Shown: positions 1-64,000 of the stretch, one piece after another
Position numbering within the stretch: position 1 is the stretch's first letter
Layout of the letters: every line of letters starts with the position of its first letter
Source of the DNA: Salegentibacter salarius
GTDB taxonomy: Bacteria; Bacteroidota; Bacteroidia; Flavobacteriales; Flavobacteriaceae
Assembly: GCF_900168265.1 (NCBI RefSeq)
Contig: NZ_FVZF01000001.1
Span: forward strand, 186,001 to 250,000
DNA: 64,000 nucleotides
Direction: 5' to 3'
Made by a program: the position numbers and the translations under genes
The notes under the pieces: generated by a model
Told to the model about the DNA's origin: nothing
The model's database searches: none
The model's input: the letters and a program-made list of their open reading frames with translations, nothing else

Positions 1-4
1 GGCT

Positions 5-12
5 TAACTTTG
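5..12 (+). promoter_or_regulatory. -7 promoter element (TAnnTTTG)
   Basis: The bases TAACTTTG match the Bacteroidota sigma-A -7 consensus TAnnTTTG and lie 16 bases before the ATG of the first glycosyltransferase. The -33 region would fall outside the window, so only half of the promoter can be judged. Confidence 0.55.
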
Positions 13-28
13 CCATATTAATTAAGTT

Positions 29-1138
29 ATGGCTAAAATAAAAATTCTTCATATCATTAAATCCTTGGGTAGAGGCGGTGCTGAAATGTTATTGCCCGAA
101 ACTTTAAAGCTTCATAATAAAGAAAAATTCGAATTTCATTATATTTATTTCCTTCCCTGGAAGAACCAAATGGTTGAAGCCCTAACGGAAGCTGGTGCTA
201 ATGTTAACTGTTTCGAAGCGAAAGATAATATTAGGTTGATCCTACAGTATAAAAAAATAATCGCTTATTGCAAAGAACAGGAAATAGCACTAATACATTG
301 TCATTTGCCTTGGGCTGGCTTTTTAGGCAGGCTGGTGCATAAAAAGACTGGCCTTCCGGTTTTATATACGGAGCACAATATGCAAGAGCGTTATCATATA
401 GCGACTAAAACAATAAATAAGTTAAGTTTTAATTCTCAAAACCTTGCTTTCGGTGTTTCTGATGACGTCTCAAATTCCATAAAAAAGAATATAAAGCCTA
501 ATATACCTGTTAAAACCTTACTTAATGGCGTTAATACAAATTCGTTTGTAAGAACTTCAGATTCGAAAGTCCGCAAAGAATTAGGTATTCCAGATGATGC
601 TATAGTTATCGGTAATGTAGCCGTGTTTAGATTTCAGAAAAGGCTTGTGGAATGGTTAAGAGTGATTAATAAAATACGGGAAGAGAATCCAAATGTATAC
701 GGAATAATTGTGGGTGCCGGACCTTTGGAGGAGGAAATAAAAGAAGAATGGAAACGTTTGAAATTACAGAATGTGGTATTCTTTCCGGGACTTAAAACCG
801 ATGTGAAACCTTATTTTGAAGCCATGGATATTTTTATGATGTCTTCTTCTTTTGAAGGTTTACCCGTCGCGTTATTAGAGGCTATGAGCATGGAATGCGC
901 AGTGGTTTCTACTGATGCAGGTGGAATTAAAGAAGTGGTAAGAAATGGAAAAGACGGACTAACTTTACCGGTGGAAGAGTGGAGAGAATTAAGTGAAAAG
1001 TTAACAATATTAGTTCAAGATATAGCAAAACTCAAAAAATTCCAAAAGGCAGCCAGGAATAGGGTAAAAGAAAGCTTTAGTCTTCAGCGAATGGTAGGGG
1101 AACTGGAAGAATATTATGTGGAAGCGGTGAAATTATGA
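29..1138 (+). CDS. Glycosyltransferase family 4
   Basis: Predicted GT-B fold glycosyltransferase (GT4), 369 residues, the usual length for the family. It would move a sugar from a nucleotide donor onto a lipid-linked glycan at the inner membrane face. The N-terminus carries the glycine-rich loop RGGAE near residue 15. The C-terminal donor-binding half has the E-x7-E signature SSSFEGLPVALLEAMS near residues 272-287, followed by STDAGGIKEVV. The ATG at 29 sits just after a TAnnTTTG promoter box, so it probably starts a transcript. It opens a polysaccharide locus that continues to Wza, Wzc and Wzi. Donor and acceptor cannot be told from sequence. Confidence 0.9.
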   Translation: MAKIKILHIIKSLGRGGAEMLLPETLKLHNKEKFEFHYIYFLPWKNQMVEALTEAGANVNCFEAKDNIRLILQYKKIIAYCKEQEIALIHCHLPWAGFLGRLVHKKTGLPVLYTEHNMQERYHIATKTINKLSFNSQNLAFGVSDDVSNSIKKNIKPNIPVKTLLNGVNTNSFVRTSDSKVRKELGIPDDAIVIGNVAVFRFQKRLVEWLRVINKIREENPNVYGIIVGAGPLEEEIKEEWKRLKLQNVVFFPGLKTDVKPYFEAMDIFMMSSSFEGLPVALLEAMSMECAVVSTDAGGIKEVVRNGKDGLTLPVEEWRELSEKLTILVQDIAKLKKFQKAARNRVKESFSLQRMVGELEEYYVEAVKL

Positions 1139-1239
1139 AGGTGTAAAAAAGTAAAGTAGTGATGAAGTTATAAATTGATGAGGACAAGGTTACAATATTA
1201 TAGCATCACAACATAACAATCTGAAATAAAGAAAGAATA

Positions 1240-2172
1240 ATGCAGGTTAGGGAGGCAACAGATAATGATATACCAGAAATCCTGAAAGTTTTAAAAGCAA
1301 GCTTAGGAGAAGTTTCTTCACAGAAAACAGAGAAGGTCTGGAGATATAAACATATAGATAACCCCTTTGGTAAATCTTTAGTGCTGGTGGCCGAAGAGAA
1401 TAATAAACTTATTGGAGTTAGGGCTTTTATGCGGTGGCAATGGCAAAAAGGGGAGCAGGTTTATTCTACATTTCGTGCTGTAGATACTGCTACTCATCCA
1501 AATCACCAGGGAAAAGGAATATTTAAGAAGCTAACTTTAAGAGCATTAGAGATAGCTAAAGAGCAGGGGGATCACTTTGTATTTAATACACCGAATTCTA
1601 AAAGTAAACCGGGTTACCTAAAAATGGGATGGAAGGAAGTGAATAAACTAAAAATCCAATTACGTCCATTAAATCCATTAAAAACGGTTAAGAATCAATT
1701 TGAATATAAGATTATAGGTGAAAAATCGGCTAGTGAAAAGGTTGTGAATTCTTTTTTTGAAAAGCAAAAAGGGATCAATAGCCTTTTTACTCCTAAAAAT
1801 ATTAATTATCTATTGTGGCGATATGTCAATAATCCTTTACAAAATTATTCGGTAATTTTTGATAGGGAATATTTTGTCGCAGGATATGTTAAAAAGCGAA
1901 ATAGATTGGAGGAATTTAGGGTTTCTGAAGTTATATTTTCTGAAGCTGGAGAAAAAGAAGCAAAAGCGGCTATGTTGAAAATGGCAAATACTTCTGGAGC
2001 AAATATTTTAAGTCTTTCCCCTAATACTGGAATCAATTTAAAAGCTGGAGTAACCGGTAATTTTGGTCCCGTATTAACCTTTAAAAATATTAACTTAGGT
2101 GTAATAGAAGAACAAGAACTTTTAGCTTTGTCAAGTTGGAACTATGGGTTAGGCGAACTGGAATTATTTTAG
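1240..2172 (+). CDS. GNAT family N-acetyltransferase
   Basis: A 310-residue protein with one recognisable GNAT domain in its N-terminal half. The acetyl-CoA pyrophosphate-binding loop is visible as HPNHQGKGIFKKLT near residues 87-100 (the R/Q-x-x-G-x-G/A motif), preceded by the VAEENNKLIGVRAF beta strands. The second half (about 170-310) is not a domain I recognise and may be another GNAT-like fold. It abuts the next gene without any gap (TAG followed directly by ATG), which argues for co-translation with the membrane protein downstream. In this locus it most likely acylates an amino sugar of the polysaccharide, but the substrate is unknown. Confidence 0.8.
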   Translation: MQVREATDNDIPEILKVLKASLGEVSSQKTEKVWRYKHIDNPFGKSLVLVAEENNKLIGVRAFMRWQWQKGEQVYSTFRAVDTATHPNHQGKGIFKKLTLRALEIAKEQGDHFVFNTPNSKSKPGYLKMGWKEVNKLKIQLRPLNPLKTVKNQFEYKIIGEKSASEKVVNSFFEKQKGINSLFTPKNINYLLWRYVNNPLQNYSVIFDREYFVAGYVKKRNRLEEFRVSEVIFSEAGEKEAKAAMLKMANTSGANILSLSPNTGINLKAGVTGNFGPVLTFKNINLGVIEEQELLALSSWNYGLGELELF

Positions 2173-3375
2173 ATGATAGGAGCAATAGTTTTAATATTAT
2201 TTTTATTTGCTATAAATCAGGGGTTATTTAGCTCTTTCTCAAAGAAGCATAAATGGTTTTCTAAGAAATTAATGAACTCCTTATTTCTTTATCATATTTT
2301 CTTTTTCTTGGTATATTATACTTATGCTACCTTCAACCGCTCTGATTCTAAATCATATTTCGGGAGACCTCAAGGCGGGAATTCCTGGCTAGAATACTTT
2401 GGGACCAGTACTACCTTTATAGATTTTATCTCCTGGCCGTTTATAAATGTACTCGGATTCAATTATGAAATGATGATGGTGCTTTTTGCCTGGTTTGGAT
2501 ATATCGGTTTTGTATATGCCTATATGTTTTTTCGAGAAAATATTCCTATAAAGATCAAAGTATTTAAAAATTTTGATCTCTTGATGTTGACACTATTCCT
2601 CCCTAATATGCATTTTTGGACCGCTTCACTAGGTAAAGGGGCACCAATTTTTATGGGGTTGATGATGTTTGCTTATGCTATTAAAAATCCCAAATCAAGG
2701 TTTATGACTTTAATTTTAGGCTCGGCATTAGTGTATTTCATTAGACCTCACGTGTTTTTATTTGTAGCGGTTGGAACTGTTTTAGGATATATGACAGGAC
2801 AAGAAAAAATTTCTTTCGGAAGAAAGCTTTTGATTTATGTAGGAATGATTGGGGGGCTAATAATAGTACAAGATCAAATTTTAGGAGTGGCAGGTTTAGA
2901 AGATTCCGAAAATTTAGTCTCTGATTTTGAAAATTTTTCACAGGGACGTTCTCAGAAATTAGATAATGCAGGGTCTGGAGTTTCTATGACTTCTTATCCA
3001 TTACCATTAAAACTTTTTACATTTTGGTTTAGACCTTTATTTTTTGATGCACCGGGTATTTTGGGCCTAATCGTTTCAGCAGAAAATTTAATTTATTTGC
3101 TTTTATTCTTTAAAATTTTAAAAAAAGATTTCATTTCCTTTCTGAAAAAATCTCCAGTTTCTGTAAAAATGAGTTTAGTAGTTTTTTTTCTTTCTTCATT
3201 CGCTATGACCTTTTTAATGTCTAACCTTGGAATTATCATGCGTCAGAAATCGATGGTGATGTATTTCTTGTTTTTCGTGATCTATTATTATCTGGCGCAG
3301 AAGAAGTATGATAGGATTGTGAAGTTGAGAAGGCGCAGGAAGAAAATACTGGATGGAAGGGACTTGGTAAGCTAA
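2173..3375 (+). CDS. Multi-spanning membrane protein, candidate polysaccharide polymerase (Wzy-like)
   Basis: A 400-residue, very hydrophobic protein with about ten predicted membrane segments from the first residues to about 375, ending in a basic tail rich in arginine and lysine (KLRRRRKKILDG). Size, topology and position among glycosyltransferases fit an O-antigen/capsule polymerase of the Wzy type, which joins lipid-linked repeat units on the periplasmic side. Wzy proteins share almost no sequence motif, so this is a call from context and topology. No Wzx flippase is seen in the window, so it may lie upstream. Its ATG directly follows the stop codon of the GNAT gene. Confidence 0.6.
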   Translation: MIGAIVLILFLFAINQGLFSSFSKKHKWFSKKLMNSLFLYHIFFFLVYYTYATFNRSDSKSYFGRPQGGNSWLEYFGTSTTFIDFISWPFINVLGFNYEMMMVLFAWFGYIGFVYAYMFFRENIPIKIKVFKNFDLLMLTLFLPNMHFWTASLGKGAPIFMGLMMFAYAIKNPKSRFMTLILGSALVYFIRPHVFLFVAVGTVLGYMTGQEKISFGRKLLIYVGMIGGLIIVQDQILGVAGLEDSENLVSDFENFSQGRSQKLDNAGSGVSMTSYPLPLKLFTFWFRPLFFDAPGILGLIVSAENLIYLLLFFKILKKDFISFLKKSPVSVKMSLVVFFLSSFAMTFLMSNLGIIMRQKSMVMYFLFFVIYYYLAQKKYDRIVKLRRRRKKILDGRDLVS

Positions 3376-3592
3376 TTAGTTAATGAATAAATGATTTAAA
3401 TTAGAGCGCTGAAATAGTGACTATTATACGGATTAATGATTTTAGGATTCAATACGTCGGTATTCAAGACGATAAAAACTAATTTTAGCTAAAACTTAGT
3501 AAAGTCTCTTTTAAAAAGTAGAATGATTATAGAGGTGATAATCTTTAGAAAAGAAAGTTTTTTGTAATTTTTTGAATTTTTAAAAGAGATTT

Positions 3593-4561
3593 ATGGAAAA
3601 TGGTGCATTAGTTATATCATTAGATTTTGAACTTCTGTGGGGAGTTTTTGATAAGGTAGACTGGAAAGAAAAAAAGGAGTATTTTCAAAATACCAAAAAA
3701 GTAATCCCAGAGATTCTACAGCTTTTTGAAAAGTATGAAATTCAATGTACGTGGGCTACAGTGGGAATGCTATTCAATGAAAATTGGGATGAATGGAACC
3801 ATAATATTCCCGAAATACTGCCTGACTATGAGAATGATAAACTTTCCGCCTATAAATATGGGAAGTCAATTCAAAATAAAGGAACTGAAGAGCTTTGCTT
3901 TGCTCCTGAGCTCATAAAACTAATTACAGAAAGTCCGGGACAGGAGATAGGAACCCATACCTATTCTCATTATTACTGTCTGGAACCGGGACAAAATATT
4001 AAAAGTTTTCATACAGATCTGCAAAAATCCAAGCATTTGGCAGAGAGTTTTGGGATTGAATTAAAATCTCTGGTTTTTCCTCGAAATCAGTATAATTTAG
4101 ATTACCTGGAAGTTTGCAGGGAAATGGGCTTGGAGACTGTGAGAACCAATCCTGATGTTTGGTACTGGGAAAATACACAGGAAAATAGTTTTCAACGGAA
4201 GATTTTTAGAACCGGGGATGCCTATATTGGGTTAAACAATAAATCATATACGGATGTTCCTGAAATAGCTCCTGGAATTTCCGGGCAAAAAGCCAGTAGA
4301 TTATTAAGACCGAATAGTGGAAGAAATTTTCTTGATAGGGTTCGCATAAAAAGAATACAATCTGAAATGAGTTCGGCGGCTAAGAATAATGAGGTCTATC
4401 ATTTGTGGTGGCATCCTCATAACTTTGGAGGGAAACCAGAAAAGAACCTGCTCGAGCTAAAAGTTATATTGGAACATTTTAAAACTTGTCAAAATAAGTT
4501 TGGATTTCAATCTTTGAATATGGCAGGAATTAATCAAACTGCAGTAGGGAATGATGAATAA
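3593..4561 (+). CDS. Polysaccharide deacetylase (NodB-like, CE4)
   Basis: A 322-residue polysaccharide deacetylase-fold protein. The first motif is seen at residues 6-16 as ISLDFELLWG, where the metal/catalytic aspartate is kept but the TFDDG form is altered. The metal-binding H-x3-H motif is THTYSHYY at about residues 122-129. A late histidine block, LWWHPHNFGG near residue 275, resembles the last NodB motif. Such enzymes remove N- or O-acetyl groups from glycans. No signal peptide is seen, so it may act on a cytoplasmic or lipid-linked precursor. The next gene overlaps its end by 11 bases. A gap of 217 bases precedes it without obvious features. Confidence 0.85.
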   Translation: MENGALVISLDFELLWGVFDKVDWKEKKEYFQNTKKVIPEILQLFEKYEIQCTWATVGMLFNENWDEWNHNIPEILPDYENDKLSAYKYGKSIQNKGTEELCFAPELIKLITESPGQEIGTHTYSHYYCLEPGQNIKSFHTDLQKSKHLAESFGIELKSLVFPRNQYNLDYLEVCREMGLETVRTNPDVWYWENTQENSFQRKIFRTGDAYIGLNNKSYTDVPEIAPGISGQKASRLLRPNSGRNFLDRVRIKRIQSEMSSAAKNNEVYHLWWHPHNFGGKPEKNLLELKVILEHFKTCQNKFGFQSLNMAGINQTAVGNDE

Positions 4562-5411
4562 CATTATTTCCATTGTTATTCCTACTTTTAACAGGGAAAA
4601 TAGTCTTTCTAAAGCCATTCAAAGCGTTTTAGACCAGTCGGCCCCAAACTGGGAACTTATCATTGTAGATGATGGTTCGACCGACAAAACTCAGAAAGTA
4701 ATCGAAAAATACCTTTCAGATGAAAGGATTCAATATTTTTTCCAGGAAAACTCGGGAGTTTCTGTAGCCCGAAATAAAGGGGTAGAGATAAGTAAGGGGG
4801 ATTATTTGATTTTTCTTGATTCAGATGATCAGTTTTTACCCGGGCTTATTTCCCGCTTGAATAAAATTAACTATACCGAATATGATTTAATATGCTGGCA
4901 GGTTTCGAAATTGATTGATGGAAAATCTTCGGTTTGGAAACCACAAAAGCTGGAAAAGATCTATAATAATATTACCGCTAGCTTTCTTGCGGGTAGTATT
5001 TGCTATAAAAAAGACACCTTTTTAAAGGCAGGCGGTTTCGATCCAGAAATGTTCTTTGGAGAAAATTATGAACTTGGAATAAGAATTGGAGATTTGGGAG
5101 GTTTAAAGATTAAAATTCTAAATGAAAACTTTCTTTTTTATAGAATTCAGTCCAAACATAGAACGAGTGATTCAATTCTCAATAAACTAAAATCTAATAA
5201 TTATCTTCTTTTCAAGCATAAAGAAAAATATAAAAAAGATATTGACTCTTATTCTAAATTGAAATATCAAATTGCTTATTTAAATGAAAAGTCAGGAGAT
5301 AAAGGAAAGGCTTTAGAACTTTATCGGGAAGCCTGGAATACAAAACCTTTGTATCTAAAAGCATTTCTCAAAACACTTTGGTTAAGTTTAAAACTCAAAA
5401 AATCAAAGTAG
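4551..5411 (+). CDS. Glycosyltransferase family 2
   Basis: A 286-residue GT-A glycosyltransferase. The N-terminus IISIVIPTFNRENSLSKAI and the metal/nucleotide-binding LDSDDQ near residue 92 (DXD) are diagnostic, with VDDGSTD near residue 40. The start overlaps the deacetylase stop by 11 bases, a typical translational-coupling arrangement. The C-terminal 80 residues are lysine-rich and look like a short TPR-like helical tail (KGKALELYREAWNTKPLYLKAF). The gene converges on the next gene and their coding ends overlap by 9 bases, which is unusually tight. Donor sugar is unknown. Confidence 0.9.
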   Translation: MMNNIISIVIPTFNRENSLSKAIQSVLDQSAPNWELIIVDDGSTDKTQKVIEKYLSDERIQYFFQENSGVSVARNKGVEISKGDYLIFLDSDDQFLPGLISRLNKINYTEYDLICWQVSKLIDGKSSVWKPQKLEKIYNNITASFLAGSICYKKDTFLKAGGFDPEMFFGENYELGIRIGDLGGLKIKILNENFLFYRIQSKHRTSDSILNKLKSNNYLLFKHKEKYKKDIDSYSKLKYQIAYLNEKSGDKGKALELYREAWNTKPLYLKAFLKTLWLSLKLKKSK

Positions 5412-6338
5412 TTTTGGTATTAACCTTACTGCTTTAATTGGCATTCCACTTTTTAAATATAAAACTAAAAGCATTTTTCGGGTATTTTTCAGATTGCTTT
5501 GAAAGTTTCTAGTCAGACTTTTATCCTTATAATAAGAAACTAAGTTTTTAAAAAGAAGGATCTTTGTTAATAGCTGGATTTCTCTATTTTTTCTTGTCCA
5601 AATACCTCTTGGATGTCTTCGGTATACGGAAGCCGAAATTTCGGACTGGAATTTCGCTTTCCCGAAAGTACCCAACATACTAAGTAAAAAACTATCAACA
5701 TTAATTACCTGCATCACCTCTTCCGGAAGATCTTTCAAATAGTTACGAAAACAAACTGTAGAAAATAAGGGATGATAAATAAGAGCTGACAATTCGTTTT
5801 TATTCAGATCCTGTTTGGGCTGCTCTAACGATAGTTGTTCTATTTTTTTTGATGATTGCTCAAACTTTTCTTCGAACCGATGGTATGATAAAGCGAAATC
5901 TGATTTTATTTCTAGGAAATCAACCTGTTTTTGCAGTTTTAGAGGATCGGTCCAGTAATCATCTCCTTCGCAAAAAGCTATATACTTTCCCCTGGCCTTA
6001 TAGAGATTATAGAAGGCATTAAAGTTTCCAGTAACTACATCCATCACCCTAATTTTATTAGCTGGATGATGAAGAAATAGCCTAATCTTTTTTGGATAAT
6101 TTTGAGCGTATTCTAGACATATTTCTCTTGTCTTATCGGTAGAAACGTCTTCCCCTAATAAAATTTCAAAATCAAAATTTGTTTTTTGAGCTAAAATAGC
6201 ATCCAGACATTGTTTTATATAAAACTCGTGATTGTAGGCTTGAACCAATACAGATACCAATGGCTTAGAGGTTACCTGATGTTGGAAGTGCTGAACTTCC
6301 TTTTTTTGATATAATTCTTTGAATTTATTGAAATCCAT
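5403..6338 (-). CDS. Glycosyltransferase family 2
   Basis: A 311-residue GT2 enzyme on the minus strand. It shows VSVLVQAYNHEFYIKQCLDA near residue 28, GEDVSTDKT near 62, and the DXD-type CEGDDYWTDP near residue 123; the block of GDDYWTDPLKLQKQVDFLE is common in bacterial capsule glycosyltransferases. It forms a two-gene minus-strand operon with the acetyltransferase at 6338-6997 (one-base overlap). Its 3' end overlaps the convergent GT2 gene. It is probably part of the same surface glycan pathway, inverted relative to the rest. Confidence 0.9.
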   Translation of the reverse strand: MDFNKFKELYQKKEVQHFQHQVTSKPLVSVLVQAYNHEFYIKQCLDAILAQKTNFDFEILLGEDVSTDKTREICLEYAQNYPKKIRLFLHHPANKIRVMDVVTGNFNAFYNLYKARGKYIAFCEGDDYWTDPLKLQKQVDFLEIKSDFALSYHRFEEKFEQSSKKIEQLSLEQPKQDLNKNELSALIYHPLFSTVCFRNYLKDLPEEVMQVINVDSFLLSMLGTFGKAKFQSEISASVYRRHPRGIWTRKNREIQLLTKILLFKNLVSYYKDKSLTRNFQSNLKNTRKMLLVLYLKSGMPIKAVRLIPKLL

Positions 6339-6997
6339 TATTTAAGGAATAGTCTGGAAATTTGATTGGCATCTAAATTTCTTTTGGTTGTTCCTTTATG
6401 GGTGAAAACAGATGATTCTAGTACGTTTTTTTCAATAATACATCCCATTCCAATAATAGTTCCTGATGCAATTTCAACATTTTGTTTTATGGAAGCGTTT
6501 AAGCCTAAATAACAGTGGTCACCAATCTCTACATTTCCTCCTGTTTTTGATCCACTTATCAAGGTGTGTTTTCCAATTCTGGTATGATGTCCAATTTGGG
6601 ATGTGAATAAGATTGTATTGTCAGAGATGCTTATAAAAGGTTGCAGTACACAACCTTCATCTATAAAAACATTTTTTCCTATTATCAGGTTTTCCCAATG
6701 GCTGGATTTGGTGGATATGTAGGAGGGGAAATTATAACCTAGCTCTGTAGCTCTATTATAAAGTCGCTCTCTTATTTTATTATTTCCCACAGCTATAAAG
6801 ATTGAAAATTCATCTGGAGGAAATTCATCATTTAAGTTCTCGAAACTTGTTAAGGGTTTATTACAGAATGAATTTTGTTTCAAAAATTCGTCTTCAATAC
6901 AATATGAAATCACCTTATAATCAGTGTCATTTTCAAAAACATAACCAACGTATTCAGCGAATTTACCTACCCCGTAAATAACTAATTTTTTTTTCAT
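6338..6997 (-). CDS. NeuD/PglD-type sugar O- or N-acyltransferase, left-handed beta-helix
   Basis: A 219-residue protein with an N-terminal Rossmann-like substrate domain (KLVIYGVGKFAEYVGYVF) and a C-terminal hexapeptide-repeat acetyltransferase domain from about residue 100 (IGKNVFIDEGCVLQP, IGKHTLISGSKTGG, IGDHCYLGLNASI, IASGTIIGMGCII). This two-part layout is typical of NeuD and PglD sugar acyltransferases. The canonical catalytic histidine may be one of the HH pair in GHHTRIG. It is the first gene of a minus-strand pair with a GT2 gene. A perfect -7 element lies 15-22 bases upstream. It differs clearly from the second such protein at 11027-11635. Confidence 0.8.
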   Translation of the reverse strand: MKKKLVIYGVGKFAEYVGYVFENDTDYKVISYCIEDEFLKQNSFCNKPLTSFENLNDEFPPDEFSIFIAVGNNKIRERLYNRATELGYNFPSYISTKSSHWENLIIGKNVFIDEGCVLQPFISISDNTILFTSQIGHHTRIGKHTLISGSKTGGNVEIGDHCYLGLNASIKQNVEIASGTIIGMGCIIEKNVLESSVFTHKGTTKRNLDANQISRLFLK

Positions 6998-7011
6998 TCA
7001 TTTTCTTTTCT

Positions 7012-7019
7012 CAAAGATA
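7012..7019 (-). promoter_or_regulatory. -7 promoter element (TAnnTTTG), minus strand
   Basis: On the minus strand the bases read TATCTTTG, a full match to TAnnTTTG, 14 bases before the ATG at 6997. It would drive the acetyltransferase-GT2 pair. I see no clear TTG 19 bases upstream. Confidence 0.5.
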
Positions 7020-7126
7020 AGATTTGTTTTTAGATAAGATTGTACAGTAGGTTTTTGTAAGAAAAAGAGAAGAACTTAACCCTTATTGAATTTATGCTTA
7101 AGTATATCGAAAATTATGTAATCATT

Positions 7127-7134
7127 TAGTTTTG
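7127..7134 (+). promoter_or_regulatory. -7 promoter element (TAnnTTTG)
   Basis: TAGTTTTG matches TAnnTTTG and lies 51 bases before the lipoprotein ATG at 7186, giving a leader of about 45 bases. No TTG at the -33 position was found. Confidence 0.45.
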
Positions 7135-7185
7135 AGTATTATAAATAGTTGAATTAAACATGTTATTAATTTAATAATTAGAAAG

Positions 7186-7962
7186 ATGATTAAAAAGATT
7201 TGGTTGTTAGGCTTAAGTATTTTTGCCTTTTCCTGCAGTGTGGACCGGGAAGAAGTGCCGGAAGAAGATTTACTTGTCTGAGATATGATTACATCCGTTG
7301 ATGGTTGTACAGTCCATCAATATGACCTGGGGGAAACAGGCCGGGTAGAAGTTCGGAACTTCCATGATCATCTGGTTATTAGGGTTTCAAAGCTGGGGTC
7401 TAACTCTTGGAGCCAGATAAATTTTCATTTTGCTGAAAATGAAGAGAGATTTCCTACAAATAAAAAAGGTAAATTTTTATTGGGTCAAATGGATTACAAG
7501 AATAAATACCCTCAAGGAACTTTTTATGAAGAATTCAAGATTCCACTTTCTGATGTTCCACGGGAATTTATGATGGTAGTTTATGCAGAATTTGGATCTG
7601 GAAAAAACAAAAGTAGCGCCTGGGCTGGGGGTCTCAGTTTAAATGAAGCTGATTGGAGTTATTTTGAATATAAGGTTTCAGATTTTCCGTTTTATACAGG
7701 TACCGATCAAATTCGGGAAATTGCCATATCAGAAGCTCTTGCAGTAGAGAGTGGGGACGAAGTCCGTAAAATTTATGCCAATATGATGGATGAGGGGGTA
7801 GATAAAAGTCAATGGTATGCCTATAAACCGAGTATAGATGAGATTATTGATGACTTTAATGATCCTTCTCGGGAATCTCAATTGGGAGATTATAGCACTA
7901 CCTATACTTTAGGAAGTGGAGAGTGCTCAGATTCCGTGAATTTAACATTAAGAATAGATTAA
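7186..7962 (+). pseudogene. Lipoprotein gene interrupted by an in-frame TGA
   Basis: Reading from the ATG at 7186 gives a lipoprotein signal peptide (WLLGLSIFAFSCSVD, lipobox FSC at residue 17) and an acidic linker EEVPEEDLLV. A TGA follows at 7279-7281, after which the same frame stays open for 227 codons to the TAA at 7962. The downstream part starts DMITSVDGC and contains SAWAGGLSLNEADWSYFEY, common in Bacteroidota surface lipoproteins. It ends with one copy (about the last 85 residues) of the repeat found three times in the next protein (SEALAVES-DEVRKIY, DYSTTYT, CSDSVNLTL). A single base change, for example TGG or CGA to TGA, explains the break. An internal start at the ATG 7285 would lack any export signal. 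Function unknown. Confidence 0.65.
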
Positions 7963-8126
7963 AAATTTTATTTTTTTCGTACAAAAAATTTACAAAAACC
8001 TCCAAAAAAAATTTAAACTCCTACACAAAATATGTATTGACAATTATTTATGCCCTACAACGATTAGCTGAATTTTTTGGGATTTTTAGAGTTAAATTTA
8101 GGTAACCATTTTAAATCCAGACAGCT

Positions 8127-9089
8127 ATGAAAGCAAAATTATTTTTCTTACTAATAATGGGATTTTTAGTAACGTCCTGCTCGGTAGATCCCATTGAGGA
8201 AGAAATCAATTTCCAAAAAATTGATCTGATTACAGAAGAAGTGGGGTGTGCAGGCCCGGATAATTCCAAAACTATTACTCTTTCCGAAGCGGAAGCCGTT
8301 CCCAGTTGGGATGAAGTGCGCAAGCTTTACCTGAGTTTATTGGCACCCGGCATAGCTCGTAACGGTACCTTTGATCCATCTATTTGGAATATAATTGATG
8401 CTTTTAACGATGCTGAAGAACCATTAGGAGAATATATCACTACCTACAGTTTAGAAGGAGACTGTGCCGATTCAGTAGAATTAACAATAATTATTATTCC
8501 AGATCCCATTTTGGAAGATCCCTGCGAGGATTTCTCGGCAGGCGAGGATAATTCCAAAATCATTAGTTACTCTGAAGCAGCAGGAATTGAAAGCTGGGAT
8601 GAAGTTCGAAAACTTTATCTGAATTTATTAGAGCCAGGTATTGCAAGAAATGGAGAATTTGATCCTACTATTTGGAATTTAATAGATGCTTTTAATGATG
8701 CAGAGAATCCATTAGGGGACTATACAACAACCTATACCGTTACAGAAGGTGAATGTAGTGATTCGGTAGAATTGACTATTACGGTAGTAGCTGATGAGCA
8801 ACAGCAACCCAATTGCGATGACGTAAATGCCGGGCCTGAAAATATGAAAGAAATGAGTGTGTCTGAGGCAGCTGCAGTACCTAGTTGGGATGAGGTAAGA
8901 AAATTGTATTTAAATCTTTTAGCGCCGGGAGTTCCTCGTGATGGATCTTTCGATCCTTCTATTTGGGATATAATTAATGCTTTTAATGAAACCGATAACC
9001 CTGTGGGGGATTATACCACAATCTATACTATAACAGATGGACAGTGCACCGATTCAGTAGAATTGACCATACGAGTTGTTCCAGATTAA
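8127..9089 (+). CDS. Three-repeat surface lipoprotein of unknown function
   Basis: A 320-residue protein with a lipoprotein signal (lipobox VTSC, Cys18) followed by three tandem repeats beginning at Cys41, Cys133 and Cys230, with periods of 92 and 97 residues. Each repeat contains the same order: C-x-AGxDN, SEAxAVPSWDEVRKLYL, LLxPGxxRNGxFDPSIWN, IIDAFN, GDYTTTYT, CxDSVELTI. The end of each unit resembles the closing strands of an Ig-like domain; the helical centre is unfamiliar. The protein stops right after the third repeat, with no type IX secretion C-terminal domain. The nucleotide copies have diverged in codon use, so the duplication is not recent. It lies in the polysaccharide locus next to a related broken gene and is followed by a strong terminator. 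I do not know its function. Confidence 0.75.
   Translation: MKAKLFFLLIMGFLVTSCSVDPIEEEINFQKIDLITEEVGCAGPDNSKTITLSEAEAVPSWDEVRKLYLSLLAPGIARNGTFDPSIWNIIDAFNDAEEPLGEYITTYSLEGDCADSVELTIIIIPDPILEDPCEDFSAGEDNSKIISYSEAAGIESWDEVRKLYLNLLEPGIARNGEFDPTIWNLIDAFNDAENPLGDYTTTYTVTEGECSDSVELTITVVADEQQQPNCDDVNAGPENMKEMSVSEAAAVPSWDEVRKLYLNLLAPGVPRDGSFDPSIWDIINAFNETDNPVGDYTTIYTITDGQCTDSVELTIRVVPD
8247..9086 (+). repeat. Three tandem coding repeats of about 280 bases
   Basis: Units start at 8247, 8523 and 8814 and each encodes 91-97 residues. Shared anchors are SWDEVRKLYL, FDPSIW or FDPTIW, and DSVELTI. A fourth, more distant unit closes the gene just upstream (about 7717-7959). Confidence 0.85.
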
Positions 9090-9114
9090 AAAATAAATTA
9101 TAAGAAAATTTTCT

Positions 9115-9141
9115 AAGGCCATGCGTAAGTATGGCCTTTTT
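9115..9141 (+). terminator. Intrinsic terminator
   Basis: A perfect 8-bp stem (AAGGCCAT with ATGGCCTT) around an 8-base loop, followed by a T run, 26 bases after the lipoprotein stop. The A/T flanks would let it work in both directions, but both neighbours are on the plus strand. Confidence 0.85.
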
Positions 9142-9180
9142 CATTAACACTACTTTCAGATAAATACTTTTAAAAAAGCT

Positions 9181-9188
9181 TAGTTTTG
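9181..9188 (+). promoter_or_regulatory. -7 promoter element (TAnnTTTG) that decides the start at 9207
   Basis: TAGTTTTG matches TAnnTTTG. A TTG start at 9186 would lie inside this box, so transcription from here leaves only the ATG at 9207 as a usable start, with a leader of about 12 bases. Confidence 0.55.
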
Positions 9189-9206
9189 CGTCATAATATC
9201 GTTTAT

Positions 9207-10373
9207 ATGCCCAAAAAACTCATCCGAATCACAACCATCCCTCTGTCTTTAGAAAAACTCCTGGAAGGTCAGCTTACTTATATGAGTCAATATTATGAGG
9301 TTACCGCTGTCGCAGCTGAAAAGGAACGACTGAATAAGTATGGAGCAAAAAACCAGGTAAATACTTTTTGGGTTGAAATGACAAGGGCTATAACACCGGT
9401 AAAAGATCTAAAAGCGGTTTGGAAGCTGTATAAATTTTTTAAAAAAGAAAAGCCGGAAATTGTTCATACGCACACTCCAAAAGCGGGGATTGTCGGAATG
9501 TTGGCCGCTAAACTAGCTGGAGTTCCTTTGCGCTTGCATACAGTAGCTGGACTACCGCTTATGGAAACTACCGGCACAAAGCGAAAAATATTAGACCAGG
9601 TGGAGAAATTTACCTATAAGTTGGCTACAAAAGTTTTTCCGAATTCGCGAGGCCTCAAAGAGATTATCCTCGAGGAAGGTTTTGCTGAAGAAAATAAATT
9701 AAAAGTGCTTGGAAAGGGAAGTTCCAACGGAATTGACACCAAATATTTCGATCCATACAGCTTTAAAGAGGACCAGAAGAAAAATAAAAGACAATCGCTT
9801 GGGATTCCTCAGGATGATTTTGTGTTTATTTTTATTGGAAGATTGGTTAGTGAAAAAGGTATAAATGAATTAGTAGATGCCTTTAAAAAGCTACACAAGA
9901 AAAATAAGAATATTTCTCTGCTGCTAGTAGGGCCTTTTGAGAAAGAGTTGGATCCTTTAAAGCAAGATACGTTTAATAGTATAAAAAACCACGAAAAAAT
10001 TATCACTACCGGGTACCAGGAAGACGTTCGCCCTTATTTTGCAATTGCCAACGCATTGGCTTTCCCCAGTTATAGAGAAGGTTTTCCAAATGTAGTGATG
10101 CAGGCTGGAGCTATGAACCTTCCTGCAATAGTGAGCGATATTAACGGATGTAATGAAATTATCGTAGAAGGAATTAATGGGGTTATAATTCCGGTTAAAG
10201 ATACCTCTGCTTTATTGTCTGCTATGGAGTTGTTTGTTGAGAATATCAATTATACCAGTAGACTTTCATCAAATGCCAGAGATGAGATCTGTAAATATTA
10301 TGAGCGTAAAGAATTTTGGCAAATTCTGTTAAAGGAATACAAAAATCTAGAAAAGGAATATATAAAATCATAG
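9207..10373 (+). CDS. Glycosyltransferase family 4
   Basis: A GT-B fold glycosyltransferase of 388 residues counted from the ATG at 9207 (MPKKLIRITTIPLSL). The N-terminal half carries HTHTPKAGIVGMLAAKLAG, close to PglA/WcaA-type GT4 enzymes. The donor site is YREGFPNVVMQAGAMNLP near residue 289: the first Glu of E-x7-E is kept, but the second is Gln in this protein. SDINGCNEIIVEG follows as usual. In Campylobacter-like pathways a PglA-type GT4 adds the second sugar to Und-PP-bacillosamine; the neighbouring PglC-D-E-F-like genes make that role attractive here, but this is an inference. Confidence 0.85.
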   Translation: MPKKLIRITTIPLSLEKLLEGQLTYMSQYYEVTAVAAEKERLNKYGAKNQVNTFWVEMTRAITPVKDLKAVWKLYKFFKKEKPEIVHTHTPKAGIVGMLAAKLAGVPLRLHTVAGLPLMETTGTKRKILDQVEKFTYKLATKVFPNSRGLKEIILEEGFAEENKLKVLGKGSSNGIDTKYFDPYSFKEDQKKNKRQSLGIPQDDFVFIFIGRLVSEKGINELVDAFKKLHKKNKNISLLLVGPFEKELDPLKQDTFNSIKNHEKIITTGYQEDVRPYFAIANALAFPSYREGFPNVVMQAGAMNLPAIVSDINGCNEIIVEGINGVIIPVKDTSALLSAMELFVENINYTSRLSSNARDEICKYYERKEFWQILLKEYKNLEKEYIKS

Positions 10374-10378
10374 TTTTG
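10371..10378 (+). promoter_or_regulatory. -7 promoter element (TAnnTTTG)
   Basis: TAGTTTTG overlaps the stop codon of the preceding glycosyltransferase and lies 42 bases before the ATG of the phosphoglycosyltransferase. It may give a separate promoter for the PglC-to-Wzc run. No clear -33 TTG. Confidence 0.4.
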
Positions 10379-10419
10379 CACAGCCTAAATTTTGTTGGCA
10401 TAAATGTCTTAATTCCTCT

Positions 10420-11025
10420 ATGTACAAGCACTTTTTAAAAAAATTACTTGACTTTTTTATTGCTTTTACGGCATTATTAGTGCTTAGTCCGTTATTAATT
10501 CCAATTACAGTTTTATTAGCTTTGGCGAATAAAGGGAAACCCTTTTTTTTTCAGAAAAGACCTGGAAAAAATGGGCGTATTTTCAATATCATTAAGTTCA
10601 AAACGATGACTGATGAGAAGGATGGAAATGGAGATTTTCTTCCGGATGAAAAGAGGTTAACAGCGGTTGGAAAATTTGTTAGAAAAACCTCTATAGATGA
10701 GATTCCACAGTTGATAAATGTTTTAAAAGGAAATATGAGTTTAATAGGTCCCAGACCGTTATTACCTCAGTATTTACCTTTGTATTCTGAAAGACAAAGA
10801 AAACGACATAACGTAAAGCCTGGAATAACCGGATGGGCCCAGGTTAATGGTAGAAATGCGATTAGTTGGACCAAAAAGTTTGAATATGATGTTTGGTATG
10901 TGGAAAACCTATCTTTTGGATTAGATGTGAAAATTATAATCAAGACGATTAAAAAAGTAGTGATTTCTGAAGGAATAAATACAGCCAATATGGCAACTAC
11001 GGAAGCTTTTAACGGAAAAAATTAA
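10420..11025 (+). CDS. pglC: Initiating phosphoglycosyltransferase (PglC-like sugar transferase)
   Basis: A 201-residue monotopic phosphoglycosyltransferase. It has one N-terminal hydrophobic re-entrant segment (about residues 10-33, LLDFFIAFTALLVLSPLLI) and then the bacterial sugar transferase domain: FKTMTDEKDGNGD, the Asp-Glu catalytic dyad in KTSIDEIPQLINVLKG near residues 90-93, SLIGPRPLLPQY and VKPGITGWAQVNGR. The short form without extra N-terminal helices is the PglC type, which transfers a phosphosugar from its UDP form to undecaprenyl phosphate and starts glycan assembly. The following PglD-, PglE- and PglF-like genes would make its substrate, UDP-diNAc-bacillosamine or a related sugar. 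Confidence 0.9.
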   Translation: MYKHFLKKLLDFFIAFTALLVLSPLLIPITVLLALANKGKPFFFQKRPGKNGRIFNIIKFKTMTDEKDGNGDFLPDEKRLTAVGKFVRKTSIDEIPQLINVLKGNMSLIGPRPLLPQYLPLYSERQRKRHNVKPGITGWAQVNGRNAISWTKKFEYDVWYVENLSFGLDVKIIIKTIKKVVISEGINTANMATTEAFNGKN

Positions 11026-11026
11026 A

Positions 11027-11635
11027 ATGAATATTTACGGAGCTAGTGGTCACGGAAAGGTTGTTTTTGATATTCTAAAAAGCAGGAATATTCAAATAGA
11101 TTCAGTATTTGATGACAACCTCGAAGTTGAAGAATTCCTTGACTTCAGGGTAATTCATAAACCTAATGAAGATCAACTTAAGAACCCTACGGTTTTAGCT
11201 ATTGGAAATAATGCGATCAGAAAACAAGTTGCGAGTAAGTTTAACGGTGTAATCTCGGAGGCAATTAGTCATTTTAGTGCAATGATTTCAGAAAACAGTA
11301 AAATGGCAGCTGGGACAGTAGTGATGCCTGGGGCTATTATAAATTCAGGTTCTAGAATTGGAAAACACTGTATTATAAATTCTGGTGCGGTTGTTGAACA
11401 CGACGTGCGCCTCGAAGATTTTGTGCATATTTCACCAAATGCGGTACTCACAGGAAATGTTAGTGTTGCCGAGGGTACACAGGTGGGAACCGGCGCGTCG
11501 GTTATCCCCGGAGTTAAAATTGGCAAATGGGCATCTATCGGGGCCGGAGCCGTAATAATTGAAGATATTCCAGACTTTGCTGTTGTTGTTGGTAATCCTG
11601 GAAAAATTATAAAATACTTAGATGAACAAAGATAA
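11027..11635 (+). CDS. pglD: PglD-like amino-sugar acetyltransferase
   Basis: A 202-residue acyltransferase with an N-terminal nucleotide-sugar binding domain (NIYGASGHGKVVFDIL) and a left-handed beta-helix from about residue 90. The catalytic histidine is probably in VVEHDVRLEDFVHISPNA, and the acetyl-CoA end is GASVIPGVKIGKWASIGAGA and GNPGKIIKYL. It would acetylate the 4-amino group of a UDP-2-acetamido-4-amino sugar. It starts one base after the preceding stop and overlaps the aminotransferase by 14 bases, so the three genes are translationally linked. Confidence 0.9.
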   Translation: MNIYGASGHGKVVFDILKSRNIQIDSVFDDNLEVEEFLDFRVIHKPNEDQLKNPTVLAIGNNAIRKQVASKFNGVISEAISHFSAMISENSKMAAGTVVMPGAIINSGSRIGKHCIINSGAVVEHDVRLEDFVHISPNAVLTGNVSVAEGTQVGTGASVIPGVKIGKWASIGAGAVIIEDIPDFAVVVGNPGKIIKYLDEQR

Positions 11636-12782
11636 AATATGGTTATCCTCTCCACACATGGGTGGAACTGAGCAAAAATTCGTTAATGAAGCTTTTGAGC
11701 AGAATTGGGTAGCACCTTTAGGTCCCAATGTAAATGGCTTTGAAGAAGATATAAAAAAATATCTATTTGATAGCTCTTCGAAAGAAGGAGCTGTAGCTGC
11801 TTTAAGTTCCGGCACGGCTGCCTTACATTTAGCTTTAATAATGCTAGGGGTTAAAGCGGGCGATGAAGTACTTTGCCAAAGTATGACTTTTGCAGCTTCA
11901 GCCAACCCTATTGCTTATCTGGGAGCAACACCTATCTTTATAGATAGTGAAGAGAAAACCTTGAATCTTTGTCCCAAACATCTAAGAACAGCTATTGATG
12001 ATAGGATTTCTAAAGGAAAAAAGCCAAAAGCATTAATAGCTGTACATTTATACGGAATGCCTTATCAGGTAGATCAAATTAATGAAATATCTAGGGAGTT
12101 TGGAATTCCGGTGGTAGAAGATGCTGCCGAAGCACTAGGTAGTACTTATAAAGGAGAACGATGCGGAACTTTTGCTGAGTACGCGATCCTTTCATTTAAT
12201 GGCAATAAAATTATCACGACCTCAGGTGGTGGAGCCTTAGTGACTAAAACTCAATCTGCTAAAGAGAAAGCCGTTTTCTTGGCAACCCAGGCTCGAGATG
12301 CGGCGCCCCATTATCAGCATAGTGAAATTGGTTATAATTACCGATTGAGTAATATTTCAGCGGGAATAGGGCGTGGTCAAATGCAAGTAGTGGACGAACG
12401 CGTGAAAGCCAGAAGAGAAATGCACGAATTTTATGTAGATTTGTTTTCTGAAATTGAAGGAGTTAAGGTTCATAGTGCTCCCAATGATGACTTTTTTTCC
12501 AATCATTGGTTGAGTGTAGTGAGCTTAAATGAAGAAAAGACCGGGGGAATAAATCGCGAGGATTTACGTTTGCATCTTGAAGAATTAAATATAGAAAGCA
12601 GACCTTTATGGAAACCGATGCATATGCAGCCGGTTTTTAAAAATGCTCCTTTTTATGGAGATGGGGTTGCAGAGAGTTTATTTGATAATAGCCTATGTCT
12701 ACCTTCGGGTTCTAATTTAACCCAGGAGGAAAAAGACCGAATCAAGGCTGGAATTTTATCCTGTTTTAAAAAACAGAAGTAA
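11622..12782 (+). CDS. pglE: PglE-like PLP aminotransferase (DegT/DnrJ/EryC1)
   Basis: A 386-residue sugar aminotransferase of the DegT/DnrJ/EryC1 family. SSGTAALHLALIMLG near residue 63, VEDAAEALGS near residue 164 and SFNGNKIITTSGGGAL near residue 188 (the lysine is the PLP Schiff base) are clear. It would transfer an amino group from glutamate onto the 4-keto sugar made by the dehydratase encoded just downstream. The start overlaps the acetyltransferase gene by 14 bases. The 101 bases to the next gene are filled by a dispersed repeat. Confidence 0.92.
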   Translation: MNKDKIWLSSPHMGGTEQKFVNEAFEQNWVAPLGPNVNGFEEDIKKYLFDSSSKEGAVAALSSGTAALHLALIMLGVKAGDEVLCQSMTFAASANPIAYLGATPIFIDSEEKTLNLCPKHLRTAIDDRISKGKKPKALIAVHLYGMPYQVDQINEISREFGIPVVEDAAEALGSTYKGERCGTFAEYAILSFNGNKIITTSGGGALVTKTQSAKEKAVFLATQARDAAPHYQHSEIGYNYRLSNISAGIGRGQMQVVDERVKARREMHEFYVDLFSEIEGVKVHSAPNDDFFSNHWLSVVSLNEEKTGGINREDLRLHLEELNIESRPLWKPMHMQPVFKNAPFYGDGVAESLFDNSLCLPSGSNLTQEEKDRIKAGILSCFKKQK

Positions 12783-12786
12783 ACAA

Positions 12787-12877
12787 CTTCGGAGCAAGCT
12801 CACGAAGCATTATGATTGGAAAATATAATTTGATTTCGAGGCAAGCCTCGGAGTATTTAATCTCGATTATCGAGTAA
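12787..12877 (+). repeat. Dispersed intergenic repeat, copy 1
   Basis: An element of about 90-100 bases that occurs again, in reverse orientation, at 22656-22749; by eye the two are close to 88% identical. It contains three small hairpins: CTTCG/CGAAG around GAGCAAGCTCA (12787-12807), CGAGGC/GCCTCG, and CTCGA/TCGAG (12862-12874). It occupies nearly the whole gap between the aminotransferase and dehydratase genes and contains no ORF. It has no T run, so it is not an ordinary terminator. Confidence 0.85.
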
Positions 12878-12883
12878 ACAATT

Positions 12884-14860
12884 ATGGGAGATAAGGTAAA
12901 TAAGATATTAAGAAATATACTCTCGGGAACCGATAACGCCCTCGATTTAAGGAATATAAAGTATCTTCCCAGGTGGGCGGTTTATTTGATAGACCTTTCT
13001 CTGGTGGCGATTTCTACCCTGTTTACCGTTTTACTTATTATAGATCTTACTCCAAATTATTATACGGTGCTCAGTTTTTATGATAAGGCCTTTATCGTAA
13101 TAGCAGTTCATATTTTCTACTTTTATATTTTTAAAACTTACGCAGGGATTATTAGATATTCTTCTAATATAGATGCTTTGAAGTTGCTCCTGGCTACCAT
13201 GAGTTCGTTTTTTACATTGCTGGTTATTAATTATATAACTTTTTTCGTTACAGGGGAGAAAATATTCTTGGTAGGCGGTTTGTTCATTAATTTATGTATT
13301 TCTTTTTCCTTGCTATTTCTTTTCAGACTAGGGGTGAAACAGATATATGAATACTTTAAACTAGTTAGTCGGGACGAAGACATCTTAAATGCGGTTATTC
13401 TTGGAGCTGATGAAAACGCCATTTCTATAGCAGGTGCGCTTGATATAGAAATCCCCAGGAGATTTAAAATTGTGGGTTTTCTGACCAATGAAAGGCACAA
13501 TAAAAGTATAAGATTGCTGGATAAACCGGTAATTAATTATTCTTCTGAAATTCATAAAGCTGTTCAATCTGTAAATGCAGAAGCGGTTATCCTTTCTGAA
13601 AATAATTTTTCGGCCGAAGAAAAATTTAACTTTGTAAAAGATTGTCTTGAAAACGATATTAAGGTATTTAATGCACCAATTGTTTCAACCTGGGGTGAAG
13701 ATACTCAGCCTATCGCGAAAAAGGTGAAGTCTCTTCAAATCGAAGACCTTTTAGAACGTGAACCTATTAGGCTTAATCCTGAAAATAAGATCGAGCAACT
13801 AACCGGAAAAACTATTTTGGTTACTGGTGGAGCAGGATCTATAGGAAGCGAGATAGTAAGACAGGTAGCCCAGTACAACCCAAAGAAACTTATTATTCTT
13901 GATCAGGCTGAAACTCCGCTTCACTCGTTAAGTCTGGAAGTAAACGCAAAATTCCCTGAATTGGATTGTAAATTCATTATTTGTGACGTAGGTAACTTTA
14001 AGCGCTTAGAGCTTATGTTCCAGAATCAGAATATTGATGTGGTTTACCACGCCGCGGCTTATAAGCATGTTCCATTAATGGAGGAGAATCCTCACGAAGC
14101 GGTGTTTGTAAATATCCAGGGAACAAAAAATCTCGCCGATCTTTCGTTAAAGTATCAAGCTTCACATTTCGTAATGGTTTCTACTGATAAAGCGGTTAAT
14201 CCGAGTAATGTGATGGGGGCTTCTAAAAGAGCCGCTGAAATGTACGTTCAGTCGCTTTATCATTCCAGGATCAAAGAAGACTCAAATACTACAAAATTTA
14301 TCACAACCCGTTTTGGTAACGTACTGGGCTCAAATGGATCTGTAGTGCCTTTGTTTAAAAAGCAAATAGAAAAAGGAGGGCCGGTTACTATAACCCATCC
14401 CGATATCATAAGATATTTTATGACCATTCCGGAAGCTTGCCAGCTGGTTCTTGAAGCCGGGGCAATGGGAAAAGGTGGAGAGATCTTTATTTTTGATATG
14501 GGAGAACCGGTTAAAATTATGGATTTGGCTATAAAAATGATTAAACTTGCCGGTTATGATCCAAATAAAAATATTAAAGTAAAGATTACCGGACTAAGAC
14601 CCGGAGAAAAACTTTATGAAGAATTATTAAATGATGAATGCAAAACACTTCCTACACATCATAAGAAAATTATGATAGGTCAGGAGGTAGTTAGAGATCA
14701 CGAATTGATAAAAGAGAAAATTGAGAAAATCATTAATTCAGCCAATTCATTAAAGGCAGAAAAGATGGTTAAAAAATTAAAAATACTTATCCCGGAATTC
14801 AAGAGTAATAATTCTTTATTTGAAAGCCTGGATAACAAAGAAGAAGTAATAAGTGAATAA
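12884..14860 (+). CDS. pglF: Membrane-bound nucleotide-sugar 4,6-dehydratase (PglF/CapD-like)
   Basis: A 658-residue dehydratase of the long PglF/WbpM/CapD type. Four membrane segments lie in the first ~150 residues, then a CoA-binding-like Rossmann fold (to about 290), then the SDR catalytic domain with the NAD loop TGGAGSIGSEIVRQ near residue 311. The active site reads VSTDKAVNPSNVMGASKRAA near residue 429: the tyrosine of the usual YxxxK is replaced by methionine while the lysine is kept, as in this whole family. It would convert UDP-GlcNAc to the 4-keto-6-deoxy sugar used by the PglE- and PglD-like proteins. Its end overlaps an alternative GTG start of the next gene. Confidence 0.92.
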   Translation: MGDKVNKILRNILSGTDNALDLRNIKYLPRWAVYLIDLSLVAISTLFTVLLIIDLTPNYYTVLSFYDKAFIVIAVHIFYFYIFKTYAGIIRYSSNIDALKLLLATMSSFFTLLVINYITFFVTGEKIFLVGGLFINLCISFSLLFLFRLGVKQIYEYFKLVSRDEDILNAVILGADENAISIAGALDIEIPRRFKIVGFLTNERHNKSIRLLDKPVINYSSEIHKAVQSVNAEAVILSENNFSAEEKFNFVKDCLENDIKVFNAPIVSTWGEDTQPIAKKVKSLQIEDLLEREPIRLNPENKIEQLTGKTILVTGGAGSIGSEIVRQVAQYNPKKLIILDQAETPLHSLSLEVNAKFPELDCKFIICDVGNFKRLELMFQNQNIDVVYHAAAYKHVPLMEENPHEAVFVNIQGTKNLADLSLKYQASHFVMVSTDKAVNPSNVMGASKRAAEMYVQSLYHSRIKEDSNTTKFITTRFGNVLGSNGSVVPLFKKQIEKGGPVTITHPDIIRYFMTIPEACQLVLEAGAMGKGGEIFIFDMGEPVKIMDLAIKMIKLAGYDPNKNIKVKITGLRPGEKLYEELLNDECKTLPTHHKKIMIGQEVVRDHELIKEKIEKIINSANSLKAEKMVKKLKILIPEFKSNNSLFESLDNKEEVISE

Positions 14861-14870
14861 AAACAATTGC

Positions 14871-15653
14871 ATGTTCAAATCTATAGGGAAACTGGGATGG
14901 TTTCTTATTTTAAGTATTATTGTATCAAGTTGCGCTACCAAAGATGATGTGGTCTATTTCCATAATTCTCAAAGTCTGGAAGGCAAAGAAAATCTATTGG
15001 ATTACGAACCGAAAATTGAAGCCAATGATGTACTAAGAATTAATATCTCTTCTTCTTCGGTAAATGAAGAAATAGTAGCTCCATTTCAAATGAACCAACA
15101 AGGTGGCCAATCCGGGGGCGGTGGTGGCCAAAACCTTTCGTTAACAGGTTACCTTGTGAGCCCTGAGGGTACTATTAACTTTCCCGTTCTTGGCACAGTA
15201 GAAGTAGAGGGACTAACGCGTACCGCAATTCAGCAAAAATTACAGAAGCAGATAGCTGAATACGTAAGAGATCCTGTAGTGGATGTTAGGATTGTAAATT
15301 TTAGTGTAACAGTTTTGGGAGAAGTTGGTTCTCCCGGAAGAGTCCAAATAACAGACGGGAGAGTTACTATGCCCGAACTTTTGGCAATGAGTGGGGATAT
15401 CACTTATAACGGGAAAAGAGAAAATATTAAGATTATTAGAGAGGTCAATGGAGTAAAAACTGTAGGGTATATTGATATGACCGAATCTGATCTGTTTGAT
15501 AGTCCGTTTTATTATTTAAAGCAAAATGATTTGGTATATGTTGAGCCTACTTATAGGACTGTTAAATCCGCCGGATTTTTTACTAGTTATCAGGGGATCA
15601 TTTCAGTGGGAACTACAATAATTAGCCTTTACTTTTTAATTAATAGTCTTTAA
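14871..15653 (+). CDS. wza: Polysaccharide export outer-membrane lipoprotein (Wza family)
   Basis: An export channel protein of the Poly_export/SLBB family. From the ATG at 14871 there is a lipoprotein signal ending in IIVSSC; a GTG at 14853, overlapping the upstream gene, is the alternative start. The first SLBB-type unit is TGYLVSPEGTINFPVLGTVE, and a second, VTVLGEVGSPGRVQITDGRV, follows near residue 150. A Gly/Gln-rich stretch (NQQGGQSGGGGGQN) is inserted in the first domain, which is usual in Bacteroidota. A hydrophobic C-terminal segment (GIISVGTTIISLYFLI) is present. It acts with the Wzc-type protein encoded directly after it (zero-base spacing). Confidence 0.92.
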   Translation: MFKSIGKLGWFLILSIIVSSCATKDDVVYFHNSQSLEGKENLLDYEPKIEANDVLRINISSSSVNEEIVAPFQMNQQGGQSGGGGGQNLSLTGYLVSPEGTINFPVLGTVEVEGLTRTAIQQKLQKQIAEYVRDPVVDVRIVNFSVTVLGEVGSPGRVQITDGRVTMPELLAMSGDITYNGKRENIKIIREVNGVKTVGYIDMTESDLFDSPFYYLKQNDLVYVEPTYRTVKSAGFFTSYQGIISVGTTIISLYFLINSL

Positions 15654-18059
15654 ATGGAAGAATTAAACGATTTTAACGAGGATAAAGAAGAATCTACCTT
15701 CGATTTAAAAGCTGAACTCTTTAAGTACCTTGCATATTGGAAGTGGATTCTTTTAGGTTTTCTTATCGGCGGTTTGATAGCCTATTTATATAATAGGTAC
15801 ACTATTGCGAAATATAATACTGAAGCTACAATGATGATCGTAGACGATCAGGAGAATAATGCCTTGAACGCTGGTTCGTCAGGAGGTGTTGGTATTTTTT
15901 CACTTGTAGATGAAGGTATTCAAAATCACATAGAAAAATTAAGATCCAAACAACTTGTAGAAAGTGTTGTTGATGAATTAGATCATAATATCAGCTATTT
16001 TACAGAGGGAAATGTAATTACTGTTGAGTCTTATAAAACCAGTCCTGTTTTAATTGAATTCATCACCCCGGATAGTATTGTTCATTCTGTTTCCAAAGAT
16101 TTAATTGTAACCCCTATATCAGATACTTCATTTAAACTAGAAGACGAGGCAAGTAAATATTCAGAAACTCATAATATAGGGGAAGTCATTAAATTAGATG
16201 ATATTCAATTCACTATTTTACCGAAATCGGGTGAAGAAGAAGGGACTTTTCGAAAGACTAGTTCGGTAAATATCAAAATTCAACCTCTCAGATCTGTAGC
16301 TGCAGAATATATTTCGAAATTGCAAATAGCTCAAAAAGGGCAGGCAAAGGATATTTTATCCTTAAGTTTAGTTCAGAATACTCCAGAGAAATCGGAGGAC
16401 TTTCTTAGTAAATTGATGGAGCGTTTTAATGAAGAAGGTATTAAAAATAAACAGGAGGTAGCAGAAAATACTACAAAATTTATTCAGGATAGACTTGAAA
16501 TGATAACTACGGAGTTAGATTCAGTAGAAGTAAACATCGCTGATTTTAAAAGGGATAACCAAATAATGGATGTTAGTAGCGGGGCTTCCCAGTTTCAGTC
16601 AAAATTTACAGCTACTGAGCAAGAGATTTTTAATATTGAAACTCAGTTGGAACTTTTAAATTCAGTAGAGGAATTACTAAGAAATCAAGGTAAATACGAG
16701 CTACTACCTGATGTGGGTATCAGTGAAGGTGGTGTTTCTGGACTTGTGAATTCTTACAATACTCTTATTATGGAGCGTAATATGTACCTTGAAGGAGGTA
16801 CAGAGCGTAATCCTATCGTAAAAACAATAACTCAACAGCTAGACAGTTTAAGAGAAAACCTTTTTGAAAATATTGAAAGTACCAGGCGTTCACTCAACGT
16901 ACGGTTAAGAGAACTTAATCAAAGAGGAAATGTTGCACAAGGCCAGTTCAGTAACTTTCCTGGGCTTGAAAAAGGGATGCGAAGTATAGAACGCCAGCAA
17001 CAGATTAAAGAGCAACTTTATTTATTTCTACTGCAAAGAAGAGAAGAGGCGGCTATTTCTTTTGCTGCTACAGCTTCTGTAGCCCGGGTTATTGATGCTC
17101 CTTTTACCAATAACGACCCTGTTGATCCTAAGCCATGGCTTATTTTAACAGGAGGTTTTATTATTGGATTAATAATTCCAATCCTGATAATATTCGCTAA
17201 GAATATGCTGGACACTAAAGTTCATCATAAAGGCGAATTAAGTGGGTTGATAAAGCATATTCCGTTTATCGGGGAGGTGCCGCGTATTGGTGGAGAGCAA
17301 AATGAACGTATCGAATTAAACGATCGTACTCCCTTGGCTGAATCATTTAGGATTTTACGGACAAACCTTGCTTATTTATTTCAGAATAAAGATAAAGATA
17401 AGGGAGAGATAATTTTTGTCACTTCTACTATTAAAGGAGAAGGAAAGACCTTTGTATCTTATAATATGGCACGTACTTTAGCGAGTACGGGAAAGAAAGT
17501 TTTACTGATTGGTGCAGATATTCGTAATCCCAAACTTCATAGGTATGGCGAAATAAGTGATGCGGCACCTAAAGGTCTTTCAGATTATTTGTACGATTTT
17601 GAAGTTACTGAAAATGAAGTTATTTCTATAGAAAAACAGGCAGGGATAAAAGTAGATATGGTTCTTTCAGGCCCTATTCCACCTAACCCTGCAGAACTTC
17701 TTATGAATGATCGATTAGAAAGCTTATTAGAGTATGCAGGGGGAGTTTATGATTATGTACTGGTGGATACCGCTCCAACTATGATAGTAACAGATACCTT
17801 GTTAGTAAGTCCATTGGCTGATACTACCTTGTATGTTGTGCGAGCTGATTTCACTGATAAAAAGATGCTGGATTTCCCTAAAGAACTTAAGCAACAGGGA
17901 AAACTTAAAAGCCCGGCGATTATTTTAAATGATGTGGATTATTCAAAATTCTCTTATGGAGCTAAGTATGGGTATTCTTATGGCTACGGATATGGTTACG
18001 GTGCCGATAAAGAATCTCGCTGGCAACGAATAAAAAACAAGATGTTTGGAAATAAATAA
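15654..18059 (+). CDS. wzc: Wzc-type polysaccharide co-polymerase / tyrosine autokinase
   Basis: An 801-residue chain-length regulator and BY-kinase. Membrane segments lie near residues 33-52 and 493-513, enclosing a coiled-coil periplasmic domain. The cytoplasmic kinase has Walker A STIKGEGKTF near residue 592, Walker A' VLLIGADIRNP and Walker B YDYVLVDTAP near 700. The C-terminus carries a run of tyrosines (FSYGAKYGYSYGYGYGYG), the autophosphorylation cluster. Cycles of phosphorylation control export and length of the polysaccharide; the PHP phosphatase encoded at 18284-19015 is the natural opposing enzyme. It immediately follows the Wza gene with no spacer. Confidence 0.95.
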   Translation: MEELNDFNEDKEESTFDLKAELFKYLAYWKWILLGFLIGGLIAYLYNRYTIAKYNTEATMMIVDDQENNALNAGSSGGVGIFSLVDEGIQNHIEKLRSKQLVESVVDELDHNISYFTEGNVITVESYKTSPVLIEFITPDSIVHSVSKDLIVTPISDTSFKLEDEASKYSETHNIGEVIKLDDIQFTILPKSGEEEGTFRKTSSVNIKIQPLRSVAAEYISKLQIAQKGQAKDILSLSLVQNTPEKSEDFLSKLMERFNEEGIKNKQEVAENTTKFIQDRLEMITTELDSVEVNIADFKRDNQIMDVSSGASQFQSKFTATEQEIFNIETQLELLNSVEELLRNQGKYELLPDVGISEGGVSGLVNSYNTLIMERNMYLEGGTERNPIVKTITQQLDSLRENLFENIESTRRSLNVRLRELNQRGNVAQGQFSNFPGLEKGMRSIERQQQIKEQLYLFLLQRREEAAISFAATASVARVIDAPFTNNDPVDPKPWLILTGGFIIGLIIPILIIFAKNMLDTKVHHKGELSGLIKHIPFIGEVPRIGGEQNERIELNDRTPLAESFRILRTNLAYLFQNKDKDKGEIIFVTSTIKGEGKTFVSYNMARTLASTGKKVLLIGADIRNPKLHRYGEISDAAPKGLSDYLYDFEVTENEVISIEKQAGIKVDMVLSGPIPPNPAELLMNDRLESLLEYAGGVYDYVLVDTAPTMIVTDTLLVSPLADTTLYVVRADFTDKKMLDFPKELKQQGKLKSPAIILNDVDYSKFSYGAKYGYSYGYGYGYGADKESRWQRIKNKMFGNK

Positions 18060-18119
18060 GATTTCCTAGGCTAAATTTTTTGAATATCCGTAAACAGCAG
18101 TCATACTTTTAAATGTTAA

Positions 18120-18201
18120 CGTCACCCTGAACTGGTTTCAGGGTCTAAGGTGAGTGGTAGGTACTATTCGTGTTAGATGCTGAAACAAGTTCAGCATGAC
18201 G
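18120..18201. repeat. REP-like palindromic element between convergent genes, copy 1
   Basis: A long interrupted palindrome. The outer arms CGTCA/TGACG and inner arms TCTAA/TTAGA enclose two hairpins: CCCTGAA/TTCAGGG, and TGCTGAA/TTCAGCA within ATGCTGAA...TTCAGCAT. It sits between the convergent ends of the Wzc-type and phosphatase genes and is followed by a T run. A second copy with the same design is at 35419-35489. It may serve as a two-way terminator. Confidence 0.85.
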
Positions 18202-18283
18202 ATTTTTTCATAAATTCACTTCTATGAGTGAAAGGGGATATACATTCTTAATTTTATATCGAATTGTAAGTCCAGAGTTTTGT

Positions 18284-19015
18284 TTACTTAAACAAGGCTT
18301 TGGATTTTTCAATTATAGGTTCTAGAAGATTAAGCTGCTTTTTCTTTAATTTTATATTCCCGATTTTTTCCAGGTGTTCCATTCTGTGGGCATCACTGCT
18401 AATAAAATCAATCATCCCTCTTTCAAGTAACTGGAAGGCTTTCTTTTGTATTCCTGTTCCATAGTGAGGGGTAAGGGATAACATATTTAATTGGAAATCA
18501 CATCCTCTTGTTTTTAGGTCTTTATACTTATCAAAACTGCTATCGTGATAAAAAGCATAACGCTCTGGATGAGCTAGTATTGGTTTTAAATTTGTATTCT
18601 GAATTTTAAATAGGATTTCAGCTAAATTAATAGGTGCCTGAAAATACGACATCTCTACTAAAACACAATTTTCTGCAACATTCAATACATTATTCTTTTC
18701 CAGTTGATCTATTAAATATTGATCCATCATATATTCTCCTGCAGCTTTAATAGAATTTCCGTGTGGCAAATTCTTTTTTACTTTTTCCAAAGCGGGAAAA
18801 ATCGTCTCTGGAGTATTGGGGTAAAATTCTCCCATAACGTGAGGACTGGCTACAAAATTAGTGACTCCAAATTCATTAAATTTTTTGATCATTGCTATAG
18901 AGTCTTCTGCACTATTAGCACCATCGTCTATACCGGGCAGTAAATGATTGTGGAAATCGGTGAAACCTTCCAGCAAATCGACTAAAAAATATTTTTTCTG
19001 AAAAATGGATAGCAT
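18284..19015 (-). CDS. PHP-family tyrosine phosphatase (CpsB/CapC type)
   Basis: A 243-residue PHP-fold metal-dependent phosphatase. Metal ligands are visible in DFHNHLLPGIDDGA (about residues 17-30), ASPHVMGEFYPN, the LAHPERYAFY block near residue 143, and SSDAHRMEHL near residue 205. This family removes phosphate from the tyrosine-rich tail of BY-kinases, so its target is probably the Wzc-type protein of the convergent gene. It is monocistronic and divergent from the Wzi gene. Confidence 0.92.
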   Translation of the reverse strand: MLSIFQKKYFLVDLLEGFTDFHNHLLPGIDDGANSAEDSIAMIKKFNEFGVTNFVASPHVMGEFYPNTPETIFPALEKVKKNLPHGNSIKAAGEYMMDQYLIDQLEKNNVLNVAENCVLVEMSYFQAPINLAEILFKIQNTNLKPILAHPERYAFYHDSSFDKYKDLKTRGCDFQLNMLSLTPHYGTGIQKKAFQLLERGMIDFISSDAHRMEHLEKIGNIKLKKKQLNLLEPIIEKSKALFK

Positions 19016-19091
19016 TTCTAAGTTTTAGAAACATAAAATTACATATTTTTAAATCGAATTAAGCATATTTGAAAAGTCTTAACGCCTACTT

Positions 19092-20450
19092 ATGAAACAA
19101 AATTTACTAGTATTTTTATTTCTTTCCTTTTTCCTAAATGTCCACGCACAAAATTTTGAGTTCAGTGGACAAGTGAACGCAACCGGATTATTGTATAGCG
19201 AGGAGAACTCTCCATTTTGGTTGCACACCAATCAAAGAGGAAGAATAGATGAACTTACCAATTTTTCAGGCTTTATTAGCACTCACGGATTTTATAATCT
19301 TTCTGAAAATTCTAATTTAGAGTTTGGGCTGGGAGCACTTTACCAGGACGGTTTTTCCGATAAACTTCAATTAGATGAAGCCTATTTAGCTTTTAATAAT
19401 TCCTGGTTGGGAATTGTGGCGGGACGTAAACAGCGCAAAGAATTGTATAGAGGATTAAGCGCTACTAACCAAAGCATTTTATGGTCTTTAAATGCAAGAC
19501 CACTTCCCGGAATTCGACTTTTTACTAGACGCCCCATATTTTTTAAAAATAATCGCGGATTTGGGTTCCAGGCTTCATTTGAAGAATACCTTATGGATGA
19601 TGAGCGTTTTGTAGAAAACACCCGTCTTCATCATAAAAGCTTCCATTTAGTTTATAAATCTTCACCTAAATTTCAAATTTTAGCTGGGTTGAGACACTTT
19701 GTACAATGGGGCGGCACACACCCGGAATTCGGAGATCTTCCTTCCGATTTTGAAGCTTATACCAGGGCAGTTACTGGAAGAGGAGCAGGCGAAGACACGG
19801 GAGATGGAATTTCTGAGCAGGAAATTAACGGTTTAGGAAATCATTTGGGGAGTTACGAGATAAATATCAAAACCATATTAGCTGGTTATAATGTTGAATT
19901 TATTTACAATCATTTATTCGAAGACGGCTCTGGCAGTTTGCTAAGAAATACCCCTGATGGACGTTACGGCATTTTTATAGAAGATCCTGCGGCTTCTTTA
20001 GATTCCTGGTTTCAAGCAGTAATGTATGAATTTTACTATACCAAAAATCAAAGTAAAAATACACCCACCACCGATGGTGAGGATAATTATTTCAATAATA
20101 ATTTATACCGATCTGGTTGGACTTACGAAAATAGAGTGCTGGGGCTTCCATTTATTACCCTTGGGCCAGATAGATTTAGGATAAATAACAATAAAATAAT
20201 TGCACATCATTTAGGTTTAAGCGGGATGGCCTTTAATAAGGTGCCATATAGATTTCTAGGAAGTTTCAGGAAGAATTATGGCGGAAAAGGAAGTGCAAAT
20301 ACCAATGGGAAACACGTTCTTTCTACTTACCTCGACTTAAATTTACTCCAAAATGTAGTGAACTTAAATCTTCAGCTAGGATCCGATTTTAGCGAAATTG
20401 AAGGTCCTAATTTTGGTGCCGGCGTTTCTATTTCTAAATCGTTTTTATAA
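19092..20450 (+). CDS. Capsule assembly Wzi family outer-membrane protein
   Basis: A 452-residue protein with a signal peptide (LLVFLFLSFFLNVHAQ) and many alternating aromatic beta strands, the look of an outer-membrane barrel. Features such as FWLHTNQRGRID, GLGALYQDG, NNSWLGIVAGRKQR and HFVQWGGTHPEFGDLP match the Wzi family (Capsule_assembly_Wzi), which holds capsule polysaccharide on the cell surface. It closes the polysaccharide export block (Wza, Wzc, phosphatase, Wzi) and ends 30 bases before a sensor kinase gene. Confidence 0.88.
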   Translation: MKQNLLVFLFLSFFLNVHAQNFEFSGQVNATGLLYSEENSPFWLHTNQRGRIDELTNFSGFISTHGFYNLSENSNLEFGLGALYQDGFSDKLQLDEAYLAFNNSWLGIVAGRKQRKELYRGLSATNQSILWSLNARPLPGIRLFTRRPIFFKNNRGFGFQASFEEYLMDDERFVENTRLHHKSFHLVYKSSPKFQILAGLRHFVQWGGTHPEFGDLPSDFEAYTRAVTGRGAGEDTGDGISEQEINGLGNHLGSYEINIKTILAGYNVEFIYNHLFEDGSGSLLRNTPDGRYGIFIEDPAASLDSWFQAVMYEFYYTKNQSKNTPTTDGEDNYFNNNLYRSGWTYENRVLGLPFITLGPDRFRINNNKIIAHHLGLSGMAFNKVPYRFLGSFRKNYGGKGSANTNGKHVLSTYLDLNLLQNVVNLNLQLGSDFSEIEGPNFGAGVSISKSFL

Positions 20451-20480
20451 AAAGAAACCGTAAATTCAAACTGCGCCTCA

Positions 20481-22651
20481 ATGAAAAAAATAACAACACC
20501 GGTTTTAAAAATTGATGGGAATTTTGAAATTATAAGTTGGAATACTTCCGCAGAAGAATTTCTAAAGAACACTTTAAAAAAAGACTTAAGGCGCAGCTAA
20601 GTGTAAAAGAAATATTTCCACCTGAGATCTGGACTGAATTCCTTGGAGATTTTGAAACAAATCAAGGGGTACTTCACAATGTCTTTGCTTTTTCAAAAAC
20701 TGAAGCTATAGAGATTTTTAGTAGTCCTTGTTTAGATGATGAGGGAAATATTAAAAATTATTCGCTAGGCATAAAAGTTGTTCCTCCTAGGGATACTAAT
20801 TCGTCTGAAAATATAATCCAATTAAAAAATATTCTGGAGAATTCCTCTCTAGCTATTTTTCTGTCTGATCCTAATGGTCTAATAGTAGAAGTTAATAGGG
20901 CTGCGTGTAGACTTTTTGGTTATAGTATTAAAGAACTGAAACAATTAAGTCGGGAAGATATAATGCAAAAGAATTCCGACTTGGAAATGGCCGTTCAGCA
21001 GAGAAATAAAGCCGGCGAATTAAGAACGGAATTGGTAGGAATTAAAAAGAATGGCGAGACTTTTCCTTGTGAGGTACATTCTGTTATTTATACCAATAAT
21101 GATGGTGAAAAGAGAACCAGTACCACGATTGTAGATATTTCAGATAGAAAAAAACAGGAATTAATGGCAGAAAATAGCAAGCAAGCTTTTCAGTCTTTAT
21201 TTGATTATAATCCTGATGTTGTCTATTCGTTTGATCTTAAAGGTAACTTTGTAGATCTTAACGAAGCTGCTTTAAATCTTGTAGAAGGTCCCAGGGAAAA
21301 AGTAAGAGAAGTTAATTTTTTACCTTTAATCGCGCCAGAAGATAGAGATCGTGTAATGATGCACTCTTCCATGGCAGTTTCAGATGAAGTGCAGCGTTAT
21401 AAAACTAATTTTATAAGTCTTAAAGGAACAAAAAAGGTGCTTGATGTCACAAACTTTCCAATATATGTCAATAAGAAAATAACCGGGGTATACGGAATTG
21501 CCAAAGACATCACTAAACAGGTGGAAATAGAGCAGAAACTGCGGGAAGAACATAATATGTTTAGGGCAATTATAGATTATATTCCAGATCATATTTTTGT
21601 AGTGAATGAAAAGCACGAAACTATTTTAACCAACCATAGTTTTTATAAAAATTATTATGGGGTTGAAAATGAACAGGAAAGTTTAGGACTAACGGCCTTA
21701 GAATTTTTTGAAAAAGAAGAAGCTACCAAAGTACTCGAAGATAACACACAGGTTATGAATAATGGTATTCCTGTAATAAATCGCGAGGATATAGATCAGA
21801 ATTTTAATGGTAAAAAAAATTATACACTGTTAACCAAAGTTCCCTTTAAATTTGGGGATAATAAAAAAGGCCTGGTTGGGATTTCAAGAAATATTACTGA
21901 AATTAAAGAGAAAGAAAAGGCTTTAGAAGAATTAAACGCGGCGCTTAAAAAACATGCGGATGAATTAGCATTATCTAACAAAGAACTTGAACAATTTGCT
22001 TATATAGCCTCACACGACCTGCAGGAGCCGCTTAGAATGGTAACTAGTTTCCTAACACAGCTCAAGAAAAAATACGACCATAAATTAGATGATAAAGCGC
22101 AACAATATATTTATTTTGCGCACGATGGTGCAACCCGAATGCGCCAAATAATTTTAGATTTACTTGAATATTCAAGGGTGGGACGGGTAGCGCATAAAGT
22201 TACAGCAGTTAATCTCGAGCACTTAGTTTCTGAGGTGCTATCACTTCAAAAAAAATCTATTGAAGAAAAAAATGCTAAAATTGAAATAGGTGTACTGCCA
22301 GAATTGGAGGTTGAAGAACCGGTGTTAAGGCAATTATTCTCTAATTTAATAGGCAATGCCTTAAAGTATTATTCAAAAGAAAGGCAGCCAGAAATCAAAA
22401 TTTCATCTTTAGAAAAAGAGAAGCATTGGGAATTTAAAATCAGCGATAACGGTATCGGGATTGAAGAAGAATTCAAGGAGCAAATTTTTATAATTTTTCA
22501 GCGTTTACATCAGCGCGATGAATATGAAGGAACCGGAATTGGCCTGGCAATATGTAAAAAGATCGTAGATAATTTTGGTGGTGAAATTTGGGTAGACTCC
22601 AGGCTTGGGGAAGGGAGCAGCTTTTATTTTACAATCCCAAAACAATTTTAG
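20481..22651 (+). CDS. Multi-PAS sensor histidine kinase with a -1 frame break near its start
   Basis: The long frame (20537-22651) encodes three PAS/S-box domains, a HisKA box ([18 protein letters not shown]) and a HATPase domain (FSNLIGNALKYYSKE, DNGIGIEE, GTGIGLAICKK). Its only early start is a TTG with no PAS character. In another frame, an ATG at 20481 gives a good PAS beginning (TPVLKIDGNFEIISWN) that stops at 20600. The two frames join exactly at an A7 run (20576-20582): read through it by -1 and TLKK continues into RLKAQLSVKEIF. The zero-frame bases there are T TTA AAA, a canonical slippery heptamer. So this is either a frameshift mutation or sequence error, or slippage makes the full protein. 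No membrane segment is seen, so it is cytoplasmic. Confidence 0.8.
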
Positions 22652-22655
22652 TATA

Positions 22656-22749
22656 TTTACTTGATAATCGAGATTAAAATGCTCAGAGGCTTGCTTCGAA
22701 ATCAGATTGTATTTTGCAATCCTAATGTTTCGTGAGCTTGCTCCGAAGT
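22656..22749 (-). repeat. Dispersed intergenic repeat, copy 2
   Basis: Reverse-orientation partner of the element at 12787-12877, about 88% identical by eye over some 95-100 bases, with the shared stretches GATAATCGAGATTAAA, TTTCGTGAGCTTGCTCCGAA and CGAAATCA. It begins about 5 bases after the stop of the sensor kinase gene. No coding potential. Confidence 0.85.
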
Positions 22750-22873
22750 AATTTACTTTGTAATGCGAAGCTAAGTGCTTTTAATTTTGAAGGCTTTAAA
22801 TTCAGGTTTACCTCTTGTAACTGGTTGATTCAGTTCATACGAATTCTTAGTTTGTTATTTAAAATAGTATTAA

Positions 22874-24631
22874 ATGATTCAAAATTCCGGGGAATTAAAG
22901 GTTTTAGTTATGGAGGACAACCCGGGCGATTTTATTCTTATAGAAGATTATCTTTCCGAAGAACATGCAGCACTGGAACTGCAGCGCGCCGAAAATTTTA
23001 AAATGGCGAAAGAAATGCTCCAGGCTTCCAAAAATTTTGATACCGTCTTACTCGACCTATCACTCCCGGATATTAAAAATACCGAAACTCTAGTAAAAGA
23101 AATCCTGGCTTTGGCTAATGGTGCACCGGTGGTGGTACTAACAGGATATACCAATAAGGATTATGGAATGAAAACTCTTTCCTGGGGCGTTTCAGACTAC
23201 CTCCTGAAAGATGAAATTAATGCTTCAAATCTTTCTAAAAGCATCCATTACAGTATCGAGCGAAAAAAGGTACAGCGGCAGCTTTATGCGTCTGAAGAAA
23301 AGTACCGAACATTATTTGATTCCAGCCCTTTACCAAAATGGGTTTTAGATAGACATACCCTTGAATTTTTAGACGTTAATCAAGCAGCCATAAACCTCTA
23401 CGGCTATTCTAGAGAAGAATTCATGAAAATGACTGTGAGAGATCTGTGGGTAGATGATGAGGATGAAATAGAACAAACTGTAGAGGATAATTTTCACGAT
23501 TTCTCCAGTATTAGAGTTAAGCATTATACTAAAAGCAGGAACCTTCTTTTTATAGATGTTCAAAGTAACCCTATTATATTTGGAGGCAGGGAAGCTCGCG
23601 TTACTTTGGCGCACAATATTACCGAAAAACTTAAAGCTGAAAAAAAATTAAGACACAGTCAGCAGCGTTTTAAGGCCCTGGTGCAGGATGGCAGCGACGT
23701 GATAAGTATTTTAGATGAAAATTTTCACTATACTTATATTAGCCCTAGTGCAAAGAATATTTTAGGTATAAACCCTGATAAACTGATAGGAAGTAATGCA
23801 TTCGAGTTTATTCATAGTGAAGACCATCCGTATATAGAAGACAAGATCAAATTTCTAGGTAATAAAGTAAAATCTTTCCAATTGCCATCCTATAGATATA
23901 AAAATGGAGAAGGTGAGTGGCGATGGTTAGAAACTATTATAAGTGATTTAAGAGATGATCCTGCAGTAAATGGTTTGGTGGCAACTTCAAGAGATATTAC
24001 CAGTTTTAAATTACAGGAAAAGGAATTAAGAGAAAGCCTGGAGCGTTATGATATTGTTGCCAAAGCTACCAGCGATCTAATTACCGATTATAATATTGAA
24101 AACGATACTTTTCAGTTTAGCAATGCGATCCATGATATTTTTGGATATAGCCCGGACGAACTGGGAACTTCCCGAGAATGGTGGAGGGAGCGTCTGCACC
24201 CCGAGGATTCCAAGCGTGTAACTGAAGCTACTAAGGAAATTTACAACAATCACAAAAAGCTATTGAATATTGAATATCGCTTTAAATGTGCTAACGGAAA
24301 CTATAAGTATATCCTTGACCGTAGTTATGTGATTAGTGATGCTGAAGGCAAACCTTCGCGTATAATTGGTTCTGTACAGGACATTACCGAAAGAAGAAAA
24401 TATATTAATGCCATAGAGCGCAGTAATGAAAGGCTTCGGGAAATTGCCTGGACACAATCTCACGTAGTTAGGGCGCCTTTAGCAAGAATTATGGGTTTAA
24501 TAGATTTATTAAAAAATGAAAGAAATAACCTGGATAATATTGAGGAAATTATAGATAATATCTTAAATTCGTCTGAAGAGCTTGATAAGATTATTAGAAA
24601 AATCACCAATAAGACCGAAGAAGATTTTTAA
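22874..24631 (+). CDS. REC-PAS-PAS-PAS protein ending in a histidine-kinase dimerisation box without an ATPase domain
   Basis: A 585-residue signalling protein. An N-terminal receiver (VLVMEDNPGDFIL, phospho-acceptor in LLDLSLPD near residue 60, VVLTGY, lysine in YLLKDE) is followed by three PAS domains (about 135-250, 260-385, 390-515). The C-terminus is a dimerisation/phospho-acceptor segment, AWTQSHVVRAPLARIMGLID near residue 535. The protein ends about 50 residues later with no N, G1 or G2 boxes, so it cannot bind ATP by itself. It could receive phosphate on its receiver, pass it to its own histidine, or act as a phosphotransfer partner. Its neighbours are a full kinase upstream and a lone receiver 23 bases downstream. 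Confidence 0.88.
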   Translation: MIQNSGELKVLVMEDNPGDFILIEDYLSEEHAALELQRAENFKMAKEMLQASKNFDTVLLDLSLPDIKNTETLVKEILALANGAPVVVLTGYTNKDYGMKTLSWGVSDYLLKDEINASNLSKSIHYSIERKKVQRQLYASEEKYRTLFDSSPLPKWVLDRHTLEFLDVNQAAINLYGYSREEFMKMTVRDLWVDDEDEIEQTVEDNFHDFSSIRVKHYTKSRNLLFIDVQSNPIIFGGREARVTLAHNITEKLKAEKKLRHSQQRFKALVQDGSDVISILDENFHYTYISPSAKNILGINPDKLIGSNAFEFIHSEDHPYIEDKIKFLGNKVKSFQLPSYRYKNGEGEWRWLETIISDLRDDPAVNGLVATSRDITSFKLQEKELRESLERYDIVAKATSDLITDYNIENDTFQFSNAIHDIFGYSPDELGTSREWWRERLHPEDSKRVTEATKEIYNNHKKLLNIEYRFKCANGNYKYILDRSYVISDAEGKPSRIIGSVQDITERRKYINAIERSNERLREIAWTQSHVVRAPLARIMGLIDLLKNERNNLDNIEEIIDNILNSSEELDKIIRKITNKTEEDF

Positions 24632-24654
24632 GCCCTTGCCCTAAACTCTCCAGA

Positions 24655-25065
24655 ATGCTTGAAGTAATTATCGTAGATGACGATCAAATTGTGGTGTTTA
24701 TTCAAAAGAAAATGATATCAAATCACGAGATCGCATCTAACCCGGTTTGTTTTAATAAGGCTGATGATGCCTTAAATTATTTAAATGAACAGCAGCAACC
24801 TAGAAATAAAAAGGACTTCCTTATTTTTTTAGATATCAATATGCCTAATATGAATGGCTGGGATTTTCTTGACTGTTTAGAAAATAACGAACAAAAATCT
24901 AGTTATCATGTGGTTATGGTTACCTCTTCAATTAACAAAGAGGATAAGGAAGAAGCTAAAAAATACAGTATGGTACGCTTATTTATTGAAAAACCTATTC
25001 GCTCTTCAGATTGTGAAAAAGTAAAAGAAATTTCAGAAATAAGTCATTTTTTCGAACGGGTTTAA
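24655..25065 (+). CDS. Single-domain response regulator
   Basis: A 136-residue receiver domain with no output domain. The acidic pocket (IIVDDDQIVVF), the phospho-acceptor Asp in FLDINMPNMNGWDF near residue 59, MVTSS and the lysine in FIEKPI are all present. Stand-alone receivers of this kind (Rcp1/CheY-like) are common beside bacterial sensor kinases in Bacteroidota. The gene starts 23 bases after the REC-PAS-DHp gene, so both are probably one operon. Its end overlaps the convergent gene by 4 bases. Confidence 0.92.
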   Translation: MLEVIIVDDDQIVVFIQKKMISNHEIASNPVCFNKADDALNYLNEQQQPRNKKDFLIFLDINMPNMNGWDFLDCLENNEQKSSYHVVMVTSSINKEDKEEAKKYSMVRLFIEKPIRSSDCEKVKEISEISHFFERV

Positions 25066-26138
25066 ACACCTTTTTCACGGGGTTGAGCATCATCTATTTT
25101 TTCCTGAGCCCAATCTTTTTCCTCTTCTTCAGCTTCTGGTTTATTTTGTTCCAATTCTGCCTTTCGCTCAAAATTCAATTTAATATACATTGGGAAATGA
25201 TCTGAGCCTATATGTTTTTCGCGGGCAATATCCACCAGGGTAAAATCATTACTATGAAAAACGTGATCCAAGGGCCATCTAAAAAAACGATAATCGGCGT
25301 GGAAAGTATTAAAAAATCCTCTACCAATTCTTGGATCTATTAATCCGCTCATTTGCTGGAATAACCTTGTGGTTCTGGACCAGGCCACATCGTTTAGATC
25401 TCCAAATACCAAAACACTATCATCCTGTTCCCGCACATCTCTTCCCAGCATCAGTAATTCTGCATCACGATTAGTAGAAGTATCAGCTTCAGAAGGACTT
25501 GGTGGCTTGGGATGCATACAATGAATTCTAATTTTTGAATTATCATCTAAGCGCACAAACCCGTGAATAGAAGGAATATCGTTTTTCACCAAATACCTGA
25601 TCTCGGTTTCTTCCAACTTCAGTTTAGAGTATAGGTGCATTCCGTATAGGTTATCCTGAGGTACTTTTATACAATATTTATATTCCTCTTCCAGCTCCTT
25701 TAATGCTTCTTCCCATTTTTCATCAGATTCCAGGGTTAGTAAAATATCGGGTTGCCTACGGTTTACAATTTCAAGAAGTTTGTGATAATCCTTATTTGGA
25801 GTAAGCACATTGCTTACCAGGATTGAAATATTATCGGATGGATCTCCATCCTCAAATTGCATGACTTCCTTTTTTGCAAACCAGGTATAAGGATAGATTT
25901 TTTCAACCTGGTAAATGAGGCTCACTAAGAGTAGTGCAATAGCGATAAAATGAATTACTTCAGAAAAATCAAAAACGATAATAGCTACAATAATTACCGC
26001 ACTAATAAGTATTGAAATTTGCAGTCGTGGAAAATCGAAAGCTCGTATCCACCATTGATCAAAACGTGTTGCAGATGCCAGGCTGGGAATTAAAAATAGT
26101 CCGCAGGCTATAAGCATTATTATTTCTGAAATTTCCAT
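25062..26138 (-). CDS. Endonuclease/exonuclease/phosphatase family membrane protein
   Basis: A 358-residue protein with three N-terminal membrane segments (to about residue 85) and a C-terminal EEP domain. The active-site blocks are ISILVSNVLTPN, LLTLESDEKW, CMHPKPPSPS, LVFGDLNDVAW near residue 247 and IGSDHFPMYIKL near residue 312. Membrane-anchored EEP proteins of this layout are common in Bacteroidota; substrate may be phospholipid, nucleic acid or a phosphate ester and cannot be assigned. The last 40 residues are a charged Glu-rich tail. It follows the PAP2 gene by 11 bases in a minus-strand pair. Confidence 0.88.
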   Translation of the reverse strand: MEISEIIMLIACGLFLIPSLASATRFDQWWIRAFDFPRLQISILISAVIIVAIIVFDFSEVIHFIAIALLLVSLIYQVEKIYPYTWFAKKEVMQFEDGDPSDNISILVSNVLTPNKDYHKLLEIVNRRQPDILLTLESDEKWEEALKELEEEYKYCIKVPQDNLYGMHLYSKLKLEETEIRYLVKNDIPSIHGFVRLDDNSKIRIHCMHPKPPSPSEADTSTNRDAELLMLGRDVREQDDSVLVFGDLNDVAWSRTTRLFQQMSGLIDPRIGRGFFNTFHADYRFFRWPLDHVFHSNDFTLVDIAREKHIGSDHFPMYIKLNFERKAELEQNKPEAEEEEKDWAQEKIDDAQPREKGV

Positions 26139-26149
26139 AGAGAATTAGC

Positions 26150-26965
26150 TTAAAACTTATAGGTAAGGGCAAGGCCCTTGGTATTTATACCAGTGCCATT
26201 CACATTAAAATTGGCAGTGGGATAGAGATCAATATTTTCTTTGCCTTTTTTATGTAACTCGGGAATTAAAATACCACTGGCGGCTCCTACTACAAACCCT
26301 GCAATATTATCGGTTAGAAAATGCTTTCCAGCTTTGGTACGTAAATAACCCATTAATACCGAAATTCCCGTAGCGCCTCCCCATACATAGGGTATTGCTT
26401 TAGAATCTGGATGAAAATCATTAAAAACCTTGGCAGCAAAAAAAGTTCCTGCAGCTGCCACGGCCGTATGTCCCGCTATAAAGGAGCGTTGGGCACCACC
26501 TTCAGTACGCTCACCCGTGGGAAGATCTTCGTTATAAACCAATGGCCTACTTTTATCTATTAAACCGGCCGTCATAGTATAAAAAACTCCGGTAGTAGCC
26601 ATAGTTTCAACAAATAGAACACTTATTTGACCAAAATTCTTTCTTTCGGCCTCGCTGGGTAAAAAGGCCAGCGGCATTCCCAAGGCAGCATAAAAAGGAA
26701 TATAGCTTGCAGCATCTGCCTTTTCAGAATAATTTCCCGCTGCCCACCGGTCTATTCCCCAAATGTCATTTTTATTAAGTGCATTAAGTTCAGATTCGGA
26801 TAGTGATTCTTTATTTTGAATAAAAGTAAATCCTAAAACGTTTAAACCAACAGCGCCTGCAATATATACACCATCTTTCCAGGTATTGGTTTCATAGGGA
26901 GAATCCTGGGCGTAAGTGCTAAAAACCAGGCTTAAACATAAAAGGCTTAGTATTATTTTTCTCAT
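26150..26965 (-). CDS. PAP2-family phosphatase, exported
   Basis: A 271-residue protein with a signal peptide (ILSLLCLSLVFSTYAQ) and several membrane segments. The PAP2/vanadium-haloperoxidase motifs are partly kept: SRPLVY near residue 140, SFIAGHTAVAAAG near residue 163 (the PSGH motif reads IAGH, so the serine is alanine) and GYLRTKAGKHFLTDNIAG near residue 222 with its Arg, His and Asp. The C-terminus (LGLALTYKF) is a beta strand ending in Phe. A lipid phosphate phosphatase is likely, paired with the EEP protein downstream. Confidence 0.85.
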   Translation of the reverse strand: MRKIILSLLCLSLVFSTYAQDSPYETNTWKDGVYIAGAVGLNVLGFTFIQNKESLSESELNALNKNDIWGIDRWAAGNYSEKADAASYIPFYAALGMPLAFLPSEAERKNFGQISVLFVETMATTGVFYTMTAGLIDKSRPLVYNEDLPTGERTEGGAQRSFIAGHTAVAAAGTFFAAKVFNDFHPDSKAIPYVWGGATGISVLMGYLRTKAGKHFLTDNIAGFVVGAASGILIPELHKKGKENIDLYPTANFNVNGTGINTKGLALTYKF

Positions 26966-27154
26966 TTATTTACAGTCTATATTTAGTAATATTCAAATCT
27001 CTAAACTCCTTATTAATTGCTGAAGTAATTAAGAAAAGAATAACAATATAAAGCTCAATTGCAACAATCACAAATTTATAGATTAACATAAGTTTAATCA
27101 CTGTTGGAGCTAAAGATTTTCCAATTCTACCCAAAATACTGTAATTTTAGGATT

Positions 27155-28285
27155 ATGAAGAAGAAAGATTACAGACAGGGCAGCGGATTTGTTTTTAATA
27201 AATTTGAAGAACCGGACAAATCGCCATTTGATAGATTGTTCGAGGTTTTCAAAGAATTGATAACCCATACTTCTGGCGATCTAGATGAAGCGCTGGATTG
27301 GCTGAAACAGCTAGATGAAGAATATAAGTTAACTACAGAAGATTATACACTGGATGATTTTGTTGAAGACCTTAAGAAAAAAGGTTACATCAAAGAAGAA
27401 AGTGAAGATGAAGGTGGTGGAATGGCCATTACCGCTAAAACCGAGCGTGCTATTAGAAAGCAGGCTTTAGATCAAATCTTTGGAAGACTTAAAAAAAGCG
27501 CTTCCGGCAGTCATAGAACAAATCACGTAGGCCGGGGAGATGAGCATACCGGCGATTTTAAGGCATTTCAATTTGGAGATACCCCAGATAAAATTTCGGT
27601 TACCGAAAGTCTGCGTAATGCACAGATCAATCACGGGATAGGAGATTTTAATATGACCGAAGAGGATTTGGTGGTTGAAGAAACACATTACAAATCCCGA
27701 ATGAGCACGGTTTTAATGATAGACCTTAGCCATAGTATGATACTTTATGGCGAAGATCGTATTACTCCGGCAAAAAAAGTCGCCATGGCACTCGCCGAAT
27801 TGATCACTACCAGATATCCAAAAGATAGCCTTGATATTATTGTTTTTGGTGACGATGCCTGGCTGGTTTCTATTGCCGATCTTCCTTATTTAAAAGTTGG
27901 CCCATATCATACCAATACCGTTGCAGGTTTAAAACTGGCTATGGATATTTTAAGAAGAAAACGTAGTACCAATCGCCAGATTTTTATGATCACCGACGGG
28001 AAACCAAGTTGCCTGAGAGAACGGGATGGTTCTTATTATAAAAATAGTATGGGGCTGGATCCTTATATTCTAGGAAAATGCTATACCATGGCTAGACAGG
28101 CTAGGAAGTTACATATTCCTATCACTACATTTATGATCGCCCAGGATCCTTATTTAATGCAGTTTGTTAAGGAATTCACCTATGCCAATCAGGGTAAGGC
28201 ATTTTATACAGGTCTAAAAGGTTTAGGAGAAATGATCTTTGAAGATTACGAAACCAATAGAAAAAAGAGGATTAGGGGGAATTAA
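27155..28285 (+). CDS. VWA-domain protein, partner of a MoxR-type ATPase
   Basis: A 376-residue protein counted from the ATG at 27155 (MKKKDYRQGSGFVFNKF); a longer reading from a TTG at 27104 looks spurious. The C-terminal von Willebrand A domain has a complete MIDAS: DLSHS near residue 189, the HTNT threonine near 254, and MITDGKPSC near 278. The N-terminal half is charged and probably helical. Such VWA proteins work with MoxR/magnesium-chelatase-like AAA ATPases as chaperone or metal-insertion machines; that partner is encoded at 28819, but a nuclease-like gene lies between. Confidence 0.88.
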   Translation: MKKKDYRQGSGFVFNKFEEPDKSPFDRLFEVFKELITHTSGDLDEALDWLKQLDEEYKLTTEDYTLDDFVEDLKKKGYIKEESEDEGGGMAITAKTERAIRKQALDQIFGRLKKSASGSHRTNHVGRGDEHTGDFKAFQFGDTPDKISVTESLRNAQINHGIGDFNMTEEDLVVEETHYKSRMSTVLMIDLSHSMILYGEDRITPAKKVAMALAELITTRYPKDSLDIIVFGDDAWLVSIADLPYLKVGPYHTNTVAGLKLAMDILRRKRSTNRQIFMITDGKPSCLRERDGSYYKNSMGLDPYILGKCYTMARQARKLHIPITTFMIAQDPYLMQFVKEFTYANQGKAFYTGLKGLGEMIFEDYETNRKKRIRGN

Positions 28286-28303
28286 TAAAATTCAAACTCC
28301 CCA

Positions 28304-28348
28304 TTTTGGTTTGCAACCAAAACTTCCCCTCTTTATCTAAAGAGGGGA
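28304..28348. repeat. Paired palindromes upstream of the DUF559 gene
   Basis: Two perfect hairpins in tandem: TTTTGGTT/AACCAAAA with a 3-base loop (28304-28322) and TCCCCTCTTT/AAAGAGGGGA with a 4-base loop (28325-28348). No T run follows, so they are not simple terminators. They begin 18 bases after the VWA stop and end 14 bases before the DUF559 start. Confidence 0.75.
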
Positions 28349-28361
28349 GCAATTAAAAAGT

Positions 28362-28736
28362 ATGATGCTGAAAAGACAACAAATTCATACGCGCAAGGAA
28401 TTAAAGGAATACCGTAAGTTCCTAAGAGAAAATATGACTTTGGCTGAAGCTTTTCTGTGGAATTTTTTAAAAGCTAAAAAGCTTGAAGGAAAGAGGTTTA
28501 CAAGACAACATAGCATAGGAAATTATATAGTAGATTTTTATTGTGCTTCAGAAAAATTAATAGTAGAGTTAGATGGTCAAGTACATTTAAACAGTACAAT
28601 AGAAGAAAAAGATTTAAAACGAACTAGATATTTAGAAAGTTTGGGGTTCAATGTTATTCGTTTTGAGAATAAAATGGTATTTGACTTTCTACCTACTGTT
28701 TTAAAAGAAATTAAAGATAATTTTAAAACCCCTTAA
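28362..28736 (+). CDS. DUF559 endonuclease-domain protein (Vsr/PD-(D/E)xK-like)
   Basis: A 124-residue protein of the DUF559 family, whose fold is that of very-short-patch-repair endonucleases. Family hallmarks are LAEAFLWNFLKAKKLEGKRF (residues 27-46), RQHSIGNYIVDFYC (48-61) and LIVELDGQVH (66-75); Asp58, Glu69 and Asp71 are the expected metal-binding residues. Biochemical roles of DUF559 proteins are largely unknown. It is inserted between the VWA and MoxR genes, which normally belong together, and is bounded on both sides by GC-rich palindromes. This suggests a small mobile or domesticated unit. The second methionine (28365) is an equal start choice. Confidence 0.85.
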   Translation: MMLKRQQIHTRKELKEYRKFLRENMTLAEAFLWNFLKAKKLEGKRFTRQHSIGNYIVDFYCASEKLIVELDGQVHLNSTIEEKDLKRTRYLESLGFNVIRFENKMVFDFLPTVLKEIKDNFKTP

Positions 28737-28737
28737 A

Positions 28738-28799
28738 GTTCCTCCCTTTTCAAAAGGGAGGTGGCTGAATTTCGATAGAAATTTAGACGGAGGGTTTAA
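28738..28799. repeat. Palindromic element downstream of the DUF559 gene
   Basis: Begins right after the DUF559 stop. It holds CTCCCTTTT/AAAAGGGAG with a one-base centre (28742-28760) and AATTTC/GAAATT around GATA (28768-28783), and ends in GGAGGGTTTAA, which can pair back to the CCTCCC or the AAACCCC at the gene's end. It lies 20 bases before the MoxR start. Confidence 0.75.
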
Positions 28800-28818
28800 T
28801 CAGAAATAAAAAACAAAC

Positions 28819-30282
28819 ATGAAAAAAGAAAATATAAATACACTGGGAGAACTTAAAAAATCCGGATATAAAAGTCGGGGTATTAAAGAAGAACTTAGGG
28901 AGAATTTAATTGAAAAGATTAAGAAAAATGAACCAACTTTTCCCGGGATTCACGGTTACGAAGACAGTGTGATTCCCGAACTGGAAAGAGCAATTTTATC
29001 CCGCCATAATATCAATTTACTTGGCTTAAGAGGTCAGGCAAAAACCAGGTTAGCTCGTTTAATGGTTAATCTGCTTGATGAGTATATGCCCGTGGTACAG
29101 GGATCAGAGATCAACGACGATCCTTTGAATCCTATTTCCCGATACGCTCGAGAGTTAGTGAAGGAGAAAGCAGATGAAACTCCAATAAGCTGGGTGCATA
29201 GAGAAGAACGATTTTTTGAAAAACTTGCCACACCAGATGTGACGGTGGCCGATCTAATTGGTGATGTAGATCCTATTAAAGCTGCAAACTTAAAATTAAG
29301 TTATGCCGATGATCGCGTAATTCATTTCGGGATGATTCCCCGTACAAATAGAAGTATTTTTGTAATTAACGAGCTACCAGATTTACAAGCAAGAATCCAG
29401 GTAGCCTTATTCAATATTCTTCAGGAAGGCGATATCCAAATCCGAGGATTTAAACTAAGATTACCATTAGACCTGCAGTTTGTATTTACTGCGAATCCTG
29501 AAGATTACACCAATAGAGGTAGTATTGTAACTCCGCTTAAAGACCGGATTGGGTCTCAAATTCTAACCCATTATCCAAATAGCATTGAAACTGCTAAAAT
29601 TATTACCGCGCAGGAGGCTAAACTTGATAAAAGACAAAGTGAACTGGTTTATGTTCCCGAACTGGCCAAAGATCTATTGGAACAAATTAGTTTTGAGGCA
29701 CGGGAAAGTGAATTCATAGATGAAAAAAGCGGGATAAGTGCAAGGCTAAGTATTACGGCTTATGAGAACCTGTTGAGTACTGCCGAAAGACGCTCATTGA
29801 AATCTGGAGATGAGGAAACCCTGTTGAGGTTTGGCGATTTTCTTGGGGTTGTACCTGCAATTACCGGGAAAGTAGAACTTGTATATGAGGGGGAAGAAGA
29901 AGGAGCGGCTAGTGTAGCTTTACAGTTAATTGGCGATGCGGTAAAAACTTTATTCCCGCAGTATTTTCCTAAGATTGAAAAGTTACAAAGACCAGACGAA
30001 ACCACACCTTATGACGATTTGGTAGAATGGTTTTTTGAACAAAGCGGTTTCGAATTACCCGATGATCTTTCAGATGCAGATTACAAGCAAAAACTAGATT
30101 CGGTAAAACCTTTGAATGACCTTATTAAAAAATACCATCCTGAAATTTCAGAAAAAGATTCTTACTTCTTAAAGGAGTTTTTGCTGTGGGCTCTGGTTGA
30201 ATTCAAAAAATTAAGTAAACATAGGTTTGCCAAAGGCGTTCAATTTAAAGATTTATACGGTAGTTATATAAGTGATCTTTAA
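28819..30282 (+). CDS. MoxR/ChlI-like AAA+ ATPase
   Basis: A 487-residue AAA+ protein of the magnesium chelatase I/MoxR group. Walker A is GLRGQAKTRLAR near residue 69 (the third glycine of GxxGxGK is Ala), Walker B is FVINELPDLQ near residue 178, and the sensor block is LQFVFTANPEDYTNRG near 219. The C-terminal 150 residues form an extension beyond the AAA+ core. It should work with the VWA protein encoded upstream; ATP hydrolysis in such pairs remodels a client protein or inserts a metal. A terminator follows. Confidence 0.9.
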   Translation: MKKENINTLGELKKSGYKSRGIKEELRENLIEKIKKNEPTFPGIHGYEDSVIPELERAILSRHNINLLGLRGQAKTRLARLMVNLLDEYMPVVQGSEINDDPLNPISRYARELVKEKADETPISWVHREERFFEKLATPDVTVADLIGDVDPIKAANLKLSYADDRVIHFGMIPRTNRSIFVINELPDLQARIQVALFNILQEGDIQIRGFKLRLPLDLQFVFTANPEDYTNRGSIVTPLKDRIGSQILTHYPNSIETAKIITAQEAKLDKRQSELVYVPELAKDLLEQISFEARESEFIDEKSGISARLSITAYENLLSTAERRSLKSGDEETLLRFGDFLGVVPAITGKVELVYEGEEEGAASVALQLIGDAVKTLFPQYFPKIEKLQRPDETTPYDDLVEWFFEQSGFELPDDLSDADYKQKLDSVKPLNDLIKKYHPEISEKDSYFLKEFLLWALVEFKKLSKHRFAKGVQFKDLYGSYISDL

Positions 30283-30309
30283 GTATTTAATAATTCAGTT
30301 CGAAAAATG

Positions 30310-30341
30310 CCCGATTATTTTAATGATCGGGTATTTTTTTT
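30310..30341 (+). terminator. Intrinsic terminator after the MoxR gene
   Basis: CCCGAT pairs with ATCGGG around a 10-base AT-rich loop, followed by a nearly pure run of eight T. It lies 28 bases after the MoxR stop and separates it from the threonine operon. Confidence 0.8.
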
Positions 30342-30390
30342 ATCCAATAAGAAGAAATTCATAATTCTTACCCCAAAGGCTCATTTTTGT

Positions 30391-30420
30391 TTGTAATACC
30401 TCTGAAAATATATACTTTTA
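30391..30420 (+). promoter_or_regulatory. Promoter of the threonine operon (TTG-N19-TAnnTTTA)
   Basis: TTG at 30391-30393, exactly 19 bases, then TACTTTTA at 30413-30420: this fits the Bacteroidota consensus TTG-N19-TAnnTTTG except for the last base. Transcription would begin near 30427, just before the leader ORF and about 185 bases before thrA. Confidence 0.65.
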
Positions 30421-30440
30421 TTACCAGAATAATGTCAAAA

Positions 30441-30542
30441 ATGAAGATTACAAAAAACACTAATTTCCACACTTCAACAAGCGTTCTTGGCTTGGGCATT
30501 TTTGGCATGACTATTATTCGTATTACCCCTTTTGGGGTATAA
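30441..30542 (+). CDS. Probable threonine/isoleucine leader peptide of the thr operon
   Basis: A 33-codon ORF (an ATG at 30432 in the same frame adds three codons) directly after the predicted thr promoter and 69 bases before thrA. It holds six Thr and five Ile codons, ending with MTIIRITPFGV. Thr and Ile are the end products of this pathway, which is the classical design of translation-coupled attenuation known from the thrL leader of enterobacteria. A 6-bp hairpin (TACCCC/GGGGTA) overlaps its last codons. The ORF is too short for coding statistics, and I do not see a convincing U-run terminator, so the mechanism is an inference. Confidence 0.5.
   Translation: MKITKNTNFHTSTSVLGLGIFGMTIIRITPFGV
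30524..30539 (+). promoter_or_regulatory. Hairpin at the end of the thr leader ORF
   Basis: TACCCC-TTTT-GGGGTA, a perfect 6-bp stem overlapping the last leader codons. It may be one arm of an attenuator. The next T run (30571-30576) is 30 bases further on and is not attached to an obvious stem. Confidence 0.4.
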
Positions 30543-30611
30543 TTCTACATAGCGCTTCTGTACACACCTGTTTTTTAAAACACAATCATTCTAATTTAAC
30601 CATTTTGACTT

Positions 30612-33059
30612 ATGAAAGTCCTAAAATTCGGAGGTACCTCTTTGGCATCTCCAGAACGAATAAAACTCGTAGCAAAAACTGTTCAAAAACATTTAAAAGA
30701 AGATAAAACCCTGGTTGTTTTTTCAGCTTTTGGTGGGGTGACAAATGATTTGCTGAAAATGGCAGATCTGGCTTCAAAAGAAGACCTTGCCTATAAAGAA
30801 TTGCTCGTAAAAAACGAAAAACGCCACCTGGAAGCAGTAAAAGAATTAATTCCCGTACAGGCACAAAGCAGTATTTTAAGCAAGGTTAAAACCGAGCTTA
30901 ATAGGCTGGAAACTTTGTACGAAGGAGTTTACCTGCTGAACGAGCTTTCTAATAAAACCCGACACGTAGTTTCAGGATTTGGGGAAGTTTTGTCTTCATT
31001 AATTATTGCGGAATATTTTAAAAATCTTGGCGTAAATTCTCAATATGTTGATTCCCGAGAATTGATTGTTTGTAAAAATACCAACGAAAAAGTTCAGGTC
31101 AATTATCAATTAACCAATGCTCATATTGAGAAGTATTTTGCCGAAAAAGATGCCTCTTTGTTTATCGCTCCCGGGTTTGTTTCTAGAAATGAACAAGGCG
31201 TTCCCAGTACGCTAGGGCGGGGCGGTTCAGATTTTACTGCAGCCTTGTATGGTGCCGCTTTAGATGTGAAAGAAGTACTGATCTACACAGATGTGAATGG
31301 AATGTATACAGCAAATCCGCAAATTGTACCGCACGCTTATCCGCTAAAGGACATTTCTTACCAGGAAGCAATGGAATTATCTCATTTTGGAGCCAAAGTG
31401 CTTTATCCGCCTACTTTACAGCCTTTACTGGATAAACAAATTAGTATTCGTATTAAAAATACCTTTAAACCCGATGAAGATGGAACCTTAATTTCCAGGT
31501 CTTCCGAAAAGAATTTTCGCTGGGTTACAGGAATCACCCATATAGATTCTATAAAGTTGCTGAATATTGAAGGCAGTGGAATGGTTGGTATCCCGGGTTT
31601 TTCCAAGCGCTTTTTTGAGGTGCTTTTTCTGGAGAATATCAACGTGGTATTGATTACCCAGGCGTCTTCAGAACATAGTATTTGTATCGCGGTAAAGGAT
31701 GATGAAGCAGAGCTGGCCAAAGAAGCTTTAGATGAAGCTTTTGAGGTTGAAATTCAGTATAAAAAGATTAAACCGGTAGAAATTGAAGAAAATGTAGCCA
31801 TTGTTGCGCTGGTTGGGGATAGGATGAAAAGTCATCACGGTTTAAGCGGAAAAATGTTTAGTGCATTAGGAAATAATAACATTAATATTCGTGCAATAGC
31901 ACAGGGTTCTTCAGAGCGGAATATTTCAGCGGTTATCGCGAAAAAGGATGTGAAAAAAGCACTGAATACTTTACACGAACAATTCTTTGAAGTGCCATCT
32001 AAAGAATTAAACCTGTTTATTACAGGAGTTGGAAATGTGGGAAGTAAGCTATTGAATCAATTAAAAAAGCAGGAGAAATTTCTACTGGAAAATTTAAGGT
32101 TAAAAGTTCGCGTACATGGGCTTTCAAATTCGAGAAAAATGCTTTTTGATGAAAATGGAATTGATCTGCAAAATTGGGAAAAAGCACTCGAAAAAGGAGA
32201 GAAAGCCGACAAAGCTGAATTCTTTAAAAAAGTGGATTCCTTTAACCTGCGAAATAGCATTTTTGTAGATAACACGGCGAGTGCAGAAATTTCTGCCTGG
32301 TATAAAGAATATTTAGCGAATTCGGTTTCTGTGGTGACCTGTAACAAAATTGCCTGTGCAGATAGTTTTGAAAATTACCAGGAACTGCAAAACCTGGCCC
32401 GTGAATATGGAGCTTCATTTCTATATGAAACTAACGTTGGAGCCGGTTTACCAATTATAGATACTCTTAAAAATCTCGTGGCTTCCGGAGATAGAATTAC
32501 CAAGATACAGGCGGTGCTTTCAGGAAGTTTAAACTTTGTTTTTAACACGTATAAAGCGGAAGAGCCTTTCTATAAAACCGTAGAAAAGGCAATGGAAGAA
32601 GGCTATACAGAACCCGATCCAAAAATAGATTTAAGTGGAGTAGATGTAGCTCGAAAAATTCTAATCCTGGCGCGGGAAAGTGGTCAAAAGATGGAATTAG
32701 AAGATATTGAAAGTGAAGATTTCCTATCGGAAGAAAGTTTAGCGACTACCAATAATGAAGACTTTTTTGAATTATTGAAGAAAGATGAACCAAAATTTCA
32801 GGAAATATATAGGTCTGCTGAAGAAAAAGGCGAACAACTTAAATACGTTGCACAATTGGAAAATGGGAAAGCTGTGGTTGGTTTACAATCGGTAGATGCT
32901 CAACATCCGTTTTATAATTTAAGCGGTAGCGATAATATTGTATTATTTTTCACCGAACGTTATCCCGAGCAACCTTTAATTGTAAAAGGCGCCGGTGCCG
33001 GAGCTGAGGTTACTGCTTCAGGAATTTTTGCCGATGTGATAAGAATAGGAAAAAAATAG
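30612..33059 (+). CDS. thrA: Bifunctional aspartate kinase / homoserine dehydrogenase I
   Basis: An 815-residue fused enzyme, the normal length. The aspartokinase domain (1 to about 290) begins KVLKFGGTSLASPERI and has GRGGSDFTAALYGAAL. Two ACT regulatory units follow (about 310-455), where allosteric feedback by threonine would act. The homoserine dehydrogenase domain starts at LFITGVGNVGSKLLNQL near residue 463, with YETNVGAGLPIIDTLKNL and GSLNFVFNTY for substrate binding. It commits aspartate to threonine, and through homoserine to methionine and isoleucine. It is first in thrABC, with thrB 3 bases downstream. Confidence 0.97.
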   Translation: MKVLKFGGTSLASPERIKLVAKTVQKHLKEDKTLVVFSAFGGVTNDLLKMADLASKEDLAYKELLVKNEKRHLEAVKELIPVQAQSSILSKVKTELNRLETLYEGVYLLNELSNKTRHVVSGFGEVLSSLIIAEYFKNLGVNSQYVDSRELIVCKNTNEKVQVNYQLTNAHIEKYFAEKDASLFIAPGFVSRNEQGVPSTLGRGGSDFTAALYGAALDVKEVLIYTDVNGMYTANPQIVPHAYPLKDISYQEAMELSHFGAKVLYPPTLQPLLDKQISIRIKNTFKPDEDGTLISRSSEKNFRWVTGITHIDSIKLLNIEGSGMVGIPGFSKRFFEVLFLENINVVLITQASSEHSICIAVKDDEAELAKEALDEAFEVEIQYKKIKPVEIEENVAIVALVGDRMKSHHGLSGKMFSALGNNNINIRAIAQGSSERNISAVIAKKDVKKALNTLHEQFFEVPSKELNLFITGVGNVGSKLLNQLKKQEKFLLENLRLKVRVHGLSNSRKMLFDENGIDLQNWEKALEKGEKADKAEFFKKVDSFNLRNSIFVDNTASAEISAWYKEYLANSVSVVTCNKIACADSFENYQELQNLAREYGASFLYETNVGAGLPIIDTLKNLVASGDRITKIQAVLSGSLNFVFNTYKAEEPFYKTVEKAMEEGYTEPDPKIDLSGVDVARKILILARESGQKMELEDIESEDFLSEESLATTNNEDFFELLKKDEPKFQEIYRSAEEKGEQLKYVAQLENGKAVVGLQSVDAQHPFYNLSGSDNIVLFFTERYPEQPLIVKGAGAGAEVTASGIFADVIRIGKK

Positions 33060-33062
33060 GCT

Positions 33063-33986
33063 ATGGATAGAATAAAACTTTTTGCGCCGGCTACCGTGGC
33101 CAACCTTTCCTGCGGCTTTGATGTTCTTGGTTGTTGTTTAGATGGAGTTGGAGACGAGATGATTATTTCTAAGAATTCAGAACAGAAATTAAGAATCACC
33201 AAAATTACCGGTCAGGATTTGCCTTTAGAAGTTAATGCAAATGTAGCCGGTGTTTCGGCAAAAGCTCTATTAACTGAATTGGGCGAAAAGCAGGGTTTCG
33301 ATATAGAAATAAAAAAGAATATTAAAGCCGGCAGTGGCATCGGTAGTAGTGCAGCCAGCGCTACAGGAGCCGTATTCGGTATTAATAAATTACTCGGGGA
33401 ACCTTTTTCCACAAATGAGTTGATAAAATTCGCCATGGAAGGAGAACGCCTTGCCAGCGGAAATGCTCACGCCGATAATGTAGCACCGGCTTTGTTGGGT
33501 GGTTTTAGTCTTGTAAAGAGCTACGAACCTTTGGAAATAATAAGTTTACCAAGTTTGCCGAAATTACGAATGTTGATATTACACCCTCTAATTGAGCTTA
33601 AAACCAGAGATTCTCGTTCTATCATCAAGCAGAATGTGGAATTAAAAAAAGCCATTAGTCAATGGGGAAACCTGGCAGCCCTGGTAAGTGCGCTTTATAC
33701 TCAGGATTATGATTTATTAGGTAGAAGTTTGAAAGATGAAATTATAGAACCTGTGCGTTCCATTTTAATTCCCTATTTCGATGATCTGAAAGCCTTAGCC
33801 TCAGCAAACGGGGCTCTGGGTTTTGGTATTTCCGGTTCGGGACCTTCGGTTTTTGCTTTGTGTAAAGGAGATATTGTAGCTGAAAAAGTAAAAGCCGAAT
33901 TCCAGGAGTTTTATCAGGATAAAAATATAGATTTCGATCTTCATTTATCGAAAATCAATCCGGAAGGAATAAAAATAATCAACTAA
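33063..33986 (+). CDS. thrB: Homoserine kinase
   Basis: A 307-residue GHMP-family kinase that phosphorylates homoserine to O-phosphohomoserine. The phosphate-binding loop GSGIGSSAASATGAVFG lies near residue 91; FAPATVANLSCGFDVLG at the N-terminus and GISGSGPSVFALCKG near 258 are the other family motifs. It starts 3 bases after thrA, so the two are translated together. Just under 100 bases separate it from thrC, containing a short coding-like remnant. Confidence 0.97.
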   Translation: MDRIKLFAPATVANLSCGFDVLGCCLDGVGDEMIISKNSEQKLRITKITGQDLPLEVNANVAGVSAKALLTELGEKQGFDIEIKKNIKAGSGIGSSAASATGAVFGINKLLGEPFSTNELIKFAMEGERLASGNAHADNVAPALLGGFSLVKSYEPLEIISLPSLPKLRMLILHPLIELKTRDSRSIIKQNVELKKAISQWGNLAALVSALYTQDYDLLGRSLKDEIIEPVRSILIPYFDDLKALASANGALGFGISGSGPSVFALCKGDIVAEKVKAEFQEFYQDKNIDFDLHLSKINPEGIKIIN

Positions 33987-33989
33987 TGA

Positions 33990-34088
33990 AACCAGCATGA
34001 TGCTGGACGCAAAAATGGTAAACCACAGGGATATGATTGGAATCCCGAAGCTAATTCCTCGAACTGGGGAGAAATTTTAAACAAATGA
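33990..34088 (+). other. Short coding-like remnant between thrB and thrC
   Basis: A stop-free stretch of 32 codons running into a TGA that overlaps the thrC start. It reads NGKPQGYDWNPEANSSNW near its end, a natural-looking composition with good codon use, but it has no start codon. It could be the tail of a deleted or degraded gene. I recognise no family. Confidence 0.25.
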
Positions 34089-35380
34089 AATACAGAAGTT
34101 TAAACGATAAAAATCATAAAGTTTCCTTTGAAGATGCGGTCGTTAGGGGGCTTGCTCCCGGAAAAGCTCTCTACTTTCCTGAAGAAATTCCTAAGCTCTC
34201 CCAGGATTTTTTCCAAAACCTGGATAAATATTCAAAAGAGGAAATCGCTTTTGAAGCTATAAAGGCTTTTGTGGGTGATGAAATTGAAAAAAATGGCCTG
34301 CAGGAAATTCTTAAAAAGACATTAGATTTTGAATTTCCGGTAGTACCAATTTCAGAAAATACTGGAACCCTGGAGCTCTTTCATGGTCCTACCTTGGCCT
34401 TTAAGGATGTTGGCGCCGGATTTATGGCAGGATGTCTTGGACATTTTGTAAAAAAAGGGAATCTGGGGAAAATTACCGTATTGGTAGCTACTTCTGGTGA
34501 TACCGGCGGGGCGGTTGCAAATGGGTTTCTAGGAGTTGAAGGGATAGATGTGGTGATCTTATATCCTAAAGGAAAAGTGAGTGAAATTCAGGAAAAACAA
34601 CTTACTACTTTAGGACAAAATATCACAGCATTGGAAGTAAATGGTAATTTTGATGATTGCCAGGATATGGTTAAAAAAGCGTTTTCTGATTCAGAAATAA
34701 GTGAGAAACGCCAACTGACCTCTGCAAACTCTATAAATGTAGCACGTTGGTTACCGCAAATGTTTTACTATTTTTTCGCTTATAAGCAATTAGCTGAAAA
34801 GAAGGAAAAACTTGCATTTTCGGTGCCTAGTGGAAACTTTGGTAATATTTGCGCCGGGATGCTGGCCAAGAAAATGGGATTGCCAATAGATCACTTTATT
34901 GCTTCGAATAACGATAATAATGTGGTGACCCGCTATTTGAAATCTAAGAAATACACGCCAAAACCAAGCGTACAAACTATCTCTAACGCCATGGATGTTG
35001 GGAATCCAAGTAATTTTGTTCGGATTCTGGAATTGTTTGACAATGAATTTAATTCGCTGTCACAGCAACTTTCATCTTTTAGTTATTCTGATGATAAAAC
35101 ACGAAAAGCTATAAAAGAGGTAAAGGATAAATACAATTATGTCATGGATCCTCACGGCGCAGTTGGATATTTGGGACTCCAGGAGTTTTTAGCTGAAAAC
35201 CCTGAATACTACGGAACGTTTTTAGAAACAGCACATCCGGTAAAATTCCTGGAAACTGTGGAAGAAGTGATAGGAGAGAAGGTCGAAATTCCGGCTTCAA
35301 TAAAGGAAGCGATGAATAAAGAAAAAAAATCCTTCGAAATTTCAGATTATGCTGAATTGAAGGATTTTTTGGTGCAGTAA
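34085..35380 (+). CDS. thrC: Threonine synthase
   Basis: A 431-residue PLP enzyme turning O-phosphohomoserine into threonine. The N-terminal YRSLNDKNHKVSFEDAVVRG block is typical of the bacterial class. The PLP lysine is in GPTLAFKDVGAGFM near residue 103, with VATSGDTGGAVANGF for phosphate binding near 137 and SANSINVARWLPQM near residue 218. It completes thrABC. The gene is followed by a palindromic repeat region before a convergent peptidase gene. Confidence 0.97.
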   Translation: MKYRSLNDKNHKVSFEDAVVRGLAPGKALYFPEEIPKLSQDFFQNLDKYSKEEIAFEAIKAFVGDEIEKNGLQEILKKTLDFEFPVVPISENTGTLELFHGPTLAFKDVGAGFMAGCLGHFVKKGNLGKITVLVATSGDTGGAVANGFLGVEGIDVVILYPKGKVSEIQEKQLTTLGQNITALEVNGNFDDCQDMVKKAFSDSEISEKRQLTSANSINVARWLPQMFYYFFAYKQLAEKKEKLAFSVPSGNFGNICAGMLAKKMGLPIDHFIASNNDNNVVTRYLKSKKYTPKPSVQTISNAMDVGNPSNFVRILELFDNEFNSLSQQLSSFSYSDDKTRKAIKEVKDKYNYVMDPHGAVGYLGLQEFLAENPEYYGTFLETAHPVKFLETVEEVIGEKVEIPASIKEAMNKEKKSFEISDYAELKDFLVQ

Positions 35381-35390
35381 TTTAGAAAGA

Positions 35391-35517
35391 AAATATTTGG
35401 GAAGGATTGTTCTTCTAACGTCACCCTGAACTCGTTTCAGGGTCTAATATCTACTTCAACTTAGATTCTGAAATAAATTCAGAATGACGAAATTTATATA
35501 ATCCTTCCCAAACATTT
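35391..35517. repeat. Long inverted repeat enclosing a REP-like element
   Basis: TTTGGGAAGGATT at 35396-35408 pairs perfectly with AATCCTTCCCAAA at 35500-35512; allowing one mismatch the arms extend to about 18 bases (35391-35408 with 35500-35517). They look like the two arms of a two-way terminator between the convergent thrC and peptidase genes, but the loop has been filled by the REP-like element at 35419-35489. Confidence 0.75.
35419..35489. repeat. REP-like palindromic element, copy 2
   Basis: Same design as the element at 18120-18201: outer CGTCA/TGACG, inner TCTAA/TTAGA, first hairpin CCCTGAA/TTCAGGG, second hairpin ATTCTGAA/TTCAGAAT. The central spacer is shorter (13 bases). The second hairpin has changed from ATGCTGAA to ATTCTGAA on one side and matchingly on the other, so pairing has been kept. 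Confidence 0.85.
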
Positions 35518-35521
35518 AAAA

Positions 35522-37006
35522 TTAATATTTAGCAGGAGCACCTTCTTCAGGCAGACTATTTTCTATAAACTCCCTAATATCTTCATTGGCATTTTTAAGA
35601 TCTTCGGCTCTTAGATACATCATATGGCCGCTTTCATAACCTTTAAAGCTTAAACGATCTTTCAATTTTCCGCTTTGGTCTAACTGCCACATGGTATATT
35701 TTGCATTGAAATAGGTTGTAGCACCGTCAAAATATCCAGATTGAATCAACACATCGAGATTTGGGTTTTGAGCCATTGCCTGTCTTAGGTTTTCGCCGGT
35801 ATTGTTCCCGCTGCGATCCCAGGGATGCACAGGACCAAACATAAAATACTTAAGATCGGTTTCAAAATTAAGATCATTGCGTAAATAATGATTAATTGCC
35901 GGCGTAAAAGAATGCAACCAGGAAGTTAGTTCAGCGTTATAATCTGGAGAATCCCCGGCTTCCTTAGCATCTATACCCAAATACCTGGAGTCAAGTCTAC
36001 CCACGGTAACACCGTCTTTTCGTTTTAATTCTTTCCAGAAATAACGATAGTCAACATCCAGATTATTTTGAAGTATTACTTCCTTGGAAATTCCGGAATA
36101 ATAGGCCATTTTTTCAGCTGCAGCTTCTTTTTTAGAACTTTCGGTAAAACCTCCTTTTACGAGCACCGGTGTTAGCTCATTAATAGTATAATTTTCTACT
36201 TCTTCCAGCAAATCTTTTAATTCTTTATTTTGAAGTTCTGCAGGTAAAGCATCGTGATACCAGGCGGCAGCGGCAAAATAGGGTAGCCTGTTCGCAATTC
36301 CTACCGGGCCGTCACGCTCAATTCCCAATTCGGTTGGAGAGACCAGGATCACTCCATTAAGATACATCCACTGGCTGTTTTGTAGCTCTAAAGCCAGTCC
36401 CGATACACGGGTGGTTCCATAGCTTTCGCCAATAAGATATTTTGGAGATAACCATCTATTATTTCGGCTTACAAAAGTGTTTAACCATTCGGCTAAATAC
36501 TTTACATCGGCATCTACACCAAAGAATTTTTCTTTATCTACTTCTCCTTCTTCATTAGGAATAGGTCGTGAAAAACCTGTATTTACGGGATTTACATAAA
36601 CAATATCAGCAACATCTAAAATAGAATGTGGGTTTTCTTTAATTCCGTAGGGTTGAATAGGAAAACCTTCATCGTCAATTTTTAAAACTCTTGGGCCTGT
36701 ATAAGCAATATGCATCCAAACAGAAGCGGAACCTGGCCCGCCATTAAATGAAATAACCAAAGGACGGTTTTCGGTATTTTTTATATTACTTCTTTTGTAA
36801 TAGGTATAAAAAAGACTTGCTATAGGTTCGCCATCGTTATTCCAAAGCGGCTGCATTCCCGTGGTAGCGGTATAATCTATATTTTTTGAATTAATAGTAA
36901 CCGAATGCTTTGTAGTTACCGTGGTATCAACCGGAATTTCGACTTTTTGGCTCCAGGCCGTTGCTATAAAAACAAGTAAAAATAGAGGGGTAAAAATTTT
37001 TTTCAT
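35522..37006 (-). CDS. S10-family serine carboxypeptidase-like exported peptidase
   Basis: A protein of 494 residues counted from the ATG at 37006, which gives a clean signal peptide (KKIFTPLFLLVFIATAWSQ); an upstream start at 37048 would place 14 odd residues before it. Family S10 features are the oxyanion block SFNGGPGSASVWMHIAYTGP, the nucleophile in YLIGESYGTTRVSGLALEL, the Asp in LIQSGYFDGATTY and the His in YESGHMMYLR. It probably trims peptides in the periplasm. It lies 57 bases after the ABC1-kinase gene on the same strand. Confidence 0.92.
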   Translation of the reverse strand: MKKIFTPLFLLVFIATAWSQKVEIPVDTTVTTKHSVTINSKNIDYTATTGMQPLWNNDGEPIASLFYTYYKRSNIKNTENRPLVISFNGGPGSASVWMHIAYTGPRVLKIDDEGFPIQPYGIKENPHSILDVADIVYVNPVNTGFSRPIPNEEGEVDKEKFFGVDADVKYLAEWLNTFVSRNNRWLSPKYLIGESYGTTRVSGLALELQNSQWMYLNGVILVSPTELGIERDGPVGIANRLPYFAAAAWYHDALPAELQNKELKDLLEEVENYTINELTPVLVKGGFTESSKKEAAAEKMAYYSGISKEVILQNNLDVDYRYFWKELKRKDGVTVGRLDSRYLGIDAKEAGDSPDYNAELTSWLHSFTPAINHYLRNDLNFETDLKYFMFGPVHPWDRSGNNTGENLRQAMAQNPNLDVLIQSGYFDGATTYFNAKYTMWQLDQSGKLKDRLSFKGYESGHMMYLRAEDLKNANEDIREFIENSLPEEGAPAKY

Positions 37007-37063
37007 GTGGTCTAAGTTTTTAGAACCGAAAAATACACTGAAAAGCACAATTACCCAAACGGG

Positions 37064-38728
37064 TTAATCTTTATTATTCAGATTATCATCCCTAAACACA
37101 ATGATATAACTAAGAATAATGCCTCCAATGGCAGCCAAAAGAAAAAATATCATGGCGAGCCCAGGATAGCCCAGAATCGTAAAATCTGAGGGCACTTGCA
37201 TTAACATGGAAGCGCCTATAATCATTGCGGCTATTATTAAACCTAAGGTAATGCGGTTAGCTACTTTTTGAAACCCATCGGTAACCCGTTTTTCATCAAA
37301 AGCTTCGATTTTAATTTTAAATTCATTTTCAGAAAGATTTTTTGAAATGGTATTTAGCCGATCGGGTAAATATTCCAGGAATTTCTTTGATGCCAGTACA
37401 GAAGAGAAGAGGTTTTCAGGCTTTAGCTCTTCATACATTTTATCGCGCATTATTTTATGAGAATGTCTTTTAATAGCATCCCGAAGATCAAAATCTGGAT
37501 CTAAAACTGCGATAATTTGATCCATATTTAGGAGAATTTTTCCAAGTATATTTACTTCAACCGGAATGTGGATACCATTATCAGCAGCGAGTCGATTTAA
37601 TTGAATTAGTAAGCGGCCGGTTTGCATGTCTTTTGCCCTGCTATGCTCACTATCCATAATAATATCGCTAATAGTTTTCTTAAAGTATTTTAGATTAGCA
37701 TTTTCTGTAATCTCACTCATACTTAGCAGCACACGAGCAGTTTCTTCGCCATTATTTTTACTTATAGCCAGTAAAAGCTCTAAAATATATTGTTTGATTG
37801 CCGGGCTAAACCGGGCAACCATTCCAAGATCTATGAGTGCAATTTTATCGTCTTTTGTAAACTGAATATTTCCGGGATGTGGATCAGCATGTACAAAGCC
37901 ATCATTAATTACCTGCTGCAAATAAGCATTTACCAGCTGGTCTACCAAAGGTGAATAATCTACTTCAATTTGTTTTAGCGGTGAAATAGAAGTGATTTTG
38001 CGACCTTCAATATACTCCATAGTAAGCACCTTGCCCGAAGAATAATCGAGGATTGGTTGTGGTACAATTAGGTCTTTAAACTCTTTTAAATTTTCGCCCA
38101 GGCTAATTAGGTTTTGTGCTTCCCTATGGTAATCTAATTCCTGTAATAGAATTCGTCTTAATTCAACTAAAACATCATCAAAAGCATATTTTTGAGCAGT
38201 AACGCTGTGTTTAACAGCCATCTCGGCAAGCTCTTTTAAAGTGTCCAAGTCTGAAAGAAACTGCTTTTTAATTCCTGGTCTCTGGATTTTTACCGCCACC
38301 GGTTGGCCCGATCTTAAGGTAGCTTTATGTACCTGCCCAATAGAAGCACTTGCCAGTGGTTTTTCATCAAAACTTTCAAATGCTTTAGAGATTCTGGTTC
38401 CTATTTCTTCCTCAACAATATGGTGAACCTCTTCGTATGGAATAGCCGGAACATCGTCCTGCAACGTAGCCAGAGCTTTTAAGTAGGCATCTGGTAAAAG
38501 GTCTGGCCGGGTAGACAACAATTGACCCATTTTTATATAAGTAGGCCCCATATTTTTTAGATCCTCTACCAGTTCTTCTGGTGTTTGATCGTAAGAATTT
38601 TGGGTTTCATCTGAATTCCCATCCATTGCTTTAGAAGCAGTATTTGCAAACAAATCGCTGTTCCAGTATTTTAGCATAAAGCCTATAAATTTCTGGTAAC
38701 GCAGAAGATGATCGGGCAGTACAGACAT
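37064..38728 (-). CDS. ABC1/UbiB-family protein kinase-like protein
   Basis: A 554-residue member of the ABC1/UbiB (AarF) atypical kinase family. The family-specific KMGQLLSTRPDLLP (KxGQ motif) is near residue 62, the ALASIGQVHKA-type Ala-rich loop reads PLASASIGQVHKATL, the ATP lysine is in VAVKIQRPG near residue 135, and VHADPHPGNI and ALIDLGM near residues 277-296 are catalytic. Two membrane segments close the C-terminus (about 490-545). Members support quinone or lipid metabolism; menaquinone is the likely quinone in this lineage. Confidence 0.93.
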   Translation of the reverse strand: MSVLPDHLLRYQKFIGFMLKYWNSDLFANTASKAMDGNSDETQNSYDQTPEELVEDLKNMGPTYIKMGQLLSTRPDLLPDAYLKALATLQDDVPAIPYEEVHHIVEEEIGTRISKAFESFDEKPLASASIGQVHKATLRSGQPVAVKIQRPGIKKQFLSDLDTLKELAEMAVKHSVTAQKYAFDDVLVELRRILLQELDYHREAQNLISLGENLKEFKDLIVPQPILDYSSGKVLTMEYIEGRKITSISPLKQIEVDYSPLVDQLVNAYLQQVINDGFVHADPHPGNIQFTKDDKIALIDLGMVARFSPAIKQYILELLLAISKNNGEETARVLLSMSEITENANLKYFKKTISDIIMDSEHSRAKDMQTGRLLIQLNRLAADNGIHIPVEVNILGKILLNMDQIIAVLDPDFDLRDAIKRHSHKIMRDKMYEELKPENLFSSVLASKKFLEYLPDRLNTISKNLSENEFKIKIEAFDEKRVTDGFQKVANRITLGLIIAAMIIGASMLMQVPSDFTILGYPGLAMIFFLLAAIGGIILSYIIVFRDDNLNNKD

Positions 38729-38913
38729 AAAATTATTGGTTGTTAGGTTATCTAATTTTTAAAGATATCTATTTAAAATTATAACACCAATATGTGTTTA
38801 ACCACATCCCTATTTTTTACTATTATTTAAGAAAGCTTTTTGTAGAAATTAGGTTCTTAGGTTTTAAAACTTCTAATTGCCTCTGGGTTCGAGATTATTA
38901 AACTTGATTAGTT

Positions 38914-40920
38914 TTAATAAGAAAGCTCTTCGTTTAGCCTGTTTATGTTTATTGGATTACCAAAAATATATAATAAATCTCCCTGTTTTATCTTAGTGCC
39001 GGGGAGGATCTCGGTAATATACTGGGTGTCTCTTTTTATAGCTAATACGGTAACCCGGAAGTTTTTACCAATACCAGAATTCTGAATACTTTTCCCAACA
39101 ATATCCCTGTTATTTTGCTGAACACTTAAGGTTACAATTTCACGATTGGGAATGTGCAAATGTTGTAATGAGGGTTTATGGGGCCTGCCTTTTACTGAAG
39201 TTAGCATTTCATAATCTGAAGAACGTATACTGGCAGTAAAATCCATTATTTCATTATAGGGAACCAGGTATTTTTTTAGAACCCGGTTAAATATCTCGAT
39301 AGACGTTTCAAATTCTTCAGGAATCACTTCGTCAGCTCCCAGCTTAATATTTTCTTCAATCTCCCGTATATAACGGGTTCTCACAATTATAAAGGCTGTT
39401 TTTGTATATAAGCGCACATTGCTGATAATCTTCTTTGTAGCACCAGGATCTGAAATCGCAATAACTACAACCCGTGCTTCCTGGACGTGTAGATGTTTTA
39501 AAATAAGTGAATTTGTAGCGTCACCAAAAATAACCGGTTCGTTATTATTTTTTGCTTTTCTAAAAGTTACGGGATCTGTATCTACAATAGTATAAGGAAT
39601 CTCAGCATTTCGGGCAGCTTTAGCAATATTTTCGCCGTTAATTCCGTAGCCGATAATAATTAGGTGATCTTCCAGTTTTTTAGGTTCCTTACTGCTTTCT
39701 TCAGTAGATCTCTGTTTATTAAAACTTTCTAATCTATGTCTTACTGGAGCAGGAATTCTAGACTTTAAAATAAAATAGGTGATTTTTGGAGCCGCTGCAA
39801 TAAGGAATGGAGTAAGGCCCATAGTGATAATAGAAATTGCAAGGAAATACTGATAAATACTATCTGGGATAATATTATTATCTAATCCCACCCCAGAAAG
39901 TAATAAAGAAAATTCTCCTACTTGAAATAAGCTAAATAAACTTAGAAATATAGTTCTTGGAGGATATTTAAGTAAGAGAACGGTGGCGCCAACTACTAAC
40001 ATTTTTAAAAGCACAACTCCAATTACCAGGAGCAGGATCATTAAAATATTTTGGATGAAGAATTCTAAATTCAGCAATGTTCCTACCGAGATAAAAAAGA
40101 AACTGATAAAAATTTCTCTAAAAGGCAAAACATTTACGGTAGCCTGGTGGCTGTATTCCGATTCAGAAATAATAAGTCCCGCAAAAAAAGCACCTAAAGC
40201 CAAAGATAATCCGACTGAAGAAGTAAGCCAGGCAATGGCAAAACAGAAAACTACAGTAGTTAATATAAAAAGTTCCTTACTTTTTGTTTTAACTACCATA
40301 CTAAAAATACGAGGTACAATATATCTGGCCAATAAATAGATTACTACACCAACTCCAACAATTTTTGCGATAAGAACAAGCACAGTGGTTAAAAGATCGC
40401 CACCCTCACCAGCCAGAATAGGGGTGAGCAGCATCATAGGAACCACAATTATATCTTGAAAAATAAGAATTCCTAATGCTACCCTGCCGTGTGGAGCGGT
40501 AATTTCGCCCCGTTCCTGAATGAGCTTCAAAACAATTGCCGTACTACTTAGAGAGAAAAGAAAACCAAGGAAAATAGCCGAGTTTAATGGTAACCCGAGA
40601 AAATAAGCAATTATAGCAGTAAAAAGAATAGTACCTCCAACTTGAAGTCCGCCGCCAATTAATACGGTATTTTTCATAGAGATAAGTTCTTTTACCGAAA
40701 GCTCTATTCCTATGACAAATAGGAGGAAAATGATACCAATCTCAGAAAGTAATTCTACTTCGTGGGAAGAGCTAATAAGGTTAAAGGCATGTGGTCCGGC
40801 AATTATCCCTGCCAAAAGAAACCCCAGGATTGATGGCACTTTTATCTTTTGAAATAAAAGAATGATCAATATTGAGAGTCCCAGAATAATAACAATATCC
40901 TGTAAAATAGGAATTTCCAT
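38914..40920 (-). CDS. Kef-type cation:proton antiporter with TrkA-N and TrkA-C domains
   Basis: A 668-residue CPA2 monovalent cation:proton antiporter. About twelve membrane segments (1 to about 385) include LGFLLAGIIAGPHAFNLI and SLSSTAIVLKLIQERGE. A cytoplasmic NAD(H)-binding RCK/TrkA-N domain begins LIIIGYGINGENIAKAA near residue 418, with the acidic VDTDPVTFRKAK, and a TrkA-C domain lies near 580-668. Potassium or sodium efflux in exchange for protons, gated by nucleotide binding, is the family role. A gap of 185 bases separates it from the ABC1 kinase gene. Confidence 0.93.
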   Translation of the reverse strand: MEIPILQDIVIILGLSILIILLFQKIKVPSILGFLLAGIIAGPHAFNLISSSHEVELLSEIGIIFLLFVIGIELSVKELISMKNTVLIGGGLQVGGTILFTAIIAYFLGLPLNSAIFLGFLFSLSSTAIVLKLIQERGEITAPHGRVALGILIFQDIIVVPMMLLTPILAGEGGDLLTTVLVLIAKIVGVGVVIYLLARYIVPRIFSMVVKTKSKELFILTTVVFCFAIAWLTSSVGLSLALGAFFAGLIISESEYSHQATVNVLPFREIFISFFFISVGTLLNLEFFIQNILMILLLVIGVVLLKMLVVGATVLLLKYPPRTIFLSLFSLFQVGEFSLLLSGVGLDNNIIPDSIYQYFLAISIITMGLTPFLIAAAPKITYFILKSRIPAPVRHRLESFNKQRSTEESSKEPKKLEDHLIIIGYGINGENIAKAARNAEIPYTIVDTDPVTFRKAKNNNEPVIFGDATNSLILKHLHVQEARVVVIAISDPGATKKIISNVRLYTKTAFIIVRTRYIREIEENIKLGADEVIPEEFETSIEIFNRVLKKYLVPYNEIMDFTASIRSSDYEMLTSVKGRPHKPSLQHLHIPNREIVTLSVQQNNRDIVGKSIQNSGIGKNFRVTVLAIKRDTQYITEILPGTKIKQGDLLYIFGNPININRLNEELSY

Positions 40921-40980
40921 AAATGAATCTTCAAGTTGGTTGGCCGCCCTAATTTAAAGGATATAACCCGATTATGGAAA

Positions 40981-41008
40981 TAAAAAAGCGGCGGGATTCC
41001 CCGTCGCT
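40981..41008 (-). terminator. Intrinsic terminator, minus strand
   Basis: On the minus strand AGCGACGGG pairs with CCCGCCGCT (one G-T pair) around a short loop and is followed by six T. It lies about 25 bases after the stop of the M61 peptidase gene. Confidence 0.8.
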
Positions 41009-41032
41009 CCAAAATACTTAAATTAAAATCTA

Positions 41033-42898
41033 TTAACCTTTTAACCAAGCATTTCTAAGTTTAACTTCTTCACTGCTTTCAGGCAGGTCTTTTTCTGTAA
41101 GCGTAGTTTCTGTATCGGTAGGTTGAGCTGTGGTTGCTGTAAGTTCTAGCTCTTCACCATCTCGCATAACTACAAAGCTCACTTCTTCTCCTTCTTTCCA
41201 GGATTCAGCTTTCATAATTAAATTGTAAACATTTTGAACATTATATTCTTCCCCATTTACAGATTTAATTACATCCCCGCCTTCTACACCAAGTTTTTCC
41301 AGAAAAGAATTAAATTCGATATTTTCTCTAAAGAATAATTCTTTAGTCGCGGGATCACCATCAATATAAGGAGTTTGTCCTTTTATAAAATAGCCGGTGT
41401 TTACCTCGGTTTCAGCTTCTTCCAAGCCTACTTTTGCGAAAAATTCATCGTAAGGAATAGGAGTAGAACCACTCACATAAGTTTCCAGGAATGTTCTTAT
41501 TTCAGGATAGGTTAAAGCGACAATATCATCAAATAATTCTTCATCGTTAAATGGTTTATCCATTCCGTATTTATCGCTAAGCGTTTTCATAAGGTCTAGA
41601 ATTCCCATTTCGCCATCGCTTAATTCTCTTAAACGAATATCCAGGGCCATCCCAATTAGAGCTCCTTTCTAGTAAACATTATAGTAACTTTCTTTGTAAG
41701 GTTCTTCCAGGATATTTTTGCTCATTTCTGTAAACGGCATCGTGTCGTCAAACTGTTGTGCCGATTTTATCTTACCTGAAATCCTATCGTAAAAATCCTG
41801 CTTTTCTATAAGTCCCTGATTAATTTGAAAAAGATTCGCGAAATATTCGGTTACTCCCTCATACATCCATAAATGTTGGGACATTTTAGGATCGTTATAA
41901 TCGAAATAATGAACTTCTTTTGAATGAACATTTAAAGGAGTTAAAATGTGGAAAAATTCGTGAGAAACCACATCGGTCATTGTTTTTTGTAATTGCTCAG
42001 GCTGCATAGCCTCCGGAAGTACTACCACGGTAGAAGTGTGGTGTTCTAAAGCTCCAAAACCGCGTGCATCCTGCGTTTCGCTATCTGAAAGGTATAACAG
42101 GATCGCATACTTCCCGGTATTATCTACTTCACCCAGAAATCTCTTTTGGGCGCTAATCATTTCTTCAATTCCCGGTTTTATACTTTCTGAAGTGTATTTT
42201 TCGTTTGGAGAGTATACATTAATAAGTACTTCCATTCCTTCTACCATAAAACTTGTGGTGTCCGGTTTGGCGTACATTATTGGATTATCAATAACTTCAA
42301 AATATCTGTCTAAAGAATAGATGTCTTCTTTGAATTCCATACTGGTTGAAGCCGCTACAGTTTTGCTTAGTGCGGTTCCGGGAATAAGCGAATGAGGTCT
42401 TTTAACCAGTAAACGATATGCCTCTTCTTTCTCGTTTTCAAAATAACCTACAAAACCGTGAAGATTAAGCATAAAGTTTTCGCCAGCTTCAATATTTGTT
42501 CCGGAAGGGGAAAAAACTCCTTCTTCGCCTTCAATATCATAAGTGTCATTTACCTGGTAGCTAACTTTATCTAAATTTTTAGCATTTGGGATAGACCAGG
42601 AATTGTCATCAATTTTTTCGAATTCCAATTCATTCCCATCATAATCTATCGCTTTAAAATTTTCGATAAATTTTCCGTAGTTATCGGTAGAGTAGGTGCC
42701 GGGAACGGTTTTAGGAATATAAAAAGTGGTATTTTCTGTGGTGAATCTATCGGGATCAATACTTACCGAAACCTTGTCTTCTTCAACATTTACAAGGTCT
42801 ATGCTTGCAATTACCGGTTGTTCTTCCTTTTGGGTTTGTGTAGTTTTACAGCTGTAAAGTGCGCCAACAAGCGCCAGCGTATAAATTGCTTTTTTCAT
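41033..42898 (-). pseudogene. M61-family (glycyl aminopeptidase-like) metallopeptidase with an in-frame TAG
   Basis: From the ATG at 42898 the frame gives a signal peptide (TLALVGALYSCKTT, lipobox-like YSC), an N-terminal beta domain, and the zinc site VSHEFFHILTPLNVHSKE with MYEGVTEYFANLF. It then reads SYYNVY and meets TAG at 41669-41671. The same frame continues at once with KGALIGMALDIRLREL, exactly what the family has next, through a PDZ domain (GVEGGDVIKSVNGEEYNV) to the stop at 41033. One base change (GAG or CAG to TAG) accounts for the break. The truncated product keeps the zinc site but loses the rest of the catalytic domain and the PDZ. Whole length would be about 621 residues, normal for the family. 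Confidence 0.85.
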
Positions 42899-43055
42899 GT
42901 ATAAACTTTTCTTTTTTATAAGACTCTAAAAATGCATAAAAGTTACATTGTGATAGGGAAGAAATGAGAATTTTATAAAATTTGTGAACTAAAATTAGAT
43001 AAAGGCTAAAAAAAAGCAACTAATGAATTTCCGCTAGAGATTAATCTAAAAGCAC

Positions 43056-43087
43056 AAAAAAACCGCTGAGATCATCAGCGGTTTTTT
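43056..43087. terminator. Strong terminator between proA and the M61 gene
   Basis: AAAACCGCTGA pairs perfectly with TCAGCGGTTTT around a 5-base loop, with A and T runs on the two sides. It lies 20 bases after the proA stop on the minus strand and would stop the proCBA transcript. Confidence 0.9.
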
Positions 43088-43106
43088 GTTTTAAATAGAA
43101 AATAGA

Positions 43107-44306
43107 TTATTCTCTAATATGGCCTTCACCTAACACATAATATTTGTTGGTTACCAATTGTTTTAAACCAAGTGGTCCACGGTGGTGAAGTTTATCTGTA
43201 CTAATAGCGAGCTCTGCTCCAACTCCCATTTGGCCACCATCAGTAAAACGGGTAGAGGCATTGTGATAAACAGCAGCACTATCTACCTGTTCCATAAAGT
43301 TGGCAGCTTCTTTTTTATCTGTAGTCACAATTACTGCAGAGTGGCCACCAGAATATTTATTGATCTTCTCGATAGCAGCGTCATTACCATCAATAGCACC
43401 CAGAACAATTCTCATGGCAAGAAATTCTTCATACCACGTATCTTCTGAAGGTACTTTTTCTTCGTTAGGCAGTATTTTGGCAATATCTTCATCTACCTGA
43501 ATATGTACTTTATTTTCAGTGAACATATCGTAAAGCTCTTTTACTCTTTTTTCAAAGTCTGGAAGATTTTTATCTACCAATACTTTATCTAGAGCATTAC
43601 ATCCTGAAATCTTATCAATCTTAGCATTCAGCATTACTTTTCTAGCAGTGTCAAAGTCGGCGTTTTTAGAAACATATAGGAAGTTATTTCCACGACCGCT
43701 AACTAATACGGCGCCAGTTGAATGTTCCTTAACAAAAGCGATAAGTTTTTCTCCACCTCTTGGTACTACTAAATCAATATGTTGTGGTGGATTTTTAAGG
43801 AAATCCTGAGTTTCGGTTCTGTTCATTTGTAACAGCTCGATCCAGTCTTTTTCTAAATTATTTTCCTTAAGAGCTTCATGCCAGCAATCTTCTAGAATTT
43901 TATTAGAATTGTTTGCTTCTTTACCACCTTTTAGGTAGATCTTGTTATTTGCTTTAAAAGCAAGAACCGCAGCTTCAATCGTAACATCGGGACGAGATTC
44001 ATAAATAATCATGATTGTTCCGAAAGGCGCAGTTTTATTAGTGATATCCAGACCGGTATCTAATTTCCTATGCTCTATAACCTGGCCAACAGGATCTTCC
44101 TGATCCATAACTTCTTTTACAGAACGAATCATATCGTCTACTTTGGCATTGTTTACCACCAATCTATCGTACATAGCCTGATCTCCTTCACCAAAAGCGT
44201 CAAGGTCTTTTTTATTTGCGGCTACTATTTCTTCACGTCTTTTATCCAGAATATTAATCATGGATTGTAGTACGTTATTTTTAGTTTTAGAATCTAATAA
44301 TTTCAT
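43107..44306 (-). CDS. proA: Glutamate-5-semialdehyde dehydrogenase (gamma-glutamyl phosphate reductase)
   Basis: A 399-residue member of the aldehyde dehydrogenase superfamily. FGTIMIIYESRPDVTIEAA near residue 97 and the active-site cysteine in KISGCNALDKVLVDK near residue 230 are typical of ProA. It reduces glutamyl-5-phosphate, made by the kinase encoded upstream, to the semialdehyde that cyclises to pyrroline-5-carboxylate. It is last in the order proC-proB-proA. The 104 bases separating it from proB contain two hairpins. Confidence 0.96.
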   Translation of the reverse strand: MKLLDSKTKNNVLQSMINILDKRREEIVAANKKDLDAFGEGDQAMYDRLVVNNAKVDDMIRSVKEVMDQEDPVGQVIEHRKLDTGLDITNKTAPFGTIMIIYESRPDVTIEAAVLAFKANNKIYLKGGKEANNSNKILEDCWHEALKENNLEKDWIELLQMNRTETQDFLKNPPQHIDLVVPRGGEKLIAFVKEHSTGAVLVSGRGNNFLYVSKNADFDTARKVMLNAKIDKISGCNALDKVLVDKNLPDFEKRVKELYDMFTENKVHIQVDEDIAKILPNEEKVPSEDTWYEEFLAMRIVLGAIDGNDAAIEKINKYSGGHSAVIVTTDKKEAANFMEQVDSAAVYHNASTRFTDGGQMGVGAELAISTDKLHHRGPLGLKQLVTNKYYVLGEGHIRE

Positions 44307-44346
44307 TACTTGATTATATTTTAGTTTGATTAAACTTCAATTTTTT

Positions 44347-44396
44347 GCTCACAAAGTGAGCCTTAGAATACCCAAAAAACTTAAAAAGTTTAGGGG
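44347..44396 (-). promoter_or_regulatory. Two hairpins between proB and proA
   Basis: AAACTT/AAGTTT with outer CCC/GGG (44371-44396) lies 15 bases after the proB stop and resembles a weak intrinsic terminator. GCTCAC/GTGAGC (44347-44361) follows, ending in A-rich sequence on the minus strand. They could reduce read-through from proB into proA. Confidence 0.4.
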
Positions 44397-44410
44397 TTTT
44401 CTAAGTTAGT

Positions 44411-45181
44411 TTAAGCGGTGAATTTAGTCCCAACCGGTTTACCGGCTACGATATCTAAAATCACATTCTTCTGTTTACCATTAGCGATGTAAGTGGTAAT
44501 ATTTTTTGCTGCGGTACCTTTGGCAATCTTTATTTTAGACTCCATACCGCCACGGCCTTCACCTTCTCCTTTTCCGGATTCCTGAACATATTTTTCAACA
44601 TTCTCATCAACCGTAACTTTGTTTAATTTTTCTGATTCATCATCTTCAGGGTGACCAGTGTATAGACCATCGGTATCACTCAAGATGATAAGAGCATCAG
44701 CTTTAATTAATTCAGCTACAAGGCTGGCAAGTTCATCATTATCAGAGAACATAGACATTGTTACTGAAACGGCATCATCTTCATTAGCAATTGGGATTAT
44801 CCCTTCAGATAATAGAGATTCGTAACAGTTAATCATATTCTCACGGTGAATTCCAGGGCTAAAGTCTCTTTTGGTAGCTAGCACCTGTGCGCAACGCATT
44901 CCGTAATCGTGGAAAATACTATAATAATGGCGCATCATACGAGGTTGTCCTACGGCAGAGAATACCTGTCTTCTCTTGGAAGCATCTTCAATATTCACAT
45001 CGCCAAGAACTTCTTTACCGGCAATGGCTGATCCTGAAGAAACAAGAACTACCATTACATCCTCTTCATATAGTGTAGCTATTTGCTCTACAAGATGTTT
45101 TAGCACCGGGCCTAAAATCCTGTTATCTTTATTGGTCATTACGTTGGTTCCGACCTTAACTACAATTCTCTTTTTTTCCAT
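44411..45181 (-). CDS. proB: Glutamate 5-kinase, short form without PUA domain
   Basis: A 256-residue amino-acid kinase that phosphorylates glutamate on its gamma-carboxyl. KRIVVKVGTNVMTNKDNRI at the start, VLVSSGSAIAGKEVLG near residue 45, ANEDDAVSVTMSMFSDND near residue 134 and LSDTDGLYTGHPEDD near 169 are the family blocks. The enterobacterial enzyme carries an extra C-terminal PUA domain of about 100 residues, which is absent here; the short form is known in other bacteria. It lies between proC (39 bases upstream) and proA. Confidence 0.95.
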   Translation of the reverse strand: MEKKRIVVKVGTNVMTNKDNRILGPVLKHLVEQIATLYEEDVMVVLVSSGSAIAGKEVLGDVNIEDASKRRQVFSAVGQPRMMRHYYSIFHDYGMRCAQVLATKRDFSPGIHRENMINCYESLLSEGIIPIANEDDAVSVTMSMFSDNDELASLVAELIKADALIILSDTDGLYTGHPEDDESEKLNKVTVDENVEKYVQESGKGEGEGRGGMESKIKIAKGTAAKNITTYIANGKQKNVILDIVAGKPVGTKFTA

Positions 45182-45220
45182 TTTATAAAGTTATATTTAA
45201 ACTTCTTTTTTAAACTTAAA

Positions 45221-46024
45221 TTACTCTTTACCTAATTCCACGGCTCTATCAAAGGCAGCATAAGCAGCATCTTTTATAAGCTCTTCTACATTGTTATCAT
45301 CCATAGAGTCTAATGCTGCGCGAGTAGTACCTCCTTTAGAAGCAACACGCTCCATCCAGGTACTTGGAGAAAGATCTGATTCGTTGAAAAGTTTTACAGC
45401 ACCTTCAAATGTTTGGCTTACCAATACTTTAGAGTCGTTTTTGGAGAAGCCCATTTTTAATGCTGCTTCTAACATTGAATTCATAAAGTAGAAAACGTAA
45501 GCCGGTCCACTTCCTGAAATTCCTGTAGAGGCATCTATAAAGTTCTCAGTCTCTACATGAATAGATGCTCCTGTAGTGTCCAATAAATTTCTTACCATTA
45601 ATAATTCTACCCTGGATACTTCTTTAGCTTCTGTAAAAGAAGTAACTCCTTTTCCTACCTGAGCGGGAAGATTTGGCATTGAACGAACAACTTTTTTAAC
45701 GTCTAAGCCCTCTTGTATTTTCTGTATCGTTACTCCGGCCATCAGTGAAACAAAAATTTGCTGATCGTTTACCAGAGGTTTTATCTCTTCAAATAAAGAA
45801 TCACAGTGATATGGTTTTACAGCAATAAATACGATGTCTGCTTTTGGAAGACATTCTTCTATATCATCATAAACGTCAAAATGATCTATCTTACTAAGGG
45901 TGGTAATAACCTCGGCAGATTTATCGAAAATCATAAGGTTTCGATGATTAAGCAGACTAGACTTCGCCATTCCTTCAGCGTAAGTTAGTCCCATATTTCC
46001 TGCTCCAATAACTAATACTTTCAT
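45221..46024 (-). CDS. proC: Pyrroline-5-carboxylate reductase
   Basis: A 267-residue NAD(P)H-dependent reductase completing proline synthesis. The Rossmann start KVLVIGAGNMGLTYAEGM, VFIAVKPYHCDSL, the GISGSGPAYVFYFMNSMLEA helix near residue 172 and VASKGGTTRAALDSM near residue 234 are diagnostic. It is the first gene of proCBA on the minus strand. Confidence 0.95.
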   Translation of the reverse strand: MKVLVIGAGNMGLTYAEGMAKSSLLNHRNLMIFDKSAEVITTLSKIDHFDVYDDIEECLPKADIVFIAVKPYHCDSLFEEIKPLVNDQQIFVSLMAGVTIQKIQEGLDVKKVVRSMPNLPAQVGKGVTSFTEAKEVSRVELLMVRNLLDTTGASIHVETENFIDASTGISGSGPAYVFYFMNSMLEAALKMGFSKNDSKVLVSQTFEGAVKLFNESDLSPSTWMERVASKGGTTRAALDSMDDNNVEELIKDAAYAAFDRAVELGKE

Positions 46025-46488
46025 TCTATATTTTTTGGTTAATTAATTCTTTTTCGACTTTTGGATAATCAAATCCGGGCTGTAAAGAACAAAGACCATA
46101 CAATGTTTCCTGCCAAACCAGCTTTGCTGGCCAAAAGCCAGGATTAAATTAAATTAATTTTGCCGGAACTAATAAAATATTAGGTTAAACTAATCTAAAA
46201 ATCATTTTCAAGATCTAGATTTAAAGCTATTGAAAAGACTAGCTAAGCCCTATGTTTAAGACGGCTATGTGCAATTTGAATTTTATCTTTTGGATTAATA
46301 CATTGCGCCACGAGTATTATTTTTTTCTTAAAATGAAGAAATCCAGACTTATATATAAGGCTAGATAAGAAAAAACTATGAGCGATAATTTAGATTGATT
46401 CTAGAGAATAACTGACAGATTCCTGCCATTATTGCAGCAGCACAGGCGCAAAATTGAACGAAAAGGTTTTCGTTGAAAAATGAGGGTT
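46025..46488. other. Intergenic region of 464 bases without a gene
   Basis: I find no ORF, RNA gene or clear promoter here. A small palindrome CCAGC/GCTGG around TTT lies near 46118-46130. The stretch from about 46240 to 46410 is AT-rich with a different texture and could be decayed sequence, but no frame gives a recognisable protein. Confidence 0.5.
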
Positions 46489-47862
46489 TTAAAGTTTTAA
46501 GCTAGTAATGTCATGAAGTTGCGGAATATCTATTTCCCAATTATAGAGATCTTTTATTTTAACTCTTAAAGAATCTAAGGCTGTAGGCTCGCCGTGAATT
46601 AAGAATACTTTTTCCGGAACATTTTTAATTTCTGAAAGCCAGTCTAATAATTCGCCCTGATCTGCATGAGCAGAGAGACTTTCGATTTTTAAAATCTTTG
46701 CCTTAACGGGGCAATACTTCCCGAAGATCTTTATTTCAGCGGCTCCATTTTCCAACTGCCTTCCACGCGTACCTTCAGCCTGGTAACCTGCTAGTAAAAC
46801 AGTAGTTTCTGGTTTATCTATTAAATAGCGTAAATAGGTGAGAACCCTGCCGCCGGTGACCATACCGCTTCCGGCAATTACTACTTTAGTTCGTTTTTCA
46901 TCTATGGTTTTCCAGGTGTCACGGTATGAAGTGATAATATTAAAATAAGAAAGCATTTTTCTAAATTCAGCTGCATCTACTTTGTGCCACTTGCTAAAAC
47001 CTTCAAATAAGCCCAGCACTTTGTTACCCATTGGGCTATCTATATAAATGGCGATATTAGGAATTTTATTTGCTTTAATTAACAGATAAAGCCTGTACAT
47101 AATACCCTGTAAACGTTCTACAGCAAAACTTGGAATAATAAGGTTGCCATTATTCCTAATAGTGTCTTTTATAGCTTCAGTAAATATTTCATCTGAATTA
47201 TCTTCGGGATGAAGCCTGTCTCCATAGGTGCTTTCCAAAAATAAATAGTCGACTTTTTCTGGTTTCTTTGGCGGTTCCAGGAGTAAGTCTTTCTCTCTTC
47301 CAATATCTCCTGAAAAAACAAAGCGTTTATTGAAAATATCCAGTTCAATAAATGCCGATCCCAGAATATGGCCATTGGCCTGATAACGATATTTTATATT
47401 TTCTGAAATTTGATACCATTCATCCAGGTTTATGCTTTGAAATAAACCAATTGCTTTTTCGGCATCTTTTGTAGTATATAAAGGTAAGGCAGGTTCGTGT
47501 TTGCTGTATTCTTCTTTATTGGCTCTTTCGGCATCTTCTTCCTGAATTTTCGCACTATCGTTTAATATCACCTCGGCAATTCCCAGGCTGGGAGGCGTGC
47601 CTAAAATTGGGTTTTTATAACCTTGTTTTACCAAACGTGGCAAATATCCGGTATGGTCCAGGTGACCGTGGGTTAATAGAATAAGGTCTATGGCTTTGGG
47701 ATCAAACGGAAAATCTTTCCAGTTGAGTTCACGTAAACTTTTAATTCCCTGGAAAAGTCCGCAGTCTATTAGAATATTTAACTCTGGAGTTTCTAAAAGG
47801 AATTTAGAGCCGGTAACTGTACCAGCCGCTCCTAAGAAATGAATTTTCACCTGATTTTCCAT
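46489..47862 (-). CDS. Metallo-beta-lactamase / beta-CASP ribonuclease-like protein
   Basis: A 457-residue beta-CASP protein of the CPSF73/RNase J-like group. The metal motif LLTHGHLDHTGY is near residue 63, the second metal site is FSGDIGREKDL, the beta-CASP block VVIAGSGMVTGGRVLTYL lies near residue 330, and the C-terminal RNA-specificity motif SLSAHADQGELLDWL near 393 is followed by FLIHGEPTALDSLRVKI. Members cleave RNA. It is the last gene of a five-gene stress operon, starting 3 bases after the nuclease-like gene, so a role in RNA turnover during stress is a fair inference. Confidence 0.9.
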   Translation of the reverse strand: MENQVKIHFLGAAGTVTGSKFLLETPELNILIDCGLFQGIKSLRELNWKDFPFDPKAIDLILLTHGHLDHTGYLPRLVKQGYKNPILGTPPSLGIAEVILNDSAKIQEEDAERANKEEYSKHEPALPLYTTKDAEKAIGLFQSINLDEWYQISENIKYRYQANGHILGSAFIELDIFNKRFVFSGDIGREKDLLLEPPKKPEKVDYLFLESTYGDRLHPEDNSDEIFTEAIKDTIRNNGNLIIPSFAVERLQGIMYRLYLLIKANKIPNIAIYIDSPMGNKVLGLFEGFSKWHKVDAAEFRKMLSYFNIITSYRDTWKTIDEKRTKVVIAGSGMVTGGRVLTYLRYLIDKPETTVLLAGYQAEGTRGRQLENGAAEIKIFGKYCPVKAKILKIESLSAHADQGELLDWLSEIKNVPEKVFLIHGEPTALDSLRVKIKDLYNWEIDIPQLHDITSLKL

Positions 47863-47865
47863 AGC

Positions 47866-48702
47866 TTAATGTTTACAAAGTTCCTCCATCTCTTTTAAAA
47901 TCCTTTTTTTACGAGGATTATGAATCCCTAAGTGATCCAGGTAAAAAGTATCATTAATAAGTTCCTGGCATAAAACCACATCGCGGCTAAGCAAAAAGTT
48001 CTTTTCCCTTTCTGAAAGCAGCGTGGAAACAGTGATAGGATATAAGCCCAATTGGTCTATTCTATCTTTAATACCTTCACCTTTTGGATAATCCCAGCTT
48101 AATAGTTTAAGGTCGCTGCATTTACCATATTTTATCGCATCTGCAGTAAACCTGGTGTTGGTAACCACCCAACCCTCTTCAAATTCCAGTTTATTTTTCC
48201 CGTTATTTCTGAAATTTTTTATATCCCGAAATCTTGAATCTATATAAAGTGGAATTTTCACATCGCTGTTTCTACCGGCATTGTGAAATTTGCATTCTAT
48301 CAATATCAATTTTGTATCGCTTTTAGCTTCCACATCAATTTCATGAGATACACATTTGCCCTGGTAGATTTTCCCGGTTTCGGTTTTATAACCACTATGA
48401 CTTAAAAGCGCCGCAATAAATTTCTCAAACGGAAAACCTGTTGGTCCCAATTCATAAATAGCGGTCTTTAATTTATATTTTGAAGCACTGGTTTTATTTC
48501 CTTCCTTCAGCAAACTAAAAGCACGGTTGTAAATTTCTTTGGTAGTGATGCCATCATAGAGTTCAGTTTTTAGCTTTTCCAGGGTGCTATTTATCAACTC
48601 ATCATTTGCGCCAGAGCGCTTTAAAGACTCAGCAACCCTATCGATAGAAAACTTAGCCTTTTCGCCGGAAGCTTTTATAACCTGTAAGTTAGAAATATCC
48701 AT
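47866..48702 (-). CDS. ATP-cone plus Mrr-type PD-(D/E)xK nuclease domain protein
   Basis: A 278-residue two-domain protein. Residues 5-90 form an ATP-cone (VIKASGEKAKFSIDRVAESL, GITTKEIYNRAFSLL), the nucleotide-sensing domain of NrdR and ribonucleotide reductases. Residues 90-190 resemble an Mrr-like restriction endonuclease domain with the metal ligands in HEIDVEA (Glu121, Asp123) and LILIECKFHN (Glu136, Lys138). The C-terminal 80 residues are unassigned. No methyltransferase gene is nearby, so a classical restriction role is unlikely. Position between three Usp genes and a ribonuclease-like gene suggests an ATP- or dATP-gated nuclease in stress or dormancy. Confidence 0.85.
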   Translation of the reverse strand: MDISNLQVIKASGEKAKFSIDRVAESLKRSGANDELINSTLEKLKTELYDGITTKEIYNRAFSLLKEGNKTSASKYKLKTAIYELGPTGFPFEKFIAALLSHSGYKTETGKIYQGKCVSHEIDVEAKSDTKLILIECKFHNAGRNSDVKIPLYIDSRFRDIKNFRNNGKNKLEFEEGWVVTNTRFTADAIKYGKCSDLKLLSWDYPKGEGIKDRIDQLGLYPITVSTLLSEREKNFLLSRDVVLCQELINDTFYLDHLGIHNPRKKRILKEMEELCKH

Positions 48703-48739
48703 TTTTAGTAGTTTTATCTGGGACTAATAATTTTTGAAA

Positions 48740-49573
48740 TTATAGATCTGCGGGCATAAAAATTATAGGAATTTGCGGTTTTTTCCCTAATTCTTTAAGC
48801 AGAGATTTAGAGAAAAGGTTTCTAAAGAAACCTCTTTTTTTATGGTTTAAAACCAATATATCGCTGTTTCTACTTTGAATAAAACTATGAATCCCTTTGG
48901 TAACTTCAATGTTTGTTAGCGTATGAAAACTATGAGAAACTTTCTCAAAACGTTCATGTAATTCTTCCTTTCTATTTTCCTGTTCCTCAGAAAGGTCTTC
49001 GGTATCCTGAATATAGAGAATTCTAATACTGGCCCTAAATTTTTTGGTCATATCTATTAGAAAATTGATCTCGGTAAGAGAAAAAGATTTGTCGAATCTT
49101 GTTGCCAATACGATTTCCTTTTTTACTTCTGGCACGTGTACGCTTTGGTCTGGGATTAGTAGAACCGGCATGTGATCTACATTTTCTATAACGTTCATGC
49201 TATTGGTGCCAAAGATCCTGTCGTCGGGTTCGTTCTCGCCTTGTGTTCCCATCACGATAAGGTCAAAAATTATATCTTTTTGAATCTCGATTATTGCATC
49301 ATTCAGCCAGGATTCTATTATTAAAGATTTAAACCTATGATTCGGGTTTTTGTTTATCACAGCTACTTCTTTTAATAGCTTTTCCATTAAAATTTTATTT
49401 TCAGTTTTTGCCTGAGATAAGCTGTATCCATTAATATCTGGTGTATAGAATTCAGGTTTACAGGCATTTAAAAAATAAAAATTGCACAAGTCATTTTGAA
49501 ACAAACTAAAGGCATAAACAGTAGCTTTCCATGCGTTGACGGAAAAATCGGTGGGGATGAGTATATTTTTCAT
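48740..49573 (-). CDS. Universal stress protein, tandem UspA domains
   Basis: A 277-residue protein made of two UspA units. The first has NILIPTDFSVNAWKATVYAF and a nucleotide-binding loop IMGTQGENEPDDRIFGTNS that matches G-x2-G-x9-G-S/T; the second unit (about 150-277) starts EIVLATRFDKSFS, lacks that loop and ends IPIIFMPADL. This is the third of three paralogous Usp genes in the operon, 2 bases after the second. The three paralogues differ widely in sequence, so the duplications are old. Confidence 0.93.
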   Translation of the reverse strand: MKNILIPTDFSVNAWKATVYAFSLFQNDLCNFYFLNACKPEFYTPDINGYSLSQAKTENKILMEKLLKEVAVINKNPNHRFKSLIIESWLNDAIIEIQKDIIFDLIVMGTQGENEPDDRIFGTNSMNVIENVDHMPVLLIPDQSVHVPEVKKEIVLATRFDKSFSLTEINFLIDMTKKFRASIRILYIQDTEDLSEEQENRKEELHERFEKVSHSFHTLTNIEVTKGIHSFIQSRNSDILVLNHKKRGFFRNLFSKSLLKELGKKPQIPIIFMPADL

Positions 49574-49575
49574 AA

Positions 49576-50424
49576 TTAGCTGAATTTTCCTGATGGGATA
49601 ACCATAAATGGAACTTTAATATGAAAACCTATTTTATTTACTACGGGCCTAAACAAAAGGTTCTCAAAAAAACTACGCTTATTGTTTACCATAAAGAGTA
49701 AATCTACAGTGTTTTTCTCCTGAAATTTTTCAATAGCTTTCGTCACACTTTTATCTTCAATTGTATTGAATTGATGCGGAAAGTCTGAGATAATTTTACT
49801 AAGGTTTTTCTTATTTTCTTCCTGTTTTTCATCAAGATCTTTTCCGAAGAAAACATGCAGGATATTAATTTTTGAGTTATGGTTTTTTACTAAATTTAAA
49901 ATTGGTTCCAGTTGGGCAGCACTAAAATTTAATTCAAAATCTGTAGGAAATAGGATGTTTACTGGTGGATGATATTCATTATCTGAAGGAATCATTAATA
50001 AAGGAGCTTTTAATTTGTTTATAGCGTGTACACTATTGGTGCCGATTAAAATTTCTTCGGCGCCGGTTGCTCCCTGGGTTCCCATAATTACCAGGTCTAT
50101 TTCTTTAGACTTCAGTTGTTCTTTCATTTCATCTATTAGTAGATTGAAAGCAGAAATCTTCTCGAAACGATGTTTTGGGTTTTTAAAATCGCGATTAATT
50201 TTTCGTTCTACTTTTCGCAGTCCGCTGAGGGAATTTTTTTTATAAGCTTCAGCGAGATTGGGTTGTGTGCTGTTATATAAAATATATTCAGAATCATATA
50301 AAACCGGTGTATAAGTATTTAGAAGGTAAAATTTACATTCTTCATCTTTAAACGCTTTAATTGCATACGCAATTGCGTTATAAGCGTTTTCTGAAAAGTC
50401 TGTGGGTAAAAGTATTTTTTTCAT
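49576..50424 (-). CDS. Universal stress protein, tandem UspA domains
   Basis: A 282-residue double Usp. The first domain begins KKILLPTDFSENAYNAIAYA and carries VIMGTQGATGAEEILIGTNS, the ATP-type loop. The second begins NILFPTDFELNFSAAQLE and lacks the loop, ending VPFMVIPSG. It sits in the middle of the three Usp genes, 12 bases after the first. Such proteins bind ATP and help survival in starvation or low oxygen; this one has no further domain that would suggest a special target. Confidence 0.93.
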   Translation of the reverse strand: MKKILLPTDFSENAYNAIAYAIKAFKDEECKFYLLNTYTPVLYDSEYILYNSTQPNLAEAYKKNSLSGLRKVERKINRDFKNPKHRFEKISAFNLLIDEMKEQLKSKEIDLVIMGTQGATGAEEILIGTNSVHAINKLKAPLLMIPSDNEYHPPVNILFPTDFELNFSAAQLEPILNLVKNHNSKINILHVFFGKDLDEKQEENKKNLSKIISDFPHQFNTIEDKSVTKAIEKFQEKNTVDLLFMVNNKRSFFENLLFRPVVNKIGFHIKVPFMVIPSGKFS

Positions 50425-50436
50425 GATTTCTAAGTT

Positions 50437-51291
50437 TTAAATGCATTCCCTATTAAAATTTTGTAAAGCAAGAAGAGGGACCTTTGGATGTAGACCTACT
50501 TTATCTATAGTAGATGTTAATAGCATATCTTCTAAATAAGTATGACGGGAATTTACCATAACCAGAAGGTCTATTTCATTGGTTGCTATAAAATCTTCTA
50601 TGGCTTTTTCCTTTTTCAATTCATCTAGTTGGTGTTCTTCTGTAATTATATTGTAGAACTGTTGTTTTAAAAATTCCAGGTTATCCTGTTGCCTCGCAGA
50701 AGTTGCCTTATGCTTAGATAGATATAGAAAGTGGATTTTAGAATTAAAATCGCGGGCAATTTCCCCAACAACCTTTAATTCTCTTTTTTGATATGGAATT
50801 AAAAAATTGGTTGGAAATAAGATGTTTTTTGGTTCCTGATAACTAAAATTCGCAGGAATAGCCAGAACAGGGCATTGCACATATTTTAATACGAGTAAGG
50901 TGTTACTTCCAAAACCAAGACCTCTATCGTTGGTGGCCCCACGGGTTCCCATGATAACGAGATCGGCATTTTCTGAATTCACCAGGCTATTAACCTCATC
51001 TACCAAATCGCCAAATGCTGCGATCAATTTTATGCTATGCCTGGGATTGCAAAACTCATCATTAATTTTTGAACTTATTGCAGTTAGCTCTGTTTCTGCC
51101 TTTGTCTTGGTAACCGCTTTTAGCTCATCTATTAATTCTTTACTTAGCAAATTTTCATCGGTATAAATCTTTTCTGCATAAGTGTTTAAAAGAATTATTT
51201 GGCTCTTTTCATACTTAAAAAGCTGGCAGGCATATCGCAGAGCGTTATAAGCATTTTCTGAAAAATCGGTGGGTAAAATTATCTTTCTCAT
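50437..51291 (-). CDS. Universal stress protein, tandem UspA domains; first gene of the stress operon
   Basis: A 284-residue double Usp. The first domain begins RKIILPTDFSENAYNALRYA and has VIMGTRGATNDRGLGFGSNT; the second starts NILFPTNFLIPYQKRELK. It heads a five-gene minus-strand operon whose gaps are 12, 2, 37 and 3 bases. Upstream lie a TAACTTTA -7-like box (51311-51318) and, 22 bases further, a Crp/Fnr-type palindrome (51341-51354). This spacing recurs at three other promoters of the cluster, so it is probably controlled by the regulator encoded at 53031-54044. Confidence 0.93.
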   Translation of the reverse strand: MRKIILPTDFSENAYNALRYACQLFKYEKSQIILLNTYAEKIYTDENLLSKELIDELKAVTKTKAETELTAISSKINDEFCNPRHSIKLIAAFGDLVDEVNSLVNSENADLVIMGTRGATNDRGLGFGSNTLLVLKYVQCPVLAIPANFSYQEPKNILFPTNFLIPYQKRELKVVGEIARDFNSKIHFLYLSKHKATSARQQDNLEFLKQQFYNIITEEHQLDELKKEKAIEDFIATNEIDLLVMVNSRHTYLEDMLLTSTIDKVGLHPKVPLLALQNFNRECI

Positions 51292-51310
51292 CTTCTGAAA
51301 CTTTGAATAT

Positions 51311-51354
51311 TAAAGTTAAGAGAATAACTAAGTTTAAACTATGAGGAAAATCAG
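51311..51354 (-). promoter_or_regulatory. Crp/Fnr-type operator and promoter of the Usp operon
   Basis: On the minus strand: CTGATTTTCCTCAT (51354-51341; TGA-N6-TCA core), 22 bases, then TAACTTTA (51318-51311). If transcription begins 7 bases after the box, the operator centre is at about -43, the place where Crp/Fnr activators replace a -33 element. The Usp ATG is at 51291. Confidence 0.6.
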
Positions 51355-51404
51355 TTTGTATCTGAATTTTAAGCTTTTACAGTTAAAAACCGCTTTAGGT
51401 TAGT

Positions 51405-51448
51405 ATGATGGGTATCATATTTATTCTCAATAATTTACAATATATTTA
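51405..51448 (+). promoter_or_regulatory. Crp/Fnr-type operator and promoter of the WG-repeat gene
   Basis: ATGATGGGTATCAT (51405-51418), a perfect palindrome with the TGA-N6-TCA core, then 22 bases, then TATATTTA (51441-51448). The WG gene starts at 51473. Spacing is identical to that at the divergent Usp promoter. Confidence 0.6.
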
Positions 51449-51472
51449 GAGATAATTTTAAAACTTCTTACA

Positions 51473-52096
51473 ATGAAAAATTTAATATTAGGAATCTTAC
51501 TAAGTATTCCGTTTGTGTTATTCGCACAAGAGCCAAAAGAGTTTGATTTTGTATCTGACCAGCAAGATGGATTTACCGCGGTAAAGCAAGGTAGTAATTG
51601 GGGTTTTTTAAATACCAGTGGCGAGCTGTTATTTGAGCTAAGAAATGATCTTGTTGCCAATGAAAATCCCAAAAGTGATAAGATTGGCGTTGCGGGGGTA
51701 AAATATCCGCAATTAAAAGATGAACGGGCCATTATTAGAAAGCAGAAAGATGGCGTTAATTATTACGGTTTTATTAATGCCGAAGGAAAAACAGTCATTG
51801 AACCAGAATTTTTGAATGTGAGCAACTTCTCTAACGGCAAAGCTCTGGCCTTAAAACTGGAAGAAGAGCGTCTTGGCGAAAACCAGCTACTGGGAAAGAA
51901 TGTAATTTCTTATAAATATGATGTGGTTCTTATAGATAAAACCGGGGAAGTCCTAAAATATTTAGAAGGGCCTTTTCCGGTTGCAGTTTCTGAAAAGAAA
52001 TTAAGAGAAGCTCCTGCAATTAATGCAAAATGGGTAGGAGAAAATGTGGCAAGCGTAAAGGGACCTAATGGTAAATGGAAAATTCATAAGCTTTAA
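51473..52096 (+). CDS. Exported WG-repeat protein
   Basis: A 207-residue protein with a signal peptide (NLILGILLSIPFVLFAQ). Two WG-type beta repeats can be seen: GSNWGFLNTSGELLFEL near residue 40 and YYGFINAEGKTVIEPEF near residue 96; a third, weaker unit is VVLIDKTGEVLKYLEGPFP. WG repeats have no fixed biochemical function and mostly act in binding. The gene is divergent from the Usp operon, has its own copy of the Crp/Fnr-type operator, and ends at a strong terminator shared with hsp20. Confidence 0.78.
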   Translation: MKNLILGILLSIPFVLFAQEPKEFDFVSDQQDGFTAVKQGSNWGFLNTSGELLFELRNDLVANENPKSDKIGVAGVKYPQLKDERAIIRKQKDGVNYYGFINAEGKTVIEPEFLNVSNFSNGKALALKLEEERLGENQLLGKNVISYKYDVVLIDKTGEVLKYLEGPFPVAVSEKKLREAPAINAKWVGENVASVKGPNGKWKIHKL

Positions 52097-52103
52097 AAAA
52101 GAA

Positions 52104-52140
52104 GATGCTGTCCCGAAATTTTTCGGGACAGCATCGTTTT
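52104..52140. terminator. Two-way terminator between the WG gene and hsp20
   Basis: A 15-bp perfect stem (GATGCTGTCCCGAAA with its complement) and a 2-base centre, with A-rich sequence on one side and T-rich on the other. It fills the 43 bases between the convergent stops. Confidence 0.92.
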
Positions 52141-52619
52141 TAAGATACATTTACCGTTTTGGCTTTTTTAGCCTTTGCAGTCTTTCTTTTCTTAAGGCTC
52201 ATTTTTAAAATACCTTCTTTGTATTTGGCTTCTACTTCTTTATCCATATCTACTTCTTCTGGCAGACTTATATTTCTGGAAAAGCTATTATAGTTAAACT
52301 CCTTTCTAACAAAACCTTCTTTTTCTTCTTCGATCTTATTTTCCTTCTCTGCAGAGATTGATAATAAACCATCTTCTATAGAGATTTTAAAATCCTCTTT
52401 TGAAAGTCCGGGAGCTGCAAGTTCAATTTCAAACTCGTTTTCTTTTTCCTTTACATTTAATGCTGGGAATAGATCTTTATCAAAATCTCCATTAAAAAAA
52501 CGGTTTAAATTAAAGATTCCTCTTTTGGTATCCATTAAGTCCGAAAAAAATGGATCGCTGGTTAAAAGTGAACTCCCCATTGCTGGAGTTCTGCGGTTGC
52601 TAGATTTAGTGATAGACAT
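52140..52619 (-). CDS. Small heat-shock protein (Hsp20/alpha-crystallin)
   Basis: A 159-residue small heat-shock protein. The alpha-crystallin domain runs from about residue 46: LNVKEKENEFEIELAAPGLS, KISIEDGLLSISAEKEN, and the closing motif EVEAKYKEGILKMSLKK (the A-x-x-x-n-G-v-L signature). A lysine/alanine-rich tail follows. It holds unfolded proteins without ATP. Its promoter region holds the fourth Crp/Fnr-type palindrome, so it may respond to the same signal as the Usp genes rather than only to heat. Confidence 0.95.
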   Translation of the reverse strand: MSITKSSNRRTPAMGSSLLTSDPFFSDLMDTKRGIFNLNRFFNGDFDKDLFPALNVKEKENEFEIELAAPGLSKEDFKISIEDGLLSISAEKENKIEEEKEGFVRKEFNYNSFSRNISLPEEVDMDKEVEAKYKEGILKMSLKKRKTAKAKKAKTVNVS

Positions 52620-52662
52620 AATATTTATAATTTAATGGTTAATAATTTGGTTTTAAAACACA

Positions 52663-52706
52663 TTAAATTACACTTAAAAAAGAGGATTTAATATGATGAA
52701 AATCAG
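52663..52706 (-). promoter_or_regulatory. Crp/Fnr-type operator and promoter of hsp20
   Basis: On the minus strand: CTGATTTTCATCAT (52706-52693), 22 bases, then TAATTTAA (52670-52663), which is a poorer -7 match (TAnnTT only). The operator differs from that of the Usp operon in one base. The hsp20 ATG is at 52619. The rest of the 411-base gap to 53031 holds one hairpin and no gene. Confidence 0.5.
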
Positions 52707-52753
52707 TTATTTGAATAATTTTCGAAGGGGTTTGGGAAAGGCTCTAAAATACA

Positions 52754-52781
52754 GAAACAGGAAGCCATTGCCTCCTGTTTC
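52754..52781 (-). terminator. Hairpin, possible terminator of the Crp/Fnr-family gene
   Basis: GAAACAGGA pairs with TCCTGTTTC over 9 bp around a 10-base loop. On the minus strand it is followed by TGTATTTTAG, only moderately T-rich. It lies 250 bases after the regulator's stop, so it may equally serve another purpose. Confidence 0.35.
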
Positions 52782-53030
52782 CTAAGAAGATATTAAGTTT
52801 ACTCTTTAACACCTGGTTGATATCAGTGATCTTACACTAAGTAAAATTTGTATATCAGGTTAAAAAATACCTTTGATATCTTCTAAATTTGACTTCTCAC
52901 TCTAATAAGTGCAAAGAAATCAAATTATTTCTATGTTATTTTCAGTTGATTATTAAGCTAAAAGTAGTTGAAGACGTACTCAAAAAAAATGATAAATGTC
53001 AAGATATTAATTTTTAACAAAATATTATAA

Positions 53031-54044
53031 TTATGTAATATGTTGCAGTTTTTCTGAATTCAAAATATTTATATTTTTTCCTTTTATAGAAATGATGCCT
53101 TCTTTTTTTAGGCAGGAAAGACTTCGTATAAAACTTTCGGGAGAAATCCCGGCAATACTTGCAAGATCTGTTCTGGAAATTTTTAATCCCTGGAAATCTG
53201 GATTCTGTAAATCATCTGCGAATTGAAGAATGGTATTGGAGGTTTTTTTTAGAACCGAGGCATAAGCCATCTCTAAAAGTTGTGATTTGAGCCTTAAAAC
53301 AGTATCGGTTAAATGTTGGGCAAGGTCCAGGCTCAAGCCAGGGTTTTTCTGAAGTATTTCTTTAAAATCTTTATACAAGATACGATGCACCCTGGATGAC
53401 TCTATAGTGGTAGCAGTTTCAGGACAAATGGGGTTTTTATGAAAACCATATAAGCCCAGCAATTCGTTATTACGATAAATTCCGGTGATCAATTCTTTTC
53501 CAAGCTGGTCCATTCTGGAAGTTTTCACCAGGCCGTTACTTATAAGATAGATAAAGCTGGAATGCCTGTTTTCCCTGAATATAATTTTATTTTTATCCCA
53601 AGTTACCTGTTCTCCTTTTTCTTCTATATAATTTTTTAAAGTCTCTATATCCGGTATTAGAGCGCTATCAACCTTTTCGCCTTCAAAAGTTTTTTCATTT
53701 TTAAGGCATAGCAAAGCATCAATTTTAAGCAAGAGTTCAGCCTTAGAATGAGATTCTGGTAAATAATGGTGTTTACCGTGAAAAGGTTGCCAGGTCTCAA
53801 TACTGTCTTCGGAAATAATTGAAAGTAAATGGGTATTATAAAGCTCTGGGTTATTATTAAAAATTTCAGAGGAAATTTTAGTTTTATGGCTCCAAATAAT
53901 CAGTTCAGGTTTTTTTTTATTTAAAAAGCTTCTTAAGTTATGTAAAGAATTGATATAAGCATAGTTATAATCTTTTAAACCTGAAGATTTATCAAGTTTA
54001 AAAGAGCTAAAATCTTTTTCTGAAAAAAATACCACATACTTCAT
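53031..54044 (-). CDS. Crp/Fnr-family regulator with an N-terminal receiver-like domain
   Basis: A 337-residue regulator. Residues 1 to about 115 look like a receiver-type alpha/beta fold (KYVVFFSEKDFSSF, PELIIWSHKTKISSEIF) without a clear phospho-acceptor pocket. A cyclic-nucleotide-binding-type domain follows (IIFRENRHSSFIYLISNGLV near residue 149, ELLGLYGFHKNP), then a long dimer helix and a winged helix (KISRTDLASIAGISPESFIR near residue 290, LKKEGIISIKGKNI). The recognition helix SPESFIRSLS is of the Crp/Fnr kind. There is no N-terminal cysteine cluster for an iron-sulphur centre, so it is not a classical oxygen-sensing Fnr. It lies in the middle of genes carrying TGA-N6-TCA operators and is the obvious candidate to bind them. 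Confidence 0.88.
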   Translation of the reverse strand: MKYVVFFSEKDFSSFKLDKSSGLKDYNYAYINSLHNLRSFLNKKKPELIIWSHKTKISSEIFNNNPELYNTHLLSIISEDSIETWQPFHGKHHYLPESHSKAELLLKIDALLCLKNEKTFEGEKVDSALIPDIETLKNYIEEKGEQVTWDKNKIIFRENRHSSFIYLISNGLVKTSRMDQLGKELITGIYRNNELLGLYGFHKNPICPETATTIESSRVHRILYKDFKEILQKNPGLSLDLAQHLTDTVLRLKSQLLEMAYASVLKKTSNTILQFADDLQNPDFQGLKISRTDLASIAGISPESFIRSLSCLKKEGIISIKGKNINILNSEKLQHIT

Positions 54045-54254
54045 CCCGGCCGAGCTTTAAATTAATAATTAAAAAAGATCTGGGAACTGCTATACATTCC
54101 CTTGGGGGGAGTAGGGAGGAATGCTTTATACAATACTTAAATATACAAAGTAATTTCTAAAAATTCACAAAAACAAAAAATTGGTTAATCAACAGATAAT
54201 CAACATTTTAACATGCATCTTGATTTTAATTTATTTGGAATTATACTTGAAAAA

Positions 54255-54298
54255 TGATTTTTATCATTTTTAACTAATTTCTGCGGATGTATCTTTAA
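54255..54298 (+). promoter_or_regulatory. Crp/Fnr-type operator and promoter of the TerB-like gene
   Basis: ATGATTTTTATCAT (54255-54268), a palindrome with the TGA-N6-TCA core, 22 bases, then TATCTTTA (54291-54298), 19 bases before the ATG at 54318. It lies in the 273-base gap shared with the divergent regulator gene. Confidence 0.6.
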
Positions 54299-54317
54299 GT
54301 GGAAAATAGAATTAGAT

Positions 54318-54728
54318 ATGAAACTTTCTAAAAAACAGTTGCTTACCGAAGAATTTTATAGCAGTATCGGGAAGCTTTTTTACGCCATTTCAGCATCAGA
54401 TAAAGTAGTAAGAAATGAAGAAATAAGAACCTTAAAGGAACTCGTTAAAGAAAAATGGGTGCCTGTAAATAATACAACCGATGAGTACGGAACTGATGAA
54501 GCCTATAAAATTGAAATAGCTTTCGATTGGTTACAAGAAAATGATCCGGAAGCAGCCTGGGCTTTTAATGAATTTCAGGAGTATAAAAAAGAACATGAAA
54601 AAGTATTCACTCCAGATATAAACCAGTTAATATGGGAGACTGCTGATGCCATTGCAGCATCTTTTTCGGGAAAGAATAAATCTGAACTTATTATGCTTTC
54701 AAAATTGAAAATATTGCTCACCAATTAA
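54318..54728 (+). CDS. TerB-like helical protein
   Basis: A 136-residue, mostly helical cytoplasmic protein. The segment SIGKLFYAISASDKVVRNEEIRTL has the arrangement of a TerB/DjlA-type domain (small residue, acidic metal-like loop, then E-x-x-x-L), so I place it there with moderate trust. The function of TerB-like domains is not well defined. It is divergent from the Crp/Fnr-family gene, carries the shared operator, and is probably cotranscribed with the zinc-ribbon gene 10 bases downstream. Confidence 0.65.
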   Translation: MKLSKKQLLTEEFYSSIGKLFYAISASDKVVRNEEIRTLKELVKEKWVPVNNTTDEYGTDEAYKIEIAFDWLQENDPEAAWAFNEFQEYKKEHEKVFTPDINQLIWETADAIAASFSGKNKSELIMLSKLKILLTN

Positions 54729-54738
54729 AAATTAAATT

Positions 54739-55002
54739 ATGGAAACGCTAATTTGCCAAAGTTGTGGATGGCCGTTTACTCCGGCTACCGCCGGGAGAAA
54801 TCGTGATAAAACGATGAATAATGATTATTGCCGGGATTGCTTTCAGGATGGGGCGTTTACGGAGAAATCTCTTAATTTACATCAATTAGAAGTGAAGCTT
54901 CTGGAAATGGCAGAAGTACATGATGATATTAGCCTGGAGGAAGCACAGGAACTTATCAAAAAGCTTCCCGAACTAAAAAGATGGCGTATGGACCATATTT
55001 AG
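54739..55002 (+). CDS. Small zinc-ribbon protein
   Basis: An 87-residue protein of the putative zinc-ribbon family (zf-ribbon type). Two CxxC knuckles are visible: ICQSCGWPFTPATAGRN at residues 5-21 and YCRDCFQDGAFTE at residues 31-43. A helical C-terminus of about 45 residues follows (LEVKLLEMAEVHDDISLEEA). Such proteins probably bind nucleic acid or protein partners; no catalytic residues are seen. It follows the TerB-like gene by 10 bases, so it should share the stress promoter. Confidence 0.78.
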   Translation: METLICQSCGWPFTPATAGRNRDKTMNNDYCRDCFQDGAFTEKSLNLHQLEVKLLEMAEVHDDISLEEAQELIKKLPELKRWRMDHI

Positions 55003-55080
55003 GTTGATGGTAACTGATACTTTTTGAGCTCTTTAAAAATCTCTATTTTAAATGTTTTATTTCTGAACCTATTAAAGAAG

Positions 55081-55581
55081 TTATTGTGTTTTAAAGCCAA
55101 GCTTACTTTTTATAATAGGAATTTCCCATTTAATTATTTCCTTAAGAAATTCATCAATCTTTTCTACGATTAATTTTTCGGTAATATGGTCTGGAGTAAA
55201 AACTCCTAATTCTACAATTTCATTTTCAGGAACTATCCAATTTTCCAGGATAGGGAAGGTGACAAATATCTCTATATCTCCATTGTGCAATTGCGAAAAG
55301 ACCAGCGCTCCACCTTGCAAAAACTGATAGGTGGGAATTTTATTAGTGAATTCTATAAGATCTTCGGGAAACGAATCAAAGGTGATATTCACAGCTTCGT
55401 TGGTGTGGATCCATTTGAATTCCTGCACTTTCCATCCCACAGGATAAGTCGTTTCAGCCTTTTTTAGAGTATTAACAATAAGGTCTTTAGTGCTATTTTC
55501 CCAGGTAATACGTTTTTTAACTACCGTTTTGATAGAACTTCTATACTCAGTAATGCGCTCTTCAAGATGTTCTATTTTCAT
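55081..55581 (-). CDS. Protein of unknown function, last gene of the Mla operon
   Basis: A 166-residue soluble protein with no signal peptide or membrane segment. It mixes helices at both ends (KIEHLEERITEYRSSIKTVV, EKIDEFLKEIIKWEIPII) with a central beta portion (GGALVFSQLHNGDIEIFVTF). I recognise no family. It starts 17 bases after the MlaD-like gene on the same strand and is probably cotranscribed with it. Confidence 0.6.
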   Translation of the reverse strand: MKIEHLEERITEYRSSIKTVVKKRITWENSTKDLIVNTLKKAETTYPVGWKVQEFKWIHTNEAVNITFDSFPEDLIEFTNKIPTYQFLQGGALVFSQLHNGDIEIFVTFPILENWIVPENEIVELGVFTPDHITEKLIVEKIDEFLKEIIKWEIPIIKSKLGFKTQ

Positions 55582-55598
55582 ATTACGCGTCTTATATA

Positions 55599-56585
55599 TT
55601 ATTGTTTTCTCTCTTCTCTTGCTTTTTGTCGCTCTAGTTTTCTAAAATAGCCTCGGAATAATATATTGTGTTTTAAAGCCTCCATATTCTGATTGAACCG
55701 AAAGGTAGCTTCCTCAATATTTTGCATACTTTCATCAAGATGATTTACAAATGTGGTGTCTTTAACTACATAATTTAATGCACCTTTTTCTGAATTAAGA
55801 CTATTAGAAAACTCTCCAAAATCTGCGCTTATATCTTTTATTTGTGAGGATGTAGTTTTTAGATCTTCAATAATGTTGCTAAAGCTTTTTTGGGCAGTAG
55901 AGTCGCTAAGAAGCAATCCGGCTACGCTATTTTCATAATCTACAGCATTTAAAATACCGTTTAGCTTATTTATTCCTGCCCGGGCAGAATTAGTAGTTTC
56001 ATTTAAATTTGCAGCGCTTTCCTGAATGTTTTTTGCCAGGGTTTCATTCTTTAATAAATCTCCTAAAACACCTTCTCCGGCATTAATGCTATTGGTGATC
56101 TTTAGAAGATCGGCTGTTAAAAGAGCGGCGTTTTCATTGGTTTGGTTTAAAGTGTTAAGCATGTCGGCAGTTGCAACCTGGCTAAGCGACTCCAAGGTGT
56201 CTCCTTCTTTTATTGGGCGCGAGGATACTTCACTATTGGGAAGAATATTTAAAACCATACTTCCTACCAAACCATCAGAATTTATAGTTGCTAAAGAACT
56301 GTGTTTAATTAGTTTTCCAGATTCACGGTCAATAAGCATATCTACGCAAATTGCAGTGTCGTTTAAAAATTTGATGTCTTTTACAGTTCCTACATTAACA
56401 CCAGAATAGCGCACATTGTTACCCAGTTGTAGGCCATTCACATTTTTAAAGACAGAACTTAGCATTATGGAGTCTCCAAACAGGTTTTGTTTATTACCAA
56501 TAAAAAAAACTCCCAGGGTAAAGATGATAAGTCCAGCTACTATAAGAAGACCTAATTTTAGATTTTGTCCGGAATTTGATTTCAT
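55599..56585 (-). CDS. mlaD: MlaD-like MCE-domain lipid-binding protein
   Basis: A 328-residue protein with one N-terminal membrane anchor (LKLGLLIVAGLIIFTLGVFF) and an MCE domain (NGLQLGNNVRYSGVNVGTVK near residues 49-68, GLVGSMVLNILP near 105). The C-terminal half is a long amphipathic, coiled region with Asn, Leu and Ser repeats. MCE proteins form hexameric rings that carry lipids between membranes; the ATPase and permease are encoded immediately upstream. Single-MCE form like MlaD, but with a longer tail than the enterobacterial protein. Confidence 0.93.
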   Translation of the reverse strand: MKSNSGQNLKLGLLIVAGLIIFTLGVFFIGNKQNLFGDSIMLSSVFKNVNGLQLGNNVRYSGVNVGTVKDIKFLNDTAICVDMLIDRESGKLIKHSSLATINSDGLVGSMVLNILPNSEVSSRPIKEGDTLESLSQVATADMLNTLNQTNENAALLTADLLKITNSINAGEGVLGDLLKNETLAKNIQESAANLNETTNSARAGINKLNGILNAVDYENSVAGLLLSDSTAQKSFSNIIEDLKTTSSQIKDISADFGEFSNSLNSEKGALNYVVKDTTFVNHLDESMQNIEEATFRFNQNMEALKHNILFRGYFRKLERQKAREERKQ

Positions 56586-56591
56586 AATATA

Positions 56592-57323
56592 TTATTTAAA
56601 AAAGGCTTTAATTTTAGGGTCATCAGATTTGGCGAGGTCATTAAAACTTCCCTCAGCATAATCCTTTCCGTCTAATAGCAAGATCATTCTATTTGAAATT
56701 ACCCGGGCACAGTCAACATCGTGGGTAATAATTAGCGATGAGGTGGCATACTTTTTCTGAATATTCATCATTAATAAAATGATCTCCTTAGCGGTTATTG
56801 GGTCTAATCCTGTTGTAGGTTCGTCATAAATAATAATCTTTGGTTTTAAAATAAGTGCTCTTGACAAAGCAATTCGACGTTGCATTCCTCCAGAAAGCTC
56901 AGCGGGCATAAGATCTATAGTGTCTGGCAATCCTACATTATCTAAAGCCTCTTTTACAAGTGCTTCAGTTTTTTTTTCAGAATTATGACTGTGCCTTCTT
57001 AACGGAAATTCTAAATTTTCCCGCACCGTCATAGAATCGTACAAAGCGCTGCCCTGAAACAAAAAACCTATATCGGTTCGCAATTCATCCAGTTCGTTTT
57101 GTTTTAATTTTGAGATGTCTTTTCCTAAAACTTTAATACTGCCTTTATCAACCTCCATAAGGCCTACCAGGCATTTGATCATCACCGATTTCCCTGAGCC
57201 AGATTTCCCCATTAAAACCAGGTTTTCACCTTCGAAAAGGTTCAGATTAAAATCCTTAAGAACATCAACCGTCCCAAAGCTTTTATATAAATGACTTATC
57301 TCTATTACCGCTTTATTTTCCAT
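56592..57323 (-). CDS. mlaF: MlaF-like ABC transporter ATPase
   Basis: A 243-residue ABC ATPase. Walker A is LMGKSGSGKSVMIKCLVG near residue 37, the signature is ELSGGMQRRIALSRAL near residue 141, Walker B IIIYDEPTTGLDP near residue 162, and the switch histidine is in SLIITHDVDC. The overall make-up (SHLYKSFGTVDVLKDFNL) is that of MlaF. It powers lipid movement with the permease encoded 2 bases upstream. Confidence 0.95.
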   Translation of the reverse strand: MENKAVIEISHLYKSFGTVDVLKDFNLNLFEGENLVLMGKSGSGKSVMIKCLVGLMEVDKGSIKVLGKDISKLKQNELDELRTDIGFLFQGSALYDSMTVRENLEFPLRRHSHNSEKKTEALVKEALDNVGLPDTIDLMPAELSGGMQRRIALSRALILKPKIIIYDEPTTGLDPITAKEIILLMMNIQKKYATSSLIITHDVDCARVISNRMILLLDGKDYAEGSFNDLAKSDDPKIKAFFK

Positions 57324-57325
57324 TT

Positions 57326-58105
57326 TCAGTTATAAAAAATATCGGTTATAAAAACAGCTATAAAATCTAATACAAACAGCAACATAGAGGTAAAAACCAC
57401 TGCAGAGTTAGAGGCTTTTCCTACACCGGCGGTTCCTTTTTTACTGTTATAGCCTTTAAAACATCCCACAAGCCCAATAGCAAAACCAAAGAAAAAGGTC
57501 TTTATGGTTGCAGGTAATAAATCTGTAAACTCAAGGGCTTCAAAAACCTGGTTAAAATAAAGTAAAAAAGAGACATCGCCCTTTGTATTTTCTATAATCG
57601 CCGATCCTATTAATGCCACAAAATCACCTATAATTACTAAAATGGGAAGCATACAGGTTGCCGCAAGAATCCTGGTAACCACCAGGAATTTAAACGGATT
57701 CGTACCCGAAACTTCCATAGCATCTATTTGTTCGGTAACCTTCATAGAGCCTAACTCGGCTCCTATGCTGGAACCAATTCTTCCGGCACAAATAAGTGCG
57801 ATTATTACCGGCCCAATTTCACGAACTATAGAAATACTTATCATAGAGGGCATCCACGAAACTGCGCCGAATTCCATTAAAGTTGGCCTGGATTGAAGGG
57901 TGAAAACCAAACCTAAAATAAAACCGGTTACGCTTACTAATAGCAGGGATTTATTTCCCATTTGGTAACATTGTTTCAGAAATTCTCTGAATTCAAAGGG
58001 TCGGCTAAATAGTTCCCGAAAATATCTTCCGGTAAAATTTCCCATTTCTCCTATCTCTACAAAGAAGGAATTAAAACCCGATTGATATGAGGAGAAAAAC
58101 TTCAT
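57326..58105 (-). CDS. mlaE: MlaE-like ABC permease
   Basis: A 259-residue permease of the MlaE family. About five or six membrane segments include LLLVSVTGFILGLVFTLQSR, and the conserved family block RIGSSIGAELGSMKVTEQID near residue 108 followed by MEVSGTNPFKFLVVTRI is present, as is GLVGCFKGYNSKKGTAGVG near the C-terminus. It is first in the operon MlaE-MlaF-MlaD-unknown. The order differs from the enterobacterial F-E-D-C-B, and no MlaC or MlaB is seen. Confidence 0.95.
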   Translation of the reverse strand: MKFFSSYQSGFNSFFVEIGEMGNFTGRYFRELFSRPFEFREFLKQCYQMGNKSLLLVSVTGFILGLVFTLQSRPTLMEFGAVSWMPSMISISIVREIGPVIIALICAGRIGSSIGAELGSMKVTEQIDAMEVSGTNPFKFLVVTRILAATCMLPILVIIGDFVALIGSAIIENTKGDVSFLLYFNQVFEALEFTDLLPATIKTFFFGFAIGLVGCFKGYNSKKGTAGVGKASNSAVVFTSMLLFVLDFIAVFITDIFYN

Positions 58106-58382
58106 ATAGCTATATTACCAGTAAATTTAAGCCGAGCTTGCCGTAGCAGAAATGATATTTATCAGTTTATGAGAAGAGATTAAGGAGTCGTTGTTTTAAA
58201 AGGAGTTTTTCTTCTAAAAGTTTTCTAAACTTTAGTTTTTAACACTCTTTTTTTAGAAAAATTGTTAATTTTAATGGCTAAAAATTAAATTTTAGGAATT
58301 GTATAAGCTGTTTTTTCTGGCTTTTATTGATATTTTGTTATTATAAATGGCAAATGAGTTCATAAATCTGGCATTTAACTTA

Positions 58383-58390
58383 TATTTTTG
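58383..58390 (+). promoter_or_regulatory. -7 promoter element (TAnnTTTG)
   Basis: TATTTTTG matches TAnnTTTG, 49 bases before the ATG of the large CheB-CheR fusion. The 334-base gap 58106-58439 is otherwise AT-rich with no ORF or hairpin that I trust. Confidence 0.5.
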
Positions 58391-58439
58391 ATCTTTCCAT
58401 TTTTTTAATTTTATATAAGTCTGACTTAATCATTTCTAA

Positions 58440-61400
58440 ATGACAAAAGTAAATAACTACCCATCTAAATCGGAGTTGGAAAATAAGCTTAAAACTGATG
58501 AACCCCGCATTATTGCTGTAGGAGCAAGTGCCGGTGGTTTGGAAGCCTTGAAGGCTTTTTTTGAAGGCATACCCGAAACCGATAAAAATGCTTACGTAGT
58601 TATTCAACATCTCTCTCCAGACTATAAGAGTATGATGGGGGAGCTTCTTAAGAAGAATACGAATTTACCTATTCGAGAGGTTAAAGATGGAAAAAAAATA
58701 AAGCAAGGTCATATTTATTTAATTCCACCGGCCAATAACCTAACTTATGAGGATAGTAGGCTTCATCTTGTAGAAAAGCCAAAAGACCAAAGCTTAAACC
58801 TGCCAATAGATATGTTTTTCGAATCGCTTTCTAAGCAGAAAAAGGAGAAAGCTATTGCAGTAATCTTAAGCGGAACCGGGAGCGATGGTACAAGAGGGGT
58901 AAGAGCAATAAAGGAACGGGACGGAATGGTTATGGTGCAGGATCCCGAAGAAGCTAAATTTGATGGAATGCCGCAGAGTGCAATAAATACCGGTTTGGTA
59001 GATTATGTGTTGCCGGTTTCTAAAATGGCCAAAGAGCTTAAAAACTTTATAGATGCTCCTTCTGTTTTTCATTTTAAAGACGGAGATTTAAATTATAACG
59101 AAAGCGAATTAATGAAAATTCTTCGCTTTGTAGATGAAAAAACAGGTCTGGATTTCAGGGAATACAAACACGCAACGCTTGCCCGTAGAATTGCCAGAAG
59201 GGTAAATGTTTGTAAGTGTAAAAGTCTTTCCGGCTATTATGAGTTTTTAATTAAAAATGAAGAAGAAATAGAAATACTTCATCGCGAATTCCTTATTGGT
59301 GTAACTAAATTCTTTAGAGATGAAAAAGTTTGGAAAAAACTAAGGGAAGAAGTAATTCCAAAACTGGTAGAAAAGAAAAAAGATGGTGAGGTAATAAAGC
59401 TATGGGATGTTGCCTGTAGTAGCGGTGAAGAAGCTTATTCTTTTGCGATGATTATCAACGAAGAAATTGAACGCCAGAAGAAAAGTGTTGACTTAAAGAT
59501 CTTTGCTACAGATATTTCGCAAAAGCATTTAGACATTGGTAGTGAAGCATTTTATCCTGAAAGTATCGTTGCCGATATCGATTCAGAATTATTACTAAAA
59601 TACTTTATTAGTAAACCCGATGGCTATAAGGTAGTTGATAAAATGCGACGAATGGTGGTTTTCTCCAGGCATAATATCATTAAAAATCCGCCTTTCAGCA
59701 ATATGGATATGGTGGCCTGTAGAAATCTTTTAATCTATTTTCAACCCGGAATTCAGAATAAAGCATTAAACTTTTTGCAATATGCCTTAAAAGTGGGCGG
59801 TATTTTGGTTTTAGGAACCAGTGAAAATGTATCCTCTCAAAAAAATAATTTTAAAGTTATAGATCGTTCAGCAAAGATTTTCCGGAATGAAAATACAGAT
59901 AAGCGGTTAATTTCAAACCTCTCGCAATCAACTACATCAAATAATTTACCCTCTAGCAGACGCGAAATTAAACGCCCATCCTATCGAAAGTCTTCAAACC
60001 CAATTAAAAATAAACTTGCAGAAGAACTTAATGAAACTATACTGGAGACCTTTGGAGGAGCCAGTGTGTTTGTAGATAAAGATTTTAATATTTTGCAAGC
60101 GGTTGGTGAATTTCGAAAGTATGCCAATTTACCGGTGAGTGGATTTTCTATAAACCTGCTTGATATGCTGGAAGCAGATCTAAGATATATTATTCAAAGC
60201 ACCTTGAAAAAGGCTAAAAAGAATAATGCAAAACTTAGGTATAAAGATGCTTCTTTTGAACATAACGATGAGCAGGGCTCGGTAGATATTATTGTAAAGC
60301 CTTATAACCAGAAGATAGAGGATAACAGCATAAGTTTTGTGATTACCTTTATAGAAAAGGAGGTTAATTTAGAGGATGTTGATACGCTTGATAAATTAAC
60401 ATTAACCAATCGTACCAAAGAATATGTTGCAGATCTGGAAGAGGAACTCAAAGAGACCAAAGAAGAGCTGCAAACTTCTATGGAAGAAATTGAAACCAGT
60501 AATGAGGAGTTGCAGGCTGCAAACGAAGAGTTACTGGCTTCTAATGAAGAATTACAAAGTACCAACGAAGAGCTACAAAGTGTAAATGAAGAAATAAATA
60601 CGGTAAATGCCGAGAATCTTCAGAAGGTAGAAGACCTGGCAGCGCTAAATGCCGATATGAACAATTTGCTGGAAAGCACTGAAATTGGTGTTATATTTCT
60701 TGATACAGATTTAAAAATCAGAAAATTTACCCCGGCAATTCAAAGACATTTTAATTTAATCGATTCAGATGAAGGTCGTCCTATAGAGCATTTTACTTCC
60801 AGTATGGGGAAAAATAACCTCATTACACGTTGTAAACGGGTACTAAGAACAGGTAAGATCCTTGAAAAGCAAGTGATGACCAGGGATAACTCTTATTATT
60901 TAAGAAGAATTTCGCCATATATAAATTCTAATGATGAGATAAGTGGAGTAGTGGTTACTTTTATAGATGTTGGTTTATTGCAACGATCTAAAGAAAAATT
61001 AATTGCCAGTGAAAAACGCTTCAAATCTTTCTACGAAGAGGATCCTGTAATTCATATTAGTGTAGACCCACAAACACAGCTTATTGTACAATGCAATGAA
61101 ATGGCAGTGACAAAGTTGGGTTATGAAACTAAAGAAGACCTAATAGATAAACCGGTCTATGATCTTTATAATGTGGAATCTCAGCTTAGAGCCTTAAAAT
61201 CTAATAAAGAATTTAAGAATACAGGTGCTATAGTGAATATGGAGCAGGATATGCTTACTGCTGCAGGAGATATACTTCCCGTAATTTTAAATGCTACGGC
61301 AGAGAAAGATTTAGATGGTAGAGTAATGACCATAAGGTACACTTGCGTAGATATTTCAGCTTTAAAAAATGCCGAAAATCAATTAAAACAGCAACACGAC

Positions 61401-62081
61401 GATCTGGAACGCGCCAATAAGGACCTGGAACAATTTGTGTCCATTTGTTCACATGATCTCCAGGAGCCGCTTTCCACCATTAAGTTTGGTAGTGATGTAT
61501 TAGGGAAAATGTATGCTACGAAACTAGATGAAAAGGGCAAAAATTATATTCAATATATAAAAGATGCATCAACCCGTCTTTCAGAGCAAATTAAAGCTTT
61601 GCTGGAACACTCCAGAATTGGGCGTCACGGTGACAAAAGCCTGGTAAACATTAAAGAAATAGTAGAAGTTGTGAAATACGATCTTGGTAAAAGAATCAAG
61701 GACACCAATGCAAAGGTAAATGCCGGTTCATTGCCAAAGATCATGGGGCACGAGGTAGAATTGCGCCTGCTTTTCCAAAATCTCATTAGTAACGCTATTA
61801 AATATACTCCAAGCGATAGAAATCCAGACGTTCGTATAGCGTCGTATAGAGAAGGCGCTCACTGGGTTTTTTCTGTAACCGATAATGGCTATGGAATTTC
61901 AGAAGAAGATAAAAAGAACATTTTTACCATCTTTAACCGTGTAAAAGAAACCGATGCAAACGAAGGAACCGGGGTTGGTTTGGCACACGTAGAAAAGATC
62001 GTTCAACTGCACGAAGGCACCATTTGGGTAGAAAGCCAGGTAGATGTGGGAAGTACTTTTTATTTTAAATTAAAAGCTTAA
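58440..62081 (+). CDS. CheB-CheR-PAS-PAS-histidine kinase fusion protein
   Basis: A 1213-residue fusion. Residues 20-200 are a CheB-type methylesterase domain ([43 protein letters not shown]) without a receiver. Residues 215-490 form a CheR-type methyltransferase ([19 protein letters not shown] for [31 protein letters not shown]). A Glu-rich coiled coil (about 665-715; repeated SNEELQ) is followed by two PAS units and a histidine kinase ([18 protein letters not shown] near residue 1003, [39 protein letters not shown]). No chemoreceptor gene is near, so it probably signals outside classical chemotaxis. The next gene, a bacteriophytochrome, is only 6 bases downstream. Confidence 0.94.
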
Positions 62082-62087
62082 ACCTAT

Positions 62088-64000
62088 ATGAGTGAAGAAC
62101 AGTTTTCGTACCCCGAAAAGGTAGATGTTCAAAATTGTGATAAAGAACCCATACATATAATCGGAAAAGCCCAGGCTCACGGGGTGATTGTAGCTGCGAA
62201 CCCTCAAACTTTTCAAGTAACTCAAGCTAGTGAAAACACTTTAAAGTTCTTCGGAATTTCTCATCAAGATTTTCTAGGTATTTCGCTGGAAAAACTAATT
62301 GGCGAACTTCCTGTAAAGCGACTTCAAACCTCCATTTTTGAAGAATCAGGTTTTACAGCTGAAGAGTTAAAGATTAATGAGAACAGCTTTGTGATGTTGG
62401 CTCATTTGTCTGGAGATAATCTTATTTTGGATTTCGAAATTCTGGGCAAAACCTGGAATCCCACTCATTTTCAGCAGCAATTAACCAGTATTATTAATGG
62501 CCTCGATACTACAGAAAGTATCCCGAGTCTATGCGATAGAGCAGCTAAGTTGATGAAAGATATCTTCGATTACGATCGCGTGATGGTATACCGCTTTGAT
62601 GAAGAATGGAATGGAGAAGTAGTTGCTGAAGAAAAAGAGGAACATTTAGAAAGCTGGCTAGATTTACATTATCCGGCAAGTGATATTCCTTCACAATCCA
62701 GGAAGTTATTTTTAAAGCATAAGGTTAGGATCATCTCAGATGTAAATTATGAGCCCGTTCCCATCGCTTCAGAAATATTCCCAGTAACTAACAAACCCTT
62801 AGATCTTTCCCGGTCGGCATTAAGAGGCGTTTCTCCCATTCATATTGAATATTTGCAAAATATGAAGGTGGGTGCTTCCCTAACAGCGGCTATTATTGTA
62901 AACGGAAATTTATGGGGTTTAGTGGCCTGTCATCATTATTCGGCTAAATTCATTAATTATTATCAAAGAGAAACCTGTAAGTTCTTAACACAGGTTTTTT
63001 CTAATAATATTTCCACCATACAAACCGGGATTTTTAATAAGAAAATCAGTGAAAATTCCGAATTAAGGCAAAGAATCGTAGAGGAATTAAAAATTGAAGA
63101 TTCTTTAGCTGAAGGTCTTGCTAAAACTTCAGTTCCTTTTACCTCTTTAATTGAAAGTGAAGGAGGAGCAGTTATCTTAGATAACGAAATAAAGGCTTTT
63201 GGTAAAACACCTAAGGAAGCTGAAGTTCTGGAAATACGTGATTTCCTGGCCCAAAAAGATGAGGTGATTTTTCATACTAAAAATCTTAAAAATCAATATC
63301 CGAAAGCCGAAAAATATAAAAAATCGGCTTCAGGCATTTTAAGTTTTAAACTGGGAAGAGCCGAAGATAATTTTATTATTTGGTTTAGGCCTGAAGTAGC
63401 CGAAACCGTAAGTTGGGGTGGTGATCCTAATAACAAAGTTTCATACAACGAAGAAAAACAACGCCTTAGCCCTAGAAAGTCTTTTGAAAAATGGACAGAA
63501 AAATTGGATGGGATATCGCATAGTTGGCAGGATTATGACCTTGAAACAGCAAAAGTTTTCCGGGAAAATTTAAACCAGTTTCTCCTGGCAAAGCAAAAAG
63601 AAGAAATTAGCAGGTTGAATCAAAATCTGGAGGAAGCTAATAAAGACCTCGAACTATTTAGCTACGGAATTTCGCATGATCTTCGCAGTCCTTTACGAGG
63701 AATAAATGGTTTCGCACAAATCTTAAAAGAGGATTTTAGCCGGGATTTACCTGCAGAAGCATCCGAAACTATAGATACCATTTTAAAGGCTTCAAATAGA
63801 ATGGAAGGGATTATAGATGATATTCTTTCCTTCTCAAAGATCACTAGTGGGGAACTGGAAAAAGAAAAATTCAGCAATAAAAAATTGTTGGAAGAGCTTT
63901 TATCCAGTTTTAATATCAGGACCAATTTCCCCGATACAGAAGTAGTAATAGCAGAAAATTTACCGGAAACCTTTGGAGATCGCCGAATGGTTTTTCAGTT
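62088..64000 (+). CDS. Bacteriophytochrome-type histidine kinase, incomplete at the window end
   Basis: At least 637 residues from the ATG at 62088; the frame is still open at 64000. An N-terminal PAS domain has the biliverdin-binding Cys17 in VQNCDKEPIHIIGKAQAHGV. The GAF domain shows YDRVMVYRFDEEWNGEVV and the chromophore motif LHYPASDIPSQSRKLF near residue 192, with SALRGVSPIHIEYLQNMKV. A PHY domain follows (about 325-495), and the HisKA box is YGISHDLRSPLRGINGFAQ near residue 526. The ATPase domain is just beginning where the window ends. It should sense red/far-red light. Six bases from the CheB-CheR fusion, it is probably cotranscribed and may share its output. Confidence 0.93.
   Translation, partial: MSEEQFSYPEKVDVQNCDKEPIHIIGKAQAHGVIVAANPQTFQVTQASENTLKFFGISHQDFLGISLEKLIGELPVKRLQTSIFEESGFTAEELKINENSFVMLAHLSGDNLILDFEILGKTWNPTHFQQQLTSIINGLDTTESIPSLCDRAAKLMKDIFDYDRVMVYRFDEEWNGEVVAEEKEEHLESWLDLHYPASDIPSQSRKLFLKHKVRIISDVNYEPVPIASEIFPVTNKPLDLSRSALRGVSPIHIEYLQNMKVGASLTAAIIVNGNLWGLVACHHYSAKFINYYQRETCKFLTQVFSNNISTIQTGIFNKKISENSELRQRIVEELKIEDSLAEGLAKTSVPFTSLIESEGGAVILDNEIKAFGKTPKEAEVLEIRDFLAQKDEVIFHTKNLKNQYPKAEKYKKSASGILSFKLGRAEDNFIIWFRPEVAETVSWGGDPNNKVSYNEEKQRLSPRKSFEKWTEKLDGISHSWQDYDLETAKVFRENLNQFLLAKQKEEISRLNQNLEEANKDLELFSYGISHDLRSPLRGINGFAQILKEDFSRDLPAEASETIDTILKASNRMEGIIDDILSFSKITSGELEKEKFSNKKLLEELLSSFNIRTNFPDTEVVIAENLPETFGDRRMVFQ

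Follow-up and report, generated by a model that had tools for sequence, protein, structure and literature searches.

Genes of the stress and low-oxygen kind in the marine bacterium Salegentibacter salarius appear to be switched on through one operator placed at a fixed distance from their transcription starts. Within the stretch of 64,000 nucleotides analysed here (the window), at least six promoters share a Crp/Fnr-type palindrome, with the consensus [AC]TGA[TC]-N4-[AG]TCAT, upstream of a TAnnTT box (Table 1). The palindrome is centred near −41.5, at a constant distance from the core box, which is the arrangement of class II Crp/Fnr-type promoters. A preliminary description had named four of these sites and proposed that they share one operator; the gap between palindrome and box is indeed exactly 22 bp in all four. 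Three of the four palindromes lie where that description placed them, and the one before its ‘TerB-like’ gene is at 54254–54267 rather than 54255–54268. The class II activator position holds, but the operator centre is −41.5 and not −43 as claimed, because the flavobacterial promoter box spans −12 to −5 (PMC9723704). The operators of the mlaE operon and of a non-coding RNA are additions to the original four.

Table 1. Operators, target genes, regulator and small RNA in the window, in order of position
Feature	Positions	Strand	Operator, gap, box sequence	Box	Predicted start	Remarks
Three Usp genes, ATP-cone/Mrr protein, β-CASP metallo-hydrolase	46489–51291	−				Target run
Usp operator	51341–51354	−	CTGATTTTCCTCAT, 22 bp, TAACTTTA	51311–51318	51306	
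WG-repeat gene operator	51405–51418	+	ATGATGGGTATCAT, 22 bp, TATATTTA	51441–51448	51453	
WG-repeat protein	51473–52096	+				Target
Hsp20	52140–52619	−				Target
hsp20 operator	52693–52706	−	CTGATTTTCATCAT, 22 bp, TAATTTAA	52663–52670	52658	
Structured small RNA gene	52745–52954	−				About 205 nt, ends approximate; fold, covariation, conservation
Terminator hairpin of small RNA	52753–52782	−	GGAAACAGGAGGC...			13 pairs
Small RNA operator	52989–53002	−		52959–52966	52954	Sixth operator
Crp-type regulator	53031–54044	−				337 aa; degenerate receiver domain
136-aa gene operator	54254–54267	+	ATGATTTTTATCAT, 22 bp, TATCTTTA	54290–54297	54302	
136-aa protein of no assigned family, zinc-ribbon protein	54318–55002	+				Targets
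MlaE, ABC ATPase, third gene of run	55599–58105	−				Targets; Pfam run on MlaE only
mlaE operon operator	58152–58165	−		58122–58129	58117	Fifth operator

Equally spaced palindromes could in principle arise by chance in AT-rich DNA, and the G+C content of 0.36 is low; the relaxed pattern TGAN6TCA-N23-TANNTTT, with 24 matches in the whole genome, still has 9 in the reversed control. The strict pattern TGATN4ATCA-N23-TANNTT, however, has 12 matches genome-wide and none when read backwards. Across 120 Flavobacteriaceae genomes a gap of 22 gives 311 matches (7 reversed) and a gap of 23 gives 45 (13 reversed), a spacing control that already contradicts chance, and sites are conserved before orthologous genes. 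We therefore consider coincidence hardly credible for the four sites, in agreement with the earlier judgement that their repetition and spacing are unlikely to be accidental. Of the 12 strict matches, eight are followed by an ORF start within about 82 nt, three are inside ORFs, and the last is outside any ORF, 316 nt before the next one. In a set of 40 loci (725 kb), a gap of 22 separates the palindrome from TAnnTTTG in 68 cases, and no other gap from 5 to 60 occurs more than three times. Seven of these loci had been selected or repositioned when matches in them were already known; the 33 others give 44 cases at gap 22 and at most three elsewhere.

The sites had been described as a local regulon. 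A purely local regulon is ruled out by the genome-wide matches; the pattern recurs through the genome and the family, and one of its promoters in the window precedes a non-coding RNA. A scan of orthologues in relatives finds sites with the same gap in S. holothuriorum and S. maritimus. The Usp, WG-repeat, 136-aa and mlaE operators each keep the gap at loci L042 and L043, and the hsp20 operator keeps it at L043; L042 has no hsp20 at that locus. The targets appear to be of the low-oxygen and stress kind, among them Usp proteins, Hsp20, a ribosome hibernation factor, cbb3 oxidase parts and Mla transport. Gene spacing suggests that the run headed by the Usp operator forms a single operon. The ‘TerB-like’ label for the 136-aa gene has no Pfam support, and the labels NosZ and globin, considered for two targets, were dropped for the same reason.

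The sixth operator has no protein gene behind it. It is followed instead by a gene for a structured RNA, directly after the regulator gene, that is recognized by its conservation, covariation, promoter and terminator and is presumably transcribed. The predicted fold is unusually stable (z = −6.67), and the helices covary among aligned copies. Eighteen copies occur in 14 of 60 genomes, all 18 with the palindrome and 22-bp gap upstream; a DNA search detected none in three of 15 genomes of the genus, one of which is only 61% complete. Diverged relatives are present in other genera, some as tandem arrays, and the exact 9-bp ends of the terminator stem occur 11 times in eight of the 120 genomes. 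Covariance-model matches are found in 12 of the 120 genomes, each of which encodes a receiver-Crp protein (see below), with one of the 12 (G037) looking like a false match. The RNA is missing from every gene catalogue checked. Rfam returned no match up to E = 1 within the stretch and nothing above gathering scores in six relatives, so a known RNA family was rejected as its identity. A small coding ORF was also rejected: the longest here is 8 aa and none is common to the 17 copies compared, some single copies carrying ORFs of up to 51 aa. The gene thus combines the three features expected of an FnrS-like sRNA: it is non-coding, has its own activator-type promoter and ends in a terminator.

The position of this stretch, between the regulator gene and hsp20 on the same strand, would also suit an hsp20 leader or a 3′ untranslated region of the regulator transcript, and many copies have hsp20 downstream. 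The stretch nevertheless has a promoter-type site and terminator of its own, and hsp20 carries a separate operator. The stretch is moreover kept at loci with no downstream hsp20, such as L076, L080, L082 and L083, and two copies (L088 and L089) are distant from any regulator. A leader or untranslated end is accordingly quite improbable, and we treat the RNA as free-standing. A broader and more tentative suggestion is that it founds a Flavobacteriaceae RNA family whose arrays hold one to three units, every unit closing with a near-constant GAAACAGGA/UCCUGUUUC hairpin. Such RNAs might be made when a FixL-type receiver-Crp system is active and could form the post-transcriptional arm of a low-oxygen and dormancy response, the paired regulator having been freed from its kinase in one genus.

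A Crp-family gene does lie among the targets, as had been noted, and its sensor is unlike that of classical Fnr, as had also been proposed. The N-terminal cysteine cluster of FNR proper holds a 4Fe–4S centre; no such cluster is seen in the sequence of the window regulator, which has three scattered cysteines, no CxxC cluster and an N-terminal degenerate receiver. As judged from its sequence, this protein is related to a widespread receiver-Crp family, found in 51 of the 120 genomes (E < 1e-40). Although the receiver domain is homologous, it lacks the phosphorylated Asp, a site lost within the genus; a second receiver-Crp copy, on contig 9, retains it. The structure model is modest (pLDDT 75, pTM 0.44), and the 50 top-ranking structures that Foldseek gives for it all belong to Crp-type proteins; the receiver origin therefore rests on evidence other than the model. 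No box stands at gap 22 on the regulator's side of the divergent palindrome at 54254, and class II autoregulation through that site was rejected.

A FixL-like kinase adjoins the receiver-Crp regulator in 31 of 42 loci, and none is found beside the window-type regulators at L042 and L043. The PAS domain of the contig 9 kinase matches FixL (aligned to 1d06) with E = 3.5e-18. Among 15 of the homologues, inspected by eye, the His aligned with the haem ligand is present in all 15 and the Arg of the FG loop in 14. The contig 9 kinase carries this FixL-type haem-PAS signature and is predicted to bind haem.

Which protein reads the operator is suggested by its distribution. Genomes with a receiver-Crp protein carry more strict sites than those without (mean 3.4 versus 2.0, p = 4e-5, uncorrected for kinship), operator sites crowd around receiver-Crp genes, and the RNA follows a window-type regulator gene in 13 copies. 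These observations run against a reading in which another Crp/Fnr protein, such as the 198-aa protein of contig 12, is the main user of the operator and the window regulator controls little or something else. That reading draws on the five HTH_Crp_2 proteins above the family cut-off in the S. salarius genome, which are possible competitors; by eye, three of the five share an E-x-x-x-R recognition helix, the contig 12 protein among them. Sites are also not exclusive to receiver-Crp genomes, since 45 of the 69 genomes without such a protein have at least one strict site. On balance we think this alternative unlikely and favour the receiver-Crp family as the probable binder.

Taken as a whole, we consider it probable that class II Crp/Fnr-type activation, most likely by the receiver-Crp family, governs a regulon that includes the RNA of about 205 nt. 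Given the promoter architecture observed, an activator dimer would bind the palindrome centred at −41.5 of σA promoters that have no strong −33 element, and would activate them in class II fashion; the window regulator may be one such binder. The contig 9 copy, beside its haem-PAS kinase, would respond through phosphorylation to low oxygen, which we infer to be the signal. The window copy would act without a kinase, perhaps set by its own amount or by another cue. By analogy with FnrS of Escherichia coli, the RNA would most likely be a trans-acting regulator that carries the response on to the post-transcriptional level.

The rule of palindrome, 22 bp and TAnnTT makes a low-oxygen and stress regulon readable from sequence in a large environmental family, and it reveals a structured RNA overlooked by ORF- and Rfam-based annotation. 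The loss of the phosphorylation site, observed here in a receiver-Crp protein, makes kinase-free control directly testable. We recognized no description of the promoter rule or the RNA in the open-licence literature searched. Flavobacterial CRP/FNR homologues are treated as MalR-like in PMC8510549, and the main text of PMC9723704 has no mention of FNR or CRP. The latter paper describes Rfp18 of Flavobacterium psychrophilum as an independent RNA with strong predicted structure and a named third stem-loop; compared by description only, it resembles the small RNA in being an independent structured RNA of flavobacteria.

The promoters resemble E. coli FNR and CRP class II promoters in their TGAT/ATCA inverted-repeat arms at −41.5 and in the E-x-x-x-R recognition helix of the activator. 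They differ in having A or C, not T, as the first base of the arm and the Bacteroidetes TAnnTT as the box, and the window regulator lacks the iron–sulphur cysteine cluster of E. coli FNR. Like the small RNA, FnrS of E. coli is non-coding, has a terminator and lies downstream of an Fnr-type activator site. Unlike FnrS, to which Rfam indicates no kinship, the RNA here is about 205 nt long with a long interrupted hairpin, and related units form tandem arrays in other genera. A parallel in signalling is with the rhizobial FixL–FixJ–FixK cascade, which likewise combines a FixL-like PAS kinase, a Crp-type activator and cbb3 oxidase parts as targets. Here, by contrast, a single protein carries both the receiver and the Crp domain, and in the window copy the receiver is dead and no kinase adjoins the gene.

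The four Crp/Fnr-type palindromes of the preliminary description are all present in the window, and the gap to a TAnnTT box is exactly 22 bp in every case; the position of the fourth is corrected by one base from 54255–54268. A study of mapped transcription starts in another Flavobacteriaceae species puts the sigma-A box TAnnTTTG at −12 to −5 (PMC9723704). With the box at −12 to −5 and a 22-bp gap, the 14-bp palindrome therefore occupies −48 to −35 and is centered at −41.5 instead of near −43 as first estimated. A center at −41.5 is the class II activator position, as had been proposed. The 22-bp gap is kept before mlaE and the 136-aa, WG and Usp genes in S. holothuriorum and S. maritimus; of these two named species, S. 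maritimus alone has hsp20 and its site.

Features of the window (positions of the 64,000-nt stretch)
Feature	Coordinates	Strand	Remark
ATP-cone domain fused to Mrr-type endonuclease domain	47866–48702		within Usp gene run
Small RNA	52745–52954	minus	gene of ~205 nt, ends approximate
Terminator hairpin	52753–52782		13 pairs; end of small RNA
Operator of small RNA	52989–53002	minus	relaxed-pattern site, no gene behind
Crp/Fnr-family regulator gene	53031–54044	minus	337 aa
Fourth palindrome	54254–54267		
1213-aa protein	58440–62081		divergent from mlaE operon

This architecture extends well beyond a local regulon, as it was first termed. The strict pattern (TGATN4ATCA-N23-TANNTT) matches 12 times in the 3.33-Mb genome, where the window occupies 186001–250000 of contig 5, and 0 times when reversed, and 311 versus 7 times in 120 family genomes, 92 of which have matches; these counts contradict a chance rate for the spacing. 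Eight of the 12 genome matches are at most about 82 nt away from the start of an ORF, one is outside any ORF with the next 316 nt further on, and three are inside ORFs. In the same genome the relaxed pattern (TGAN6TCA-N23-TANNTTT) gives 24 matches versus 9 reversed, and the palindrome alone 78 versus 29 in the control, per strand. A gap of 23 yields 45 versus 13 matches, in 35 family genomes and with none in S. salarius.

We also counted boxes behind 622 palindrome strands in 40 fetched loci with a total length of 725 kb; 39 of them surround genes of the regulator family, and one, from genome G059, surrounds a hairpin. TAnnTTTG occurs 68 times at gap 22 and never more than three times at another gap in the range 5 to 60; the figures for TAnnTT are 214 and 2 to 19. 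Seven loci had been picked or shifted with matches already known, and the count repeated on the other 33 gives 44 versus at most 3 for TAnnTTTG and 167 versus 2 to 15 for TAnnTT. The composition of 204 sites, with TGA, TCA and the box fixed beforehand by selection, is [AC]TGA[TC]-N4-[AG]TCAT. The promoter-proximal outer base is the stricter (T in 98%), and the gap is only mildly T-rich, with no strong −33 element in its composition. The equal spacing is real, and a larger finding than first reported.

Predicted targets with Pfam support in this genome include Usp proteins, Hsp20, the WG-repeat protein, MlaE, a short-chain dehydrogenase, a VIT-family protein, cytochrome c, a fasciclin protein, NhaA, a heavy-metal-associated protein, an S30AE-family hibernation factor and a radical-SAM protein, presumably of the HemN type. 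Others are FixS, a cbb3 maturation protein, with oxidase subunit I after it, and small proteins followed by pyruvate phosphate dikinase or by D-2-hydroxyacid dehydrogenase. Part of this set depends on the relaxed pattern, where chance should account for about 9 of the 24 matches. Behind the 213 sites tabulated from the 40 loci, Usp, hibernation-factor, Hsp20, 136-aa and WG proteins (named by likeness) recur; the label ‘TerB-like’ given earlier to the 136-aa gene found no support in the Pfam search. For a stress operon, the ATP-cone/Mrr fusion is an unusual component. The 1213-aa protein, which by likeness we take to be a CheB/CheR fusion, has an orthologue in the same place in S. holothuriorum and S. 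maritimus.

The regulator gene reported among the palindromes encodes a cNMP-binding fold and a Crp helix-turn-helix, and has two relatives in named genomes, both Salegentibacter (Flavobacteriaceae). The N-terminal part of the protein can be aligned to receiver domains from the ~350-aa receiver–Crp proteins that occur across the family (profile comparison: 88.5% probability, E 2.7e-6), but it has lost the residues for phosphorylation. Ten genus copies with the same loss form one clade (100/100, midpoint root). Two other genomes of the genus, G031 and G120, have intact receivers, as does G007, and in all three the RNA lies behind the regulator.

A second receiver–Crp, intact, is encoded on contig 9 of S. 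salarius, separated by 40 bp from a preceding kinase gene; the PAS domain of the kinase has FixL as its top match (1d06, E 3.5e-18). A Usp gene comes next in this locus (L147:4567–6870), under a 22-bp promoter of its own. In 31 of 42 loci the regulator has a FixL-like kinase next to it. The other 11, two of which end close to the regulator, include the window-type loci of S. holothuriorum (L042) and S. maritimus (L043), G031 and G007. Each of the five Crp proteins over the cut-off in S. salarius, three of them with an E-x-x-x-R helix, is a candidate binder of the sites. Of 69 genomes without receiver–Crp, 45 have sites; the mean per genome is 2.0 without receiver–Crp versus 3.4 with it.

The small RNA lies behind such a promoter. 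Its operator is kept in S. holothuriorum and S. maritimus, even without hsp20, and the stretch behind it is more strongly conserved than the flanks. The fold has a z of −6.67 (0/200 shuffles fold as well). In a DNA search of 60 genomes, 18 copies turned up in 14, S. salarius among them; these are 12 of the 15 genomes of the genus, G007, and G018 (a 31-nt match). All 18 have one palindrome in the 260 bases upstream with a TAnnTT box at gap 22; palindromes were chosen regardless of box, and some copies have extra boxes at other gaps. The consensus structure of 17 copies (G018 omitted) has 57 pairs, 97.6% formed, and 13 pairs changed on both sides versus 5.7 in shuffles (0/500 as high). With slid partners the pairs formed drop to 44–53%, a comparison biased toward the structure, which was drawn from these very sequences. 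No ORF common to the copies was found, Rfam gave no match in the RNA stretch up to E 1, and six related loci gave nothing over gathering scores. Second copies in G127 and G125 (L088, L089) precede an hsp20 gene without any regulator, as if RNA and hsp20 had been duplicated together.

A covariance model excluding the promoter found 15 matches in 12 of 120 family genomes. All 12 have receiver–Crp, which occurs in 51 of the 120 (E below 1e-40). A 22-bp promoter stands at the head of the unit or array for 13 of the matches; two of the 13 are assigned by position, namely the second unit of G108 and a G061 match that falls on the strand opposite a hairpin. The second G061 locus has a weak site only. 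The G037 match is probably false, as it falls within a coding sequence. Two or three units in a row share one promoter in G034, G061, G110, G049, G028 and G108, and two units have separate promoters in G031 and G120. In five loci of other genera (L138, L123, L119, L120, L125), the two- and three-unit runs behind one 22-bp promoter have units of ~130–215 nt, each ending in a GAAAC/GUUUC-type hairpin. By eye, about 14 of 19 singly folded units have a long interrupted hairpin that closes immediately ahead of the terminator hairpin. Exact matches to the hairpin GAAACAGGA-N6..14-TCCTGTTTC number 11 and come from 8 of the 120 genomes, seven with receiver–Crp. The exception, G059, has no receiver–Crp match at E 1e-20, which makes the hairpin separable from the regulator; its locus (L146) has the GAAACAGGA hairpin and 22-bp promoters. 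An RNA-type promoter is present in about a dozen of the 40 loci, with none within the fetched stretch of the others. Unit bodies diverge fast, so common descent of all RNA units is no more than likely.

We suggest that low oxygen would act through the FixL-like kinase on the intact receiver–Crp, and that the Crp dimer would switch on the class II promoters. Independent of phosphorylation, the copy in the window may keep part of the regulon under other control, and the small RNA may act on mRNAs or on an RNA-binding protein. We compare this scheme with FNR, FixK and FnrS and, through the structure match, with FixL. The logic of operator and promoter is of a known kind, here in a flavobacterial variant; what would surprise a specialist is the small RNA and the regulator with its degenerate receiver.
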